Assembly (NCBI RefSeq): GCF_007004725.1
Contig: NZ_ML660164.1
Location: forward strand, 309,501 to 373,500
DNA: 64,000 nucleotides
Direction: 5' to 3'
Source of the DNA: Aliikangiella coralliicola
GTDB lineage: Bacteria > Pseudomonadota > Gammaproteobacteria > Enterobacterales > Kangiellaceae
Positions 1-64,000 of the stretch are shown in pieces. The translations under genes and the position numbers were made by a program. Positions within the stretch are counted from its first letter, which is position 1; every line of letters starts with the position of its first letter. Below the pieces are notes generated by a model that saw only the letters and a program-made list of their open reading frames with translations, made no database searches and was not told the origin of the DNA.

Positions 1-68
1 TAGCGGGGTGGTTTTTGGGATCTTTTCTTGTAGCAGGTTTAGCAGGTTTGACTCAAAGAAAGTAATGA

Positions 69-338
69 TTAAATTGTTGGCGCAAGTACAAATAAACAAA
101 CCAGCTCAACAGCGATAGCAATTCTAACAACAGCACGCACCTGGTGATACTTAGTCAGCATATAGGATGAAAGAGCGACCACTAATGCGAGTGCATTTAT
201 GACGACACCAAGCATCGAAAGGTTAACTGAAGTCACAGTCAGATTGAATGCCAACAGGCAGCAAATGAGCGTTAGTACACCAAGAAATATATTGGTAAAG
301 ATGGTTATTGTGAATTTTTTATCGTCCAGTTCTTGCAT
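69..338 (-). CDS. Small hypothetical membrane protein
   Basis: I do not recognise this 89-residue protein. Three hydrophobic segments (about residues 10-34, 38-60 and 67-87) fill nearly the whole chain after a short charged N terminus, so it should be an inner-membrane protein with almost no soluble part. The start is an ATG with only a weak GGA ribosome-site remnant seven bases upstream. It stands alone, with no gene close enough on the same strand to suggest an operon. The repeated hydrophobic pattern makes a real gene more likely than chance, but the function is unknown. Confidence 0.5.
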   Translation of the reverse strand: MQELDDKKFTITIFTNIFLGVLTLICCLLAFNLTVTSVNLSMLGVVINALALVVALSSYMLTKYHQVRAVVRIAIAVELVCLFVLAPTI

Positions 339-825
339 ACTGATTCCACGAGTGTGCGAACAAAATATTTGATTTCCAGTAAAATAACACGTGGTTTAAC
401 TGATTCAAATTATCGATTGTTATTTTTATCCGGTTTTTTGATGTTTAGCTCGTTAAACTCAACAACAATATTTGAAGTTAAATGAGAACCAGAATCGTTT
501 TGAATCGATGACTTTGGTGAGAATGTTGTCGAGTTTGAATCGCCGACCTTAGTGGGTTTCGAGGAATTATCAGGATGGCTGATTTTAATTTCGTGTGTAG
601 TGGACAAATTGTTATTTTTGACGTATTTTTTATTGGTGGGTGAGATTTTTTAAAGCGAGAAAAGCACACTTAAGGCATGTTTTTATTTGGTTTGGTTATT
701 TCTCATCGCGTAAAACGGCGCATTAATAAAAATCGGCGAGATTGATATCGAAGGAATTTCTATTTTACTATGTGGGAAATCAAATTTTCTGAAAGTTTTC
801 TACTCGACAACTCGGCAGGTTGAAC
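339..825. other. Intergenic region, no convincing gene
   Basis: This AT-rich stretch separates the divergent small membrane protein and the large sensor kinase. Two open frames of 63-65 codons exist on the minus strand; the one at 410-607 is hydrophilic, Ser/Asn-rich and starts at TTG without a ribosome site. I do not call either a gene. Promoters for both flanking genes should lie here, but no clear promoter stands out. Confidence 0.4.
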
Positions 826-843
826 ATGAGTGACCAAAGATAA
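826..843 (+). other. Five-codon minicistron abutting the sensor kinase start
   Basis: An ATG at 826 preceded by an AGG reads MSDQR and stops with TAA directly against the ATG at 844. The kinase gene has no good ribosome site of its own, so ribosomes ending at this TAA could restart at 844. It is in the same frame as the kinase, so it could also be an old N terminus closed by a stop codon. The role as a leader is inference. Confidence 0.3.
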
Positions 844-3800
844 ATGTTTGAGTTTAAAAGAATAAATATTTATTTTAGGAACCAGGACAGCAAAGCTCGA
901 GTAATCATTGCGGGATGGACCAAAACTTTATTTTTTACTTTATTCTTTCTCGGCGCTTTTACTCACCACCTATCTGCTCGTGCCTCAACGTCACATCAAG
1001 ATTCCTCAAAGCTCACTCAATCTCAAAATACCAATAACAGCCTTTCCTCAAGTCAACCTGACAAAGTGATTGAGAATGACTTTTCTGAAGTAGGCCTTTT
1101 TACAATTAATAACTACTCAGCTGAAGATTACGGTGCCCATATGCAAAACTGGGGTATTACGCAAGACAATAGAGGTTTTATTTACGTCGCCAATAGCGAA
1201 GGGATTTTGGAACACGATGGCGTCACCTGGAGATTGATATCAACGCCAAATAAAGGTGTTGTTCGATCGCTGGCTGCGGACAAACAGGGACGAGTTTACG
1301 TTGGAGCCGCGACGGAATTGGGTTATTTGGCACCAAATGATAAAGGCACAACCGAGTATGTATCCTTGGTTGAGCACATTCCAGCACAAGCGCGTAACTT
1401 TAATGATATATGGCAGGTTATTTCTCTGGATGAAGGTATCTATTTTAGCTCTTACACTCATCTGTTTCGATGGCATGACGGCAAAATGAAAGTCTTTAAA
1501 CCGAAAAATTCAAGTTTTGCCAATTCGTTTGAGATTGACGGTCACTTACTGATTCAAGAAAGAGAGCGCGGCTTGTTTCGAGTGATTGATGATGAGCTAA
1601 TGTTGGTTGCTGGTGGACCTAAAGCTGGAGATCCCGCTTATACCATTACAGCGCTACTGCCGATGGAAAACGATGCCTACCTTATCGTGACAATTAATCA
1701 CGGCCTTATTCGGTGTGAAAACAACTTGCCGTTGGAGGAAGCTTGCGCAACTTTCAATCCTGCTCTGGGTGATCGGATACTAAAAGCCAGACCCCATCGA
1801 GGGCTGGCTTTACCGAATGGTATGTTAGTCATCAACACAATTCGCAATGGCGCTTTTTTGCTGGATAGTAGCGGGCGACTTGTGCGAGTTATTAATGAAA
1901 CTGCGGGGTTACGTAACAATATGGTGCTATCGGCATTTGTCGATAATCAGGGGGGGCTTTGGTTGGGGCTGGGGAATGGGCTAGCACGCGTTGACGTGAA
2001 AAAGTATTTTTCTTTTTTTGATAAATCCAGCGGCTTGAAGTCATTTGTTACTAGCATGAAGCGTCACCGAGGAGAACTCTATGTTTCGACTATGTTAGGC
2101 GCGCTAAAGATGAAACCCTTGTCTGGAGAAGTCGGCCGGTTTGAAAGCGTCTCGGATATCACCGACGCATGTTGGTCTTTGCTCTCCACAGAAACCGGGT
2201 TACTCGCGGCTTGTTCCAGGCACGTAATAAACCTTGATTCGCAGCGAATAATAGCGAATCTGCTTGGTGAACACGCATTTTTTCTATACCGGTCAAGATT
2301 TGACAAAGATAGTATTTATGTCGGTTTATCAAATGGGTTAGGGAAACTGACGTTTCGCCAGGGGGAGTGGCAGTATGACGGCCAAATACCAGGGATTACC
2401 CAAAATGTGAGAACCGTTTACCAGGAGGCCCGCGATCAATTATGGCTGGGAACCTCCCATGAAGGTGTGATCAGACTTGAAAACTTTAATGATTCTACCA
2501 GTAAGCCAGTCATTACGCATTTTAATCACGAGCATGGATTAGCGCGTGGCTGGACCGACGTGCGTGGTATCGGCGGCAAAATAGCAGCCTTGTCGAACGG
2601 AGGATTGATGCGCCCAACAGACCTATCAGAACAGTCAAATCGAGAGGGTAGTTTAATCCGGGCAGATGAGCTGACTCGTACTGATAAATTGAGCGAATCG
2701 ACTAAATTCGTGCGCGATACCACGTTTGATAAATTTTTAACGCCCGGAACGAAGATGGACTATGTGCTGGAAGATACTGATGGAAATGTATGGATAGATG
2801 CGGGCATCGAATCGGGCGTTGCCAAACCTGCAGGGGATGGTGATTATACCTGGGAACCAACCGTATTAAGAAGATTTCAGGCGCCGACTCATATGGCTTT
2901 CAGGGATAAGGGGCGCTATTTATGGTATGGCAGTCGAGGGGGGCTGATCCGCCTGGATACCTCACAATCTTTCAATATAGATATTCAGTATCCGGTCTGG
3001 ATCCGTCGCATCTCCACTTCCGGCGATAAGATCATATTTGACGGTTATCGAGATTCGCGCAACGAAAAAGCAATTTGGCCCTATGAGAACAATGCGTTGC
3101 GTTTTACTTTCGCGACACCGAGATATGATGTACCGAAAAAGAATTTATACCAAACTCGTTTAGAAGGTTTTGATAACTGGTCAAAATGGAGTGAAGAGAC
3201 AGATAAAGATTACACCAATTTGCCTGAAGGCCGCTATGTCTTTCATGTTAAAGCCAAAGACGCCTACGGTATCATCAGCCTGCAAGACTCTTACTCTTTC
3301 GAAATATTACCTCCCTGGTATCGAACCTGGTGGGCCTGGACTCTCTACAGTTTGATAGTCTTTGTTTTGATCTGGGGAGGGTACCAGCTAAGAATGCGAG
3401 GACTGCGAGCCCATAACAGGGAATTGTCACTGGCCGTAAGAAAAAGAACAAGGGCATTGGAACGTCGCACCAGAGAGCTGGAACATACCAATGAAGCTTT
3501 GTTGCAAGCCAAAGAAACAGCTGAGTCGGCCAATAAAACGAAAAGTATTTTTCTCGCCAATATGAGCCATGAGTTGCGTACCCCTTTAAATGCTATTCTT
3601 GGATTTTCCGAACTTTCTTCGTTGACCCCTGGACTGCCGGAAGAGATTATCGAATTTCAGACGACAATTCATCGCAGTGGCGAACACTTGCTTGAATTGA
3701 TCAACGATATTCTTGATATGGCTAAGATAGAAGCAGGGCGAACCACGCTTGATCTCAAGTCATTCGAATTACCTGAGTTGTTAAAAAACCTCGAAGATAT

Positions 3801-4752
3801 TTTTAGTTTAAGAGCAAAGGAAAAAGGTATTCAATTGAAAATTGAAGGCACTAAACAAGTGCCCAGTTCTATCAGAACTGACGAAAGGAAGTTAAGGCAG
3901 GTGTTAACGAACCTCTTATCGAACGCGGTTAAGTTTACTCAACAAGGGCATGTCACACTTAGAATGATATATAACCGGCGGCCAACGCCGAGGCTCAGCT
4001 TTGAAGTTGAAGATTCGGGACCAGGCATCGATGAATCTGAAATGAAATTGTTGTTTAAACCATTTGGCCAAACCGAAGTTGGCCGTCAAGCTAGAGAAGG
4101 AACTGGGCTGGGACTGACTATCAGTCAGGAGTTTGTCAACATGATGGGCGGCTACATCAAAGTTGCCAGTGAAATCGGTATCGGCACGCGGTTCTGGTTT
4201 GAGATTGATATTATCGAGGCTGATGAAATCGCTACGTTAGACGCCGACACTGATCGAATAGTTGGCTTAGCGGAAGGGCAGCCTTCATTTCGTATACTAG
4301 TTGTTGATGACAGCCAGGAAAATAATGACTTGCTGACGAAGTTATTAGTCGATGTTGGTTTTGACGTTCGCAGCGCAAAAAATGGCGAAGAGGCACTGAT
4401 AACCTGGCGGTCGTGGAGTCCACATTTAATCTGGATGGATATGCGCATGCCGGTTCTAGATGGTTATGAAACGACAAAAAAAATAAAAAGTACGGTACAA
4501 GGACAAAACACTATTGTTATTGCATTAACTGCAAGTGTATTTGAACAAGAGCGCTCAAGTATCCTGGCGACGGGCTGCGATGATTTTATGCGCAAACCCT
4601 ACCGCGCGCAGCGTATTTTTGAAATGTTATCAAAACACCTGGATGTGACTTATCGATATGAAGAAAAATCAGATATTCTGAAAAAAAACGAACAAAGGAA
4701 CGCGCCTGAAGAGAATCATATTCATCGAGAAAAGGGCGAACAAAGTGAATAG
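844..4752 (+). CDS. Hybrid sensor histidine kinase with periplasmic Reg_prop propeller and Y_Y_Y domain
   Basis: A 1302-residue membrane sensor. An N-terminal membrane segment (about 23-45) leads into a periplasmic region with repeats of the two-component-regulator propeller type (for example GLWLGLGNGLARVD) and a Y_Y_Y domain ending near residue 820. A second membrane segment (about 826-850) is followed by a coiled coil, a HisKA domain with the H-box SHELRTPLNAI (phospho-acceptor His909), a HATPase_c domain with the G-box GTGLGLTIS, and a receiver whose acceptor is Asp1199 (MDMRMP). The better known HTCS relatives that sense polysaccharide fragments end in an AraC HTH; this one has none, so its signal must pass to another protein. 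No partner gene is adjacent and the ligand is unknown. Start ATG at 844; see the minicistron just upstream. Confidence 0.93.
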   Translation: MFEFKRINIYFRNQDSKARVIIAGWTKTLFFTLFFLGAFTHHLSARASTSHQDSSKLTQSQNTNNSLSSSQPDKVIENDFSEVGLFTINNYSAEDYGAHMQNWGITQDNRGFIYVANSEGILEHDGVTWRLISTPNKGVVRSLAADKQGRVYVGAATELGYLAPNDKGTTEYVSLVEHIPAQARNFNDIWQVISLDEGIYFSSYTHLFRWHDGKMKVFKPKNSSFANSFEIDGHLLIQERERGLFRVIDDELMLVAGGPKAGDPAYTITALLPMENDAYLIVTINHGLIRCENNLPLEEACATFNPALGDRILKARPHRGLALPNGMLVINTIRNGAFLLDSSGRLVRVINETAGLRNNMVLSAFVDNQGGLWLGLGNGLARVDVKKYFSFFDKSSGLKSFVTSMKRHRGELYVSTMLGALKMKPLSGEVGRFESVSDITDACWSLLSTETGLLAACSRHVINLDSQRIIANLLGEHAFFLYRSRFDKDSIYVGLSNGLGKLTFRQGEWQYDGQIPGITQNVRTVYQEARDQLWLGTSHEGVIRLENFNDSTSKPVITHFNHEHGLARGWTDVRGIGGKIAALSNGGLMRPTDLSEQSNREGSLIRADELTRTDKLSESTKFVRDTTFDKFLTPGTKMDYVLEDTDGNVWIDAGIESGVAKPAGDGDYTWEPTVLRRFQAPTHMAFRDKGRYLWYGSRGGLIRLDTSQSFNIDIQYPVWIRRISTSGDKIIFDGYRDSRNEKAIWPYENNALRFTFATPRYDVPKKNLYQTRLEGFDNWSKWSEETDKDYTNLPEGRYVFHVKAKDAYGIISLQDSYSFEILPPWYRTWWAWTLYSLIVFVLIWGGYQLRMRGLRAHNRELSLAVRKRTRALERRTRELEHTNEALLQAKETAESANKTKSIFLANMSHELRTPLNAILGFSELSSLTPGLPEEIIEFQTTIHRSGEHLLELINDILDMAKIEAGRTTLDLKSFELPELLKNLEDIFSLRAKEKGIQLKIEGTKQVPSSIRTDERKLRQVLTNLLSNAVKFTQQGHVTLRMIYNRRPTPRLSFEVEDSGPGIDESEMKLLFKPFGQTEVGRQAREGTGLGLTISQEFVNMMGGYIKVASEIGIGTRFWFEIDIIEADEIATLDADTDRIVGLAEGQPSFRILVVDDSQENNDLLTKLLVDVGFDVRSAKNGEEALITWRSWSPHLIWMDMRMPVLDGYETTKKIKSTVQGQNTIVIALTASVFEQERSSILATGCDDFMRKPYRAQRIFEMLSKHLDVTYRYEEKSDILKKNEQRNAPEENHIHREKGEQSE

Positions 4753-4810
4753 TCAAGCCAAGGTTTAATTGTGGTTTACTAAAATGTGCGCAAATGGTAA
4801 TGGGTATTAA

Positions 4811-4834
4811 TTCGGCTATAAATTCGGCTATAAA
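4811..4834. repeat. Two tandem 12-bp repeats
   Basis: The unit TTCGGCTATAAA occurs twice head to tail in the gap between the sensor kinase and the TPR lipoprotein. Only two copies are seen; it is most simply a replication-slippage duplication. Confidence 0.7.
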
Positions 4835-4980
4835 TAAATATTTTTTAAAGAATAATCTTAATAATCAAAAGAAATGAGCTTTAGTATGAGCACTAATATG
4901 ACTTGATCAAAAAGTCGAAATTCAACTTTATTCCACACGGTTTTCCTGATTAATTGCGAATTTTAAGCTAATATTAAAGT

Positions 4981-6159
4981 ATGCGGTTACTTGTTTTGCT
5001 AGTTGTTTTGCTGACAGCTTGTGGTACTCAACCGACAAGGGGACCCTTAACCGGGTTGAGTACGCAGCCAGACCTTCCTATGCTTGACGATTCTCATTTT
5101 GGACCTGTTCCACCGATTGAATCCGTTGACAGTATTTTTGAGTTAACTGCTGAGCAGAAAAAAGATTTTCTTAGACACTTCAACAGTCTCCGTTATCGCT
5201 CATTATTACCCAACAGAAAAATCTCACGCTATTTGCGCGATAAGCTCGATCAATTTAACTTTTATTCTGATACTTTAACGGCACATGACGCACTTTCACA
5301 AAATCTCGGCAATTGTTTGTCATTAGCAATAGTGACCAAAGCACTCGCCGATGTTGTTAATGTCGAAGTCGGGTATGAATTGGTTTCGACACCGCCGATT
5401 TATCAAAAAGAAGGTGATTTTGTATTAAGTGCCCAGCATGTTCGAACACTATTATTTGAACCAAGAATCGGTGAATATGAAGAGCGTCAGCTTTTTTGGC
5501 GTGGCTTTATTCGAGTGGATTATTTTCCATCGGCGGGAACACGGGCACTACGAAATGTCGATGAAATTGAGTTCTATACCATGTACTACCGCAATAAAGC
5601 TGCTGAAGCTTTAACTAAAGATAACGATAATCTTGCATTCTGGTATTTAAAAAAAGGGTTGGAGTTAAATAAGAATGACCCCCATGTGATTAATATGCTG
5701 GCGATTATTCATAGTCGTGCAGGATACCCTGATTATGCTGAAAGGATTTATCAGTATGGTCTTCAATATGGCAACGAGCGTTTTGAACTATTACACAACT
5801 ATCATCTTTTATTAGTTCGCCTGGAACGCACCGAAGACGCAGCCAAAATTGCGGCGGAACTAAGTGAGTATGATGATCCCGATCCTTATAAATGGGTTAG
5901 CCTGGGGAATATTGCCTATGAAGCAGAAGATTATTCGACAGCAATCTACTACTATAAAAAAGCAGCGAAGATGGCTGATTATTTACACGAGCCCTATGAA
6001 GGTATTGCCCGCGCTCAATTTTCTCTGGGTAAATTGAAGTCAGCACGACAGGCAATTAAAAAAGCGATTGAAAACACACACAAAAAAGAAACCACTTCCA
6101 TGTACCAGGCGAAGTATGATTACCTTACGCAGTTGATTGCTAATAAAAATTTTAATTAA
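4981..6159 (+). CDS. TPR-repeat lipoprotein with N-terminal transglutaminase-like region
   Basis: A 392-residue predicted lipoprotein. The very short signal peptide ends in lipobox LLTAC (Cys14). Residues about 90-190 contain NCLSLAIVTKALAD, which looks like the Cys-containing helix of a transglutaminase/SirB1-like fold. From about residue 205 helical repeats of the TPR type follow (AFWYLKKGLELNKNDP, AIYYYKKAAKMADY). TPR lipoproteins usually act as scaffolds at the outer membrane; whether the Cys region is catalytic cannot be told here. No clear ribosome site precedes the ATG, but the lipobox fixes the start closely. It stands alone between the sensor kinase and a broken gene, so there is no operon clue. 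Confidence 0.82.
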   Translation: MRLLVLLVVLLTACGTQPTRGPLTGLSTQPDLPMLDDSHFGPVPPIESVDSIFELTAEQKKDFLRHFNSLRYRSLLPNRKISRYLRDKLDQFNFYSDTLTAHDALSQNLGNCLSLAIVTKALADVVNVEVGYELVSTPPIYQKEGDFVLSAQHVRTLLFEPRIGEYEERQLFWRGFIRVDYFPSAGTRALRNVDEIEFYTMYYRNKAAEALTKDNDNLAFWYLKKGLELNKNDPHVINMLAIIHSRAGYPDYAERIYQYGLQYGNERFELLHNYHLLLVRLERTEDAAKIAAELSEYDDPDPYKWVSLGNIAYEAEDYSTAIYYYKKAAKMADYLHEPYEGIARAQFSLGKLKSARQAIKKAIENTHKKETTSMYQAKYDYLTQLIANKNFN

Positions 6160-6245
6160 ATTTTAAAAGGACTGGAAAATTAATTTAAATTAAAATAGAA
6201 TTCCTCCCGCACTCAAATAATTTGAAAGTTACTAGGAGGTGCGTC

Positions 6246-6490
6246 ATGCGATTCAACAATTCAATTCATAACTTTTTCTTTTGAAGCGACTAGCAAGCGA
6301 AAAAAAGGTTATCCCTCAGAAACACAAGTTAAACGCGGTGATAGAGTAGTTCACGGCAATAAAGAACTTTCTGAAAAACTCGGAAGAAATGATCCTTGCC
6401 CCTGTGGTTCCGGCCGCAGATTTTAAGGCGTGCTGTCTTAAATCTGGTCGGCTCGATGGTTCGCAACGGGATCATTATTTCAGGGAATAA
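6246..6490 (+). pseudogene. SEC-C motif small protein broken by two single-T shifts
   Basis: A strong AGGAGG site precedes the ATG at 6246. The frame reads [12 protein letters not shown] and hits TGA at a TTTT run (6279-6282). One frame over it continues through a basic region to [13 protein letters not shown], the zinc-binding SEC-C motif, and then hits TAA at a second TTTT run (6421-6424). Removing one T from each run restores a continuous protein of about 80 residues ending in KACC and a short tail, stopping at 6490. The last SEC-C cysteines (KACC) lie beyond the second shift. The breaks could be a decayed gene, homopolymer sequencing errors, or +1 slippage at UUU-UGA and UUU-UAA. Confidence 0.7.
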
Positions 6491-6613
6491 ACTTCATTCG
6501 ATTAAAAAATACCGTTCAATTATTACTGGACGGTAAATAAAACTGTGCGCACTTTAGTTAGCCCAAAAATTGGGTTGGTTAGTTGTGCGCGGAGTAATGG
6601 GAAAAGGAAAATA

Positions 6614-7225
6614 ATGATGCGAGCAAAATATAATAGAAAAACTTCGCCGAAAGTTATCGGTGGTCTGGTCCAAAGAAAAAATAATCATGTTAAAACAGCG
6701 CGGCTCGGCTACGTGGTTGATCGAGTTCGACCGGCTAAAGGGTTTACACACGTGTTAACCAAAAAAGATATCCACGATTTTGTTGAAATTATTCCAGATT
6801 GGTGTGAAATTTCTGTCGGAATAGAATCAATTATTCTCGACTCGGGAAATGATGATTTTGACGGATTATACGAACATTTTAACCGGGAAGGCACGGGGAT
6901 AATCTGGCTTTCTGCATGGCGCCGGGAAATGTGGGTGGAGCTAAATAAGTCCTACTTTCAGGCGCACCATCACTATTTTAAATGTATTGGTGTTGTATGC
7001 GAAGAAAAGGAAGAGAGTTGGCTTTGTTATTTCACTCAAGCGCAAGCGAAAGCTTTTATGTTAATGCATGTTTTTCTACATGAGCTAGGTCATCATGTTG
7101 ATCGGTTGAGAAGTAAAAACCAAAAAGTGATGAACGGTGGCGAGGAGTTTGCAGAAAAATATGCGAAACGGCGGTTTGATGAATTATGGCCTCGTTATGT
7201 AGAACAGTTTGGTTTAGTCCGCTAA
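6614..7225 (+). CDS. Predicted zinc metalloprotease-like protein (HELGHH motif)
   Basis: A 203-residue protein of unrecognised family. Near the C terminus, FLHELGHHVDRL matches the HExxH zinc-binding and catalytic motif of metallopeptidases; an acidic stretch about 20 residues later (GGEEFAEKYA) could supply the third ligand, as in gluzincins. No signal peptide or membrane segment is seen, so it should be cytoplasmic. The frame is open from a GTG at 6545, but the ATG at 6614 (followed by another ATG) has a good AAGGA site and is preferred. It follows the broken SEC-C gene. Substrate unknown; the motif is seen, the activity is inferred. Confidence 0.7.
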   Translation: MMRAKYNRKTSPKVIGGLVQRKNNHVKTARLGYVVDRVRPAKGFTHVLTKKDIHDFVEIIPDWCEISVGIESIILDSGNDDFDGLYEHFNREGTGIIWLSAWRREMWVELNKSYFQAHHHYFKCIGVVCEEKEESWLCYFTQAQAKAFMLMHVFLHELGHHVDRLRSKNQKVMNGGEEFAEKYAKRRFDELWPRYVEQFGLVR

Positions 7226-7281
7226 CAGTCAAGTCCATTGGACTTTATTACTCAGGCCATTGATTTATTGAAAAACTAGAG

Positions 7282-7330
7282 AGCCCGGTAGAAATGCTTT
7301 AAGAAACATACTACCAGGCTTAATTTATTT
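7282..7330. terminator. Predicted terminator between convergent genes
   Basis: AGCCCGGTAG (7282-7291) pairs with CTACCAGGCT (7311-7320) with one mismatch and is followed by TAATTTATTTTC on the plus strand. It sits between the metalloprotease-like gene and the convergent alcohol dehydrogenase gene and may serve both. Confidence 0.5.
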
Positions 7331-7357
7331 TCTGTATTTACAAAGTCGGTGAACTGA

Positions 7358-8398
7358 CTAAAACTCGTTAATAACCGTTACTCCCAGAGATTCAAATTTA
7401 TCCATATTGGTCAATGCGTGAATTGCCCGTTGCAAGTTAATTTTTTCACTCACCAGTTTTTGTGGCGCTAACTTTCTCTGGGCAATCATTTGCATCATCG
7501 CTGGATAGGCGTGAGCTTGCATTCCATGACTACCGATAACTTCTAGTTCTTTGGCTAATATCAAATCCATCGGTAGTGGAGAGTGACGATTTTCTCCAAC
7601 CATTAAACCAACTTGAATATGTTTTCCTTGTGCTCTAAGACTGGCGACAGAATTAAAACTTGTTTCGCGACTACCCAACGCATCAAGAGAAACGTCAACC
7701 CCGCCGCCGCTAATCGATTTTATTGCTTCAATAACATCTATGTGATTACTGGCGTTAATGCTAGCAATTGCACCGAGAGATTGAGCAAACTTCAACTTAT
7801 CCTCGTTAATATCGATAGCGATGACTGACGCGCCGAGCGCGCTTGCAATCATCACCGCAGATATTCCCACTCCACCGCACCCATGAACTGCTACCCAGTG
7901 TCCGCCACGCACTTTTCCTTGGGCAACAACTGCGCGAAAAGAAGTGGCAAAACGACAACCTAAGCTTGCTGCAGTCACAAAATCTATCGAATGAGGGAGG
8001 GCTACCAGGTTACTATCGACATAATCAATCGCAACGTATTCAGCGAAGGAACCCCAGTGAGTGAAACCTGGCTGGGTTTGGTTAGCGCAAACCTGCTGGT
8101 TGCCACTAGTGCATTCACCGCATTTGCCACATCCGGCGATAAATGGCACTGTGACTCTGTCTCCAATTTTCCATTGTGAGACGTTTTTTCCAATTGCCTC
8201 GATAGTACCTGCTAGTTCATGTCCCGGGACATGGGGCAATTGGATGTCAGAGTCATGGCCCATCCATCCGTGCCAGTCGCTTCTGCAAACACCGCTGGCC
8301 GCAACTTTTACGACTGCACCATGGGGTGATGGTGTGGGATCGGCAACCGTTTGAAGGCTCGGCAGCTGTTTAAAATTTTCGTAAACGATAGCTTTCAT
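7358..8398 (-). CDS. Zinc-dependent alcohol dehydrogenase, MDR superfamily
   Basis: A 346-residue medium-chain dehydrogenase that should oxidise an alcohol or reduce an aldehyde with NAD(P). Catalytic zinc ligands are visible (Cys38 in GVCRSDWHG, His60-Glu61 in GHE), as is the full structural zinc lobe (Cys90, Cys93, Cys96, Cys104). The Rossmann motif [10 protein letters not shown] binds the cofactor, and an acidic residue at the end of the second strand (AIDIN) favours NAD over NADP. Length is normal for the family and the ATG start is in the usual place. It is a single gene, convergent with the gene to its left, so the substrate cannot be inferred from context. Confidence 0.88.
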
Positions 8399-8627
8399 TA
8401 TTCAGCTTTTCAAATTTGACGGTAAATAAAGTTGATAAAAAAATATGCTAAGCAGAAATATAGCATGGTATTTAAAGTCACTGTAATTAAAAATTGTCAG
8501 GCTTCCTGGCGGCTCGGTACATTTTTAAAGTAACGAAAGTATAAATCACCGAGGAATACGAAAATTAAGTATAATAGCTATCTCATAATTACTCGCTAGT
8601 GACTCAATTGTTTTAAGGTTGTACTGA

Positions 8628-11015
8628 ATGGTAACCGAAAAAGGTTTTCTACTCACTCGTAATAGTTTTGACCGCAAGGGAAGAACTGAAATTGAGTTGT
8701 GGTTATCCACAGAAAAAGGCCCTGCCAAGCTTTGTCTTTCCGGGGAGCGTCCAGTGTTCTTCGTAGAGCACTCGCAACAAGCCGTTGTGGAAGAACTACT
8801 TGAACCCCTGAGCACTCAGTTTGAAGTAAAAGCACTCTCACTTAAAACATTTTCTCACCAAGCGGTATCTGGATTATATTTCAATCAATTAAAGTCCTTT
8901 TATGAAGCTCGTTCTATTCTCAACGAAAACAATATTGTTTTTTATGAAGGGGGAATCCGCCTGGAAGATCGTTATCTGATGGAAAGGTTCGTGTATGGCG
9001 GTGTCGAGTTTATCGGTGATGTGATCGACCGTCGCGGAGATGGCTGTTCTGGGTATATTGAATATAAAAATGTCAAGGTAAAACCCTGTGAGTATGTTCC
9101 TGAACTTCGAGTGATTTCCCTGGATATCGAGTGTTCGGAAAGAGGAGAGCTATATAGTATTGGTTTTTATGGTAAGAAATATGGGGCAGACTTTAACCGA
9201 GTCGTTATGATTGGAGAACAACAACCTGTTGACGAAGATATTGATTACATCAAGTGGGTCGAAAATGAAGTCGCGCTTTTACATGTATTAGAGGAAATTA
9301 TTGGTGATTATGATCCAGATATTATTATTGGATGGAGTGTCGTCAATTTTGATTTTCGATTGTTGATCAAACGCGCCAAGTTACATGGTATGCAACTTCG
9401 GTTAGGACGAAACCAAAGCTATGCCCGTTGGCGAGAAAGTCGCACCGAAATGAACCAGGGATTTTTGGCACTTGATGGACGAGTTGTTATTGACGGTATC
9501 GCGGCGCTTAAAGCTGAGTCTTATTTTTTTCCAAGTTTCAGTTTGGAAGCCATGTCGCAACATTTTCTTGGCCGTGGAAAATCCACTGAAGACGTTGATA
9601 ATCGAATGGAAACAATCAATCACGATTTTAAATATAATAAACAAAAACTCGCCAATTATAACTTACAAGACTGTGTATTGGTTTGGGACATCTTTAAGAA
9701 AGCTAAGCTGCTTGAGTTTCTCATTTTTCGTAGTCAGCTCACGGGGTTAGAACTTGATCGAGCGGGCGGGTCGGTTGCTGCATTTGTTAATCTCTACTTG
9801 CCAAAGCTCCACCGTCAGGGGTATGTGTCTCCTAACTTGCCGGACGGTGGCGGTTTAGCAAGTCCTGGTGGTTACGTGATGAATTCAAAACCAGGGCTTT
9901 ATCAACATGTTCTAGTGCTCGATTTTAAGAGTCTTTATCCTTCAATTATTCGAACTTTTAAAATTGATCCGCTAGGGTTAGTTGAAGGGCTCAAGGCTCC
10001 TGACGAAGCGATCGAAGGATTTAGAGGCGGGTGTTTTTCTCGAGACAAACATTTGTTGCCGGATATTATCACCGAGCTTTGGCAACAACGTGATCAAGCC
10101 AAAAAAGAACAGGATGGAGCGCGTTCTCAAGCGATTAAAATTTTGATGAACTCCTTTTACGGTGTGCTCGGATCCGGTGGGTGCCCATTTTATGATACTC
10201 GTTTAGCGAGCTCAATTACTTTGCGTGGACACGCTATCATGCAGCAGACTGCGAAATGGATTGAATCACAAGGATTGGAAGTGATTTATGGCGACACAGA
10301 TTCAACTTTTGTTTTATTGAGTGAAAATGTTTCTGATCAACAAGCCTGTGAAATTGGCCGTTCTTTAGCCGAGTATATTAATTGTGAATGGCGACTAAAG
10401 TTGGCTTCTGAATTTGGGATCGAGAGTTGCCTGGAGATGGAATTTGAATCCCATTTTAGCCGTTTCCTCATGCCAACTATCAGAGGTTCCGAAAAGGGAA
10501 GTAAAAAACGCTATGCGGGGCTTATTAAAACGGGCTCGACAGAAAAACTGGTCTTTAAAGGGCTGGAAAATGTGCGAACAGATTGGACGGTTTTAGCCAA
10601 GTCTTTTCAGGAAAATCTTTATGAACTGATATTTCATGATAGAGACCCGCAAGATTTTATTCGCCGTGTTGTTGAGCAGACTTTAAACGGAGAAAAAGAC
10701 GGTGAGCTGGCCTATCGAAAGCGGCTACGAAGACGATTAGACAGTTACGTTAAGAATATACCGCCTCACGTGAAAGCCGCGCGACTCGCCGATGAAGAAA
10801 ATCGCAAACAGGATAAGCCTTTAAGATACCAGGGGAAAGGCTGGATAACTTATGTCATGACTGTTAGCGGCCCACAGCCGGTCGAATATATTTCTGCTAA
10901 AATAGATTATCAACATTACATTGATAAACAGATTCAACCGGTGGCCGATGCTATTTTACCATTTGTCGGACTCTCGTTTAGTGAGATTGTCGACGCGCAA
11001 ATGGGGTTGTTTTGA
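8628..11015 (+). CDS. polB: DNA polymerase II (family B)
   Basis: A 795-residue family-B DNA polymerase, close to the length of E. coli Pol II. The 3'-5' exonuclease motifs are intact: Exo I DIE (Asp166, Glu168), Exo II IIGWSVVNFDFRLL and Exo III YNLQDCVLVWD. The polymerase motifs follow: A, DFKSLYPSI (Asp432); B, KILMNSFYGVLGS; C, YGDTDS (Asp556, Asp558). The KKRYAG element is also present. Pol II takes part in DNA-damage tolerance and replication restart, and in E. coli it is induced by SOS; I could not find a convincing LexA box in the 230 bases upstream. ATG start. No sign of damage in the reading frame. Confidence 0.96.
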   Translation: MVTEKGFLLTRNSFDRKGRTEIELWLSTEKGPAKLCLSGERPVFFVEHSQQAVVEELLEPLSTQFEVKALSLKTFSHQAVSGLYFNQLKSFYEARSILNENNIVFYEGGIRLEDRYLMERFVYGGVEFIGDVIDRRGDGCSGYIEYKNVKVKPCEYVPELRVISLDIECSERGELYSIGFYGKKYGADFNRVVMIGEQQPVDEDIDYIKWVENEVALLHVLEEIIGDYDPDIIIGWSVVNFDFRLLIKRAKLHGMQLRLGRNQSYARWRESRTEMNQGFLALDGRVVIDGIAALKAESYFFPSFSLEAMSQHFLGRGKSTEDVDNRMETINHDFKYNKQKLANYNLQDCVLVWDIFKKAKLLEFLIFRSQLTGLELDRAGGSVAAFVNLYLPKLHRQGYVSPNLPDGGGLASPGGYVMNSKPGLYQHVLVLDFKSLYPSIIRTFKIDPLGLVEGLKAPDEAIEGFRGGCFSRDKHLLPDIITELWQQRDQAKKEQDGARSQAIKILMNSFYGVLGSGGCPFYDTRLASSITLRGHAIMQQTAKWIESQGLEVIYGDTDSTFVLLSENVSDQQACEIGRSLAEYINCEWRLKLASEFGIESCLEMEFESHFSRFLMPTIRGSEKGSKKRYAGLIKTGSTEKLVFKGLENVRTDWTVLAKSFQENLYELIFHDRDPQDFIRRVVEQTLNGEKDGELAYRKRLRRRLDSYVKNIPPHVKAARLADEENRKQDKPLRYQGKGWITYVMTVSGPQPVEYISAKIDYQHYIDKQIQPVADAILPFVGLSFSEIVDAQMGLF

Positions 11016-11074
11016 TAGCGGACCCCGAATGAATTCGGTTTTAGTAGAGTAATCAAGGAGAAAGGAGAATAGTG

Positions 11075-11653
11075 ATGAATAATGAAGATTGGATTTTGGC
11101 AAGCGACGACGAACTATTAGCATCGATTGAAAAGCATGAGGGTAATAAAGCAGCGATATACGCCCAGCTCAGAGACGGCCGACTAAAGGCTGCGAAAAAT
11201 TGTGACGCGCAATATTGCATGAACAATAACACCTGGCCTGCCTACATTGATTCTGAAGGGCTCGATACCGTGGGAATTGGCCATTTGATTACCGGTAATG
11301 AACCTTATGATTGTTATGCTGGTGTTTCTGATCAAGATGTGATGATGCAACTTTCGCAAGATGTCGAGCAGCATTTGGGTTCGGCCAAAAAACTGACTCG
11401 TCAGTATGGAATGAATATTGGCGGAAACTATGTCGTGCAACGATTTATGACTGAGCTTTGTTTTAACATTGGTCACGGTGGTTACTCAAAATTCAAAAAC
11501 GGTTTAAGGAAATTAACAGCGGCAGTTAATCGGACCGGAGAGTATACTTATAGCCATGCTGCCGATGAACATCTTGATTCTAAATGGGCCAGACAGGTTC
11601 ATCAGCGAGCCAGAAATATGGTAAACACCTTAAGAGCGCTAGATGATATATGA
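11075..11653 (+). CDS. T4-type lysozyme-like glycoside hydrolase (GH24)
   Basis: A 192-residue muramidase-like protein. IEKHEG carries the predicted catalytic glutamate, and EGLDTVGIGHL matches the second active-site segment of T4 lysozyme (Thr of TVGIGH). CFNIGHGGYSKFKN and the C-terminal WARQVHQRARNM region fit the helical lobe. There is no signal peptide, so export would need a holin or lysis. No holin, spanin or phage gene is near. The frame opens at GTG 11072, but ATG 11075 sits seven bases after a GGAG site and is preferred. It lies 59 bases after polB and could be cotranscribed. An inserted segment with two cysteines near residues 45-50 precedes the active-site loop. Confidence 0.78.
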   Translation: MNNEDWILASDDELLASIEKHEGNKAAIYAQLRDGRLKAAKNCDAQYCMNNNTWPAYIDSEGLDTVGIGHLITGNEPYDCYAGVSDQDVMMQLSQDVEQHLGSAKKLTRQYGMNIGGNYVVQRFMTELCFNIGHGGYSKFKNGLRKLTAAVNRTGEYTYSHAADEHLDSKWARQVHQRARNMVNTLRALDDI

Positions 11654-11876
11654 CGATATTAAAAATTAACTTCAAGCAAGTGTGCTAAGACAGTTTGCTA
11701 AGAAAGTTTGCTAAGAGAGCCATCACCATGGCAAATTTAGAATTGCTCTCATTGCCGATTTTTGCCAAGCCGGAAATGGACATGTCGGTGGAAATGGAAG
11801 TCCGGCGTTGAGTTTGCTGCCAATCGTTTTTAAACAGTGTTTCAACAAGTAGAAAAATACTCAGGTTTTAATTTTA

Positions 11877-12704
11877 ATGACTTCAAAATCAATACTTATC
11901 ACAGGTTGTTCAACCGGAATTGGGTTACATGCAGCTAAAGCATTGCACGAAAGAGGCTACCGCGTGTTTGCCACCGCTAGGCAGCAGAAAGATGTTGCTG
12001 CGTTAACCGAGGCTGGGTTAGAAAGCTTACCACTTGACCTGGATAATGCCGAGAGTATTGAAGCGTGTTTTAAACTGATCTTAGAGAAAACAGGTGGTAC
12101 GCTGGATTATTTATTTAATAATGGTGCATATGGCCAGGCCGGTGCTGTCGAAGATTTATCAACCGATGTACTCCGCCAACAATTCGAGACTAATGTATTT
12201 GGTTGGCATCATTTAACCCGATTAGCGATCAAAGTGATGCGCCAGCAAGGCCACGGTCGAATCGTGCAGAATAGTTCGGTGTTGGGCGTCGTTTGTATGC
12301 CATACCGAGGTGCTTACAACGCATCAAAGTACGCAATTGAAGGATTAACTGATACACTCAGGTTAGAACTTTCTGATTCGCCAATTCATATTTCATTGCT
12401 GGAGCCAGGCCCGATTACATCAAATTTTCGCAAAACCGCTGCATTAAAATTTAGACAAAACATTGATTGGGAAAATAGTTATCACACCGAAAATTATCAG
12501 TTGCAACTGGAACGCCTTGAAAAAAAGGGAGCAACCACTGCTTTTACTTTAGGCCCGGAAGCGGTAACCAAATGCTTGCTTCATGCACTTGAAAGTAAAC
12601 GCCCCAAGCTAAGATATCGGATTACTTTTCCAACCAAGTTATTTGCTGTGCTTAAGCGACTGCTCTCAGCCAGAGCGATGGATCGTATTTTGACCAAAGG
12701 TTAG
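11877..12704 (+). CDS. Short-chain dehydrogenase/reductase (SDR)
   Basis: A 275-residue classical SDR. The dinucleotide site is TGCSTGIG near the N terminus, NNGAYG stabilises the sheet, and the catalytic set is Ser in QNSSVLG with YNASK. A PG motif (LEPGPITSNF) follows, and a long C-terminal part resembles 17-beta-hydroxysteroid-dehydrogenase-like members, so a hydrophobic carbonyl or alcohol substrate is possible. Upstream lies a gap with imperfect 13-bp repeats (GTTTGCTAAGA) at 11690-11716. It is in the same direction as polB and the lysozyme gene but more than 200 bases from them. Substrate unknown. Confidence 0.87.
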   Translation: MTSKSILITGCSTGIGLHAAKALHERGYRVFATARQQKDVAALTEAGLESLPLDLDNAESIEACFKLILEKTGGTLDYLFNNGAYGQAGAVEDLSTDVLRQQFETNVFGWHHLTRLAIKVMRQQGHGRIVQNSSVLGVVCMPYRGAYNASKYAIEGLTDTLRLELSDSPIHISLLEPGPITSNFRKTAALKFRQNIDWENSYHTENYQLQLERLEKKGATTAFTLGPEAVTKCLLHALESKRPKLRYRITFPTKLFAVLKRLLSARAMDRILTKG

Positions 12705-12851
12705 TTAGCTGATAGCTTAGCTTTCGTTTCTCGTTTCACTAATACTAAGCACTCTCACACAAACCATAACTAAAATATAGGTTAATTAATGCCTTGCCTG
12801 GCGTATAATCATTTTTTGCAAAAGAAAGCTAGAATTAACAATCAATTGAAA

Positions 12852-13454
12852 ATGAAAAAAATTCATCAATATCTTGGTTTATTAATGTTGTTACCTTTTT
12901 TGGCCTGGGCGGTCACAGGTGTATTTTTCTTTGTTAAGCCTGGCTATAAACAGGCTTATGAGAAACTTTCAATCCAGACATACTCATTAGCACAATTACC
13001 AGAGGTTGCTACTGAACCGGGCTGGCAGGAGATGCGTTGGGTGCGATCAATTCTGGGGTTACACTTGTTAGTTCGAGAAAGTGATAAGTGGCATCATATT
13101 GATCCGCAAACAATGCAGGTGAATGATACACCAACAATGCGACAGGTTCGTCGTCTGGTAGATGATGCGGTTCAAATGAATCCGCAACGATATGGAAATA
13201 TTCAGACTATCGAAGATTTAAAGGTGACTATGGATACCGGTGTGGTAATTAACCTTAATTGGTCACAACTGAAGTTTTATCAAAAAGGGCCTGACACACA
13301 CTTTATTAATCGTATGTATAAAATTCATTATTTGCAATGGACCGGCATAGAAACAATTGACAGAGTATTGGGAATCATAGGCTTAACTGTCGTTGTTATA
13401 CTCGCGTTACTGGGGACGCTAATGACTTTCAGGCGAAGGGTTAAAAACCAATAG
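12852..13454 (+). CDS. PepSY-associated transmembrane protein
   Basis: A 200-residue membrane protein. MKKIHQYLG leads straight into a membrane helix (about 10-28, LLMLLPFLAWAVTGVFF), then a periplasmic region of about 130 residues of PepSY type, then a C-terminal helix (VLGIIGLTVVVILALLG) and a basic tail RRRV. Small members of this family often accompany iron or siderophore uptake and ferric reductases, but none is next to it here. The frame is open from ATG 12789, adding 21 residues without a good ribosome site; the start at 12852 gives the normal N terminus. It sits 39 bases before the EamA gene and may share a transcript with it. Confidence 0.75.
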   Translation: MKKIHQYLGLLMLLPFLAWAVTGVFFFVKPGYKQAYEKLSIQTYSLAQLPEVATEPGWQEMRWVRSILGLHLLVRESDKWHHIDPQTMQVNDTPTMRQVRRLVDDAVQMNPQRYGNIQTIEDLKVTMDTGVVINLNWSQLKFYQKGPDTHFINRMYKIHYLQWTGIETIDRVLGIIGLTVVVILALLGTLMTFRRRVKNQ

Positions 13455-13493
13455 CAGGTGATGGCGAATGAAGCAGGATCGAAATAAGTAAAC

Positions 13494-14402
13494 ATGAAAA
13501 CCGATTTTTCTGTATCAGCATCCTATCTTCTAGTGGTGTTGATCTGGTCAACAACACCGCTTGGTATTGTCTGGAGTAGTGAATCAGTCGATCCCACCAT
13601 GGCAGTGTTATTGCGCATGTTAATTGCTGCGGTATTAGGCACTTTGATTATTAAGATCCGAGGAATCGACTGGCCGACAACAGCTAATGCGCGTCGGCTT
13701 TATTGTTATTCTGGTTTCGGTATTTTCGGTGGTATGTTTTTCACCTATTTGTCTGCGACTTATCTACCTTCCGGTGTGATTTCGTTAATCTTTGGGTTAG
13801 CGCCGATCTTTTCCAGTTTATTTGCACAAAAGATTCTGGGCGAAGCAAAGCATTCCAGTATCAGGAAAATTTCACTTGCACTGTCTTTGGTGGGGCTTAC
13901 CATCGTTTTCTCTGATGGGCTCGCGGTTAGTGCTGAAAGCTGGCCGGGTTTAATTTATATTTTATTAGCTGTGATTTTATTCAGTTATAGCGCGGTCTTA
14001 GTTAAAACTGTTCAAATAAAAATTAATCCGATCGCTACCACTGTTGGTGCGTTGTGGGTGACGATTCCATTTTTTGTTTTAGCCTGGTTATTACTTGATG
14101 GAGAACTACCGATTTCCGAATGGCAGAGCAGAGCCATAATAGCAATTATTTACCTTGGAATATTTGGTTCACTGATTGGTTTTGTCGCTTACTATTATAT
14201 TTTACAAAAACTGGCGGCGAGTGTTGTTGCGCTGATTACGCTAATGACACCTGTACTGGCACTTGCCATAGGCGCGTATTTTAACGATGAAACTATCAGC
14301 TATAAGCTAGTCGCTGGAGCGGGCTTTGTTATTTTGGGATTAATCCTATTCAACTGGGGAGATAAATTCCTGGGTCGAAGTGAAAAAGCCCGCTCAAGTT
14401 AG
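13494..14402 (+). CDS. EamA/DMT-family transporter
   Basis: A 302-residue inner-membrane protein with about ten hydrophobic helices arranged as two EamA halves, each with the typical ending (SSLFAQKILGEAKH in the first half, ALAIGAYFNDETIS in the second). DMT transporters of this kind export amino acids, metabolites or other small solutes; the substrate cannot be read from sequence. Its ATG follows the PepSY gene by 39 bases in the same direction. It is convergent with the lipoprotein gene to its right, with only about 20 bases between the two stop codons and no clear terminator there. Confidence 0.87.
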   Translation: MKTDFSVSASYLLVVLIWSTTPLGIVWSSESVDPTMAVLLRMLIAAVLGTLIIKIRGIDWPTTANARRLYCYSGFGIFGGMFFTYLSATYLPSGVISLIFGLAPIFSSLFAQKILGEAKHSSIRKISLALSLVGLTIVFSDGLAVSAESWPGLIYILLAVILFSYSAVLVKTVQIKINPIATTVGALWVTIPFFVLAWLLLDGELPISEWQSRAIIAIIYLGIFGSLIGFVAYYYILQKLAASVVALITLMTPVLALAIGAYFNDETISYKLVAGAGFVILGLILFNWGDKFLGRSEKARSS

Positions 14403-14421
14403 TTAGCTAATCAAACTCAGG

Positions 14422-16269
14422 TTAATTAAGTGGAACTGGAGACCATCTTGGTTCATAGACATTCACGTTCTCAATAACCATCCCTGGATTATCTGTACTT
14501 TCACTAAATTTAGCGATACCGGCTTTACGGTTTTCGTCACCCACTTCAAATAATATGAAAGTGCCGTCAGGGGAGGTGGCAACCGTTGATATTTCTTCAT
14601 TGATGCCACTTACTGCTAGCTGTAGTGATTGATTTGTGGTTAGGTTAATGCAAGATAAATCAAGAAAACACAATGTGTCTCCGGCAAAGTTCCAGATAGG
14701 CTGGTCTTTATTTTCTGCTACCAATTGTTGTTCCGTTCCATCGGCTCGAATGGTAAAAGCATGGGTGTAAGAAACATCGTCTTCATCATAACGCCAGGTT
14801 TGTGTATAAGACAGTAGTGGTTCTTCGTCGTCATCAGGTGATGCTGGATTCCAATGTAGCTCTTCGTACCAAAATTGATCGGCGGACGGTGAACTGACTA
14901 ATGTATTCATGTCATCGAGGGTAATTTGTCCGCCGGAAGACCAGATCGATTCGGCATCGGCCATTTTCATAATGTACAAGTTGGTGGAAAACTGAGTCAG
15001 ATTATCATTGTTATTACCTATATTGGAATTTCCTGTCATTACTGATATGGCGATATATTTTCCATCAGGAGAAACTCCCAGTGAGCGCACATCCTGATCA
15101 AAATTTGAAAGTTGAGTCAGCGCTTTGGTTTGTGTATTTACGCGAAATGCTTCCCAGGCACTTTCCGGTTCGCCTTTCGCGCTTGCAAAGTAAACATATT
15201 TGGCTTGGGGACCCCAGGCGACATAACCGGAAATTGGAGAACCATCGGCTAATTCTTCGACATTTGAACCATCGGGGTCCATCATGTAAATTTTTGTGGT
15301 ATCCCCAAAGGCAATCTTAAAACCGGGGTTCGCATTTTGTACGGCTTGTAAAACATTATTGGTGTTGCCGCTCGTTGTGTCTGAGTTATCTGTGATTTCA
15401 AAATTATGCGCGGAGTAATTACCATCAGGTAATAAAGTTGGAAGCAAGAACTTTTGATCGGTCAATAACTCAAAAACCAGGGCGTCTTGTGATGCGACTT
15501 TTTCTCTAGTATTGAGTTTCCACTCGTTTTGAATTTCTTCTAATCTTCCAGGAAATTCCTGCGCGCCTAAAATTGAAGTTAGCGCCCAGTAGGTGTACTC
15601 GGTGATCATACAGGAATAATTGCAAGTAGTATCATCATAAGTGTACCAGGCAGAATCAGGATAGTTGGCGGGTATGCTCTGAAAGTGGCCGCCTCTGGCT
15701 ACATCCATCGCATCAGCGATTTTCGAGCCAGCTTGTTCACCAAAGTCTGTCGGATAAACTTTGGAAAATCCAACATGGGTGATCAAGTGCAGCACTTCCT
15801 CTAGCGAGGCGTCGAAGTTACCTTGAGAGGCACCATTTGGAAACACTTCACTGGCGTAAAGGTCTTGATAGGCATCGCTCTCAGGGATCTGATTCATTAA
15901 TGATTCTAATTCATTTTGATTGCTTGCCATTAAAAGTGCTGCACCGTCTGCTTTCAGGCGGTCGACAACTTGCTGATTGTCGACGACACCATCTTCATTG
16001 TTGTCGAGGTATTCCGCCATGATGTTCGCCGCGTGAAGGATCTTATCATTCGGTGTTTGTGATGTGGCGTAAATCGTGATTCCGAAAACATTCGTGTATT
16101 TTTTGAAAATATTAGCCAAAGGTGGAGGTGTGCCGGTTACGGTATTTGTGCTGGAGTTATTATTTGAACTGTTATTGCATGCGATTAGAAAAAGTACGAG
16201 TAAGCTACTCAAAATGGAAACTGGCTTACGCACGAACTTGGTAAAATAGGATGTTTTTATCTGAGTCAT
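14422..16269 (-). CDS. Lipoprotein with metalloprotease-like N-terminal domain and TolB-type propeller
   Basis: A 615-residue predicted lipoprotein: lipobox LIAC with Cys31, followed by an Asn/Ser-rich linker. Residues about 50-290 form an unrecognised domain with a calcium-loop-like DNNEDGVVDN and EEVLHLITHVGF, an ExxH arrangement that could bind metal. From about 300 onward PD40/TolB-like propeller repeats occur (IYMMDPDGSNVEEL, GVSPDGKYIAISV, ATSPDGTFILFEV). Such proteins are usually anchored facing the periplasm or surface. It is a single gene with its own upstream region, next to a two-component operon on the same strand but about 120 bases away. Peptidase activity of the first domain is only a possibility. 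Confidence 0.75.
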   Translation of the reverse strand: MTQIKTSYFTKFVRKPVSILSSLLVLFLIACNNSSNNNSSTNTVTGTPPPLANIFKKYTNVFGITIYATSQTPNDKILHAANIMAEYLDNNEDGVVDNQQVVDRLKADGAALLMASNQNELESLMNQIPESDAYQDLYASEVFPNGASQGNFDASLEEVLHLITHVGFSKVYPTDFGEQAGSKIADAMDVARGGHFQSIPANYPDSAWYTYDDTTCNYSCMITEYTYWALTSILGAQEFPGRLEEIQNEWKLNTREKVASQDALVFELLTDQKFLLPTLLPDGNYSAHNFEITDNSDTTSGNTNNVLQAVQNANPGFKIAFGDTTKIYMMDPDGSNVEELADGSPISGYVAWGPQAKYVYFASAKGEPESAWEAFRVNTQTKALTQLSNFDQDVRSLGVSPDGKYIAISVMTGNSNIGNNNDNLTQFSTNLYIMKMADAESIWSSGGQITLDDMNTLVSSPSADQFWYEELHWNPASPDDDEEPLLSYTQTWRYDEDDVSYTHAFTIRADGTEQQLVAENKDQPIWNFAGDTLCFLDLSCINLTTNQSLQLAVSGINEEISTVATSPDGTFILFEVGDENRKAGIAKFSESTDNPGMVIENVNVYEPRWSPVPLN

Positions 16270-16388
16270 CAGGGCTCCAAAATAATTTTTACTGATTGAA
16301 TTTGGTAGCGGTTGTGACTTGAATTATCAGGTAAAATTCGCGCTGAGTTGGTCAGCGTATGTCATGGAATGTAAGGGTTTGTAAGCAG

Positions 16389-17780
16389 CTAGATTAATGG
16401 CAGTGTTATAGAGACTGAAAGCCCGCCTGACGAGCTGTTGGAAAAATCAATTTGTCCAGAATGTTGACGAACAATTGAGTCCACTATTGCTAGTCCCAGT
16501 CCAAATCCACCGCTATCTCGTCCGCGACTCTCATCGACTCTGGAGAAGGGCATCAAGATTATCTCTTGTGACTCGGGAGAAATTCCTTTTCCGTCGTCTT
16601 CAATCGTAATTTTAATATCGTTACCGTCGATGTTAGCTGAGGCATTAATTTTTTTATTCGCATATTTAAACGCATTTTTTAATAGGTTGTCGATGGCCAT
16701 TTGTAGTAGAAATTGATCACCCTCAAACTGAACAGGCTTTGTCGATGTCAGTTGAATTGACTTAGTAGGGTGAAGTCTTTTCTGCTCATTAATTCGATCG
16801 GCGACCAACTGGTTTATATCAAATGATTCTAGCTTTTTATTAACCACTGAATGGTTAAGTTTCGCCAGGGTCAAGGTTTTCGAGACGAGGTTTTCAAGTT
16901 CATCGACATACTTAAGTAAATCGTGGTGAAGTTCCTCCTCGGTAAGAAAGTTAAATTTTCTTTCTAGTAACGACATGGCTAATTGTATTTTACTAAGTGG
17001 AGTTCTTAATTCGTGAGAAATTGCATGGGCCATGACTTTTTGTTCTGCAATGGAACGTTCAAGTTCTTTCGCCATTGAATTGTAACTATTCGCAAGATTA
17101 TCGAGGGGGATCGGTAGAGCATCGTCTACGCGCGCTGATAAATTACCCTTAGCCCATTGTTCGCTCGCAACAACTAATTTACTCAGGTGCTTCTTAATAC
17201 CATTAATTTGTAAGAAGAGGACAATAGCGATAATGGCACATAAACTAAGTGCTACAATATTCACTGTAAACGCCGATAACTCATCCTCTCTTATTTCCTG
17301 CTCAAATTGAGCGCGTAATATCGGCGTTAATTCTTCAGCTTCAGGGTCGACGTCCAGATCTGCAATGACCAGCCAAAACTGACTATTATTGAGTCTTTGA
17401 ACAGAGGCAAGTGTATCGTCTTCACTGTGTTGGTAGATTCGAGATTGACCTATCGTGTTCAGAAATTTGAAATGTTCAAGCCGGGTCTCCAGTTCAGAAG
17501 AACCGATAATTTCTATTCTAAAGCTGTAGTCATTAATTTGTTGTCGAATGATTTTTTTTAGTGAATCTTGTTGGCTTAGATTCGTTTTCGAAGAAACAGG
17601 TTGTTTATTCCATGCCGCGAGAATTGGTGCTGCAGCGTATTGGGTATCTCGATAAAAGTCATCTGTGTCCGACTGTTGATTGAGGTAAGCCCAAATGACG
17701 ATGAAAAGCAGGGCGATCGAAGCTATTGCGCCTAAGACGCTAAAATAGAGTTGCCAAAATAGACTTTTTTTCTTGAACAT
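16389..17780 (-). CDS. Sensor histidine kinase, RstB-like
   Basis: A 463-residue membrane kinase. Two membrane helices (about 9-33 and 170-192) enclose a periplasmic sensor of about 135 residues. A HAMP domain (about 193-245), a HisKA domain with HAISHELRTPLSK (His256) and a HATPase_c domain (N-box NLLKNAFKYANKK, G-box GFGLGLAIV) follow. It lies 33 bases downstream of the OmpR-type regulator gene, so the two form one operon and one phosphorelay. The HAMP/HisKA style resembles RstB, but the sensor part is not diagnostic and the signal is unknown. ATG start, normal length, no damage. Confidence 0.92.
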   Translation of the reverse strand: MFKKKSLFWQLYFSVLGAIASIALLFIVIWAYLNQQSDTDDFYRDTQYAAAPILAAWNKQPVSSKTNLSQQDSLKKIIRQQINDYSFRIEIIGSSELETRLEHFKFLNTIGQSRIYQHSEDDTLASVQRLNNSQFWLVIADLDVDPEAEELTPILRAQFEQEIREDELSAFTVNIVALSLCAIIAIVLFLQINGIKKHLSKLVVASEQWAKGNLSARVDDALPIPLDNLANSYNSMAKELERSIAEQKVMAHAISHELRTPLSKIQLAMSLLERKFNFLTEEELHHDLLKYVDELENLVSKTLTLAKLNHSVVNKKLESFDINQLVADRINEQKRLHPTKSIQLTSTKPVQFEGDQFLLQMAIDNLLKNAFKYANKKINASANIDGNDIKITIEDDGKGISPESQEIILMPFSRVDESRGRDSGGFGLGLAIVDSIVRQHSGQIDFSNSSSGGLSVSITLPLI

Positions 17781-17813
17781 GCCTGATTAACCCTTTTATT
17801 GTTATTTTTTAAA

Positions 17814-18515
17814 TTAATCTTGTACCAGCATATATCCACGGGTGCGAACAGTGATAATTCGTTTTTCGTGCTCAGGAAACTTGGCAAGTTTTTTTCGCAG
17901 TGAAGAAATACGCATATCAATTGATCGATCAAGCCCGTCATAAGCCAGGCCACGCAAGTTTTCACAGCATTCTGTTCTGCTAACGACCTCTCCGGCTTTT
18001 TGTGAGAGCAGTGCCAGGATATCGAATTCGGAACTGGGCACGTCTATAATTTCGCCTGCAATACTGACCTCTCTGCGTTTACAGTCGATTGTTAACGAGC
18101 CAAAATCATAGCGTTTCATTTTTTCTTTAGAACGGGGCAATGTACGATTTAACAGTGCGTTGATTCTTGCCAAAAGTAAATGGGGTTTTATCGGTTTGAT
18201 AACATAATCGTCAGCACCTTGCTTAAACGAACTCAATTGAGTAATGTCGTCGTCACAGCCCGTTAGCATTAAAATAGCGCCTTGATAAAAAGGTCTTACG
18301 CTTTTACAAACTTCTATGCCAGATTGGCCGGGAAGCATAACATCAAGAATGACTAATGCAGGATCACATTTTTTGATCAGAGCTTCAGCGTCTTTGCCAT
18401 TGTTAACGCTTTGACAATGAAATCCTTCCGATTCTAACAATAGCGTGGTAAGCCGGGATATTTCTAAATCATCTTCTACAATGACAATTAATGGGGGAGA
18501 TTGGCTTTTATTCAT
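17814..18515 (-). CDS. OmpR-family response regulator, RstA-like
   Basis: A 233-residue regulator. The receiver has the acidic pair EDD (about 14-16), phospho-acceptor Asp58 in VILDVMLPG and the conserved Lys in VIKPIKP. A winged-helix DNA-binding domain follows (about 130-230; SEFDILALLSQKAGEVVSR, IDMRISSLRKKL, VRTRGYML). It is the first gene of the pair with the RstB-like kinase and lies 174 bases downstream of the diguanylate cyclase gene on the same strand, so the three might be cotranscribed. Target genes unknown. Confidence 0.94.
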   Translation of the reverse strand: MNKSQSPPLIVIVEDDLEISRLTTLLLESEGFHCQSVNNGKDAEALIKKCDPALVILDVMLPGQSGIEVCKSVRPFYQGAILMLTGCDDDITQLSSFKQGADDYVIKPIKPHLLLARINALLNRTLPRSKEKMKRYDFGSLTIDCKRREVSIAGEIIDVPSSEFDILALLSQKAGEVVSRTECCENLRGLAYDGLDRSIDMRISSLRKKLAKFPEHEKRIITVRTRGYMLVQD

Positions 18516-18689
18516 TTCGAATCTTCTATGTCTCAGCGCTGGTTGTTGTTTACCTAACTTAGATCGCTTGTTAATTTTTTACGGTAATTCATTATCGGGC
18601 CTACTGGAAAAATAATCAAACGACTGAGTTATTTAATAACGGGTTGAGAAGACCATATTGGTGAGCAGAATTGGCGACCAAAAAATAAT

Positions 18690-20084
18690 TCACGCAGATG
18701 CATTAATGGCGGTGTTATTTTTGTATTGATACATTCTTTGGTCGGCTCGATGAATAATAGCTTCAACACTCGCGTCTTCTTTTCTAAAAGAAGCCATTCC
18801 GATACTTACTGTCACTTTTACTTTTGTATTGTTAATAACGATAAAAGCGGTTTTTTCAAATGTTTCAATGAGTCGCTCAAGAAATGCCTGTCGCGAAGCA
18901 CTGTTAGTTTTCGGCATTATCACGGCGAATTCATCGCCGCCCATTCTTCCGACAGTATCAATTGAGCGTCGAGATTGATTAATCAGGTTAGCTATTGACT
19001 TTAGGGCTTTGTCGCCCACATTGTGACCAAAACGGTCATTAATTTGTTTAAACTTATCAACGTCAATTAGAATGATTGACATATCATCATTAAAGCGTTG
19101 GCAGCGATTAAACTCATCTTGCGCCTTTTCCATAAACGCGCGTCGATTAGCGATACACGTCAAACTATCGGTATAAGCTAACTCAGTTAATTTGTCGAGC
19201 AACAATTTTCGCTCGCTAAAAATAGCCGCAATCGTTAATCCGGTGACGGTTGCGCCAGCGATAAAATTGTTCAGGTAAACGATACTATCGAGCCCAGAAC
19301 CAATGGTAAATGGACCGAGTTGTTTTGCTGTAGAATCAGCAGCAATAATGGTTGTAACCACACTCATGGCTGTTGCACCTCTCATTCCGTAACGAATGGC
19401 GCCTAAACAAAACAACGGGAAAAGAACGGCAAAAATTGAAAGAGGGTGATCAAATTTTAGTCCGGGAAACCTTTCGAACACGATTAGAGTGATAATACTC
19501 ATTAACAGAGTTATCGCAAAAACTTCTCCGAACTGAGAGTTTCCGAAAGTTTTTTTCCAGGGAAATTGACTCCAACTTAAAATTAAAGGGGCCACCAGAC
19601 ATTGACCTAAACTGTTACCATACCACCAATAGATCCAGGCTGATGCTAGTTGATCTTCCGCAATTCGATTTGTCAGCCAAAAAGGCAATAAACCAAAGGT
19701 TGCACTAAAAGGTTGTAACACCAAAGCGACAATACAAAGTAACCATACCAGGTGGTGGATGCGATTAAGTTCTGGCGAAATTTTTATTTTTTGAAAAATA
19801 ACGGCGGCGATAATGACTTCCAAACTATTGGAAAGACTGATGCTCAATGCGATAAGCAAGGGTAATGCAGTGGATAATGCTAGCAACAGCTGGCCGACAA
19901 AAACACCGATCCATACTCGTCGGCCATATAAAATGGCGAAGGCTAGTGAAACGCCTTCCGGGGCAAAAATGACGCTAGTAATATTTTGATGAGAAACGGC
20001 GATCGAGAAAGCCCCGTGTCCAAGAATAAAATACAACGAAGCGACGACACCATTAACCCACCAGATTCGTTTCACTTTCATCAA
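18690..20084 (-). CDS. MASE1-domain diguanylate cyclase
   Basis: A 464-residue membrane enzyme expected to make cyclic di-GMP from two GTP. Residues about 8-290 are a MASE1 membrane sensor of about eight hydrophobic helices, with the typical APEGVSLAFAILYGRRVW near the start. A GGDEF domain follows (about 310-455) with an intact GGDEF signature at 382-386 and a product-inhibition I-site, RSID, at 373-376. It is therefore predicted to be active and feedback-inhibited. It precedes the two-component operon on the same strand, which may link motility or biofilm signalling to that pair. ATG start (a second ATG follows directly). Confidence 0.92.
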   Translation of the reverse strand: MMKVKRIWWVNGVVASLYFILGHGAFSIAVSHQNITSVIFAPEGVSLAFAILYGRRVWIGVFVGQLLLALSTALPLLIALSISLSNSLEVIIAAVIFQKIKISPELNRIHHLVWLLCIVALVLQPFSATFGLLPFWLTNRIAEDQLASAWIYWWYGNSLGQCLVAPLILSWSQFPWKKTFGNSQFGEVFAITLLMSIITLIVFERFPGLKFDHPLSIFAVLFPLFCLGAIRYGMRGATAMSVVTTIIAADSTAKQLGPFTIGSGLDSIVYLNNFIAGATVTGLTIAAIFSERKLLLDKLTELAYTDSLTCIANRRAFMEKAQDEFNRCQRFNDDMSIILIDVDKFKQINDRFGHNVGDKALKSIANLINQSRRSIDTVGRMGGDEFAVIMPKTNSASRQAFLERLIETFEKTAFIVINNTKVKVTVSIGMASFRKEDASVEAIIHRADQRMYQYKNNTAINASA

Positions 20085-20565
20085 AAAATCAACTGCAAGT
20101 GGCGCTATTATTTATTGTCATACTTTAAAATCTAGTCCAATAAAGCGATATTTACAATGTTACACAAAATGAGTAAATGTCATAAGAAAGTGAGGTGAAT
20201 CAGCCTGTAAGTATAATAAAAGTTAGTTATGGACCAATAAAAATAGGCAGTGTAATTAATATGAGGTTATATTTAGCGTGCAATATTAAAGTTTTGGTTT
20301 GTTAGGAATCGAATGATCTGCGGGCTATTTTCGCGGGTTTAAGAGAAATATCAGTGAAAGGACTCTTGATTAGCCGTAACAATGCCCAGACTTTTAACGT
20401 CATAAACTAAAACACGCCGAATTGCGACTAGAATAGAGAGTAATGATTTTAAATAGTAACCCGTTTAAATAGTAACCCGTTTAAAAAAGTAACTGGTTTG
20501 TATAGATGCTTCGAGCTGAATTGATATCGAAGAAAAGTAAATTGTCTGAATAAATGGAGAGTCCC
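20085..20565. other. Intergenic region between divergent genes, with 16-bp tandem repeats
   Basis: This 481-base gap separates the diguanylate cyclase from the hydrolase-OsmC gene and must hold both promoters. The only structure I see is at 20447-20496: TTTAAATAGTAACCCG twice in tandem and a third, diverged copy (TTTAAAAAAGTAACTGG). No open frame of note. Confidence 0.5.
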
Positions 20566-21798
20566 ATGGGTAAACGCAGAACGAAACTCGAATTTCCGGG
20601 TGCTGACGGTCTTAAAGTGGCTGGGCTGTTAGAGACGCCAGATAAATCACCGAAAGCATTTGCACTGTTTGCTCACTGTTTTACTTGTGGAAAAGATATT
20701 GTTGCCGCATCTAGAATTGCTCGTGCCTTAGTTGCCAGAGGATACGCGGTTTTAAGATTTGATTTCACTGGCCTGGGGAGCAGTGATGGTGATTTTGCTA
20801 ACTCAAATTTTTCTACCAATGTTCAGGACTTAATACATGCGGTCGAGTTTTTGCGAGAAAACTATAAAGCCCCTTCGATTTTAATTGGCCACAGTTTAGG
20901 AGGAGCGGCGGTTCTTGCGGCGGCTAACAGCGTGCCCGAAGCTGTTGGTGTGGTGACGATTGGTGCGCCTTCTGACCCTCAACATGTGGTCAAACAATTT
21001 GCCTGTGACATTGATACCATTCAACATCAGGGAAAAGCTGAAGTGAATTTAGCCGGGCGTAAATTTACGATCAAAAAACAGTTTCTGGACGATTTGACCA
21101 GTCATCACCAGTCAGAAGAAATTGGAAAAATGAAAAAGGCATTACTTATTTTTCATTCGCCGCTGGATCAAACGGTTTCTATCAATGAGGCCGAAAAAAT
21201 TTATCGCAGTGCTAAGCATCCAAAAAGTTTTGTCAGCCTGGATGATGCTGATCATTTGCTGACAAAAGCGAAGGATGCCGAGTACGTCGCTTCAACCATT
21301 GCAGCATGGGTTAGCAGATACCTGGATGACAAAGATGAAATTGTTGCGGAAGACTCTAAGGTTAAAAAAGGACACGTTCACATCATCGAGAAAAATAAAC
21401 AATTTACCAGAGCGGTTATTTCAGACAGTCATCTCTGGTTAGCCGATGAACCGACGGAAGTGGGCGGTAATGATTTGGGGCCGGATCCTTATGAACATCT
21501 GTTAGCCGCACTAGGCACTTGTACTTCGATGACTATTCGCATGTACGCTAACCGCAAAAAAATTCCTTTGAAAGATGTCGTAGTTGAACTGCAGCATAGT
21601 CGAGAGCATATTAAAGATTGTGAAGACTGTGAGAAGTCGACTGCTCAACTTGAGGTGCTGGAGAAAAAGATCCAGCTTGCCGGCGATTTGAGCGAGGAGC
21701 AGCGGCAACGCTTATTAGAGATCGCTGATCGATGCCCGGTTCATAAAACGCTACACGGTAAAATGGAAATTCGTACTGCGCTCGCTGACTACTATTGA
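20566..21798 (+). CDS. Alpha/beta hydrolase fused to OsmC-family protein
   Basis: A 410-residue two-domain protein. The first 255 residues or so are an alpha/beta hydrolase with the nucleophile elbow GHSLGG, Asp in HSPLDQTV and His in DADHLL. The rest is an OsmC domain with its two redox cysteines in [14 protein letters not shown] and DRCPVHKTL. OsmC proteins reduce organic hydroperoxides; this fusion is a recognised architecture, but its joint substrate is not settled. The frame opens at ATG 20554, but ATG 20566 has a GGAG site seven bases upstream and gives the usual start. It lies upstream of sthA in the same direction, about 230 bases apart. Confidence 0.9.
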
Positions 21799-21828
21799 GA
21801 TTATGGTTAGTATTGAGATTATGGTTAG
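21793..21828. repeat. Two tandem 18-bp repeats across a stop codon
   Basis: TATTGAGATTATGGTTAG occurs twice in tandem; the first copy contains the stop codon of the hydrolase-OsmC gene. Likely a slippage duplication that does not change the protein. Confidence 0.75.
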
Positions 21829-22032
21829 AACACAGTGGGCTTTTGTCCGTGTTTGCAATTGATTCGCAAATGCCCGCTAAAAAACTCATTTCAACTGGAT
21901 TATGTGTCGCATTTTGCTCATAATACGCGCCTGAAATAACGGTCTATAATAATTAAAAGCTCGTATAGAAAGTCGACTAGAAATTAAGTACTAGTATCAA
22001 ATACTAGCAACTCCAGCCTTTGTGAATGAAAA

Positions 22033-23424
22033 ATGAACAGTGAAAATTTTGATCTGATAATCATCGGTACCGGTCCCTCCGGTGAAAGTGCCGCCATTAA
22101 TGCCAGTAAACACGGTTTGTCAGTAGCTTTGGTAGACTCCCGAAAAATTGTGGGAGGGAACTGTACTCATCAGGGAACCATTCCGTCGAAAACCTTGCGG
22201 CACTCGGTACATTCTGTAATGAAGTTTAATCGAAATCCGCTTTTTCGAGCTATCAGTGAACCCAAATTACTCACTTTTCAACAAGTGATGCAGTCTGCAG
22301 AAGATACGATTAAAAAACAGGTTAGTATGCGAAGTCGATTTTATAGTCGCAATGACATTCCAATTTTTCACGGTACTGCCAGTTTTAAAAATGACAACAC
22401 CATTTCGATTGAAAACGATGAAGAAGGCAATTTTGAGCTTACTGCAAAACAGTTCATCATCGCAACTGGCTCACGACCTTATCGACCGAGTAATGTCGAC
22501 TTTTCCCACCCAAGAGTGTTCGACTCAGACAAAATCCTGACGCTAAAAGAAACGCCTAAACGTGTCATTATTTATGGTGCCGGCGTGATTGGATGTGAAT
22601 ATGCGTCGATATTTAATGGCTTGGGCTGTAAAGTCGATTTGGTGAATCCTGGCGATAAATTACTGAGTTATATGGACGATGAAATTTCCGATGCACTGAG
22701 TTACCATCTGAGAAGTCTGGGTGTATTAATTAGACACAGTGAGACTTTTGATTCATTAAAAACTGAACCTGACAAAATAATAGTTAGTCTGAAAAGTGGC
22801 AAGATACTGAAAGGTGACCTGTTTTTGTGGGCTAACGGTCGCGCAGGAAATACTGAACAACTCAATTTGCAGGCGGTGGGACTGGAAGCGAATAAAAGGG
22901 GACAGCTGGAAGTTGATACCTACTATCGAACTGATGTTAAAAACATTTATGCGGTAGGCGATGTTATCGGTGCGCCGGCGCTTGCCAGTGCTTCTTACGA
23001 CCAGGGAAGATGTGCTTCCTCTAGAATTGTTGATAAAGAACATCCGCTGCTTATTGAAGATATTCCAACCGGCATATACACCATCCCTGAAATCAGTAGC
23101 GTCGGCAAAACTGAAAGTGAACTCACTGCGGCAAAAGTTCCCTATGAAGTGGGGAAAGCTTATTTTAAAGATACTGCGCGCGCTCAAATTACTGGAGAAG
23201 ATGTTGGCGTATTGAAGTTATTGTTCCATCGAGAAACACTCGCGCTATTGGGGATTCATTGCTTTGGCGATCAATCAGCGGAAATTTTGCATATCGGTCA
23301 GGCAATAATGGCTCAGAAAGGTGAGGGCAATACCATTGAGTATTTCGTGACCCATACTTTTAACTATCCAACGATGGCTGAGGCATATCGTGTAGCCGCC
23401 TTGAATGGGTTGAATCGTTTATGA
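22033..23424 (+). CDS. sthA: Soluble pyridine nucleotide transhydrogenase
   Basis: A 463-residue flavoprotein of the disulfide-reductase family that transfers hydride between NADPH and NAD, balancing the two pools in the cytoplasm. The FAD site is [10 protein letters not shown] (from residue 12). [13 protein letters not shown] keeps one cysteine (Cys44), while the partner position holds Thr49; loss of the second redox cysteine is diagnostic for SthA and excludes a disulfide reductase such as lipoamide dehydrogenase. The NAD(P) site is [10 protein letters not shown], and [19 protein letters not shown] is the second FAD motif. The C-terminal dimer domain is complete. It starts at ATG 22033 and is monocistronic as far as can be seen. 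Confidence 0.96.
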
Positions 23425-23479
23425 GTGCGAGAATCTTATCTTCATCTTTAGGTATTTCGGCATAGAAAGTTGATCTCAG

Positions 23480-23601
23480 GTAGGTTGGGTTGAGCGAGCG
23501 AAACCCAACAATGGGGTTTGAAGTTAAGGGGCTGTCTAATTTATTTTCAGATTATAGCTACCTGTGAGAATTGTTGGGTTTCCTTCGTCTACCCAACCTA
23601 C
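23480..23601. repeat. REP-like dispersed repeat with 11-bp terminal inverted repeats
   Basis: GTAGGTTGGGT (23480-23490) and its exact reverse complement ACCCAACCTAC (23591-23601) bound a 122-bp element between sthA and the convergent exonuclease gene. Inner parts (GCGAAACCCAACA and TTGTTGGGTTTC) are again related to each other. The GTAGGTTGGGTTGAGCG type of sequence is familiar as a scattered intergenic repeat in many bacteria. It may also act as a bidirectional terminator. Confidence 0.75.
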
Positions 23602-23647
23602 TTGGCAGGGGGATAACCGGTGAGATCTTTTTTATGTTGATTAGTGA

Positions 23648-24388
23648 TTATTTTTTGTAGTTGATTAATCCTAATTGTTTCAGGAAAATTTTTTCATTTG
23701 GTAAATCTAATAACGCTTGTTGCGCCAAAAGCAATTCGGCAGTTGAAATTGCATCTTCAAGTGCATTATGTGCTTTGTAATGAGGTAAGCCGATTTCATT
23801 CCTTAAGTTAAACAACCTCAAAGAATTTGAAGTGATTGGCTGCTGGTTTTGGCGTTTGATGGTTTTGGCTACTTCAAATGTATCGATGATACTGAGTGGG
23901 ATAGGACGCCCTAGTATTTTTTTCGCTAAATTCTGTATAAAAGTTCGCTCTATTTGATGATAGTGGGCGACAATGACCTTGCCTTTTGTGAGTTCTAAAA
24001 ATTTTGATAATCCAAGTTCTGGAGACAGGCCCGCGTTCACCTGGTCGTCGGTGAGTCCATGGATTGCGACATTTTCGCTACTCAGTGCCTGCTCGGGTTT
24101 TATGACGATATGTAAGCAATCGGCAAGGCGAATTTTATTATCAACAATGGGGCAAAATCCCATACTGATAATTTCATCATAAGTCTCGTTTAAACCTGTG
24201 GTTTCAAAGTCGACAGCAATTAGTGGTGTATCACCGAGTTCTTTCTCAGACAGTTTTTCTTCATGATTATTAGCATTGCAAGTTGCAGGGTGGCTCGCAA
24301 GATATTGTTCGTAATTGGAACGCGTGGTTGCGCTGAGGTTTTCATTTATTTTGTTTCTATTTCGAATTTTCTTAAAAAATAAATTCAC
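23648..24388 (-). CDS. 3'-5' exonuclease, DnaQ-like (DEDDh)
   Basis: A 246-residue exonuclease of the DNA polymerase III epsilon type. The DEDDh residues are visible: AVDFETTGLNE (Asp, Glu), VAHYHQIE region and HNALEDA (His, Asp). A basic N-terminal tail of about 50 residues precedes the domain. It follows the CBS/DUF294 gene by 49 bases on the same strand; this gene pair next to a VC_2705-type symporter and crbS/crbR is a recurring gammaproteobacterial arrangement. Its role there is not established; it is unlikely to be the replicative proofreading subunit. Confidence 0.9.
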   Translation of the reverse strand: MNLFFKKIRNRNKINENLSATTRSNYEQYLASHPATCNANNHEEKLSEKELGDTPLIAVDFETTGLNETYDEIISMGFCPIVDNKIRLADCLHIVIKPEQALSSENVAIHGLTDDQVNAGLSPELGLSKFLELTKGKVIVAHYHQIERTFIQNLAKKILGRPIPLSIIDTFEVAKTIKRQNQQPITSNSLRLFNLRNEIGLPHYKAHNALEDAISTAELLLAQQALLDLPNEKIFLKQLGLINYKK

Positions 24389-24437
24389 AGGTTATTTCAC
24401 CTTCTTAGGGGGCAGAACATTTTCTGTTCGTCCAAAG

Positions 24438-26324
24438 CTATGCTATCAAACTTGCTTGATATCGACTTTCTAAAGCTTTCTGGTAAGTTCTGATAATTTC
24501 AAAGGTATCTTTCAAATGGCGTCTCTCAAGAGAAGACAATTCTTCCGGTAGTAAGTAATTGTTGGCATCAACACCTTTTTCCACTTGTTTTGCCTGATGA
24601 CAAAGCCTGATGAAGCTTAAAAATTCGAAAGCGTCACAAAGATCCATTAACCCTGATTGGCTTAAAGCGTTATTATCAAATGCTGTTTGTAACCTTTCCT
24701 GGGTATTGATAGGGCTTGCTTCACAGGATAGGGCATAAACGCGCGCCAGATCGGTTATTGGCACAACACCGCGTTTTTTCATGTTGAGTGCTTTTTCTTC
24801 TGAACCATGTTTTTCAAGAACGAAACTCCTGAACAACCCGAGTGGTGGTGTATTGTGAAGTGCGTTTGAGGCCATGTAATTGAGCATCTTTTTATTGCTG
24901 GCGATTAATTGGTTAACTTGCTTGTTTAGCGCCATCAAAAAACTCGTTTCTCCGTAAATGCATCTCAGATCAAAAAATATGCTGGCGTACATTAAAGCTT
25001 TAGGTTCCGGTTTTACTATCCACTGTTGGAAATAGCTTTTCCATTGGGAAAGTGGCTGTCGCCATTTTTTATTGGTTGCCATCACATCGCCGGGACAATA
25101 GATATATCCACAGTCGTTTAGTCCGTCGCAAACAAAGTGCGCAAGTTGCCTAAAATATTTGCCGTGCTTATCTTCATCATAGCAGTCGTCCAGAATTAAT
25201 CCATTGTCTTGATCTGTGTGGATGGTTTGCTCATTTCTAGCTAACGAACCAGCAATTATCCAGGCATATTTAACTGGCGGCGGCCCAAACTTTTCTTCGG
25301 CAAGTTTAATTAGACGCTGGTTAATTGCTCGACCAATTGAACTGATGGAATAACTCGTATCTTTAGCGTTATGCCCATTTTTGACCATTTGAATTAAAGC
25401 TTTTGGAATTTGCCGAGAGTGTCTTACCAATTGTTCTAGCGTTTTTGCTTTATGAATTTCATTAATCAGGTAAATCGGATTATTGCTTTGTCTATGGATC
25501 AAGTCGGTGGCGGTTAGCACTCCCAGAATATCGTTGTGAGAAGTTACCGGCAAATGGCGAATATTGTGTCTTGCCATAGTGAGTAAAGCTTCAGAAGCAC
25601 TATTCTGTGCGTCGATGGTTAACAGGTTATCACTCATTATCAGTCCGACCGGGCTTTCATGGGAAAGTCCCTGAGCAACGACTTTTGTACAAAATGCTCT
25701 ATCGGTAACAATACCTAACACTTTTTCATTTTGGGTAATCAGCAGGGAAGTCGAGCCGGTAGTTTGCATTATCCTGGCACATTCTGCGACGCTGATTTTA
25801 TGGTCTACCGTTTGCGCTTTTTCGTGAATTAATGTTTTTACCTGGGTACGATTGAAGTCAGCTGATTGAACATGGCTATCGAGGGTTACCGCGTTCGATT
25901 GGTGGTTCGATTGATTGTCTGTTTGTTCGTTGGTTTGAAAGCCTTCGAAGTAAAATTTAACGTAAGAGTTTGTCTGAATGAGTTCGAAAAAAATCTCTTT
26001 TGGAAATCGGTATAGCAATGTGTCTTCGATAGCTTGTATTTTCCGTTCTACAGTACCTCCTCGTTTTAAGGAGGCTTGACCGAAAATATCTTTTTCTGCA
26101 AATTGGGCGACGATACTACCGTCGGTTTGGGTGCGTTCGACAGCGCCGCTTCGAATGATATAAAGCCACTGGTTGATGGAACCAGGCTGAAGAATAATTG
26201 ATCCTCTTTTGAAATAAACTATTTCAATGCTTAGTGCGAGTTTTTTTTGTGTTTTTGAGTCGAGTTGGCTGATTGGTTCGCAATTTGTGAGGTATTGGAA
26301 TATTTCCAGGTTTTCGATTTCCAT
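24438..26324 (-). CDS. Cyclic-nucleotide-binding/CBS/DUF294 nucleotidyltransferase-like protein
   Basis: A 628-residue cytoplasmic signalling protein. Domain order: cNMP-binding fold (about 10-125, GSIILQPGSINQWLYIIRSG), two CBS domains (about 165-285), a DUF294 nucleotidyltransferase-like domain (about 325-460, with GSLARNEQTIHTDQDNGLI holding the GS and paired acidic residues), and a DUF294 C-terminal helical domain. The NTase motif suggests a GlnD-like nucleotidylation activity, but target and reaction are unknown. The CBS pair probably senses adenine nucleotides. It is first in a two-gene operon with the DnaQ-like exonuclease and is regularly found beside acetate/symporter loci. ATG start. 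Confidence 0.88.
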   Translation of the reverse strand: MEIENLEIFQYLTNCEPISQLDSKTQKKLALSIEIVYFKRGSIILQPGSINQWLYIIRSGAVERTQTDGSIVAQFAEKDIFGQASLKRGGTVERKIQAIEDTLLYRFPKEIFFELIQTNSYVKFYFEGFQTNEQTDNQSNHQSNAVTLDSHVQSADFNRTQVKTLIHEKAQTVDHKISVAECARIMQTTGSTSLLITQNEKVLGIVTDRAFCTKVVAQGLSHESPVGLIMSDNLLTIDAQNSASEALLTMARHNIRHLPVTSHNDILGVLTATDLIHRQSNNPIYLINEIHKAKTLEQLVRHSRQIPKALIQMVKNGHNAKDTSYSISSIGRAINQRLIKLAEEKFGPPPVKYAWIIAGSLARNEQTIHTDQDNGLILDDCYDEDKHGKYFRQLAHFVCDGLNDCGYIYCPGDVMATNKKWRQPLSQWKSYFQQWIVKPEPKALMYASIFFDLRCIYGETSFLMALNKQVNQLIASNKKMLNYMASNALHNTPPLGLFRSFVLEKHGSEEKALNMKKRGVVPITDLARVYALSCEASPINTQERLQTAFDNNALSQSGLMDLCDAFEFLSFIRLCHQAKQVEKGVDANNYLLPEELSSLERRHLKDTFEIIRTYQKALESRYQASLIA

Positions 26325-26445
26325 ACAGAGTTTTCCAAATTTTTGGTTTTGACCTTTGATAGCTGCAATAGCTAGTGGGGTGTTGAGTAAGTATAGCTTG
26401 TAGTTTGTTGTTTAATGTTGATTTTGATCAGTTGCTTTTTAGGTT

Positions 26446-26479
26446 AAGGGCGTTTCGCACCGCTTTGCTTGCGTGCGAC
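26446..26479 (+). repeat. 34-bp inverted repeat, copy A, with adjacent hairpin
   Basis: This 34-base arm (begins AAGGGCGTTTCGCACC, ends GCTTGCGTGCGAC) is perfectly repeated in reverse at 26905-26938. Just inside it is a hairpin, CTTACTTTTGC / GCAAAAGTAAG (26479-26507). The two copies look like two dispersed REP-type elements facing each other rather than ends of one transposon, since no transposase lies between them. Open frames across them (AFRTALLACDLL) are products of the repeat, not genes. Confidence 0.8.
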
Positions 26480-26904
26480 TTACTTTTGCCAACAGCTGCA
26501 AAAGTAAGCAAAAAAGCCGTTTACGTTTGCACTGGGCCATTTATTGACAGAGCCTCTTGTTTTGATTTTGTCCAAACACAGACCTCTTTCATTCGCTTTA
26601 ATATTTAAACACCTGTCGAGAAGAATAACGATTGGCAATTAACTAATATGCACTAAGTTCGAGACTACCTAAGAAAGCATTGTCTAGTTATGTATGATTA
26701 GCAAATTAATAATTGACGTATCTCGAATTTAGTTCTCATTACTATTTGCCCATACCGAGAACTAATTGATTGGTGTGTAAATCTAATAGCAAACGAAGAT
26801 GGTACGAGTTTGGATTTACTCACAACAAGCATATCTGTCAATCCATGCTCAGCGCGAGCGTCACGGGCTTTTTTGCCTTCTTTTTTAGCTCTTGAAAAAA
26901 GAAG

Positions 26905-26938
26905 GTCGCACGCAAGCAAAGCGGTGCGAAACGCCCTT
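26905..26938 (-). repeat. 34-bp inverted repeat, copy B, with adjacent hairpin
   Basis: Exact reverse complement of copy A. Its inner side carries a different hairpin, CTTCTTTTTT-AGCTCTTG-AAAAAAGAAG (26879-26906), so the two elements share the outer arm but not the stem sequence. It ends 12 bases before the stop codon of the DcaP-like porin gene, so it may serve as that gene's 3' end structure. Between the copies (26540-26850) I see no gene. Confidence 0.8.
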
Positions 26939-26950
26939 GACTTTAAAAAA

Positions 26951-28255
26951 CTAAAACCCATACTTAGCACTAAACATAAGCCGCCGAAAATCCCCATCCA
27001 AACCACTTTCAAGCTCTCGCTCCGCACTCAAAACCCCAACCCCAAATGTCAATTTTTTCACCGGACTAAACAACAAGTTAACCTGAAAACTCTCAACCGA
27101 CTCTGTCACCCCAACACCAGTTAAATTAACATCGTTATCAATACTCATCGCAGAAAAAACAAAATTAGATCGCCACTGCGCATTCCAAAAATGCCGATAA
27201 GCCACCGCACCTAAAGTCGAATCAATCGCTTCCAAGTCGCCATTTGCATCCAACACAGCACTATTAGCAGTATTAAGACCAACGTACCGACCCATACCTG
27301 AACCTGAAGCAAAATTAAATCGAATATCGTCTTTCGATCCGACTTTCAACTTGCCTGTTAAACTAAAACCTGTGGATGAAGTAGAATTATCAATTGAGCC
27401 GGTATCATAAGCTAATTCTCTGAATAGTGCGGCGAGGCTGATATGTCCCCAGTTGGCGCGATGATTATAACGTGCAACGATGTCTGGTGTACCATTGTCA
27501 TCAGCAACAATGCGCCCACCGCCGCCAAATGGCGTAATCGTTGTTTCAGGGTTTTCCAGCGCGAATTGCCATGGCCCTTTGGTGTAACGAACCATGGGTT
27601 GACGTTCAAATACAATGCCGTCTGATGCCGCCAGAAAATCTACCGACTCGGGCAATGCACCAACATCTTGAAATGTTGACCAGGTTTGTCCGAACAACCA
27701 GTTGCCGTAAGTGAAATAAGCGTGCCGCATGCGTGGATTATACGAGTTACTCACGCGTTCATTTCCGCCAGGTGGTAATAGAAAATCCATTTCAATATTG
27801 GTTGTTATAGCTTCACCATTATCAAGGTAATGTTTGGATTTAAAATTAATACGCGTTTCTTTCGCTGAGAAGTCGAAATCCTCACCTTCACTTTGGCCAC
27901 CGACGGGAATGGTTGCTGGAATGTAGAAATCTCTGCCTGCACTCCCCGATGCCAAATCTCCATCGCTGTAATCGGTGATGGAAGCAGTCGCTTTAATAAA
28001 GCCGCCAAAGGAATAACTATTTTGAGGTTTTGTTTTTAACTTTTTTAATGAGGCTGGTTGCTGATGTTGTTTTTCACTTTTAGCCTGCTTTTCTCGATTA
28101 ACTTCCTGTTTCAACTGTTTGACAAGTAATTCAAGTTTGCTAATTCGTTCATCAACGGTTTCAGCCGATGCTGTTAAACTGGTTGTGAATAATACGGGGA
28201 GAAATAATAGTGGTGCGCCAATCGTCTTAGTTAGTTTTTTTATCGGGTTTGTCAT
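26951..28255 (-). CDS. DcaP-like trimeric outer-membrane porin
   Basis: A 434-residue secreted protein. A signal peptide ending SASA precedes a short coiled coil (ERISKLELLVKQLKQEV, about 38-60), then a beta-barrel of about 16 strands ending in the outer-membrane signature KYGF with terminal Phe. N-terminal coiled coil plus barrel is the DcaP design; DcaP porins pass small acids such as dicarboxylates. It is divergent from crbR, with a predicted CrbR site between them, which suggests uptake of the acids used by PrpE. That link is inference. ATG start; full length. Confidence 0.85.
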   Translation of the reverse strand: MTNPIKKLTKTIGAPLLFLPVLFTTSLTASAETVDERISKLELLVKQLKQEVNREKQAKSEKQHQQPASLKKLKTKPQNSYSFGGFIKATASITDYSDGDLASGSAGRDFYIPATIPVGGQSEGEDFDFSAKETRINFKSKHYLDNGEAITTNIEMDFLLPPGGNERVSNSYNPRMRHAYFTYGNWLFGQTWSTFQDVGALPESVDFLAASDGIVFERQPMVRYTKGPWQFALENPETTITPFGGGGRIVADDNGTPDIVARYNHRANWGHISLAALFRELAYDTGSIDNSTSSTGFSLTGKLKVGSKDDIRFNFASGSGMGRYVGLNTANSAVLDANGDLEAIDSTLGAVAYRHFWNAQWRSNFVFSAMSIDNDVNLTGVGVTESVESFQVNLLFSPVKKLTFGVGVLSAERELESGLDGDFRRLMFSAKYGF

Positions 28256-28333
28256 TGTCCTTCACTCGCCTGTTTTTTCTTATGAAGAACAACGAGTTTG
28301 CACCTAAGCAACCTCAGTTGACTATTAGCTATT

Positions 28334-28366
28334 AGTCTAAATCGTTCGTGTATAGACTAAAGTCTA
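28334..28366. promoter_or_regulatory. Predicted CrbR operator (perfect palindrome plus half-site)
   Basis: TAGACTAAAGTCTA at 28353-28366 is a perfect TAGACT-N2-AGTCTA palindrome; a further AGTCTA half-site lies at 28334-28339. It sits between the divergent porin and crbR genes. Near-identical palindromes occur in the crbS/prpE gap and upstream of the symporter operon. Assignment to CrbR is inference from position and from the LuxR-type HTH of CrbR. Confidence 0.65.
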
Positions 28367-28436
28367 ATCTAAATAGAGTGGTCAATGGTAACTGGGTTGT
28401 TTAGAATAAAAAGGTAAACGAAAAGGGAGCGAGGTT

Positions 28437-29090
28437 ATTAATCTACATTCAGTTAAAAAAATTATTATTGCTGATGATCATCCGCTTTTCCGCGCCGCCT
28501 TAAAGCAAGTGTTAGCATCGATAATGCCTGCCGCAGAATTTTTGCAGGCAGATAGTGTTTCGCAGTTGGAACGACTGCTGATGGATTGCTGTGGTGCAGA
28601 TTTACTTTTGATGGACTTGCATATGCCTGGCGCTGATGGTTTTTCAGGGTTGAGAAACATTACGCAATGTTATTCACAGCTGCCGGTCATTATTATTTCT
28701 GCTGATGAAAACCTTTCAGTTATGCTTGAGGCGCAGCGGAACGGAGCCTTGGGATTTGTTTCAAAGTCTGCGAGTATTAGTCAAATTTCACTGGCGATAG
28801 AAACTGTGTTAATGGGCGAACTAAGTTTTCCTTCAGAGTTAGAGCGTTTAGCTCAAACTGCTCAAGTAAATTCTGATGCATCAAAGAATATTGTAAACGA
28901 ACAAGTTGAACAGCTAACGCCAAAACAGTTTGCTGTTTTTAGTTTATTAGCTGACGGATTGCTCAATAAACAAATTGGCTATGAGTTGAATATCACAGAA
29001 GCGACAGTCAAAGCCCATGTTACGGCGATAATGCGTAAGCTCAAAGTAAATAACCGAACTCAAGTTGTGTTGATCGCCAATAAAGTTTGA
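28437..29090 (+). CDS. crbR: CrbR-type response regulator (LuxR/NarL family), apparent ATT start
   Basis: A NarL-type regulator, 217 residues from the start proposed here. The receiver begins IIIADDHPLF, has acceptor Asp60 (LLMDLHMPG) and the Lys in GFVSKSAS; a LuxR HTH follows (about 150-212; LTPKQFAVFSLLADGLLNKQIGYEL, KAHVTAIMRKL). The first ATG/GTG/TTG in frame, GTG 28509, would delete the ADDHPLF phosphorylation site. The frame stays open upstream to a stop at 28407 with no standard start. ATT 28437, seven bases after GGGAG, gives a normal length. It is convergent with crbS, its likely kinase, and divergent from the porin. In Vibrio and Pseudomonas this pair controls acetate use. Confidence 0.88.
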   Translation: MNLHSVKKIIIADDHPLFRAALKQVLASIMPAAEFLQADSVSQLERLLMDCCGADLLLMDLHMPGADGFSGLRNITQCYSQLPVIIISADENLSVMLEAQRNGALGFVSKSASISQISLAIETVLMGELSFPSELERLAQTAQVNSDASKNIVNEQVEQLTPKQFAVFSLLADGLLNKQIGYELNITEATVKAHVTAIMRKLKVNNRTQVVLIANKV

Positions 29091-29122
29091 AAGATTATTG
29101 GTTGGTGTCTGTTCCAGGTCAA

Positions 29123-32100
29123 TTATCGAAGTTCATTATTCATGGTAGCTCTTAAAACAGCAGGTTTAACTGGCTTATGTAATAGCTTCAAACCAAATTC
29201 TTGTATTTTATTTTCCACAGTTTGCGAGTAGTCTGCGGTCACAATAACCGCCGGTATTTCCAAGCCTGTTTTGTGTCTTATTTTCTGGATATAATCCAGC
29301 CCGGTTTTCCCTTGATCGAGTTGATAGTCAACAATCAAAATATCAGGAATGAAGCCAGAGTTTAATAACTCGTCGATTTGAGTTTCAGCTTGATTCGCCT
29401 TCACATCACACCCCCAGCGCTCGAGTAACATTGACATGGCATCAGTGATTTGAATTTCATTATCGACGCATAATACTTTTACGTCTGCAAGGGCCGAGTT
29501 TTGGCGTGGTGTTCGTTTTATCTTTTCTGGCGAATGTTGTATTTCAAGCCCTGCGCTTTTTATCAGTAAGTGAAATACTGTTCCTCGACCATACTCTGAG
29601 CGAAGTGTTATTGGGTGGTTTAAAATAGCGGAAATTCGTTCGCTAATAGCAAGGCCCAATCCCAGTCCTGATTCGGTCGCGCTAATGGCTGGGTCGGAAA
29701 GTTGTTTAAACTCACTAAAAATTTCTTCCTGGTCGTCGGCTTTAATTCCGATCCCGGTATCCCAAACGGATACTCGAATGTACTCGCTTCTTTTTTGGCA
29801 ACTGATAAAAACACCACCATTATGTGTATAGCGAATAGCATTGCTCACAAAGTTTTGTAACACGCGATAAAGTAGCTCAGGATCACTTTCTACCTGGAAG
29901 TTTCGTTTCAGCGACTTAAATTTAAGATTTTTATTTTGTGCAAACCCCGAAAATTGTTTTTCTAAAGAGTCGAGGGTATCAAAGATATTAAATACGCGCA
30001 CCGAAGGATAAACGGTCCCACTATCAAGTTTCGATATGTCGACGAGTGATCGAATGATATTTTCTGCGACAGTTAAACTTTGATCGGTTTTATCTACCAG
30101 CTCAGCCTGACTTCCGGTCATAGTGTTGGATTCTGCTTTTAACATTTCACTAAAAAGTCTGGCCGCGTTAAATGGCTGCAGTAGATCATGACTTGCAGCG
30201 GCGAGGAATTTTGATTTACTTTGGTTGGCTTGCTCAGCTTCAGCTTTTGCTGACTCTAAAGCTTTAACCGTTGTGTGAAGTTCTTCGGTGCGCATGGCGA
30301 CACGTTGTTCCAGAGTAATATTGATTTCCTTGAGTGCTAATTCCGCTTTACGACGATGCGAAATGTCCTGAGAAATCGTATAAATACCAACGACTTTTCC
30401 AGCGGCGTCTAGATTAGGAATATAGGTAACCAGATAGTAACGGTCATTTTCCTGGTTAGCGTATTCAAAATGTTGTTTTTGATTGCTTAAGGCCTTTTCA
30501 ATGTACTGTCTTTTGTAACCAATTTCTGCAGGTGAAAGAACGTCGCCGATAGGTTTTCCGAGAATATCTTCTTTTTGCAGGTAGAGGCTGTTTGCAAAAG
30601 CTTTATTAGCAAAGCGAAAAATCAGCTCGGAATCAAAATAGGCAAGGAGGGCGGGCGAGTTATCAGTGTAGATACTGATCTGACGTTCATTTTCCTTTAA
30701 CGCAGATTCAATTTTTTTATAATCTGATACGTCGGTATAAGTCGTTACATAGCCCCCCTGAGGCAAAGGGTTGCCAACGATATCAAGCACAATGCCATCG
30801 TTTCGAACACGCTCAAACCGATAGCTAAGCCCTGAGTCAATATGCGCAAGGCGTTTATCAATGTGTTGTTGCACGTCGCCTTCGCCGCAAAAACCACGCT
30901 CCGCGTTAAAGCGAATTATTTCGGCAATTGGTAAACCGACTTTCAAAAAGTCTTTTGGATAATTCATCAATTTTTCATAACTATGATTCCACCCGATAAT
31001 ATTTTTGTCAGCGTCACTCACGCTGATCCCCTGGGTGATATTGTCCATCGTTACTTCAACCAGACGCCGATTGAATCTTAATGCCTGTGAAGTCGAGCTC
31101 AATAAATTGATAACATCTTCAACATTAATTCCTTTGTCTTTAAATGCTGAAAGAATAACCACGCGCGCGGAAGAGGCGCCAATTGAAGCGGAAAGAATAT
31201 TTTCGGTATGTTTTAGCAGCGTTTCATCAGCAATGTCGTTATCGTCATATTGATCGGAAAATGTTTCGAAAGAGGTCACCATTCTTTCGTTTCCGACGAT
31301 GGCCGCAGAAAGGGACTTTAAATCTTTGACCAAAACTTGCGGCGATTTTCGCGGAGAGCTTTTCAGATTAATTTCTTTGCGCGAGCCATAAACATAAGCA
31401 TAAGCCTGAATCTTTTCTGTTAGAGACTGCCTGGAAAATCTGGAGACCATTATCAATGCGAAAAAATTGCAGGTTAGTGAAATCACTAGTGATTCTGTCA
31501 GAATAGAAAAACCCGAAAAACTGGTTTCCGAAGACAGCAAATACTCGCCTCTTATGCTAGGTAGCCAGGTGAGCACAAACCAGCAAGCTGTGCCGCTTAG
31601 TAGACCCGCAATTGCGCCGAGCTTGGTTGCTTTACTCCAGAAGAGTGCGCAGAGCAATGCAGGCATAAATTGGAGCACGGCGGTAAAAGACAGGTAACCA
31701 ATGGACGCCAATGACTGGCTCTTATCAAGCAGCCGATAAAAGCCATAAGATAGTATTAAGCAAGAGGCTATTGCTACGCGTCTGATGCGTAACATTTTCT
31801 GACTGAATTGCTTATCTTTAAAATGGTGCGAATTGGTATTTTTCAGAATTACCGGCAAAACCAGGTCATTGCTAATCATGGTACTCAGCGCTACCGTTGC
31901 AACGATAACCATACCTGTGGCAGCTGATAGTCCGCCGATAAACACAATTGCGCTTAATAGACTTTGTTTTTCGGCGAGGGGTAAAGCGAGAATAAAGGTG
32001 TCTGCATTGACCGGTGAATTGACATAGGCTGCCGATGAGAAATATTGGCTTCCTGCAACAACAATGGGGATCACAAACAGAGAGATCAGCAGCAGATAAG

Positions 32101-32950
32101 TAGGGAAAATCCAACGGGCATAACGAAGATCATCCGGCTGGTGGTACTCAACCACCGATACATGAAATTGCCTTGGCAGGCAAAATATTGCAGCACTGGC
32201 AAGCAGCATTTGGGTTAAGAAGTTTTCGGTATCAATACCATTTAACCATAACTGGCTAAGTTGCACGTCATTCGTGATTGCATTAAGCAATGATGTTGGG
32301 CCGTCAAAAATCGAGAACAATGCAAACAGACCTACCGCACAAAATGCAATCAGCTTAACGATCGATTCAAAAGCAATTGCGTTCATCATGCCATATTGAT
32401 GTTCAGTGACGTCCAGGTTTCGGGTGCCGAACAATATCGAAAAGATAATCAGTAAAAATGTGATTAAAAGTGCATTGAAATGATGATTGGAAAACAGGTC
32501 CTGTTGCGCATCAAATACTTGAATACTCATGGTGATGGCTTTGAGTTGCAATGCAATATAAGGCAAAATCGCGATTATCGCGATCACGGTCACAATCGCT
32601 GCGATGCTCTGTGATTTTCCGAATCTTGAGGCAATAAAGTCTGAAATTGAAGTGGTATTCTGTTCGTGTCCAACGCGCACGAATCTTTCTAGCAGCGGCC
32701 AGCCCAAGGTGTAAACTAATATTGGGCCCAGGTAAATTGGCAAATAGCCCCAACCTGTTTTTGCTGCACTACCGACCGCGCCGTAAAAAGTCCATGAGGT
32801 ACAATAAATAGCGAGTGAAAAGCTGTAAACCAGCGCTTTTCTTTTTGATGATATTTGTCTTGGTTTGTTTTTGTCGCTGGTGTAAGCAATCAAAAACAGC
32901 AGGCAAACGTAGGCAAATGCAATCACGATTATTTGTAGAGTGGAGATCAC
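29123..32950 (-). CDS. crbS: CrbS-type hybrid histidine kinase with SSF transporter domain
   Basis: A 1275-residue membrane kinase. Residues 1-500 or so form a sodium/solute symporter (SSF) module of about 13 helices (AIYCTSWTFYGAVGSAAKTGW is typical). A linker and two PAS-like domains follow (about 640-860), then a HisKA domain with AAASHDLLQPFNAARLFSEM, a HATPase_c domain (GLGLGLAIS) and a C-terminal receiver with acceptor Asp in LIVDYQLDQGKTG. This is the CrbS architecture; CbrA of pseudomonads is similar but lacks the final receiver. It should phosphorylate CrbR in response to a short-chain acid or energy signal. Start is GTG 32950 with AGG upstream. It is divergent from prpE. Confidence 0.93.
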   Translation of the reverse strand: MISTLQIIVIAFAYVCLLFLIAYTSDKNKPRQISSKRKALVYSFSLAIYCTSWTFYGAVGSAAKTGWGYLPIYLGPILVYTLGWPLLERFVRVGHEQNTTSISDFIASRFGKSQSIAAIVTVIAIIAILPYIALQLKAITMSIQVFDAQQDLFSNHHFNALLITFLLIIFSILFGTRNLDVTEHQYGMMNAIAFESIVKLIAFCAVGLFALFSIFDGPTSLLNAITNDVQLSQLWLNGIDTENFLTQMLLASAAIFCLPRQFHVSVVEYHQPDDLRYARWIFPTYLLLISLFVIPIVVAGSQYFSSAAYVNSPVNADTFILALPLAEKQSLLSAIVFIGGLSAATGMVIVATVALSTMISNDLVLPVILKNTNSHHFKDKQFSQKMLRIRRVAIASCLILSYGFYRLLDKSQSLASIGYLSFTAVLQFMPALLCALFWSKATKLGAIAGLLSGTACWFVLTWLPSIRGEYLLSSETSFSGFSILTESLVISLTCNFFALIMVSRFSRQSLTEKIQAYAYVYGSRKEINLKSSPRKSPQVLVKDLKSLSAAIVGNERMVTSFETFSDQYDDNDIADETLLKHTENILSASIGASSARVVILSAFKDKGINVEDVINLLSSTSQALRFNRRLVEVTMDNITQGISVSDADKNIIGWNHSYEKLMNYPKDFLKVGLPIAEIIRFNAERGFCGEGDVQQHIDKRLAHIDSGLSYRFERVRNDGIVLDIVGNPLPQGGYVTTYTDVSDYKKIESALKENERQISIYTDNSPALLAYFDSELIFRFANKAFANSLYLQKEDILGKPIGDVLSPAEIGYKRQYIEKALSNQKQHFEYANQENDRYYLVTYIPNLDAAGKVVGIYTISQDISHRRKAELALKEINITLEQRVAMRTEELHTTVKALESAKAEAEQANQSKSKFLAAASHDLLQPFNAARLFSEMLKAESNTMTGSQAELVDKTDQSLTVAENIIRSLVDISKLDSGTVYPSVRVFNIFDTLDSLEKQFSGFAQNKNLKFKSLKRNFQVESDPELLYRVLQNFVSNAIRYTHNGGVFISCQKRSEYIRVSVWDTGIGIKADDQEEIFSEFKQLSDPAISATESGLGLGLAISERISAILNHPITLRSEYGRGTVFHLLIKSAGLEIQHSPEKIKRTPRQNSALADVKVLCVDNEIQITDAMSMLLERWGCDVKANQAETQIDELLNSGFIPDILIVDYQLDQGKTGLDYIQKIRHKTGLEIPAVIVTADYSQTVENKIQEFGLKLLHKPVKPAVLRATMNNELR

Positions 32951-33056
32951 AGAAAGCCTGTCCTGATTGAGTTAAGTTTTTATTGATCAAAGATATGGGT
33001 TATTGCCTTTGGAGTCAATCGCGGAGCCTTCGTATCATGGAGAAATTGCTCCGGTT

Positions 33057-33070
33057 TAGACTAAAGTCGA
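33057..33070. promoter_or_regulatory. Predicted CrbR operator in the crbS/prpE gap
   Basis: TAGACTAAAGTCGA differs at one base from the perfect palindrome TAGACT-N2-AGTCTA seen upstream of crbR. It ends 143 bases before the prpE ATG and lies 106 bases from the crbS start, so it could serve either gene. Confidence 0.6.
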
Positions 33071-33158
33071 AAAGAATTCTTGTGCAAAATTCAGTAAGTT
33101 GATGGTAACGGTTTTGTTTTATGCATAAAAAGTCTGCAGATCTATCGTTTCTATGAGG

Positions 33159-33196
33159 GATAGGGCAATACCGGTAGTGATAGGGTAATACGGGAT
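33159..33196. repeat. Two imperfect direct repeats upstream of prpE
   Basis: GATAGGGCAATACCGG and GATAGGGTAATACGGG begin exactly 20 bases apart (33159 and 33179), about two helical turns, just before the prpE start. They may be a binding site for another regulator or a simple duplication in the untranslated leader. Confidence 0.45.
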
Positions 33197-33213
33197 GTAA
33201 CGAGGCAAATTAG

Positions 33214-35160
33214 ATGATGGCAAAACAAAATTCTTCAACCGGCATAAGTGCGCTTTATCAAGAAGCTATTCGAGATCCCGAAAAATTCTGGCTTGAAGCT
33301 GCCAGCCAGGTGCACTGGTTTAAACCGCCGAGCTACGCGCTATCAAAACCCGGGAAGGTGGAGTCTGAGGGCTCAGAACAAACAGAAAAGAGACACACGG
33401 CAGATTGGTTTGCTGATGGTCAACTGAATGCTTGTTATAGTGCTCTCGATTACCACGTTGAACAAGGCCATGGTGAACAGACTGCGATTATTTATGAGAG
33501 CCCGGTGACTGGCGTTTCGCAAAAAATTACCTACGCCAATTTACTATTTCACGTGAGCCAGTTTGCCGGTGCGTTAGCTGCTAAAGGTTTAACTAAAGGC
33601 GATCGCGTACTGATTTATATGCCGATGATTCCACAGGCTGTTGTGGCTATGTTGGCTTGTGCCAGACTGGGTCTTATTCACTCGGTTGTGTTCGGCGGTT
33701 TTGCCGCAAATGAATTAGCCACTCGAATTGATGATGCCGAACCGAAAGCGGTTATTGCCGCGTCTTGTGGTGTTGAGGTAAAGCGTATTATTGACTACAA
33801 AGCTTTATTGAACAAAGCTTTAAAGTTATCGCAACACACTCCAGAATTTCAGGTGATTTATCAACGACCGCAACAAACGGCGAAACTTGATCAACCTAGA
33901 GATATTGACTGGAATGATTTTATCGATAAGGCAGAAAGTGCTGATTGTGTGCCAGTCAAATCGACGGACCCCTTGTATATTTTATACACATCAGGCACTA
34001 CAGGAAAACCGAAAGGCGTGATCAGAGACACCGGTGGCTATTGTGTGGCCCTTCAGTGGAGTATGCGCGCAATTTACAATGTTGTCCCGGGAGATGTTTA
34101 TTGGGCCGCTTCGGATATAGGTTGGGTGGTGGGTCATTCTTATATTGTTTACGGGCCGCTACTAAACCGTAACACAACGATTTTATACGAAGGCAAACCA
34201 GTAGGAACTCCTGATGCCAGCGCCTTCTGGCGGATTATCGCAAAGCATCGAGTTAAGGTTTTATTCACTGCGCCGACGGCTATTCGAGCGATTAAAAAAG
34301 AAGATCCGGCCGGTGATTTGGTGCGACAGGGGGATTTTGATTTAACTTCATTATCAGCGCTGTTTCTAGCTGGAGAGCGCTCGGATCCGGATACGCTACA
34401 CTGGGCGCAAACACAATTAAATGTTCCGGTGATCGACCATTGGTGGCAAACTGAAACCGGTTGGTCTATTTGCGCAAATTGTCTGGGAGTTGAAGCGCTA
34501 CCAGTCGTTGACGGATCGCCCACTATGCCGGTTCCTGGTTATGAACTTTTTGTGGTTGATAAAGGCGGGCAAAAACTATCAAAGGGAAGCGTCGGTGCGC
34601 TGGTAATAAAAACGCCTTTACCTCCGGGTACCTTTACCGGTTTATGGAATGACGAAAAGCGTTTTGAAGAGAGTTATTTTTCCAGTTATCCTGGTTATTA
34701 TGAAACTGGCGATGCGGGCTATATTGATGAAAATGGGTACGTATTTGTCATGTCTAGAACCGATGACATTATCAATGTTGCGGGCCATCGATTATCAACC
34801 GGCGCAATCGAACAGGTGATTGCCGGCCATGAAGATATTGCAGAGTGTGCGGTGATAGGTAAGTCTTGTGCACTAAAAGGCGAGATCCCTTTAGCGTTGA
34901 TTGTCCTTAACTGTCAGACGCAGAATCCACTCGAACAGATTCAACGCGCTTGTGTTCAAATGGTAAGAGAAAAATTGGGCGCTGTTTACAGTTTTAAAAC
35001 ATCAGTTCCTGTGAGAGCTTTGCCGAAGACACGTTCAGGTAAAGTTTTGCGTGCGACAATGAAGCAGATTGCTCAAAAGCAAGCATACTCGATACCGGCA
35101 ACGATTGATGATCCTAAAATTTTAGATGAAATCGAAATCGCGCTAGACCGATTGAATTAG
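33214..35160 (+). CDS. prpE: Propionyl-CoA synthetase (acetyl-CoA synthetase family)
   Basis: A 648-residue AMP-forming acyl-CoA ligase that activates propionate (and probably acetate) to the CoA thioester in the cytoplasm. Motifs: ATP loop YTSGTTGKPKG, WAASDIGWVVGHSYIVYGPL, HWWQTETGW, YETGDAGYIDENGY, and the C-terminal RSGKVLRATMKQ with the catalytic lysine that acetylation switches off in this family. YSALDYHVEQGHGEQTAII resembles PrpE more than Acs. Its gap with crbS holds a predicted CrbR site, which suggests PrpE takes the place that acs has in other CrbRS loci. ATG start, two in a row, with a GAGG site. Confidence 0.92.
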   Translation: MMAKQNSSTGISALYQEAIRDPEKFWLEAASQVHWFKPPSYALSKPGKVESEGSEQTEKRHTADWFADGQLNACYSALDYHVEQGHGEQTAIIYESPVTGVSQKITYANLLFHVSQFAGALAAKGLTKGDRVLIYMPMIPQAVVAMLACARLGLIHSVVFGGFAANELATRIDDAEPKAVIAASCGVEVKRIIDYKALLNKALKLSQHTPEFQVIYQRPQQTAKLDQPRDIDWNDFIDKAESADCVPVKSTDPLYILYTSGTTGKPKGVIRDTGGYCVALQWSMRAIYNVVPGDVYWAASDIGWVVGHSYIVYGPLLNRNTTILYEGKPVGTPDASAFWRIIAKHRVKVLFTAPTAIRAIKKEDPAGDLVRQGDFDLTSLSALFLAGERSDPDTLHWAQTQLNVPVIDHWWQTETGWSICANCLGVEALPVVDGSPTMPVPGYELFVVDKGGQKLSKGSVGALVIKTPLPPGTFTGLWNDEKRFEESYFSSYPGYYETGDAGYIDENGYVFVMSRTDDIINVAGHRLSTGAIEQVIAGHEDIAECAVIGKSCALKGEIPLALIVLNCQTQNPLEQIQRACVQMVREKLGAVYSFKTSVPVRALPKTRSGKVLRATMKQIAQKQAYSIPATIDDPKILDEIEIALDRLN

Positions 35161-35176
35161 GCTGATTGTATAAGAC

Positions 35177-35203
35177 CTGTTGCCTTAGACCATCCGCAAC
35201 AGG
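35177..35203. terminator. Possible hairpin between convergent genes
   Basis: CCTGTTGC (35177-35184) and GCAACAGG (35196-35203) form a perfect 8-bp stem right between the stop codons of prpE and the convergent small membrane protein. No T tract follows on the plus strand, so termination is uncertain. Confidence 0.4.
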
Positions 35204-35638
35204 CTATCTCTGACTGTAAAACTCGCTAATATATTTTCCCCCTTTTATTGTCGCAATAATACGTAGCTTTTGCTTTTCTTTTGAAGCTAAATGCCGTTGA
35301 CGTAACGGCGTTTCACTTTGCCAGTAGTAAGGGTTTTCTCCCATTGACAAAGCGTAGGCGTCGCTGACGTCATTTTCATCCACCAGAAAGAGAATTGCCG
35401 CGTCTAGGGGAAAGGTTGAGTTAACGATTGTGGTTCCGTTTTTGTCGAGCACATTAATTTTAAACTCGTTCGATTTCAAAACGCATTCTTCTGCCAGTAC
35501 GTAACAAGGGCCGTCTGGTTCTAATTGATATAATTGCGTTTGTTCGGCTTGATACTCAAGAAAATAATCAGAACCAATGTAACCAATCACCATCAGGAAT
35601 GGGGCGACAAAAATTGCGAGTTTGGTGTGCCTGTTCAT
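35204..35638 (-). CDS. Small single-pass membrane protein downstream of the symporter
   Basis: A 144-residue protein that I do not recognise. One N-terminal membrane helix (about 8-26) is followed by a predicted periplasmic domain rich in strands, with two cysteines (PCYVLAEECVL, about residues 45-52) that could form a disulfide. The ATG has a good GAGGA site. It lies 96 bases downstream of the symporter gene on the same strand, but a predicted terminator stands between them. Position in the acetate/propionate locus suggests an accessory envelope role; nothing more can be said. Confidence 0.72.
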   Translation of the reverse strand: MNRHTKLAIFVAPFLMVIGYIGSDYFLEYQAEQTQLYQLEPDGPCYVLAEECVLKSNEFKINVLDKNGTTIVNSTFPLDAAILFLVDENDVSDAYALSMGENPYYWQSETPLRQRHLASKEKQKLRIIATIKGGKYISEFYSQR

Positions 35639-35688
35639 AACTTTCCTCAGCGTTGTATATGATGACGAGTATTTTCAGATTTCGTAAG

Positions 35689-35713
35689 AAAAGGCCCCGT
35701 TAAGGAGCCTTTT
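35689..35713 (-). terminator. Predicted terminator of the symporter operon
   Basis: AAAAGGCCCC and GGAGCCTTTT form a stem with one mismatch; on the minus strand it is followed by TTTTCTT. It lies just after the symporter stop codon and would end the DUF4212-symporter transcript, allowing partial read-through into the small membrane protein gene. Confidence 0.65.
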
Positions 35714-35734
35714 ATTTGAAGTAATATTGGCTTA

Positions 35735-37471
35735 TTAATGTTCGTGAGCGACACCTGCGCCACGTGGAATGCGAAAGTTCTCAACCAATTGCTGAATGTT
35801 ACTTGGCGCTGGACCGGTTACTTTCAGCACCGCGAAGGCAACAGCGAAGTTAACCAAAGCACCAACCGCGCCGAAAGCGTTAGGTGATATGCCAAAGAAC
35901 CAGTTCGCTTCCATGCCACCTAAAAAGGAGGTTCCAGGAATAAACATGATTCCTTTATGTTGGAACACATAAAGCATGGTGATACCAATACCCGCGACCA
36001 TACCCCAGATAGCGGCGCGACCACTCATTGTTTTGGAGAAAATGCCCATCATCAATGCCGGAAAGATAGAGGAGGCTGCCAGGCCAAATGCCAGCGCTAC
36101 CGTTCCGGCGGCAAAGCCTGGCGGATTAAGCCCGAGGTATCCGGCGACTAAAATTGAAATTGTCATCACGATTCGACTGGCTAACAATTCGTTTTTCTCG
36201 CTTAAATCAGGCGTCAATACACCTTTCATTAAGTCGTGAGAAACCGAGGAGGAAATTGCTAATAAAAGCCCTGCGGCGGTAGATAGTGCAGCGGCCAAAC
36301 CACCTGCAGCAACCAGCGCGATTACCCAGTTAGGCAAGTTAGCGATAGCCGGGTTTGCTAACACCATGATATCGCGGTCCACCTTAACCATCTCGTTGGT
36401 CGCTTTATCTGAAGTGTACTGGATTTTGCCGTCACCGTTTTTATCTTCAAAGGTTAGCAGGCCGGTTTTTTCCCAGTCCTTAAACCATTGAGGTCGTTCC
36501 GCGTAGTCAAGATTTTCGCCAGCGGCAGGAACTATTGTGTTCATTAAGTTCAACCTCGCCATTGCGCCGACGGCTGGGGCAACTGTGTATAACAGCGCGA
36601 TAAATACCAGCGCATAACCGGCAGACGAACGGGCTGCCTGAACATTCGGTACGGTGAAGAAACGCATGATGACGTGAGGTAATCCAGCGGTACCAATCAT
36701 CAGTGACAGGGTATAGGCGAACATATTTAAGGTGCCGCCAAGATTATCTGTGGTGTATTCTTTAAAGCCGAGATCTGTGACTACCTGGTCGAGTTTGTCT
36801 AACAGATAAACACCGCTACCATCGGCAAGTGTACTACCTAATCCCAATTGGGGAATTGGATTTCCGGTTAACTGTAATGAGATAAAAACTGCGGGAATGG
36901 TATAAGCAAATATTAATACACAGTATTGTGCAATTTGAGTGTAAGTAATTCCTTTCATGCCGCCTAAAACCGCGTACACCCAAACCACTGCCATACCAAT
37001 GCCTAAACCGAGACCATAGTCCACTTCAAGAAATCGAGAAAAAGCGACACCGACGCCTTTCATCTGACCGATGATATAAGTCAGTGAAGCAATGATCAGG
37101 CAGACCACTGCGACGATTCTGGCGGTTTTTGAATAATAACGATCTGAAATAAACTCTGGCACGGTAAATTTACCGTGTTTACGCATGTAAGGTGCGAGTA
37201 ACATTGCCAGCAGCACGTAACCGCCGGTCCAGCCCATTAAAAAGACCGATCCGCCATATCCTAAAAATGCAATTAATCCGGCCATAGAAATAAATGATGC
37301 CGCGCTCATCCAGTCGGCACCGATCGCCATCCCATTTTGAACAGGAGTGACACCACCGCCGGCGACATAGAAGTCACTGGTAGACCCCGCTCTTGCCCAC
37401 CAGGCAATCGCAAAATACATAGCAAATGATCCGAAAACCGCGATGTAGGTGTAGAGTTGTAACTCGTCCAT
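35735..37471 (-). CDS. Sodium/solute symporter, VC_2705 type (ActP-related)
   Basis: A 578-residue SSF symporter with about 13 membrane helices (for example GAYVLLAMLLAPYMRKHGK-type loops and AALSTAAGLLLAISSSVSHDL, the conserved SSF region). Members transport acetate, pyruvate or similar acids with sodium. An insert near residues 335-370 (ENLDYAERPQWFKDWEKTG and a Ca-loop-like DKNGDGK) is typical of the VC_2705 subfamily rather than E. coli ActP. It overlaps by one base (TAATG) with the upstream DUF4212 gene, so the pair is translationally coupled. With PrpE and the porin it makes an uptake-and-activation route for short-chain acids. Confidence 0.92.
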   Translation of the reverse strand: MDELQLYTYIAVFGSFAMYFAIAWWARAGSTSDFYVAGGGVTPVQNGMAIGADWMSAASFISMAGLIAFLGYGGSVFLMGWTGGYVLLAMLLAPYMRKHGKFTVPEFISDRYYSKTARIVAVVCLIIASLTYIIGQMKGVGVAFSRFLEVDYGLGLGIGMAVVWVYAVLGGMKGITYTQIAQYCVLIFAYTIPAVFISLQLTGNPIPQLGLGSTLADGSGVYLLDKLDQVVTDLGFKEYTTDNLGGTLNMFAYTLSLMIGTAGLPHVIMRFFTVPNVQAARSSAGYALVFIALLYTVAPAVGAMARLNLMNTIVPAAGENLDYAERPQWFKDWEKTGLLTFEDKNGDGKIQYTSDKATNEMVKVDRDIMVLANPAIANLPNWVIALVAAGGLAAALSTAAGLLLAISSSVSHDLMKGVLTPDLSEKNELLASRIVMTISILVAGYLGLNPPGFAAGTVALAFGLAASSIFPALMMGIFSKTMSGRAAIWGMVAGIGITMLYVFQHKGIMFIPGTSFLGGMEANWFFGISPNAFGAVGALVNFAVAFAVLKVTGPAPSNIQQLVENFRIPRGAGVAHEH

Positions 37472-37722
37472 TACGACTCCTCCACATTGTGTTTTTTATC
37501 AAGTTTGTTCATCTGATGTGAATACCAGAAAATAAGGGCGACAAAAGTATAAATAGAACCTTGCTGAGCAAACCAGAAACCTAATTTGTATCCCCCAAGG
37601 CGAATTTCGTTGAGTGGTTCAACCAGCAGCAACCCAAAGCCAAATGAAACAACAAACCAGATAGCAAGGCAGATGAATATTAAGCGAAGATTTTCTCGCC
37701 AGTAGGAATGATTGTTTTCCAC
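37471..37722 (-). CDS. DUF4212 small subunit of the sodium/solute symporter
   Basis: An 83-residue membrane protein with two helices (about 12-32 and 46-66) and the family signatures YWRENLRLI at the start and GFWFAQQGSIYTFV in the middle. It is always found next to VC_2705-type symporters and is thought to be their small subunit. It is the first gene of the operon; a predicted CrbR site lies 146 bases upstream of its start. Confidence 0.92.
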   Translation of the reverse strand: MENNHSYWRENLRLIFICLAIWFVVSFGFGLLLVEPLNEIRLGGYKLGFWFAQQGSIYTFVALIFWYSHQMNKLDKKHNVEES

Positions 37723-38065
37723 GGTGTCCTCCCGGAAGTTTTGATATTTGTTTTTCTTAATCGTTAATCAGGATGAGTATTTAACAACCATACAGGACTT
37801 CTGAGTCTTTCTTATGGTCTATATCTCATGTTAATTACACCCTAACAACATTTCTTGTTATGTCCTATTAAACTTTAGTCTACAGGATTATCTGCGCTAA
37901 AGGTAAAGCAATGATAAGTAAGGATTATAGCAGCAATTTGTGAGTCGAAAACACGGATTGGTAGGGACCTCTGCTGTGATTGAGAACGGTACAATATACT
38001 GTTGAGATAATGTGATTGAAAGAACTCAACAGATGAGGGCGGTAATATAACTAATTAACCTCAGG
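37723..38065. other. Intergenic region upstream of the symporter operon
   Basis: About 340 bases without an open frame. It holds the predicted CrbR operator at 37869-37882 and, at its right edge, a perfect 9-bp hairpin, TAATTAACC-TCA-GGTTAATTA (38052-38072), that overlaps the stop codon of the retropepsin-like gene and may be part of its 3' end. Confidence 0.55.
37869..37882. promoter_or_regulatory. Predicted CrbR operator upstream of the symporter operon
   Basis: Plus strand TAAACTTTAGTCTA, that is TAGACTAAAGTTTA on the coding strand: one mismatch from the perfect palindrome near crbR. It is 146 bases from the DUF4212 start, almost the same distance as the prpE site from its gene (143). Confidence 0.6.
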
Positions 38066-39217
38066 TTAATTAATAAGATACAAAAGCGAATTCTCATGAT
38101 CGATTCTGAATTGAAATTGCCCCAAAAAATCCATGCCGAGCAAGCCATGAATTTGATTATCTTCGCCAAGGTTGGTCGGGATGATTAGCGGATTGGTTAA
38201 AGTAAAACCACCAACATCTAATTCTTTTGCTTGAAATAGATGGACTCTGTTTCTTCCATTAGCGGTGTTAATGTAGCGAGAGATGTTTAAATTTCGTATT
38301 TGACTTGACGCCCTTAACATTGCTCGCATGGTTTGATAGGAAACCGCGGTGGCGCTGGCTCCTGTGTCCAGCAACAGACTCAAAGTAATATCTCCATTGA
38401 TAGTCGCTTTCACCATATAATGATTACCGTGTTTTTGTAGTGGAATTCCTGGTTTGGTGGGTTCAGCGTTGTTAATGGCTGCATCAAGCCGGCCTTTCAG
38501 GATATCAATGGCTATCTGGTTTTCTTCATTGGGCGGAATATTATTAACATAGGTTTCGGCAAGAGATAAATCTCCGGTTAAAAGATGGTGTTTTACTAAC
38601 GCTGAAATCACCGGTATATAGTTTGGTTGTTTTTCGTGGACCAGGTTCATTGTTTCCATAAAACTTTTTGCGGAAACTGTCGGTGCAATAGAGAAAAAAT
38701 CTCGGATTACGTAATTGGTTAACGCGTTAATTTCACCTTGAATAATGTTAGTCACATGTTGGTTAATTGCCGACTGTTTAGCAGAATAAAGTTCCTCCAG
38801 CGCCAGAGGGTAATTTCGATCAAAATAGACAAAAGCTTTTGCTCTAAGTCGGTGAATGTCGCTGGTAGAAAGATCGAGTTCAGTGATGTAATCGATAAAT
38901 TCCTCAAGCAAATTCCAATGATCGAGAGTAAAAAGATCTTCAGGAAGAATGCTTCTATTTTTTAAAAGCTTTGATATCAGCACGTCAGTGTCACGGTTTG
39001 CTGTTACCGGTGAATTAACTGAGGGACATTCGGTAAAAGTGTTACCAGGTTCAGGGAGAGTAAGATCGTCGTTTGGAAAATCTTCTGCCTGACTAGCAAA
39101 TTGAGGGCAGACTTCTGCTGCTAATGATGAATCAAGCTGGTTTTGTTTTGCGGTCTGGCTGCCGATAATCCAACCGATAAGAACGCTGACCAAAATAAAT
39201 AAAATTGTTCGTACCAT
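38066..39217 (-). CDS. Retropepsin-like aspartic protease, membrane-anchored
   Basis: A 383-residue protein. An N-terminal membrane helix (about 3-20) anchors a helical region (about 70-250, TPR-like) and a C-terminal clan AA domain with the catalytic LLLDTGASAT (Asp284) and, later, the GLLGMDFL motif typical of the retropepsin fold. Such bacterial proteins act as dimers in the periplasm; substrate unknown. The helical part could bind a partner or substrate. Single gene, ATG start, separated from its neighbour by a strong hairpin. Confidence 0.85.
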   Translation of the reverse strand: MVRTILFILVSVLIGWIIGSQTAKQNQLDSSLAAEVCPQFASQAEDFPNDDLTLPEPGNTFTECPSVNSPVTANRDTDVLISKLLKNRSILPEDLFTLDHWNLLEEFIDYITELDLSTSDIHRLRAKAFVYFDRNYPLALEELYSAKQSAINQHVTNIIQGEINALTNYVIRDFFSIAPTVSAKSFMETMNLVHEKQPNYIPVISALVKHHLLTGDLSLAETYVNNIPPNEENQIAIDILKGRLDAAINNAEPTKPGIPLQKHGNHYMVKATINGDITLSLLLDTGASATAVSYQTMRAMLRASSQIRNLNISRYINTANGRNRVHLFQAKELDVGGFTLTNPLIIPTNLGEDNQIHGLLGMDFLGQFQFRIDHENSLLYLIN

Positions 39218-39345
39218 TAGCCCTAAACTTTTCTATTTGTTAAGTGGCCAGTATACCAAGAATCTAAGAGCGGAGTTAGTTTTTCACCTGATTGATGGTA
39301 AGGGATAACAAATGTAACAAATGCATAGAGGATAAATAGAAGTCT

Positions 39346-39374
39346 TACTGAGGCGGCTACCGCCTCAGTATTTT
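39346..39374. terminator. Strong hairpin terminator
   Basis: TACTGAGGCGG-CTA-CCGCCTCAGTA is a perfect 11-bp stem followed by TTTT on the plus strand. It lies just downstream of the minus-strand gene at 39384-40043, where on the minus strand it is preceded by AAAA, so it may work in both directions. Confidence 0.75.
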
Positions 39375-39383
39375 CCGGAAAGA

Positions 39384-40043
39384 TTAAGGCTTTTTCTTAC
39401 AACCAATGACAGCCGCAGCGAGTGCTGGCCCGGCACATAACACAAAGGCCGCAGTCCCAACCCCGGGAGCTAGCAACAACGGTCCACAAGATAGAAAGGT
39501 AAAACCAAGCACCGTTATTAAGCAGGTTTTATTGTATTCTTGCTGCCTGTTTGACGCCAGGAATACCATCGTGGAAACTGGATCGAGAAAACTATCGTTA
39601 TCTTCGGGTAAGTCGAGAATATTAGGACAGGTTGATATCACTTTTCCACTTTGTGGATCAAGCGTGATTGATATATTTGGCATATCAGGAATTGCTGGTT
39701 CGCGAATGGTTGCGCTGATATCAAATAGTGAATCATGTTTTTTGACGGACAAGGTATAGTCGAAAGGTTCGTTCGAAATTTTCCCGATAAATTTTCTTTC
39801 GTCCCACTCCTCAGTCATTGCATTCTCGCGAAAAGAAATCATTTTAAAATGTTCAAAAGGAACATTGTTTACGTTTCCGACCAGTCGATGAATTACCGGA
39901 TCGGTATCTTCAAAAACAGTATTTCCTCCCCAACTAAAGTTGGGTAAGTCCGCTGACAGATCTTGCATGATGTCTTTCACGGGAATCGACACTGTTTTAA
40001 CTTCCGGCATTACAGTTTTGGTATTGCAGCATGATGATTCCAT
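39384..40043 (-). CDS. Unknown protein with cysteine-rich hydrophobic C terminus
   Basis: I do not recognise this 219-residue protein. It starts with MESSCC (Cys5, Cys6) and has no signal peptide. The middle is a soluble, strand-rich region. From residue 174 to the end it is hydrophobic and Gly/Ala-rich with four cysteines spaced 12, 17 and 12 apart (174, 186, 203, 215), closing with KKKP. This tail could be a membrane hairpin or a cleaved hydrophobic peptide. The ATG has an excellent AAGGAG site eight bases upstream, so it is surely translated. It is divergent from the ECF sigma gene, and the two may share a control region. Confidence 0.75.
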   Translation of the reverse strand: MESSCCNTKTVMPEVKTVSIPVKDIMQDLSADLPNFSWGGNTVFEDTDPVIHRLVGNVNNVPFEHFKMISFRENAMTEEWDERKFIGKISNEPFDYTLSVKKHDSLFDISATIREPAIPDMPNISITLDPQSGKVISTCPNILDLPEDNDSFLDPVSTMVFLASNRQQEYNKTCLITVLGFTFLSCGPLLLAPGVGTAAFVLCAGPALAAAVIGCKKKP

Positions 40044-40379
40044 TGAGTGTTCTCCTTAAAGTAATTAATCGTTGTATTGACTTAGCTTTAATATGCTTTT
40101 TAGCGAAGCAAAATATTAACTAAGAGGGGCCAACCATTTTTAATATTTGATTCGCTATCTTGTACTACGCAATGTTCTGAAAAATTGTTCAAAAAAAATT
40201 TATCAATTAAATCGAACCAATTCTTGATGACTCTCGTATACAACTAATAAATAAATTTGCTTTTCTCGAAAGCTAGCCCGGAGAAGTATTCGAAAGAAAA
40301 CTCGGTAGGGAAAGAGTGTCGGCCGTGCTATTAGTCTGGACGCGAGTTGATAAATGTCAGGCAGTACTGGAGGAAATGG
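40044..40379. other. Divergent control region, no gene
   Basis: About 335 AT-rich bases between the cysteine-tail protein and the ECF sigma factor gene. CTCGTATA at 40234-40241 recalls the -10 element used by ChrR-linked sigma factors, but I find no matching TGATC -35 box at the right distance. Nothing else stands out. Confidence 0.4.
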
Positions 40380-40934
40380 ATGATATCAAAGGAAGATGAA
40401 AAACCGATAGTTTATAAGCTACTTAATAAAGAGACCGAGGGATTGAGTTTGCTTTATGATCTTTATGCATCGCGGTTACTAAGAGTAGCTATCAAAATTT
40501 TACAAGACAAAGCAGATGCGGAAGATCTTCTCCACGATGTGTTTCTGGAAGCCTGGCACAAAGTGCATCTTTATGATTGTGAACGTGGCAGTTTGTATTC
40601 GTGGTTATCGATAATGACCAAGTCACGGGCAATTGATCGGCTGCGCGCTTTGCGAGCCATTAAATGGCGCTCAAGTTGCAGTGATCATACAATTGAACTA
40701 GAAGCTGGCGAAAATCATCAACGACTCCTCGATTATCGGAGCGTAGAACGAGCGGTTGCTAAACTGACAGATACGCAAAAACTGGTATTGGATTTAGGTT
40801 ACAGGAAAGGCTTGACCTACCAGGAAATTGCAGAACAGTGCGATATTCCAATTGGCACCGTCAAATCCCGTTTATTTTCTGCGGTTAACAAGTTACGTCA
40901 ATTGTTAGTAAAGCCTGCTGAGGTTAAATTATGA
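40380..40934 (+). CDS. ECF sigma factor of the RpoE/ChrR type
   Basis: A 184-residue sigma-70 family factor. Region 2 reads LLYDLYASRLLRVAIKILQDKADAEDLLHDVFLEAW, continuing to SWLSIMTKSRAIDRLR; region 4 is KLVLDLGYRKGLTYQEIA and IPIGTVKSRLFSAVNKLR. It would direct RNA polymerase to stress promoters when freed from its anti-sigma. The frame is open from a TTG at 40347, but ATG 40380 has an AGGA site seven bases upstream. Its stop overlaps the next gene by four bases (ATGA), so the pair is coupled. In known ChrR pairs the signal is singlet oxygen; this is inferred here by analogy. Confidence 0.9.
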   Translation: MISKEDEKPIVYKLLNKETEGLSLLYDLYASRLLRVAIKILQDKADAEDLLHDVFLEAWHKVHLYDCERGSLYSWLSIMTKSRAIDRLRALRAIKWRSSCSDHTIELEAGENHQRLLDYRSVERAVAKLTDTQKLVLDLGYRKGLTYQEIAEQCDIPIGTVKSRLFSAVNKLRQLLVKPAEVKL

Positions 40935-41536
40935 AAAAAGAGATAATCAATAATCAACCGCTAAAATCAAAAGACAGGTCTATAAGCGAGAATAAGATTA
41001 ACCCAGCGATGAAAAATAAACTATTTGAGATGCTGGAGTTTAACGGGCGGAAGTTCGCACTACCTTCGCCTTTAAAACCTTCTGAAAGACTTAAACAAAA
41101 CTTGCTCAGCTCAATAGAGTGCCCTGAGCGGCTGGTGGCTTATCGGGCTCGTTTTGGACGTTTGTTTGACCTTTCGGTTAGTGAAGTTGAATCGCTGTTT
41201 GAGCACCTGAGTTGTGATATAAATGAACTCAATCGAACTGTCTGGAAGTTGTTTAAACCTGAAGGTATCTTTTTTATGCATTTTGATGGTGGCCCAAAAG
41301 TTAAACAAGCTGAGTGCGGATTGGTGTACATGAAAGTGGGAACCAAAATTCCACGCCATATTCACCGTGAAGATGAAACAGTTATGGTTTTGCAAGGGGA
41401 GGTTTTTGAAAATTCAAATAATCTTTACTATCCCGGCGATATTGTATTCAAGCCAAAGGGAAGTGAACATCAAGTCACTGCTGGTGACTCACAAAGTGTG
41501 ATACTTGGCATTTTAAAAAGTCCTGCTGCTTATTGA
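40931..41536 (+). CDS. ChrR-like cupin anti-sigma factor
   Basis: A 201-residue protein. The N-terminal half should hold the sigma-binding helices, and the C-terminal part is a cupin (VYMKVGTKIPRHIHREDETVMVLQGEV, YYPGDIVFKPKGSEHQVTAG) whose His and Glu residues can bind a metal. ChrR has an N-terminal zinc domain with HxxxCxxC; I do not see that motif here, so either sigma binding differs or this is a ChrR variant. Gene order and overlap with the sigma factor support the anti-sigma role. No photolyase or other usual target gene lies nearby. Confidence 0.75.
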   Translation: MKKEIINNQPLKSKDRSISENKINPAMKNKLFEMLEFNGRKFALPSPLKPSERLKQNLLSSIECPERLVAYRARFGRLFDLSVSEVESLFEHLSCDINELNRTVWKLFKPEGIFFMHFDGGPKVKQAECGLVYMKVGTKIPRHIHREDETVMVLQGEVFENSNNLYYPGDIVFKPKGSEHQVTAGDSQSVILGILKSPAAY

Positions 41537-41812
41537 ATATACAGCTATTTTTATTGCCGTAAATTATTTTTCTAAGTGCATGATGTAATCTTTGCCTGGA
41601 GAGCTGTTGTCAATTACACCATTTTTAGAACGAAACCTTATCGGTATTAACCTTGTGAGATTTTAACGAATAATATTTATCGTTTTATTGTGATAAATTT
41701 CCAAATAACTCATCGCTCAATATTTAAATGATATACACTCGTCACGATTTTCAGCCAGTAGTTTGAATTTTACGTTGTAGTATTCACGCTTAAATACTAG
41801 AAAGAGATAAAG

Positions 41813-42097
41813 ATGACGAATCAAACAGCCATGGTGAGCGCGGAAATAAATAGTTTCAACATTCATAAAAGCAATGTTACTCCGTCAGAAACTTTGACTC
41901 CCAGTTCGAAAGTTGACGTTAAGTTTAAAGGCGTCCGTCAACAGGATGACTTACTGGTTTCCGCTAAATGTCACTCAGTTGAGGATAAAAAGGGAAGCGA
42001 GATGTTTGCGCCTGAACATCAGTATAGAGACGCTAAAACAGGTAGGCTGGTATGCTCTCTAGTCAAAAACTTATTGCTTGAGCCTGCTGATGTTTAA
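41813..42097 (+). CDS. Small hypothetical protein
   Basis: A 94-residue soluble protein of unknown function. It is polar, Ser/Thr- and Lys-rich, with two cysteines (near residues 52 and 80) and no signal peptide or membrane segment. The ATG follows AGAGATAAAG and a terminator follows the gene at 42138. These signals support a real gene. It follows the ChrR-like gene by 276 bases in the same direction and could be a target of that sigma factor, but no shared promoter motif was recognised. Confidence 0.55.
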   Translation: MTNQTAMVSAEINSFNIHKSNVTPSETLTPSSKVDVKFKGVRQQDDLLVSAKCHSVEDKKGSEMFAPEHQYRDAKTGRLVCSLVKNLLLEPADV

Positions 42098-42137
42098 ATT
42101 TTGTAGCTAATAAAATCTCAAATAAAAAATAAACGAA

Positions 42138-42159
42138 TTGAGATTATCTCAACTTTTTT
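42138..42159 (+). terminator. Predicted rho-independent terminator
   Basis: TTGAGA-TTA-TCTCAA followed by CTTTTTT, 40 bases after the stop codon of the 94-residue protein gene. A longer alternative pairing (AATCTCAA at 42112 with TTGAGATT) is also possible. Confidence 0.65.
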
Positions 42160-42511
42160 AGTAGTGTCTTCAAAACGATATTTTTTTCTTTGTAATAGCT
42201 TTTTGCTGTTAAAATTTCTGTGCGAGATAAAAAATAAATTAATATTTATTTTGCTGTTTTTTGATGTTCATTGTTTATTTTTGTTAATTGGGCTTTTTAC
42301 CTAATTTTTCTTGATAAATTGGCGTTTAAGATTAATTAATAATAATGTTTTTAGTTAAGGGCTAATAAAAGAAATTGTGACTGCTAAATTACATGTTTGA
42401 AGTTGACTCTGTTTGTCATTGTCAGTACAGGGAGGCGGGTGTATATTTTTTTCGTCTGTTTATTTGTGGTGTTTGCAGGCAAATCATACTTAATAACAAA
42501 AGGAAAAAAAC
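42160..42511. other. AT-rich intergenic region, nothing recognised
   Basis: About 350 very AT-rich bases upstream of a secreted-protein gene. A 145-codon open frame on the minus strand overlaps the secreted gene and starts without support; it is rejected. Promoter elements are likely here but not distinct. Confidence 0.35.
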
Positions 42512-42913
42512 ATGAAATTAGTAAAATCAATTTGGGCAGTTTTGTTGTTTGGTTCTTTTTCAGCTGCAGTTCAGGCTGTTCCCTGGGAGGATTATAAAAT
42601 ATGTCGAACTTATTTCGAGACGGTGAGTTACTTTCAAGGAAATGCGAGTTGTTATGCGACGCCGACGGGAGGCTCGAACTTACCGCCCGGTAGTGGGAGG
42701 TTCTTATCACAAAATGTTGGTTTAACAACGAACTCTTCAGTTTACCTTTCTCAACCTGTGAGTGCTTATGTGGATGGTGAATGGGTACACGGTAGCGTTT
42801 CTTGCGTCGCTTCTGTCCCATTTAGTCATTCTGAAGAAGTAGAAAAAGAGTCTTGTTACTATGACCTTGGCGCAGTGTGCAGAGATTATCCTCGATTACC
42901 TTTGTGTCGTTGA
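42512..42913 (+). CDS. Small secreted cysteine-containing protein
   Basis: A 133-residue protein with a clear signal peptide (cleavage after AVQA near residue 22) and six cysteines in the mature part (31, 47, 98, 115, 123, 132), so three disulfides are possible. It ends YPRLPLCR. I do not recognise a family. The ribosome site AAAGGA is good. It is convergent with another small secreted Cys protein gene, and the two are separated by a long inverted repeat. Secretion to periplasm or medium is predicted; function unknown. Confidence 0.75.
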   Translation: MKLVKSIWAVLLFGSFSAAVQAVPWEDYKICRTYFETVSYFQGNASCYATPTGGSNLPPGSGRFLSQNVGLTTNSSVYLSQPVSAYVDGEWVHGSVSCVASVPFSHSEEVEKESCYYDLGAVCRDYPRLPLCR

Positions 42914-42974
42914 TAAGGTCGTACAATTGCGAAACCGGTGACATGATTTTCCGGTTGAAATAGAAAGTCGATGG

Positions 42975-43009
42975 TGGGTTTTATGCAGATCTAAAATGCA
43001 TAAAACCCA
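42975..43009. repeat. Perfect 13-bp inverted repeat
   Basis: TGGGTTTTATGCA and TGCATAAAACCCA are separated by nine bases between two convergent small secreted-protein genes. It can form a stable hairpin, but no T tract follows, so it could be a dispersed repeat or an RNA-end structure. Confidence 0.7.
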
Positions 43010-43055
43010 ACTTGTCATACCAACAAACTCTCTATAATAGTCTCGCGATTACTAC

Positions 43056-43095
43056 ATCAAATAGTCACTATCAAATAGTCACATCAAATAATTAC
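43056..43095. repeat. Three near-tandem 13-bp repeats at a gene end
   Basis: ATCAAATAGTCAC occurs at 43056 and 43070, and a diverged copy, ATCAAATAATTAC, at 43083. The third copy runs into the stop codon of the adjacent minus-strand gene. Confidence 0.65.
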
Positions 43096-43313
43096 ATCGC
43101 GATCCCAAGGCAACGTTCATAGCGAGCTTCGCACTTCGCTAATCTACCTGGTCTTGGGCCGGCATTGCTTATGCACAAATCATAAGCGTCATTACAAGCT
43201 CTAATATCACGCATAGCGACATTTGGAGAGTTTGTCTCATTGTTTGAAAATGTTGCCGCTGTCGCTACAAACAAAATAGCAGCGGTTAACAATAAAGTTC
43301 TCGATTTGGCCAT
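43092..43313 (-). CDS. Small secreted protein with twin CX6C motif
   Basis: A 73-residue precursor with a signal peptide (about residues 1-22). The mature peptide of about 50 residues holds exactly four cysteines in two CX6C pairs (Cys40/Cys47 and Cys61/Cys68), joined by a Gly/Pro loop, AGPRPG. This predicts a helical hairpin clamped by two disulfides. I know no bacterial family by this exact spacing. It is one of several small secreted proteins in this region and has its own short upstream gap. Function unknown; toxin, inhibitor or metal-binding peptide are all possible. Confidence 0.68.
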   Translation of the reverse strand: MAKSRTLLLTAAILFVATAATFSNNETNSPNVAMRDIRACNDAYDLCISNAGPRPGRLAKCEARYERCLGIAM

Positions 43314-43392
43314 TTTTTTAAAACCTCTCTTATGTGAGTTTTTTCCAGACTATTCTGTCGGTTAAAAGTCATGTCTGAAATTATTTTGTGAA

Positions 43393-43857
43393 TTAAGGTA
43401 ACTGACTAACATTGAACTCGTGCCTTAAACCATTGCAATCTTTTGATACTGCATAGATCGGCGTACCGTTAGAGTCCAATAACCAGGTTGCAGTCATGTT
43501 GGAACCGTCGGGGCAGCCATCACCAATGGCTTTGGCAACATGACGACCTGCTGCTATGCCAGCCGGCACATTTTTTTTCCAATAGATTCGCATTTCTAAA
43601 CTTGGCGGAATGCCGGGCGTAAACTTTGAATAGACTTTCGCTTTGTGCCAACCCGAAGAATAAGTTCCGCAGGTTTCCGGTGATGCGCAAGTTAAATTGA
43701 GATAACCCGAAAATTTCAGCTCGCCATCGGCAGAAGTGATCTTTTGCTCTGCGCCGGATAAGTTGTCGCCGGCTGAAGAGCGAGAGTCGGCTACTGCGAC
43801 ATTTGAAATTGTGAATAATGAAAACGAAGTTACAAGCAATATTTTTTTCAAAAACAT
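43393..43857 (-). CDS. Secreted hypothetical protein
   Basis: A 154-residue protein with a signal peptide (cleavage near VAVA-DSRS, about residue 23). The mature part is predicted to be strand-rich, with four cysteines (CASPETC, GDGC, KDC). The family is unknown. The frame is open from a TTG 13 codons earlier, but ATG 43857, directly after AAAGGAAAAAA, is the natural start. It lies 79 bases upstream of the twin CX6C gene on the same strand, so both may share a transcript. Confidence 0.72.
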   Translation of the reverse strand: MFLKKILLVTSFSLFTISNVAVADSRSSAGDNLSGAEQKITSADGELKFSGYLNLTCASPETCGTYSSGWHKAKVYSKFTPGIPPSLEMRIYWKKNVPAGIAAGRHVAKAIGDGCPDGSNMTATWLLDSNGTPIYAVSKDCNGLRHEFNVSQLP

Positions 43858-44047
43858 TTTTTTTCCTTTTTGAGTTAGAGAAATTAAATACGTCAATAAG
43901 TGTTAATGATGCTTGCAAGCACGAGTAATATTAAACAGAAAAAAATTAATTTAAATAATCCTGAAGCCGATTCAACCAAAATTCAACGACTATCTCTTGA
44001 GGCGATTTTGAGGCTGTGTTACGCATGACTTAACACGAGGAAGAGTG

Positions 44048-44122
44048 ATGTTTTTTCAAGAAAATAAAAACACGAAACAATGTTTTGTTTCGAAGTGTTG
44101 GTTGTTTTTATTAAGTCGTTAA
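44048..44122 (+). CDS. Possible 24-residue small protein
   Basis: GAGG stands seven bases before ATG 44048; the frame reads 24 codons (begins MFFQENKNTKQCF, ends WLFLLSR) to TAA. A perfect hairpin, CGAAACAA-TGTT-TTGTTTCG (44073-44092), lies inside it. It could be a small peptide, a leader, or a chance frame over a small RNA hairpin. The rest of the gap 43858-44252 holds only the terminator at its right end. Confidence 0.25.
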   Translation: MFFQENKNTKQCFVSKCWLFLLSR

Positions 44123-44201
44123 TAAATCTATTTTGAACTTTTTCAGAATGAAATTTGAAGTTGTCGCGAAAGTAGGGTTCGTGATTTAAATTGTTTGCAA
44201 T

Positions 44202-44232
44202 AAAAAAAGCATGTCAATTGACATGCTTTTTT
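44202..44232. terminator. Strong palindromic terminator
   Basis: AAAAAAGCATGTCAA directly followed by TTGACATGCTTTTTT: a perfect palindrome with A and T flanks, so it can work in both directions. It lies 20 bases after the stop codon of the minus-strand surface-protein gene. Confidence 0.85.
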
Positions 44233-44252
44233 AACTTCAAATTGCTGTGTTG

Positions 44253-47200
44253 TTAGCCACGCAGTTTACGTCGCATCGCAACTAGTGGAAGTATCAACAA
44301 AGATAGCCAACCGAAGCTACCGCTTCCTTTTGGTGGTCTGGTTACTTTAAAGCTAACCGTCTCACTGTGGGTTGAATTAGCTGCTTGGCCATCATCTGCA
44401 GTAATTGTGAAAGTCACAGTTCCATCCATGTCTGGAATCGCTCTAACTTGTAAACTACCGGTATTCTCATCAAACTCAATACCTAGAATATCTGATGTTG
44501 TCGGAGAGATACTGTAAGTTACCGTTTGTGTGGCTTCGTCCGTTGGAATTTCAGCTGGAGTGACAGTTGACACGTTAATCAGCCCCCTGTGATTTATCTG
44601 CACTTCAGTTTCTTGCTGTGAGATAGCGAACACTGGTGCGTCATTAACAGGGTTGACGGTGATGTTTAAATCATTCCTGGTTGAAGTTGCAACATCACTT
44701 GCCTCAACATGCCAGCCAATACTCACTTCGCCATTAAAATTGCTGGCAGGAACGAAAGAGAGATTAGCGATTTCAGCAATGGCAACCGGTGCTAGTTCGG
44801 TAACATTTTCACCATTCAATGTTAACGTGCCATTGGTTGGTAAAGCACTTAGTACAACGGTTTCAATCTCTGGCGTTGTTGGATAAAAAGCATTGAACAT
44901 ATCTGCACTGAATGCTAACGGAGTATCTTCATCTGTTGAAGCGCTGGTTGGCAACGCAGAGGGTAAGGTCGATAACTCAACTTTATAAGCACTTCGCCCA
45001 TGGGTGAATGCAAACAAATTGCCATTATTGATCTCAAGATGTGCAACAGCGGTATTTGCAAATCCGCTACCATCAATTGACCAATTCTGACCGGCGTCAA
45101 CAGAAACAAATATACCTAAATCAGTACCAACAAAAATACGCGCGGTGTTGGTTGGATCAATAACAATGGTGTTTACCGGTACATCTGGTAATCCGTTCGG
45201 TTGACCCTGGTTGTCAATGGCGTTCCAGGTGACACCGCCATCTAAAGTTTTCCAGATGTGTGGTACGCCAAAGGTAGAATAGGTCACGTAGGTGATATTG
45301 TTGTTATTTGGGTGAATCGCAATATCCGAAACATAACCTTGTGATGGCTGAACTGTTAACCATTGTGTGGTCGCTGTGGTCTGAGTCGCGGCCGTGCTAA
45401 TTAATAAAGTACCAGAATCAGTACCAGCGATTACTCTATCTGAGTTGCCCGGTGCGACTGCCCATTCAGAAACAATAGAATTATCGATTGTCGGTGCGCT
45501 CGCCTGAGTCCAAGTGTCACCTTGATCTTCGGTACGCCATAAACGATTGTTACCAATCCAAAGTCGGTCGGGGTTATTCGAGTCCATCATAAATGGCGTG
45601 ATGAATGGAAATAACTGTCCGTCTTCGATACCGGTGGTTATGCGTGTTGAACTACCGTCCCCAAGGTTTTGACGTGTCAATGACAGTCGAGTGTTTTCGG
45701 TGAAAACATTTAAAGGGTTACGCGGATCAACTGCAACCCAGCCGCCGTCGCCGCCGTTAATTTCGAACCAGGCTTGTGGACCTGTTGCGTCCTGACCTAA
45801 ATTGGTTCCATTGTCTTGTGTGCCACCAATGTAAACTGAACCGTCAGGAAATAGTGCGCCATGATAAAATTGTGTAATTCCAAAATTATTATTCAAGCCA
45901 GTCCAACTGACCGCATCGGCGACATTAGCACCGCAAATGCCCGGTAATCCGAGAGTGTTTCCGTCAGCATTGTCGGTTCGTTGAATACCGCCGTCATTTC
46001 CAACGAATAGTGTTTTATTCGTATCGCCGTCGTAGTCAGGATGAAAGACAATTTCATGTTGATCCGCGTGAGCGTAACTAGAGTCATTTGAATTGGTCCA
46101 CCATCGGCTAACCGTGCTCCAATTTTCTCCCGCATCATCGGAACGCCAAAGATCAACACCACCGGCCCAAACGACATCGGGATTAACAGGATCAACCTTT
46201 ACGATGTTGTCGTACCAGCCTTGATTGAAAAAGCTACGATTAGGACCACCACACTCGGGGAATAATCCAAATACCGGGTTTGAAAGTAGCAGGGTGTTAA
46301 CGATTTCGGCATTTTGATTTGAATTTTTTACTTCCCAGGTAGCGCCGCCATCTTCGGTGCGGAATAGTTTATAAAAACCATTTCGATAGGCGGTTTGGTC
46401 GCTACTATTGGCTGCACTTAAAGCGTAAGCAATGTCCTGATTTGAGGGAGCAAATGCGAGCGTGGTACGCCCAAGAAATTCATCTTCAATTACTGGAGTT
46501 AAATCATCACCGCCATTAGTACTGCGGTAAACGGTCGCACCTGAAAATGAACCGCAAGAAACCAATAACTCATCGTTATCTTTGTCGGTACGAACTTTAA
46601 CATCCATACAACCATCACTATTGGGCGCGTCCATCAGTTTTGTCCAGGTTTCACCGGCGTCATCTGAACGGAAAAGACCGGCACGAGTCGCTGCAAATAA
46701 ACGGTTTTCAGTAACGGTGCTAGCTTCAATTTTGTTCACATAGCGGAAATCAACATTGCCGCCGGTGCTGCTTAATTGAGACCAAGTTGCACCGGCATCC
46801 GTTGATTTGAAAATACCATCTCCGCGTAGAGAATCAGCATTAAAAAAACCTTCACCAGTTGCCGCATAAAGTGTATCTGGTTCGGTAGGGGACATGACTA
46901 ATCCCGTAATCGCCAGGTTGAGCATCATGTCGTCAAGGGGCAACCAGTTTTGTCCTGCGTCAATGGTTTTCCAAACGCCACCGGCGACACCGGCGCTATA
47001 CATAATCTCTGGAGTTTCAGGGTGAATAACTAAAGTTCGAGTACGACCGCCAATGTTGCCCGGGCCGATGTTGTCCCAATCTCCAACTACACCTGGCTCG
47101 GTCGGCGTTGCCTTATTGAGCAGACCAGAAGCCTTCAGCTGATTGCGACTTGGCATCATCTTGTCGGCACGAATCGAGTACTGATTCATGTTGGCCATGT

Positions 47201-47474
47201 GACGCAATCCGTGACTGTATTTTTCAGCCGGTAGTGCTTTTGAACCGATTGGCGCGCGTTGTTTAACGTAAAAGTCAAGCGCTTCCTGTGGTTTGTCATA
47301 TCGTTTAGGATTGGCGACTTTGCTGGCTTTTTTCTGTTCCAGGAAAGCGCGCTTATTCACAAAGTTTTCATAACTGTTCGTTTTGTCAGCTGAAAAGTAG
47401 AGCCCTGAAGCGCCCGCGACCAAAGCGGTCGAAACGCAAACCGCGACAGTCGTGCGGTTAAAGAACTTATGCAT
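44253..47474 (-). CDS. Large secreted VPS10/BNR-propeller protein with GlyGly-CTERM sorting signal
   Basis: A 1073-residue exported protein. A signal peptide-like N terminus (about 1-29) precedes a propeller of many BNR/VPS10-like repeats (about 130-820; each has a DxGxxW core such as STDAGATWSQL, SDDAGETWTKL, TEDGGATWEV). Two cadherin-like domains follow (about 835-1045, with NPVNDAP between them). The C terminus has GSGSFGWLSLL, a hydrophobic helix and RRKLRG, the GlyGly-CTERM signal cleaved by rhombosortase in type II secretion organisms. It should end up attached to or released from the cell surface. Good AAGGAA ribosome site. Possible roles are sialidase-like glycan binding or adhesion; no catalytic residues are evident. 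Confidence 0.85.
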   Translation of the reverse strand: MHKFFNRTTVAVCVSTALVAGASGLYFSADKTNSYENFVNKRAFLEQKKASKVANPKRYDKPQEALDFYVKQRAPIGSKALPAEKYSHGLRHMANMNQYSIRADKMMPSRNQLKASGLLNKATPTEPGVVGDWDNIGPGNIGGRTRTLVIHPETPEIMYSAGVAGGVWKTIDAGQNWLPLDDMMLNLAITGLVMSPTEPDTLYAATGEGFFNADSLRGDGIFKSTDAGATWSQLSSTGGNVDFRYVNKIEASTVTENRLFAATRAGLFRSDDAGETWTKLMDAPNSDGCMDVKVRTDKDNDELLVSCGSFSGATVYRSTNGGDDLTPVIEDEFLGRTTLAFAPSNQDIAYALSAANSSDQTAYRNGFYKLFRTEDGGATWEVKNSNQNAEIVNTLLLSNPVFGLFPECGGPNRSFFNQGWYDNIVKVDPVNPDVVWAGGVDLWRSDDAGENWSTVSRWWTNSNDSSYAHADQHEIVFHPDYDGDTNKTLFVGNDGGIQRTDNADGNTLGLPGICGANVADAVSWTGLNNNFGITQFYHGALFPDGSVYIGGTQDNGTNLGQDATGPQAWFEINGGDGGWVAVDPRNPLNVFTENTRLSLTRQNLGDGSSTRITTGIEDGQLFPFITPFMMDSNNPDRLWIGNNRLWRTEDQGDTWTQASAPTIDNSIVSEWAVAPGNSDRVIAGTDSGTLLISTAATQTTATTQWLTVQPSQGYVSDIAIHPNNNNITYVTYSTFGVPHIWKTLDGGVTWNAIDNQGQPNGLPDVPVNTIVIDPTNTARIFVGTDLGIFVSVDAGQNWSIDGSGFANTAVAHLEINNGNLFAFTHGRSAYKVELSTLPSALPTSASTDEDTPLAFSADMFNAFYPTTPEIETVVLSALPTNGTLTLNGENVTELAPVAIAEIANLSFVPASNFNGEVSIGWHVEASDVATSTRNDLNITVNPVNDAPVFAISQQETEVQINHRGLINVSTVTPAEIPTDEATQTVTYSISPTTSDILGIEFDENTGSLQVRAIPDMDGTVTFTITADDGQAANSTHSETVSFKVTRPPKGSGSFGWLSLLILPLVAMRRKLRG

Positions 47475-47710
47475 GATGTATTTCCTTGTTAAGTAGTTAA
47501 TAATATTAAGTGTTTAATTTTATTTTTATTAGAATGCTGGCTACTTTTTCTCACCTTCGAAAAAAAATTTTGTATTGCTTCATCGTTTTTCTTAATCATT
47601 TTTCATGAACGACCATCTTGAAATTAACAAGAACAGGAATAACTGGCGCAGCAGTGCCCGTTGCAAATATTGATTTGCAAATTTTTTATTGTCTGATTAA
47701 CGTCTGGTTG

Positions 47711-48220
47711 TTAAGGCAATCGTGCAGTAAAAGTTAAACTAAACTCATTTTGTTGTTCTGATATTTCGAAATGCTCAGGGTTGACGCTCAATAGTTTGTG
47801 CACGTTAACTCGATATCGACCAGCTGGTAATTTGAGTTTTACCTGGCCATTTTTGTCTGTCGTTAAATTAAACTCCTGACTGGATTGTTCATGGGTAATA
47901 GTAAGGCGCATTGCAGTCAGTTCTTCACCACTACAGCTACTCTGATCTACTGTTGGCAGTGAGCCACAAGCTTTTTCCATCTTGGTTATTCCGGTGACGC
48001 CAATGAGTTGGTTCGCATCACTACTTGTTTTGTCCATCGCGGAAGCTTCTCCTGAAGTGCTTTCTTTGATAGTTTTATTTTCTATAGCCGCAATTGGTTT
48101 TTTATCACCGGAAGGAGTTTCTTTTTTTGTTTGTTCGGGATTTGTACACCCCGCAATGTAAAGCGAAAGCAGGCACAATAATATGCGACTGAACACTGTT
48201 GTTTTTTTAGCCTTAGACAA
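47711..48220 (-). CDS. Lipoprotein with prealbumin-like domain
   Basis: A 169-residue predicted lipoprotein. The signal peptide ends in lipobox YIAGC (Cys25), followed by a Lys/Ser/Thr-rich linker (about 26-70). The C-terminal domain has features of a carboxypeptidase-regulatory or transthyretin-like beta sandwich (TTDKNGQVKLKLPAGRYRVNV), with two cysteines near 85 and 96. It lies downstream of the large surface-protein gene on the opposite side of a gap of about 240 bases, same strand, so it could be transcribed first. Function unknown. Confidence 0.7.
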   Translation of the reverse strand: MSKAKKTTVFSRILLCLLSLYIAGCTNPEQTKKETPSGDKKPIAAIENKTIKESTSGEASAMDKTSSDANQLIGVTGITKMEKACGSLPTVDQSSCSGEELTAMRLTITHEQSSQEFNLTTDKNGQVKLKLPAGRYRVNVHKLLSVNPEHFEISEQQNEFSLTFTARLP

Positions 48221-48575
48221 TATAAATTTCCCACGATTAATTGTTTGTTCTAGCGTTAGCTATCGAAAACCAACGGGCTGATAAGTTCAGCTTATTCTCG
48301 TGGCGAGATTATACGTAAGGCAAAAAATAATGTGAACGTAAGTGTGAATATGTACGAGCTCGGTTCATTAAAAATTCAATGTTTTTATTGGTACTATTTC
48401 ATTGCATTTTTTAGGAATACTAAAATTAAAGTTTTTAAAGGTTAGATTTTATGCTGTAATTTCTGTGTTAAAGCTAATTGAGCTACACTAATTAGTATTC
48501 AACTCGCGTTAACTAGTTTGAGTTTTGTTTGCTTTTCTAAGTGTTTCTAAACTCAAGTAACTGAATAGGCCAATT
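48221..48575. other. Intergenic region between divergent genes
   Basis: About 355 bases, AT-rich, between the lipoprotein gene and the SDR gene. Only a short hairpin (CTCGTGGCGAG, 48296-48306) is seen. Both promoters should be here. Confidence 0.4.
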
Positions 48576-49262
48576 ATGTCGACCGTATTGATTACAGGCG
48601 CTAACCGTGGGATAGGAAAGGCACTGGTGGAAAAATTTCTGCTACAAAAATGGCGAGTTATCGCTTGTAGCCGAGAGCCGAAGCAAGTTGAGACTGATTT
48701 TGGCAGCGAAGGAAATCGGATTGATATTCATCACCTGGATGTCACCGACCAAACTGAAGTCAATCAATTAGGCGAATTTTACGCAAATCAAAAAATTGAT
48801 TTGTTACTGAATGTTGCCGGTATTTACGGCCCGAGTGGATTGCGTTTTGGAAATACGCCAGTTGAACCCTGGCTTGAAGTGTTTCGAGTGAATACTATTG
48901 CCACGCTCAAGCTTAGCGAAGCCTTGATTGAGTCGGTCGCCAGTAGCGATAAAAAAATAATTGCGGCAATTAGTAGCGAAATGGGCTCTATGACAACCAA
49001 TCAATACGGCAATGCTTATCTTTATCGAAGTTCAAAAGCTGCATTGAACTCAGTTGTTAAAAGTATGTCCATTGACTTGGCTGAACGAGGCGTAAAAACT
49101 ATCGCTATTCATCCGGGGTGGGTGTTGACAGATTTGGGAGGGCCTGACGCAAAGGTTTCTCCGCAACAGTCCGCGGCTGGAATATTTAAGTTATTGACCG
49201 GGAGTAACGGATTTAAATCTGGTGGATTTTATGATTACCTGGGCAAGGAGTTACCCTGGTAA
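48576..49262 (+). CDS. C-factor-like short-chain dehydrogenase (SDR)
   Basis: A 228-residue SDR. The cofactor site is TGANRGIGKAL, the NNAG motif is changed to NVAGIYG, and the catalytic set is Ser in AISSEMGS with YRSSK. HPGWVLTDLGG follows. The short length and C-terminal GGFYDYLGKELPW match the C-factor (CsgA-like) group common in Gammaproteobacteria. Substrate unknown. It is convergent with the buf operon, about 50 bases between stop codons. ATG start. Confidence 0.88.
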   Translation: MSTVLITGANRGIGKALVEKFLLQKWRVIACSREPKQVETDFGSEGNRIDIHHLDVTDQTEVNQLGEFYANQKIDLLLNVAGIYGPSGLRFGNTPVEPWLEVFRVNTIATLKLSEALIESVASSDKKIIAAISSEMGSMTTNQYGNAYLYRSSKAALNSVVKSMSIDLAERGVKTIAIHPGWVLTDLGGPDAKVSPQQSAAGIFKLLTGSNGFKSGGFYDYLGKELPW

Positions 49263-49311
49263 GTTTGCGTCTATTTTTCAATTATTATCCATGCAAGTTG
49301 GTGTTTCTAAA

Positions 49312-49986
49312 CTAATCTTTTGAAGGTGTTATTTGCGCTTTCTCTGAGCCATTTTCGATTGCTTGAGTTGACACCATCAACAATCCTTTTTCTTGCCAAA
49401 GTTCAACCCTTAAACCTAACTTAAATCTAACCAATGGTTGTTCGCCATTTTCTACGTCAGGAATATCTGCGTGTTTCTGATGATCGTAGGGTACTTGATA
49501 CAAGGTGATTAACTGGTCAGTGGACTTAATGAAACGAAGTTGTGCGGCGGTCACTGTTTGGATAGAGCAATACCTTGCACCTAACAGAGAATCTTGTTCA
49601 CTAGTAAAATAACTTGAGTTGGTAATAGAAAAATCAAGTTTATCAAGTGACTTTCTAAGTTGAGCGTACTGATTGCTGCTTATGTCCAGTGGTTTCATTT
49701 TTAAATGATTTTTAGCGACCTCGCTGACAATCGCTGAGACCATTTTTTCCTGTTGATATTGCGGAAAATAGAAACTAAGGGTCAAGACACCTACCAGTAA
49801 CACCGCTGCACAGGACTTAAGCCAAGTTAGTTTTCCTGTATTTTGTGGAACGTCAGTAATCTCCGCTTTTTCGCTATTATTGCTTGATTCTATATTAGTG
49901 AGGTTTTGCAGTTGTTTAATTTGAGCGTCGTTGAGCTCAAACTCACAGTAAAAGTCTTTTACGGACTGTTTGACATTTTTAGTCAT
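49312..49986 (-). CDS. Single-pass anti-sigma factor of the buf operon
   Basis: A 224-residue protein. A cytoplasmic N terminus of about 50 residues is followed by one membrane helix (about 55-73, CAAVLLVGVLTLSFYF) and a periplasmic domain of about 145 residues. Its ATG overlaps the sigma gene stop by four bases (ATGA), the usual pattern for a membrane anti-sigma. The periplasmic part would be the sensor, and with bufferins downstream of the same control a copper or gold signal is plausible. It is the last gene of the operon. Family not recognised by motif; the call rests on position and topology. Confidence 0.78.
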   Translation of the reverse strand: MTKNVKQSVKDFYCEFELNDAQIKQLQNLTNIESSNNSEKAEITDVPQNTGKLTWLKSCAAVLLVGVLTLSFYFPQYQQEKMVSAIVSEVAKNHLKMKPLDISSNQYAQLRKSLDKLDFSITNSSYFTSEQDSLLGARYCSIQTVTAAQLRFIKSTDQLITLYQVPYDHQKHADIPDVENGEQPLVRFKLGLRVELWQEKGLLMVSTQAIENGSEKAQITPSKD

Positions 49987-50471
49987 GACTCTGCCTCCTT
50001 GACGCCGGAATTTCGATCCAGGCGCGTTATAATATCCCTGGCTTTTCGTTTAACTCGAAACAGGCGCGACAATATAGTGTTCCGAGGCGCTTGAAGTTCA
50101 TCGGCGATTTCTTGTGCGGTGTGTTCTTCGACAGCCCATAAAAACAAAACCTCACGCTCAAGCGTCGTGAGTTCATCCATTACCTGATGAATATAAACAT
50201 GGTCAATGACCATTGATTCTAATTCGTGTGTTGTTGAAAGTAATGGCGCATGGTCATCGAGGGGCTCGAATGGAATAATATTATTGCGCCGACATTGATC
50301 AATAAACTGGTTGCGCATTATTTTTCGAATGTACTTTAACGATACCGGTTCTCCCGGTTTTTTTATCAGATATTTTTCGATGGCAGATTGCACCAGATCA
50401 AAGGCATTGGCCTCGTTATTAGTTAACGAGATGCCATAGCGGTATAATTGATTGAGCATTTCTTTGTTCAT
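49983..50471 (-). CDS. ECF sigma factor of the buf operon
   Basis: A 162-residue sigma-70 family factor. Region 2 is NAFDLVQSAIEKYL with IRKIMRNQFIDQCRRN; region 4 is LTTLEREVLFLWAVEEHTAQEIADEL with RNTILSRLFRVKRKAR. It is the fourth gene of the bufA-bufB-bufC-sigma-anti-sigma operon, 29 bases after bufC. ECF factors next to bufferin genes are known to drive these operons, so autoregulation is likely. I could not define its promoter motif upstream of bufA. Confidence 0.9.
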   Translation of the reverse strand: MNKEMLNQLYRYGISLTNNEANAFDLVQSAIEKYLIKKPGEPVSLKYIRKIMRNQFIDQCRRNNIIPFEPLDDHAPLLSTTHELESMVIDHVYIHQVMDELTTLEREVLFLWAVEEHTAQEIADELQAPRNTILSRLFRVKRKARDIITRLDRNSGVKEAES

Positions 50472-50500
50472 GGCAACATCATCGTTAATAGACCTTGATT

Positions 50501-51382
50501 TTATTGATTGCTTCGAAATCTAGTTTCAATGTCTGGCAACCTGGGGGTAAACCCGTCAATCCACCCATGTTCAATTAATCGTGCTACAAATGTTGAGAGA
50601 TGATCAGCTTGCAAGGCAATATCTGATAAAGAATAATTTTGTTTGATTAAGTTTAGCAAGTCGAATTCTGCTTGTGAAACTTGCTTTATTTTAACTTTAA
50701 TCTGCGGGCGCTCCACTAACAAAAACATCCGTGAAGACTTACTTTGAACTGATTGTATAGACGGATCGGTTTCCGGCGAAAGCGTTTGTTCCACATTCAG
50801 CCTTAGCAGTGATGGTAAATCCCAGGCTGAGCTTAGCCAATTGATATCTGGAGACAGATTAAATGTAAGGTGGGCTTGTTGCTTGGGGCTCAGTTTTAAG
50901 AAGTCGTTCTGAGGCCAGGTCTTTCTTTTGTCCGCATAGTAGCTTTTCTGTAAAATCCAATCTAATCGCGCCACATCCATTAGTTGGGGAAGAGATTTCA
51001 GTCGCTGTTTCATTTTTGTTTTGTCTGTCTTTGCTGATATTTCCAAAGTGTAAATTTTTTTCTGAGTAAATTGGCCAATATACTCAGGAAGTTTTTCGGC
51101 AAAATTGTTATCGAGTTTTGCTACCGGTTCAACTTCGCTGATATAACATCGACATAGGACGGAAAAGTAGTAATCGCCAAGTAATGAATGTGTGTTGGAA
51201 TAAATGTTTCGTATCCAGGACTCAAGTCCGCCGATGACATTATTTCGGTAAATGCTAATTCGCGATTCATTGAAGGCATTATCAGGAACGATATCAGAGC
51301 CGGGAAAATCAGGTTGTAACAAATCCTCGTTAGGTGAAACGATTTGATTAAATAGCGTTGCTTGCCATTGCGCTAGTCGCAT
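50501..51382 (-). CDS. bufC: BufC-type DUF2063 protein, recognition partner of the MNIO enzyme
   Basis: A 293-residue protein. The N-terminal DUF2063 region (MRLAQWQATLFNQIV, then RISIYRNNVIGGLESWI) is typical of BufC. A C-terminal winged-helix-like part follows (about 215-285). In studied RiPP systems this partner binds the precursor leader and delivers it to the DUF692 oxidase. Its start overlaps the end of bufB by 10 bases, so translation is coupled. ATG start; no defect seen. Confidence 0.9.
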   Translation of the reverse strand: MRLAQWQATLFNQIVSPNEDLLQPDFPGSDIVPDNAFNESRISIYRNNVIGGLESWIRNIYSNTHSLLGDYYFSVLCRCYISEVEPVAKLDNNFAEKLPEYIGQFTQKKIYTLEISAKTDKTKMKQRLKSLPQLMDVARLDWILQKSYYADKRKTWPQNDFLKLSPKQQAHLTFNLSPDINWLSSAWDLPSLLRLNVEQTLSPETDPSIQSVQSKSSRMFLLVERPQIKVKIKQVSQAEFDLLNLIKQNYSLSDIALQADHLSTFVARLIEHGWIDGFTPRLPDIETRFRSNQ

Positions 51383-52296
51383 ATTTTAGGTTCAACCTTT
51401 GATTGGGCTTGTTTAATCATGCCTAGTGCTTTTTGTTGAATGGCGACTAGCGCTGAAAAAGTCGGAAGGTCGTTATCCCACTCAATTAAAGTAGGAACAT
51501 CATTTCTGAAATTCGCCAGGTAATACTGGTAAAGCGCCCAAACGGAGTCACTAGGTGCGCAGCTGTGAGAGTCAATTAACACTGAGTGATGCTGGTAGTA
51601 TCCCCCGAGATGAATTTCTCTTACTTTGTCATTGGGAATTTCTTCAAGATATCGATGAGCGCACCAGCCATGATTCTGGCTGGAAACATACACGTTATTG
51701 ATATCTAAAAGTAAATAACACCCTGTCAATTCAACTAGCTGTTTCAGAAAAGTGGGTTCGCTCATTTCATTGGAGGAGCATTGAATATACGATGAGGCAT
51801 TTTCAATTAAGATCGGTTGTTGTAGATAATCTTGTACCTGGGAAATTCGTGAGGCGAGGTGATTGAGCGCTTCCTCTGTGTAGGGGATTGGCAATAGGTC
51901 GGGGACTTGTTGGTTCGCGAAGCTGGAAAAGCTGCAATGTTCTGAATACCAACAGGCGTTTGTTGTTTCTAATACGTATTTCACTTTGGCAAGATAATCC
52001 CAATTAAGGGGATTAACTGAACCCAGTGACAAACCTACGCCATGTAAAGTTAGCGGGTATCGCTCTGCGATCCCTATTAGTGCTGCATTCACAAAGCCGC
52101 CGCGGGCAAACCAATTATCTACCAGCAACTCAAACCAGGGAACGGGATGTTCCTGGTGAATAATCTGATTGATATGGACTTCGCGCAAACCTAAGCCAAC
52201 ACTACCTGAGGCGATTGAGTTCGCTAAATACCGCGAACTCATTGGTAAAGATTCATTGAACTCATCTTGTTTTCGAGAATCAATTGCTATCTTCAT
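51373..52296 (-). CDS. bufB: BufB-type DUF692 multinuclear iron oxidase (MNIO)
   Basis: A 307-residue TIM-barrel oxidase. Metal ligands and conserved segments are visible: LTLHGVGLSLGS, WYSEHCSF, LIENASSY, LLLDINNVYVSSQNHG, EIHLGG, IDSH and LIEWDND. In characterised bufferin systems this enzyme, with mixed-valent iron and oxygen, turns cysteines of the precursor into thiooxazoles. It lies two bases after bufA and overlaps bufC. The N-terminal extension of about 30 residues before SVGLGLREVH is slightly longer than usual, so a later start is possible. Confidence 0.93.
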   Translation of the reverse strand: MKIAIDSRKQDEFNESLPMSSRYLANSIASGSVGLGLREVHINQIIHQEHPVPWFELLVDNWFARGGFVNAALIGIAERYPLTLHGVGLSLGSVNPLNWDYLAKVKYVLETTNACWYSEHCSFSSFANQQVPDLLPIPYTEEALNHLASRISQVQDYLQQPILIENASSYIQCSSNEMSEPTFLKQLVELTGCYLLLDINNVYVSSQNHGWCAHRYLEEIPNDKVREIHLGGYYQHHSVLIDSHSCAPSDSVWALYQYYLANFRNDVPTLIEWDNDLPTFSALVAIQQKALGMIKQAQSKVEPKICD

Positions 52297-52298
52297 GA

Positions 52299-52610
52299 CT
52301 AGCTTTTTGTTTTGTCAGGTTTTGCCGATGCAGACTTTGCCTTTGCGGGTTTTATTTTGGCAACCTTGCCGCCGACTATTTTTTCACAGGTTCCCAGTGG
52401 AACGTACACCCATTCATGTTTCGAGTTATCGATGGTCGCTTGCCCTGCGCAGTCATGCTTGCCGTTAAGTGCACCGCAGTCGTTTTTTCCTGCTTTAGCA
52501 ATACCTGCACACTTTTCCCAGTGAGTTGGCTGATCCGGAACTGCTTGAACACTCATTGTGCCAGTCAGGGCTGCAACACTGGCGATTGCCGTTAATACCG
52601 ATTGTTTCAT
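52299..52610 (-). CDS. bufA: Bufferin precursor peptide (DUF2282, BufA1 type)
   Basis: A 103-residue RiPP precursor. The signal peptide (about 1-23, MSVQA) is followed by the DUF2282 core with four cysteines at 34, 45, 54 and 75 in the family pattern ([37 protein letters not shown]). In studied BufA1 peptides the two inner cysteines become thiooxazoles, the outer pair forms a disulfide, and the product binds copper in the periplasm. After the core comes an unusual Lys/Ala/Pro-rich tail of about 20 residues. First gene of a five-gene operon. Confidence 0.94.
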
Positions 52611-52727
52611 GATGGTTTCCTATCGTTAGTTGATTGTCACTACTATCTAATAAACGAGTGGACGCCGAATTTGATTGCAACCAGTTTAATTTTTTTTGAT
52701 AAAATTCCAAATGGCTTTCAGCCCGTC

Positions 52728-53690
52728 TTACAAGCCGCAAGGAGAAGGCAAGGGAGGTGTGTGCTCCTTTACTTCGTCAATGAAGTTAATATTGTTTTGC
52801 CTGAATTGAGCGACGCGCTTTTCGACTTCCTTTGTGGTCAGCGCTACATTGCTTTGATGAAACACCCAATCAATATCTTGCTGGTATTGTCGCAATTCTG
52901 TTGAGTCGTAAGGGCGCCCCTCTGCTTCTTCTTCAGATTTAATCATAAACCACAGGTTAAAGTTAATTGACATGGCCACTTCTGGATAAACTTTTTCACT
53001 ATGCTTACCAATTGGCTTCCCGTCGACATAATAGCTGAGCTTGTCGTCGGCTACGGTTAAAACCAAGGTATGCCAGCCAGACAAACTGCCCTCGGTGCGA
53101 GTATATTCATTCACCTTTGTCCAGGGTTCTAATTGAAATGTTTCCCATGACACCGACCATATCGCCGGTGCTTTACCTTCTTCCCAACCGCCATTGCCAA
53201 GATATTCAAAGTCAGCTTCGCTATAGTCTGGATGCATCGGAGATTTCAGCGGACTAATTGTATAGAAGGTTTGAATGACTTCATCACCATCGGGGCCAAA
53301 AGTTGGCTCGTCACGAAAGTAAACTCTGGCCGCATAAGTGCCTTCTCGGTATTTCCTGGCATGACAAATTTGTGTATGACGAGTATTTTCTCCACTGCCA
53401 TCAGTTATTGAAGTCATTCTTAGAAAAGTATTCTTTTCATTCTCGTCGACTTGATGAAATGAAACGCCTTCAGTCGACCAAGTTGCTCCTTCCATACCGG
53501 GATGCCCAGGTTGTGTTCTTATTTTCCAATTGTTGTGGTAAAACGATTGGAGGTTAGTGTAACTTAAGTCATCAAAGAAAATATCGGACGACTTGGGTTC
53601 CATTTGCATGAATTTGGGATTTGAGTTACAGCTCGCCATTAATAAAACTGTTACAGGAAAGCATGCACGTAAAATACTATTCTTTCTCAT
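52728..53690 (-). CDS. GH16-like lipoprotein
   Basis: A 320-residue predicted lipoprotein: lipobox LLMASC with Cys21. The chain has a GH16/laminarinase-type jelly roll with the catalytic signature EADFE (Glu158, Asp160, Glu162), flanked by typical segments (GTYAARVYF before, LSGWHTLVLTVADDKLSYYVDGKPIG after). GH16 enzymes cut beta-1,3/1,4 glucans or galactans; this one would act at the outer membrane, and the exact glycan cannot be told. It lies 117 bases upstream of bufA on the same strand, but bufA probably has its own promoter in that gap. ATG start. Confidence 0.82.
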   Translation of the reverse strand: MRKNSILRACFPVTVLLMASCNSNPKFMQMEPKSSDIFFDDLSYTNLQSFYHNNWKIRTQPGHPGMEGATWSTEGVSFHQVDENEKNTFLRMTSITDGSGENTRHTQICHARKYREGTYAARVYFRDEPTFGPDGDEVIQTFYTISPLKSPMHPDYSEADFEYLGNGGWEEGKAPAIWSVSWETFQLEPWTKVNEYTRTEGSLSGWHTLVLTVADDKLSYYVDGKPIGKHSEKVYPEVAMSINFNLWFMIKSEEEAEGRPYDSTELRQYQQDIDWVFHQSNVALTTKEVEKRVAQFRQNNINFIDEVKEHTPPLPSPCGL

Positions 53691-53788
53691 TATTTGTCCT
53701 TTTTTATCGACCTTGTTTTATTCATATTTACTAATAGTAATCTTGTTGGACTAGTTGACAGTTTCTTTCTTTGTGGACTGTCGTCGGG

Positions 53789-54139
53789 TTAGCCTGCATT
53801 CTCATTGACTTTTTCCTTTGCTGGTAACTTAGTTTCCCAAGAGGGTGATAGTTGCTCTGTTGTATTTTGTATCCATAAGATATCAGCAATGTCATTGACT
53901 GGTTTGAAGTATTTTTTGATACAAATCCAAATAGCTTTATGAGATTTTTTGGCGAGTTCATAAATTTTTATCGGTTCGTCCATATCCAGAACAAATACAT
54001 TTCCATTTGCTTTCATTCTACCGGTTACCATTACAACTCGATTGGTTACATTCGAATAATTTATGTTGGTTTTTGCTGTGACTGTCTTTCTGCCAAGTAA
54101 ACCATTTTTCACAAAATACTTTATCTGTTGAGTAGTCAT
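53789..54139 (-). CDS. Small basic hypothetical protein
   Basis: A 116-residue soluble, Lys-rich protein with no signal peptide, no membrane helix and a single cysteine in WICIKKYF. The ATG has a possible GAGG site about ten bases upstream. I do not recognise it. It lies about 100 bases upstream of the GH16-like gene on the same strand and is divergent from the six-gene operon at 54.4 kb; its upstream gap (54140-54419) is extremely AT-rich and should hold the promoter of that operon. Confidence 0.5.
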   Translation of the reverse strand: MTTQQIKYFVKNGLLGRKTVTAKTNINYSNVTNRVVMVTGRMKANGNVFVLDMDEPIKIYELAKKSHKAIWICIKKYFKPVNDIADILWIQNTTEQLSPSWETKLPAKEKVNENAG

Positions 54140-54419
54140 GATGACTGCGCCTCAGTTGTTAATTTTTGAGTTCAAAATGTAATTTTTTGTAATGCTTTTT
54201 GCTTGTTCATTTTTAATCTAATTTATTATTGACAGCGCTGTCAACTATAAATTAGATTAAAAAAGAAAATGACAAAAAAACAAATAAATTAAAAATGGAA
54301 GGAAACGAAAAATGAAAATTTAATAATGTTTGTGGCGTGATTTTTTTGTGATTTCACGCGAAAGAAAAATAAATAAACAATTTCATTCTTAAGTGATTTT
54401 TATTAAAAGGTTGCTGGAT

Positions 54420-55496
54420 ATGTTATGCGTGGATGATTTGTCTCCAAAAAAAATATGTTTCGTCGTAGAAGGCGGTTTTGGCGTAGGGCTTGGGCACTGC
54501 TATCGAGCACTTTCTATCGCGGAAACATTTGCTGATGATGTCGAAAAAAACTTTATTCTTACGCCTGGTAGTTTCGCCGGTCGCACGTTTATGGAATCAA
54601 AAAATATTAATCGGTTTCAGATTTGTGACAGTTATTCCGAAATTGTCGAGAGATTGATTGAGTACCAGCCAGACGTCGTCGTAAACGATATTTTAAATTC
54701 GAGGGAAGACTATATGGTAGCGCTGAGAAAGTCAGGGCTTTCGTCGGTCAATATCGATGATATCGGTCCCGGAAGTTTTATGGCAAACCTGGTAATAAAT
54801 TCCGTTTATGACGGAAATAATACTGCTCGTTGCCTGTATGGCAGCCGGTATGTCGACGTTAAGTCAAAGTATTTTTTAGCCAATAAAAAAAAGCTGTCTC
54901 CTAAAGTCAAAACAATTCTTATAACTTTTGGTGGTGAAGACCCTGCAAATCTGACCAGAAGAGTAATCGATATTGTCGGCTCCCATTCTGCGCTTAGAAG
55001 ATATTGTTATCAGGTTGTTTTGGGCTGCGGATATCGTTGGAAAAAACAGATAGTAAAGCAATTGGCTGAGTTGAGGCTGACTGCGAATATTTTAGTTGAT
55101 GTCGACCTCGCTAAAATCATGGGCGAGGTTGATATGGCGATCGCAGCAAACGGAAGAACAACCTTTGAACTCGCCGCGATGGGGGTTCCGACTGTTGTAA
55201 TTTCCGCCCATGCTCGTGAATGCCTGAATACTTTTTACCGTGAGGCAGGTTTTTTCTACTGTGGTAACTGCGAGTTAATTACCGATCAACAAATTCTCAA
55301 CAAGCTACTGGTGCTTTCGAGTAATTTTCAAAAGAGACTCGAAATGCGAAATAAAATGCAAGGGCTTGAGCTGCAACATGGATTAACGCGGATTAATCGG
55401 GCTATCAGAAGTCAAATGAAAGTGGCCACTAGTTTACAACGAAAAAACGAAACCATGCCTCGCGTTAATTGTGAAGAATTAGAACATTTAGTTTAA
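54420..55496 (+). CDS. PseG-like sugar-nucleotide hydrolase/glycosyltransferase
   Basis: A 358-residue GT-B-fold protein related to PseG and SpsG. The N-terminal GGFGVGLGHCYRALSIAE is the Gly-rich loop with the family His; DVVVNDILNSREDY and VNIDDIGPG follow; the C-terminal domain has ITFGGEDPANLTRR and ANGRTTFELAAMGVPTVVI, the sugar-nucleotide-binding region. PseG removes UDP from an amino-sugar in pseudaminic acid synthesis, but PseB, PseH and PseI are absent here. The frame opens at GTG 54393; ATG 54420 after AAAAGG is preferred. First gene of a probable six-gene operon. Confidence 0.82.
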   Translation: MLCVDDLSPKKICFVVEGGFGVGLGHCYRALSIAETFADDVEKNFILTPGSFAGRTFMESKNINRFQICDSYSEIVERLIEYQPDVVVNDILNSREDYMVALRKSGLSSVNIDDIGPGSFMANLVINSVYDGNNTARCLYGSRYVDVKSKYFLANKKKLSPKVKTILITFGGEDPANLTRRVIDIVGSHSALRRYCYQVVLGCGYRWKKQIVKQLAELRLTANILVDVDLAKIMGEVDMAIAANGRTTFELAAMGVPTVVISAHARECLNTFYREAGFFYCGNCELITDQQILNKLLVLSSNFQKRLEMRNKMQGLELQHGLTRINRAIRSQMKVATSLQRKNETMPRVNCEELEHLV

Positions 55497-55518
55497 ATTT
55501 TTGAAAGGATTGAATTCG

Positions 55519-56778
55519 ATGAGTAAAAAAAATCATAAACTAGACTTCCCCAATTGGCCAAGTTTTCATAGCGATACTTATGAAGACATTGTACGGCCTC
55601 TAAAAAGTGGAAAAGTTAATTATTGGACAGGTGATAAAGGGCGAGAGTTTGAACAAAGTTTTGCCCACTTGGTAGAAAGTGAGTATGGCATTAGTTGTTC
55701 TTCAGGAACATCGGCATTGCACACTATAGTCAGTGCCCTGGAAATTGGTCCAGGGGATGAAGTCATTGTTCCGTCTTATAGTTTTATTGCCACAGCTTTC
55801 GCTGTGTTACAGGCAGGCGCGATCCCGGTGTTTTGTGATGTGACAATGGATCACACAATTGATCCGAATCGGATAGAAGCGCTAGTTAATCGCCGCACCA
55901 AAGCCATAATAGTCGTCCACCTTTATGGTGTTGTTTGTGATATGGATCCAATTCGAGAAATAGCACAAAGGTATGACTTGCGGGTCATTGAAGATGCCGC
56001 GCAATGTTTAGGTGGCATTTACAAAGGTCGAAAGGTTGGAACACTGGGTGACGCCGCGGCATTTAGTTTTTGCCAAAGCAAACATTTCACTACCGGTGGT
56101 GAGGGAGGCATGGTAACAACGAATGATACTTCATTAGCGTGGGAGTGTCGTTCATTTCGAGATCATGGATTCGATACGCAACAAAAACTCGATTTGCTCG
56201 ATATGGAATTAAAAGAAAACTATATCCACAATAGAGTTGGATTCAACTATCGAATGACAGAAATTCAGTCGATTATTGGGATCAATGAAGTCAGAAGGTT
56301 CAATGAATGGAATCTGAAAAACAGGCACCGGCATGCAGCCATTTACGATGAAATATTATCAGCTAGCCCCCACATATTAAAGCTACCTTTGAATGACACC
56401 TGCCGTCGTAATGCCTATTGGATTTACCCGGTTGTGCTTTCAGAATGCTTTTCTCTGGACGATACCAATCGTTTGTATCAACAACTGACGCAACAGGGAG
56501 TTCCTTTCACAAAAGTGTTATGGCCAGAAGCTTATCTGGAGAAAGCGTTCAGGCAGCACGTCGGTTTTGGCAAGGTCAATTTTCCTTTCAATTCTGCTGA
56601 GTACACCTGTTCCGAGTCAGTTAACTACGACGAAAAAATCTGCCCTGTGGCTCGTCTCTTATCGCAACGAACCGTTTGCTTGATGCTTCATCCTAACTGG
56701 AATCAGGAACATATAGAACACTGTGCAAAAGCCTTGATGGACACCTTAACGTCATTGATGCCCATGGCTGATTACTAA
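55519..56778 (+). CDS. DegT/DnrJ/EryC1/StrS-family aminotransferase
   Basis: A 419-residue PLP enzyme that should transfer an amino group to a keto-sugar or keto-cyclitol. Motifs: SSGTSALHTIVSAL near residue 55, IVPSYSFIATAFAV, VIEDAAQCLGG (Asp for PLP) and FSFCQSKHFTTGGEGGM with the Schiff-base lysine. The QSKHFTTGGEGGM form resembles inosose/AHBA-type aminotransferases more than PseC or ArnB. The frame opens at TTG 55501; ATG 55519 with an AAGGA site nine bases upstream is the real start. It lies 22 bases after the PseG-like gene. Confidence 0.92.
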   Translation: MSKKNHKLDFPNWPSFHSDTYEDIVRPLKSGKVNYWTGDKGREFEQSFAHLVESEYGISCSSGTSALHTIVSALEIGPGDEVIVPSYSFIATAFAVLQAGAIPVFCDVTMDHTIDPNRIEALVNRRTKAIIVVHLYGVVCDMDPIREIAQRYDLRVIEDAAQCLGGIYKGRKVGTLGDAAAFSFCQSKHFTTGGEGGMVTTNDTSLAWECRSFRDHGFDTQQKLDLLDMELKENYIHNRVGFNYRMTEIQSIIGINEVRRFNEWNLKNRHRHAAIYDEILSASPHILKLPLNDTCRRNAYWIYPVVLSECFSLDDTNRLYQQLTQQGVPFTKVLWPEAYLEKAFRQHVGFGKVNFPFNSAEYTCSESVNYDEKICPVARLLSQRTVCLMLHPNWNQEHIEHCAKALMDTLTSLMPMADY

Positions 56779-56870
56779 GAGGTCGGCTACTTACTGAATA
56801 CTTAGACATTCAGTCAATGATGACTAACATCACACAACTAGCACCAAACAATTAACATGGAATAACTATT

Positions 56871-57776
56871 ATGAATGAGTCAGAAACACCAATTGTACGA
56901 GATCTAAGTTACTGGGAGCAAAAAAAGTCAGCGTTGCGGGAAAATGGTTACGTGGTGTTTGAGTCTATACTCAGTCAAGCTCTGTGTCAGCAGTCAATCG
57001 ATGCGATCTGTGATTTTATGGAAGTTAAGCAGTTTGATTCTTCCACCTGGTATAAAGAAAATCCCCTGAATGGAACTGGCTCAGTTCCCATGCATCATCA
57101 TCCTGCGTTCTGGCAAGTCAGACAAGATCCCGATGTTTACCGTGCCTTTTGTGAGATGCTCGAAGAAAAGGAGTTATGGGTGACAATGGATCGTGCATCA
57201 TTCAAGCCGCCATGCCGATACGATCTTGAGCAATATGGTGATGATCAGAATCCATTGCATTGGGATTATGATTTTAGAAAAGTCGATGGAGAAGTTTACC
57301 AGGGGCTTGTCTATTTAACGGATACTGAGTCGGAGCAGGGGGCATTTGCCTGTGTTCCTTCATTATACCGAGAAATCGTTGAAGACAGATTTGAAAACTC
57401 TCAAGGGTTTAGTCAGTTTCAAATCAATGGGCTTTTTTTACACGACGTATATGATTGCCAAGAATCAGAAATTGTTAAGGTAGCAGCGCCTGCTGGTAGC
57501 TTAATTATATTTGATAGCAGGCTTCCCCATGGGAATGTTGCTACCCACCATAATAAGCCGCGTTTTGTTCAATTTATCAGTATGTTTAAGGCGAATTCAA
57601 GGTATGGAGTGCCGGATGTTTTATTTCAACAGCAAGCTGATCGGGTTGAATGTTATCTTAAGTCACTTCCGCCTTCCTGGTTGACTGGTTGGAATGGACA
57701 ACTTGCTCAAGAACCTTTTGCACCTCAACCCTTGACTGAGTTAGGGCGACGCCTGGTTGGGTTAGAGTCATGGTAA
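56871..57776 (+). CDS. Phytanoyl-CoA dioxygenase (PhyH)-family oxygenase
   Basis: A 301-residue 2-oxoglutarate/Fe(II) oxygenase. The iron ligands appear as HWDYD (HxD) and the distal LPHGN, followed after ten residues by KPRFVQ with an Arg for 2-oxoglutarate. Family members hydroxylate, epimerise or halogenate small molecules, often in natural-product pathways. Its stop overlaps the start of the MFS gene (ATGGTAA), so the two are coupled. Substrate is probably the product of the aminotransferase pathway, by inference. Confidence 0.87.
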   Translation: MNESETPIVRDLSYWEQKKSALRENGYVVFESILSQALCQQSIDAICDFMEVKQFDSSTWYKENPLNGTGSVPMHHHPAFWQVRQDPDVYRAFCEMLEEKELWVTMDRASFKPPCRYDLEQYGDDQNPLHWDYDFRKVDGEVYQGLVYLTDTESEQGAFACVPSLYREIVEDRFENSQGFSQFQINGLFLHDVYDCQESEIVKVAAPAGSLIIFDSRLPHGNVATHHNKPRFVQFISMFKANSRYGVPDVLFQQQADRVECYLKSLPPSWLTGWNGQLAQEPFAPQPLTELGRRLVGLESW

Positions 57777-58966
57777 ATTTTATTGCTAAAGGGATGCGGA
57801 ATCAGCAGCTTCCTCTAAGACTGGTTGGCCCAGTCGCGTTACTATTTTTATTGCTAGGTTTAAATGTTGGTACCTGGGTATCACGACTGGCAGATTTTAA
57901 GATTATTCTGGCAATTACTGATTCGCAATTAGGCCTTATGCTGCTCGGGTGTAGTGTCGGGGCTGTCTGCGCATACCCAGTTACTTTACGCATGTTGACG
58001 CAGGTTGGTGCGCGTCGTACCGCAGTTATTGCTATCTGTTGCGCAGCAGTTTTACTTCCCTTGTTAGCGGTTTCAACCAATTACATTCTTTCTGTAATCA
58101 TCATGTTTTTTGAAGGGGTCATTTGTGCGGTGATCAATGCATCAATGAATATGTTAGGTTCGCAATTAGAGAAAAAAACAAAGCGCCGGGTGATTTCCAG
58201 GTTACATGCAATATTCAGCTTAGGTGTCGGGGCGTCTGCCTTACTGTCGATGTTTTTCTTGTGGGCGGAATTACCACTTTTTATTCACTTTTCAAGCGTT
58301 TCGCTTTTTTCCATTTTCTGCATTTTGAAAATTACTCACCGCTTAATTGATGTCAGCGCACAGACAGAGAAAAATACCGAAGAAAAAAAATCGAACGTCA
58401 GCGGTGTTTTTGTCCTTTTAGGCGTGACCGTTTTTTTCAGCACGATTATAGAAGGCGGCATGTTTGATTGGAGTGGTTTGTATCTTAATGACGTGATCGG
58501 TGTTGCTCATACGTTAATTCCTGTCGGCATGTTAACTTTTTCCTTTGCAATGTTTGTTGGTCGTTTACTCGCAGATGGCCTGCGCGAAAAAACGAATGAT
58601 CTCTTATTGATAACTATCGCCGGACTATTAGTTTTCTTTTCTTTGTCTATCGGAGTTTTTATCGGTGGATTGTGGGCGTCGATTGTTTCCTTTGCTGCAG
58701 TTGGTTTAACGATTGCGATCGTTACACCAAGTATTTATGCGCTGTCTGCCAATCAGGGGCCAGCCTGTTTATCACTCGTGACAATGTTAGGTTCATCAGG
58801 TGGCTTGCTCGGGCCGCCATTAATTGGATTCGGCTCTGAATATTTTGGATTAAAAGTCAGTTTTTATTTTGTTGCTGGATGTGGACTGGCGATCACTATC
58901 TTATCAATGTTACTGACTAAAGTTTCTAGAAAACACTGGCAACAACCAGTAGTGGTAAATAGCTAG
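57770..58966 (+). CDS. MFS transporter of the operon
   Basis: A 398-residue permease with 12 predicted helices in two halves and a charged central loop (about residues 195-212). The sequence resembles the YbjJ/fucose-permease-like group (LNVGTWVSRLADFK at helix 1, INASMNMLGSQLE in helix 4-5). It is translationally coupled to the oxygenase gene, so it probably exports the pathway product. The start ATG overlaps the stop of the gene before. No defect seen. Confidence 0.88.
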   Translation: MVNFIAKGMRNQQLPLRLVGPVALLFLLLGLNVGTWVSRLADFKIILAITDSQLGLMLLGCSVGAVCAYPVTLRMLTQVGARRTAVIAICCAAVLLPLLAVSTNYILSVIIMFFEGVICAVINASMNMLGSQLEKKTKRRVISRLHAIFSLGVGASALLSMFFLWAELPLFIHFSSVSLFSIFCILKITHRLIDVSAQTEKNTEEKKSNVSGVFVLLGVTVFFSTIIEGGMFDWSGLYLNDVIGVAHTLIPVGMLTFSFAMFVGRLLADGLREKTNDLLLITIAGLLVFFSLSIGVFIGGLWASIVSFAAVGLTIAIVTPSIYALSANQGPACLSLVTMLGSSGGLLGPPLIGFGSEYFGLKVSFYFVAGCGLAITILSMLLTKVSRKHWQQPVVVNS

Positions 58967-59043
58967 GTTATTAGTGGTGGATTGACATTGAATTGTTTAA
59001 AACAGATTGGAAAAAATTTATAAATCTTTTTAGGAGCGATATT

Positions 59044-59886
59044 GTGAAAGTATTTAGCGTTGTTATTCCGACATACAATAGCGAAAAAATCTTAAGCTAT
59101 ACCTTGGAGTCGCTTATTCAGCAATCACTTGATGTTAATCAATTTGAAGTGATTGTTTGCGATGATGGTTCGTCTGATAACACTAAGGAGTGTGTCAAAA
59201 GTTATCGGAGCCAACTTGATATTCATTATTTATTTCAGGAAGACAAAGGCTTCAGAGCGGCCAGAGCCAGAAACATGGGACTAAATAAGGCTGTCGGGAA
59301 AAATATTTTTTTTCTCGATAGCGGAGTTATCTTAGAGCGAGCCGCATTACAGCAGCACGCTACCGCTTTAAGCTCACAAAGTCATGATATTAATATTGGT
59401 TTTTGTCATGGCTTTGAAGAATTTGAATCAACTGAAAATGAGTATTTGAAACTCATCGAGTTACTCGACTTTGTTACTGTGTTCAAGCGATTATCGGGGG
59501 CTCGTGATGCCGTTGATTGTCGCCAAAGATTACTGAAAGAAATAGGACACAAAAACGGATTTATCGCCCATCCATGGCTAATGTTTTGGGGAGGGCATTT
59601 ATCCTGCAGCACTGAATTGCTTAAGAGTGTCGACGGTTTTGATGAAAAATTCACTCGTTGGGGAGGGGAAGATGTTGAACTGGGATTGCGTCTCTATCGC
59701 GAAGGGCATCGCTTTTCCCTATTAGAGGATGCGTTAGCCTACCACATCCCTCACCAAAAGGTAGAGTCTGCAACGCCACAAACCAGCCATGATAATTGCC
59801 ATTACATTCACAACAAACACCAGTTGGCATTAACCAGGCGCATGTTAACCGAAGACTGGCAAACGATTATTCGTTCTGTGGCCTGA
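59044..59886 (+). CDS. Family 2 glycosyltransferase with galactosyltransferase-type C terminus
   Basis: A 280-residue GT-A enzyme. VVIPTYNSEKILSYTLESL and VCDDGSSDNT are the GT2 nucleotide site; the usual DxD position reads FLDSG, a variant seen in this subgroup; WGGEDVELGLRL is the acceptor-side motif of the Glyco_transf_7C type. It would move a sugar from a nucleotide donor to the operon product. No membrane helix. The frame opens at TTG 58993, but GTG 59044 with AGGAG seven bases upstream is preferred. It lies 77 bases after the MFS gene. Confidence 0.88.
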   Translation: MKVFSVVIPTYNSEKILSYTLESLIQQSLDVNQFEVIVCDDGSSDNTKECVKSYRSQLDIHYLFQEDKGFRAARARNMGLNKAVGKNIFFLDSGVILERAALQQHATALSSQSHDINIGFCHGFEEFESTENEYLKLIELLDFVTVFKRLSGARDAVDCRQRLLKEIGHKNGFIAHPWLMFWGGHLSCSTELLKSVDGFDEKFTRWGGEDVELGLRLYREGHRFSLLEDALAYHIPHQKVESATPQTSHDNCHYIHNKHQLALTRRMLTEDWQTIIRSVA

Positions 59887-59956
59887 ATGCAAGCGAGTTA
59901 TTCATTCTGCTTTTTCGAGTTAAAAAAAATTACTTCTTTTACTAAATAGGCTTTTT

Positions 59957-61246
59957 ATGAAAAATATCATTAACGCAAGATCTTTTCAGGTACCTCACCA
60001 ATATTCGTCAGGATGCTGGGGCGGTTTAACTTCTATTGGAAATCGTGTTTTTTTTGGTTTGTGCACCCACAAGCTTACTGAGCACGCAAAGTTATGTATG
60101 TACGATCATTCGACTGGAGAAATTAAAGAGCTTGAAGAGTTTCAAGCTTTATTAGGCGATCACCAAGAGGCCATCGGACATGGGAAAATACATACTCAGT
60201 TTTTGGTGGTTGGCGATGTTGCTTATTTTGGGACGCACATTGGGTATTACAAAAAGGAGCTTCACGGCGTTAGGGCCTATGAAGGGGGACGATTATTTGG
60301 AATAAATTTAAAGACATTGGCGCTGACTGACTTTGGCGTGATGTTTCCGGGAGAAGGAATTACCAGCCTGTCGCTTGATCAATCAAGAAATCGACTTTAC
60401 GCATTAACCTGGCCTAACGCTCAACTTGTATGTTATGAAATCGATAGCGGCGAAAAAACACATTTAGGCGGTTTCAGGCGAGGAGATAAAGGAGATACTG
60501 TTTGTCGATCGCCGGGGATTGTTGACGAACATTTGATATTTTGCACCGGCGACGGAGTCATTCAAACTTACCATTTAGAAAATGGTAAGTTCTCGCAGCT
60601 GAGTCAAGAAATTCCACGGGTAATTCTTGAAGAAGGCCTTGAGAATAACTGGCAGCTTCCGGCAGAAATAGAGCAAGGTCTGTCTCTAGATGATTATTGC
60701 AGTATGCTCAAACAAAATCCAGAATGGGGTAACTTATGGCAACCTTCCATTCATGAACCCGGCGCTCCATCGCTTTTGGCAATTACCAATACCAGTTCTT
60801 GTTTGATCAGGATTTGGCCGAGAGACGACAAAGTGGAGCTCGTCACCCAGTTTTGTTTACCCGAGCTTCTAGGTCGTTATGATATTGGTACCAGTACATC
60901 TCTCACACTGACTTGCAGAGATGAACATGAGTTATTTCACATTGGCACGGAATTGCAGGGTGATGAAAGTTGCCCGAAAGTACGAAAACGATTGCTGAAA
61001 TATGATTTACGTTCAAATGAAAGTTCTGATTTGGGTTATATGGTAACTGATCAAGGGCTCGATATTATTTATTTGCAAACTCTATGTGTTTTGCCTGATG
61101 GGAAGTTAGCGGGAGTCGGTTTGGTCGATTTACCTAAGGATGAATACGAGGCATTTTTTGCAACTAATCCTGCGAAAGTGGATGTAGGAATAAGCGCCGA
61201 AGATAATCCCTATAAAATGCAATTCTTTGTACTAAATGTCGATTAA
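59957..61246 (+). CDS. Cytoplasmic predicted beta-propeller protein of unknown function
   Basis: A 429-residue protein. Repeated strand-rich segments of about 45-50 residues (LCMYDHSTGEIKEL, LFGINLKTLALTDFG, LVCYEIDSGEKTHLG, LKYDLRSNESSDLG) indicate a propeller, probably seven-bladed. There is no signal peptide, unlike most such proteins, so it acts in the cytoplasm with the biosynthetic enzymes. Conserved-looking His and Asp residues (GDHQEAIGHGKIHTQF, near 70-85) might bind metal or substrate. It is the last gene of the operon, 70 bases after the glycosyltransferase. I do not recognise the family; a lyase or epimerase built on a propeller is one idea. Confidence 0.75.
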   Translation: MKNIINARSFQVPHQYSSGCWGGLTSIGNRVFFGLCTHKLTEHAKLCMYDHSTGEIKELEEFQALLGDHQEAIGHGKIHTQFLVVGDVAYFGTHIGYYKKELHGVRAYEGGRLFGINLKTLALTDFGVMFPGEGITSLSLDQSRNRLYALTWPNAQLVCYEIDSGEKTHLGGFRRGDKGDTVCRSPGIVDEHLIFCTGDGVIQTYHLENGKFSQLSQEIPRVILEEGLENNWQLPAEIEQGLSLDDYCSMLKQNPEWGNLWQPSIHEPGAPSLLAITNTSSCLIRIWPRDDKVELVTQFCLPELLGRYDIGTSTSLTLTCRDEHELFHIGTELQGDESCPKVRKRLLKYDLRSNESSDLGYMVTDQGLDIIYLQTLCVLPDGKLAGVGLVDLPKDEYEAFFATNPAKVDVGISAEDNPYKMQFFVLNVD

Positions 61247-61274
61247 TAAAATGTTGATAGTTTTTCCCCGGAGG

Positions 61275-62531
61275 CTAACTTATTTGATTGCTTCTGATAC
61301 GTCTGCCAAGAAAGTAAGTGCATAATAGGCCCAGCGCGGAGATGAATGTCAATAAAATAAAATAGTGTTGGAAACCTTGTAGGCCCGGGTTTGCGTCTAA
61401 AATTCGGCCTGTTATCGGGGAAAAGAAAATATCCGGTGTGTAGCCAATGACGGAAATTAATCCAACCGCAGTACCTGTTAATGCTGATTTTATTTTAGAT
61501 TCTTCTATTAAAGTAAAGTAGATACCGCGTAGCGCATAAACAGCAATAAAAGTGATGAGAAGGTTGCCTAACACCAATTGAAGCGAAACTTCGGTTGGTG
61601 TTAGTTGACTGACTAGCAGAAATGCAAACGCTGTGATGGTAAATAGCGTTGCTGTTAATTTACTTGATAGCCAGCGATCAGCTAAAAGGCCTGCTGCGAC
61701 TGCTGCGACTGGGCGGGTATAACTGGCAATTGTGGTGAATTCGGCCGATTCAACATCGTTCATCCCAAGTACCTGGACAGCATAAATACCGTAGTTATCT
61801 AGCGATTTAAAACCGCAGTAAGCGGCGATAATGATACCGCCTTGTAACCAGACATTCGTATTTTTAATAACCTGAAAAATATTCTGAGAGCTCAAAGAAT
61901 TAATATCAGAGACGCCATTGCGATTATCTGGAATAATTAACCAGATAACCAGTGCTGCTAATAAAGTGACTAAGCTATAAAATAAAATGATTGATTGGAA
62001 AGCTTGCGTTTTTGTAGTGGGATTATCGAGTTGATCGGCGAGAAAAAAACTAAAGATAACCACAGCAATGCTTGCAAAAATACTTGCCGTTAACCCTCGG
62101 CCGCCATCAAGAAAGCCGAAAGCGACTCCCTGTGATTGAGTGCCACCCCATTCTCGAGTCGCTTTAATCATTGCCGCCCAGAATAACAAAATTGTGGTTA
62201 TTCCCCAGTAAGCGAATAAAAAGTAAAGTCCAACAATAGAAGGAATGAAATATAAGTAAAATCCGCCAAGTGCGGTGGCGACTAACGAGACAGCCATTAA
62301 TTTCCGAGCAGAGAAGTAGTCTGCGATAACGCCGCCAGGAAAGTAAGCCAACATGCCAACAACTCCATAAACAGCGAATATGTCGCCTAGCTGTGTATTG
62401 GTTAACTGGAAAACTTCGAGCAGACTGGGTCGAAAGAAGCGAGGGATATGAAAGGGGAGGCTGAAGATAATTTCTCCGGCAAATATTAACGCAATTAATA
62501 TCCCGTAAGCTTTTATAGACTTGGAAGCAAT
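61275..62531 (-). CDS. MFS transporter with apparent ATT start
   Basis: A 12-helix permease. The first ATG in frame, at 62354, would give 359 residues and delete helix 1. The frame stays open upstream for 59 more codons of clear MFS sequence (AYGILIALIFAGEIIF, then PRFFRPSLLEVFQLTNTQLG), but contains no ATG, GTG or TTG before an in-frame stop at about 62549. ATT 62531, eight bases after AAGG, gives about 418 residues, a normal length. WGGTQSQGVAFGFLDGGRGLTA is the family loop. It is convergent with the six-gene operon. Substrate unknown. Confidence 0.82.
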   Translation of the reverse strand: MASKSIKAYGILIALIFAGEIIFSLPFHIPRFFRPSLLEVFQLTNTQLGDIFAVYGVVGMLAYFPGGVIADYFSARKLMAVSLVATALGGFYLYFIPSIVGLYFLFAYWGITTILLFWAAMIKATREWGGTQSQGVAFGFLDGGRGLTASIFASIAVVIFSFFLADQLDNPTTKTQAFQSIILFYSLVTLLAALVIWLIIPDNRNGVSDINSLSSQNIFQVIKNTNVWLQGGIIIAAYCGFKSLDNYGIYAVQVLGMNDVESAEFTTIASYTRPVAAVAAGLLADRWLSSKLTATLFTITAFAFLLVSQLTPTEVSLQLVLGNLLITFIAVYALRGIYFTLIEESKIKSALTGTAVGLISVIGYTPDIFFSPITGRILDANPGLQGFQHYFILLTFISALGLLCTYFLGRRIRSNQIS

Positions 62532-62762
62532 AATAATAACCTTGCTTAATTTTTATTGATTTTGCCTAATCATTACATATGGCGTTAGACAGGTAAAGAG
62601 ATATTAATATTGCAAATGCTAAAAATGAAGAACAGGGTCTTGGAGTTATTGTTATTGCCTCCGTTTAAAAATTAAAGATAGGTAAATGAGATTTATTGAT
62701 AAAGTTGACTGTTAATTCCACTAATAAATTTTATTGGGTGATTTAGTTTTTGAGTGATTGAG

Positions 62763-63338
62763 TTATTGAGGGGCGAGTGCAAACACGTGCAGCGCGAGAA
62801 AATCGAAAAAAAGACAATAGATAAATATAGGAATTGGTAAGCCAAGCAATGTGCCAATAACGTAGTGTCTAAATTTCACGGCGGATAGAGCCAGTGCATA
62901 ATTCAAAATAGGGACAGTCTGAAAAATCATTCGTAAAAACACGATGCTAGAAATCGGATACCTGTCAAGACGTTGAAAGAGCCTTTGGGCAATTGGACTT
63001 TCCAGCCCTCTGAGAGCGTCTTGCCCAAGAAAACGAATGATGCCGTAGGTTACCAGGCAAGATGAAACAGCTGCGACATAAGTGGCAAGACCTCCCGCAA
63101 ATTTACCAAGTGTAATGACTGCAGCGGCTAAAAATATCCAACCGGGGATTTGGATCAGGTTTCCAACAGAAAATAACACAACAAAGATTAGCAGTCCCCA
63201 GAAAACATTGTTTTCAATCGTGTTTCGCAAAAAAGATAAATTAAAATTGTCGCGTAACCCGCTGACTTCAAACGCGAAGAGCAATAACACCAGAAATGCC
63301 AGTATTCCAGCTAGCTTGATAAGTTGCGGTTTTTTCAA
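62763..63338 (-). CDS. TVP38/TMEM64 (DedA-like, VTT domain) membrane protein
   Basis: A 191-residue inner-membrane protein. An N-terminal helix is followed by the VTT domain with GNLIQIPGWIFLAAAVITLG (the re-entrant loop), YGIIRFLGQDAL and VFLRMIFQTVPILNYALALS. Family members help move lipids or other solutes across the membrane; bacterial roles vary. It is a single gene 230 bases upstream of the MFS gene on the same strand. ATG start near the usual N terminus. Confidence 0.88.
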   Translation of the reverse strand: MKKPQLIKLAGILAFLVLLLFAFEVSGLRDNFNLSFLRNTIENNVFWGLLIFVVLFSVGNLIQIPGWIFLAAAVITLGKFAGGLATYVAAVSSCLVTYGIIRFLGQDALRGLESPIAQRLFQRLDRYPISSIVFLRMIFQTVPILNYALALSAVKFRHYVIGTLLGLPIPIFIYCLFFDFLALHVFALAPQ

Positions 63339-63631
63339 TGGGGTAAATAATTAGAATTTTGACGATATTATGCATGCAATTGCCGCCAACATCAAAAATT
63401 GCCGGTAGATAAATGATATTATATTTATACTTCAGGTTAATCAATGTCTCATGTTAGGGGCGGTAATGATTTATTGTCAATTATGACAACTTTATTGGAG
63501 GTGTTGATTTTCGCGCCAAGATTCGTGTTGTTGTTTACTCGTGACAAATTTGGCGGGTTTTCGGGTTTGCTAAAGTGTTCATTGGCGACTATTCTGAAAA
63601 GGCAGTTAATTTCAAATAATATTCGAAGGAT

Positions 63632-64000
63632 ATGAAAATACTAAAGTTAATTGGCATTCTTCTCACTGGTTGCTGGATCAAAGTCGTTTTAGCTGTTGAT
63701 TATGAGACAAAAACACTTGCAAGTGAAACCGATGCGACTAACTTAAGTAATTATGTTTATTTTTATCAAGAAGCTAGTCCGTTAGGTCTCAACGAAGTAG
63801 TGAAGCTTAGTCATTCTCAGTGGAAAAAGAATAATACTCAAAACATAAATTTCGGCTACACTGACTCTTCCTATTGGCTACGAACCTCTTTCTATAATTC
63901 CGAAGAACAAACTAGCGCTTATTTCCTTGAAATTGCCTATCCGGTGTTAGATTTTCTTGATATCTATGTTATTAATTCCGATTCGCAAAAACATTATCAA
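63632..64000 (+). CDS. Sensor protein with 7TMR-DISMED2 domain, cut by the window end
   Basis: The first 123 residues are visible. A signal peptide-like segment (MKILKLIGILLTGCWIKVVLA) is followed by the start of a 7TMR-DISM extracellular 2 domain: YVYFYQEASPLGLNEV, then NFGYTDSSYWLRTSFYN and LEIAYPVLDFLDIYV. Proteins of this type continue into seven membrane helices and a GGDEF or histidine kinase output, which lies outside the window. The GAAGGA site is very close to the ATG. Start is supported by the signal peptide. Confidence 0.8.
   Translation, partial: MKILKLIGILLTGCWIKVVLAVDYETKTLASETDATNLSNYVYFYQEASPLGLNEVVKLSHSQWKKNNTQNINFGYTDSSYWLRTSFYNSEEQTSAYFLEIAYPVLDFLDIYVINSDSQKHYQ

Follow-up and report, generated by a model that had tools for sequence, protein, structure and literature searches.

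A bufferin operon of Aliikangiella coralliicola with its own ECF sigma factor, a single-pass anti-sigma protein and a recurrent promoter

We found that the window, i.e., the whole 64,000-nt stretch of Aliikangiella coralliicola DNA analyzed here, carries a bufferin operon of the Buf1 type, a gene set of known kind with its own sigma/anti-sigma pair, and we consider it fairly probable that this operon regulates itself, with periplasmic copper or another thiol-reactive stress being read through a single cysteine (C140) of the anti-sigma protein. The wiring of the operon proposed here is well supported, and the first-pass annotation, which had recognized a bufferin operon carrying a dedicated sigma/anti-sigma pair, is borne out on this point and further strengthened by a shared promoter that it had not noticed.

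The five consecutive genes that had been claimed are all present on the (−) strand, from 52610 to 49312, in the order bufA-bufB-bufC-sigma-anti-sigma, and families could be assigned to the first four. Specifically, bufA (52299–52610; 103 aa) belongs to DUF2282 (PF10048, E-value 5.9e-24), and bufB (51373–52296) encodes the MNIO maturase (PF05114, E-value 2.1e-92), which scores 314.7 bits against the NCBIfam bufferin maturase NF050167 (cut-off 310) and has 3bww, 8hci and MbnB as relatives in the PDB. The DUF2063 partner protein is encoded by bufC (50501–51382; PF09836, 44 bits, cut-off 27.2), with 26.5 bits against the HvfC model (cut-off 142); a comparison of BufC and BufA with the PDB gave no significant match. 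The ECF sigma factor (49983–50471) exceeds the cut-offs of Sigma70_r4_2 (35.8 versus 25.7 bits) and TIGR02937 (54.5 versus 42.9 bits) and falls slightly below that of Sigma70_r2 (22 versus 24 bits), while the gene that follows (49312–49986; 224 aa) encodes a single-pass protein of the RYCS type without a curated family. The putative ECF pair has sigma regions 2 and 4, an adjoining membrane anti-sigma gene and a promoter motif of its own, and the membrane protein is a candidate anti-sigma of the adjoining sigma factor. Of the four junctions, two show the overlap that had been reported, by 10 nt between bufB and bufC and by 4 nt between the sigma and anti-sigma genes, but bufA and bufB are separated by 2 nt and bufC and the sigma gene by 29 nt. 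Among the columns conserved at 95% within the group, all are retained in BufA, two deviate in BufB and one deviates in BufC.

The same five genes stand in this order at 32 of the 80 named loci retrieved via the anti-sigma protein, so the arrangement is no accident; some of these 80 loci, and of 38 related loci without a bufferin, are near copies, and duplicate genomes occur in the locus set (L023/L044, L024/L050 and L029/L065). In each of the 16 genomes of the class that had a match, among them that of the host, a sigma gene adjoins the anti-sigma gene, and named strains of Shewanella and Pleionea carry such an operon. Counts from a search with a sigma profile are no census: because the profile was built from this sigma family, distant sigma factors, including many of those beside NrsF, are under-counted.

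Approximately 40 nt upstream of the bufA start codon, we identified an ECF-type promoter, TGCAATCAAA-N12-TCGTTTA (52651–52679, (−) strand; first element 52679–52670, second element 52657–52651), which follows the consensus across loci, TGCAATCAAA-N12-TCGTYTA, and has a leave-one-out score of 27.8. With a cut-off of 15 bits, likewise leave-one-out, the site precedes bufA in 34 of 40 operons of the five-gene regulatory type, compared with 1 of 800 shuffled leaders and 1 of 125 other bufA leaders, this sole positive probably being a member split between contigs. The motif also appeared in 26 of the 38 non-bufferin loci with the same type of sigma/anti-sigma pair, which had been held out of the matrix, and at no other place in those 38 loci. 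Three of the six bufA leaders below the cut-off have a spacer that is 1 nt longer, and 7 of the 12 non-bufferin loci below it have <900 bp of upstream sequence. As far as sequence can tell, the promoter co-occurs with this type of sigma/anti-sigma pair. A sigma-70 scan of the bufA leader gave no site on the (−) strand.

Across the 7.04-Mb host genome, the exact consensus occurs once, before bufA, and no wider regulon was found with the exact pattern. Two mismatches are seen at five sites, of which one is located 106 nt upstream of an ABC-ATPase-like ORF (L327) and the other four are not positioned in front of a sense gene. With up to three mismatches, there were 87 sites versus 51 for the reversed control, an excess that makes weaker regulon members possible, and a looser pattern gave 13 sites versus 10 for the control. 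The window contains a second site, on the (+) strand from 28198, whose score of 15.0 is right at the threshold; shuffled sequences gave 0.2 such sites per strand.

The anti-sigma protein has one hydrophobic span at residues ~54–76, judged by inspection and from a structure model, in agreement with the single-pass topology proposed earlier, and its periplasmic part (residues 77–224; 49315–49758, (−) strand) is ~148 residues long, close to the ~145 that had been given; the model places a beta domain at residues 132–209. Two periplasmic residues are present in 17 of 17 sequences (16 loci plus the window), namely C140 of the RYCS motif (codon 49567–49569) and H94 of an ExxxNH motif (codon 49705–49707). 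In a larger set of 77 relatives, H94 is retained in at least 90% and is nearly invariant, and C140 is invariant, although RYCS belonged to the search pattern, which accounts for part of the conservation of this Cys among the 80 loci. This cysteine is the only one in the periplasmic part of 75 of the 77 relatives, and both Cys and His are, by eye, also retained at locus L236. Conservation extends to G136, R138, Y139, S141 and A147 of the motif. The conserved lone Cys and the near-invariant His are consistent with the metal sensor suggested in the first-pass annotation, and thiol or oxidative stress would fit equally well as the signal.

The modelled periplasmic domain is nearest to the C-terminal domain of RseB/MucB (Z 6.6–6.8 over 80–89 residues, below the trusted level), followed by an entry with Z 5.2 and another MucB entry with 4.7; the Foldseek match to RseB/MucB-like structures is likewise below the trusted level (E 0.016). 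None of the 25 families listed out of 26 with Pfam matches among the 77 relatives is RseB-like, and the anti-sigma profile found nothing under E 0.05 among PDB sequences. RseA/RseB and MucA/MucB offer the nearest fold, together with a membrane anti-sigma and a periplasmic sensor, but these are separate proteins, whereas anti-sigma and sensor-like domain would form one protein here, the fold match being weak.

In the bufferin survey consulted here, no anti-sigma other than NrsF is named for such clusters. Identity of the RYCS protein with NrsF (PF06532) was considered and rejected, as there is no model match at E 1 and only one hydrophobic span; the same model detects NrsF at loci L181 and L201, and L288 and L289 were classed as NrsF type by hydropathy counts only. 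Caulobacter sigF-nrsF and Cupriavidus gig share the DUF2282 precursor, MNIO, DUF2063 protein and ECF sigma factor (PMC12452194, PMC3511200), but NrsF is described with six transmembrane segments and two periplasmic Cys residues instead of one of each, the sigma-F promoter (GTAACC-N16-CGAA) is unlike ours, and the regulator genes close the operon in the window, unlike those of the sigF-nrsF/gig type. Two other systems are alike in part: HrsE of Haemophilus influenzae is the anti-sigma of a sigma factor controlling a DoxX/DUF2063 cluster but is a 67-aa cytoplasmic zinc protein, with the regulator outside the cluster (PMC7907618), and SigAb-AabA-AabB of Acinetobacter comprises a copper-responsive, autoregulated ECF sigma factor and a membrane anti-sigma, but AabA has 107 aa and a separate periplasmic partner, and the promoter is GTCAAC/CGTT (PMC12153292).

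A further likeness is to DUF3379 (PF11859) proteins, which at other bufA loci are encoded next to divergent sigma genes and are single-pass by hydropathy, as here. The periplasmic His and Cys are invariant in six such proteins adjoining other bufA genes, 18 of the 77 RYCS proteins match the DUF3379 model (best 2.8e-7), and a profile comparison of the 77 sequences with DUF3379 gave P 0.0008 for an alignment of 17 columns that pairs the Cys residues; a first, earlier comparison was weaker. However, the window's anti-sigma has no DUF3379 match at E 1, DUF3379 proteins lack the RYCS motif, and the sigma factors of their loci form a separate group in the sigma tree. Our search of open-licence papers returned no mention of DUF3379 and no description of the RYCS type.

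Taken as a working model, the ECF sigma factor would at rest be held by the single-pass membrane anti-sigma, whose RseB-C-like domain would read periplasmic copper or another thiol-reactive stress; in the simplest case, C140, the one conserved cysteine, would be reached by Cu(I) or an oxidant, possibly with H94 taking part. Freed sigma factor would then transcribe bufABC-sigma-anti-sigma from TGCAATCAAA-N12-TCGTTTA, BufB with BufC would modify the central Cys residues of BufA, and BufA, exported by Sec, would bind copper in the periplasm, while newly made anti-sigma would close the feedback loop. What the sequences themselves show is the set of five genes, the recurrence of the operon, its promoter together with the link of that promoter to this type of pair, and the conservation of C140 and H94; autoregulation in the cell, the signal and the sensing residues are inferred. 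Published bufferins are copper-related and carry modifications at central Cys residues (PMC12452194), and the gig operons are responsive to both gold and copper (PMC5413113).

Copper may nevertheless not be the signal, since RYCS pairs without bufA adjoin thiol-redox genes: by eye, thioredoxin-like genes at L099, L103, L104 and L108, and a DoxX-like gene (L090), a rhodanese-like gene (L116) and other exported neighbors. We regard it as rather unlikely that the sensor answers to thiol or oxidative stress of the periplasm in general, such as disulfide stress or hypochlorite, and not to copper, with bufferin as one of several outputs; such a role would accord with the Haemophilus DoxX/DUF2063 cluster under an oxidant-responsive sigma factor (PMC7907618) and with a related Microbulbifer MNIO cluster that is not copper-induced (PMC12538549), but copper or gold triggers bufferin and gig operons (PMC12452194, PMC5413113), and a single Cys is unable to form an intramolecular disulfide. 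It is unlikely, too, that the anti-sigma is released in an RseA/RseB-like manner by regulated proteolysis once bound to a separate periplasmic ligand or protein, with C140 structural and not a sensor. The RseB/MucB C-domain as the nearest fold and the many further conserved motif residues speak for such a mechanism, yet the operon has no separate RseB-like gene, and a lone Cys plus His, conserved also in DUF3379 proteins, suggests chemistry.

An anti-sigma type that we did not find described for bufferin operons points to another route by which bacteria may sense metal or thiol stress outside the inner membrane. We tentatively propose, at less than even odds, that the RYCS proteins constitute a novel type of periplasmic sensor made of a single protein, in which an RseA-like anti-sigma and an RseB-like domain carry a Cys/His switch for Cu(I) or thiols. 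Together with the sigma factor and one promoter code, they would control the bufferin operons of many gammaproteobacteria and, in several phyla, other exported thiol-redox genes. The code would tie bufferins to those other genes and predict new members of the stress response; if the proposal is true, it could guide the search for additional genes of periplasmic metal or thiol stress, with a conserved exported "DDPSIKG...YVSCADF" protein as a candidate. As the operon is self-contained, with its own sensor and promoter, and is present in named strains, the signal can be tested with a simple reporter.

Finally, we analyzed BufA, which has four core Cys residues (C34, C45, C54 and C75) and, by inspection, a signal-peptide-like N-terminus with Lys, a hydrophobic stretch and VQA before VPD, similar in most of 39 sequences. 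By homology with published bufferins, its central Cys residues presumably carry thiooxazoles and bind copper. The tail after the last core Cys, described earlier as unusual and about 20 residues long, actually has 28 residues, of which 15 are normal for the clade and 13 (residues 91–103; 52302–52340, (−) strand) are extra. The suggested comparison of tails showed that the norm in this regulatory clade is a Lys/Ala/Pro-rich ending, GGxVAxxKPAK: among related operons, 28 of 38 precursors have KPAK, versus 7 of 111 in the class survey, and only the last 13 residues go beyond it. The tail as a special feature was mostly rejected, and the extension needs no special function. In the model, residues 82–88 form a strand, and residues 92–103 have pLDDT <50 and are predicted to be disordered. 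It is very improbable that the extension serves as a tail with a role in export, localization or metal binding, for although it runs 13 residues past KPAK (at most five elsewhere in 41 KPAK precursors, some genomes counted twice), the KPAK ending is commonplace in the clade, the extension is of low complexity and predicted disorder, and Pleionea BufA, 79% identical, lacks it. Two of 172 precursor matches lacked the four-Cys pattern and were left out of the tail counts. Tails of at least 28 residues beyond the last core Cys are seen in 9 of the 111 class-survey precursors, with a Lys/Ala/Pro share of at most 0.31 versus 0.57 here.

The five consecutive minus-strand genes that the first-pass annotation had read as a bufferin operon with its own sigma/anti-sigma pair were borne out by gene positions and, for the first four, by Pfam and NCBIfam: bufA (52610-52299; DUF2282 precursor), bufB (52296-51373; MNIO bufferin maturase, above the curated cut-off), bufC (51382-50501; DUF2063 partner), and an ECF sigma factor gene (50471-49983). 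The last gene, encoding the anti-sigma (49986-49312), matched no curated family in Pfam or NCBIfam. The enzymes of this operon are ordinary, and its regulator is unusual. The host genome (7.04 Mb) contains one DUF2282 gene. A second MNIO gene lies elsewhere in it (cluster L314; C7:109861-110640), where the repeated precursor is rich in Cys, resembles a lipoprotein, and looks like Buf2 (named by eye). Just upstream of the operon, a lipoprotein-like gene (minus strand, 52728-53690; weak GH16 match, 25 bits versus a cut-off of 22) ends ~50 nt before the operon promoter.

A protein search found homologues of the anti-sigma in 16 of 370 class genomes (host included) and in 2 of the 40 family genomes, which include Pleionea sp. 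CnH1-48 (G013; Pleioneaceae, Gammaproteobacteria), with a sigma gene adjoining the anti-sigma gene in all class matches. E(V/I)xxNH and G(G/A/T)RYCS(I/L) were common to all 17 sequences (16 loci plus the window). Scanning one genome per species (84,980 species) with a pattern that contains RYCS, so that Cys conservation is by construction, yielded 80 named loci. Both partners were readable in 75, comprising 32 with bufABC-sigma-anti-sigma, 1 with bufA-bufC, 4 with only a bufA-like gene, and 38 with none in place. The RYCS Cys is the sole periplasmic Cys in 75 of 77 aligned proteins; therefore, the intramolecular two-Cys switch proposed for NrsF, the anti-sigma named for other bufferin clusters, is impossible in those. 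Diverged locus L236, not selected by motif, keeps a Cys at the RYCS place and a His upstream, as judged by eye.

Among individual loci, L028 (genome G079) and L060 have bufA-bufC-sigma-anti-sigma without bufB in the operon, and their precursors may be modified in trans or may have lost modification; G079 carries two MNIO genes elsewhere. In L067 (948-2495), BufB and BufC profiles match the same open reading frame, likely a natural maturase-partner fusion. L092, L102, L106, and L109 have a bufA-like gene directly before the RYCS pair and no bufB or bufC within the fetched stretch; the promoter (see below) is present in the latter three. In L089 (4831-5241), L087, L091, L096, L098, L100, L105, L107, L110, and L119, non-bufferin RYCS sigma/anti-sigma genes are preceded by a gene for a conserved exported protein (~135 aa; DDPSIKG...YVSCADF) with a single invariant Cys; its copy in L034 had no Pfam match.

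DUF2282 is present in 95 of 370 class genomes, and we fetched 120 survey loci (108 via the class search and 12 via a phylum search), 24 of which had a sigma-profile match. Pfam confirmed NrsF in 2 of these 24 and, in 6 (L230, L233, L241, L253, L261, and L265), a single-pass DUF3379 protein adjoining the sigma gene near bufA. Periplasmic His and Cys are invariant among the six, which seem to represent another type of anti-sigma associated with bufferin loci; the open-licence papers searched yielded no mention of DUF3379. Although the DUF3379 model did not match the window anti-sigma, it matched 18 of 77 RYCS proteins (best 2.8e-7), and the two families are probably distant kin. In an 87-row sigma-factor tree, DUF3379-linked and NrsF-linked sigmas formed separate supported groups. 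RYCS-linked sigmas fell on two sides. One is mostly bufferin (46 rows, support 93/97; L236 and 10 rows lacking buf genes are among them), and the other is mostly non-bufferin (31 rows, support 89/90; 3 of these have a bufA-like gene). Neither fork is starred, and the program warned that branches are long towards the NrsF/DUF3379 end of the tree. The window sigma pairs with Pleionea (100/98).

Bufferin leaders of this operon type (n = 40) share the motif TGCAATCAAA-N12-TCGTCTA, which differs from the Caulobacter sigma-F promoter GTAACC-N16-CGAA. In leave-one-out scoring, the window reached 27.8 and 34 of 40 leaders reached ≥15, compared with 1 of 800 shuffled leaders. The leaders below 15 were L042, L045, L051, L075, L083, and L092, the first three having half-sites one base further apart. 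Among the 38 loci without bufA, which lie outside the matrix, 26 carry a correctly oriented site no more than 2.2 kb ahead of the sigma gene, with no site elsewhere in the 38; of the 12 misses, 5 are true, and in the other 7 the sequence available upstream is <900 bp. The 120 survey loci supplied 125 bufA leaders, of which only 1 (genome G337) scored ≥15. Since this bufA lies ~1.2 kb from a contig end and an RYCS gene starts another contig, the two probably form one operon split by assembly. The single exact consensus match in the host genome stands before bufA.

Sigma and anti-sigma would both be expressed from this promoter, which the operon's own sigma most likely reads, giving the usual self-inducing ECF loop. 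As to the signal, bufferins bind copper (PMC12452194), both gold and copper elicit a response from gig operons (PMC5413113), and an ECF analogue, SigAb, responds to copper (PMC12153292). However, thiol-redox genes adjoin RYCS pairs without bufA, so that the signal may be other than copper, and a related MNIO cluster showed no copper induction (PMC12538549). Direct sensing by the RYCS Cys (C140), with or without the near-invariant periplasmic H94, stands at about even odds, and the regulatory wiring is much surer.

The anti-sigma model (77 sequences; pLDDT 86, pTM 0.69) predicts two N-terminal helices, a long helix including the membrane span, and then a beta domain. The closest solved folds were the RseB and MucB C-terminal domains (six entries, Z 6.6-6.8 over 80-89 residues), followed by an entry at Z 5.2 and one more MucB entry at Z 4.7; Foldseek gave a best E of 0.016. 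Because these scores fall below the tool's trusted level, the modelled likeness is only a lead.

The first-pass annotation had also called the BufA tail unusual, which holds only in part. The window BufA has 28 residues beyond the last core Cys, and tails of 38 precursors from the pattern-scan loci have a median of 15.5 and a maximum of 20. KPAK occurs in 28 of these 38, with the C-terminal end 0-5 residues past it, but in only 7 of 111 class-survey precursors, and is thus a clade feature, making most of the tail ordinary. Counted against the clade's KPAK endings, residues 91-103 are the extra part. The BufA model, a modest test with a mean pLDDT of only 66, predicts a strand at residues 82-88 and gives 92-103 a pLDDT under 50.
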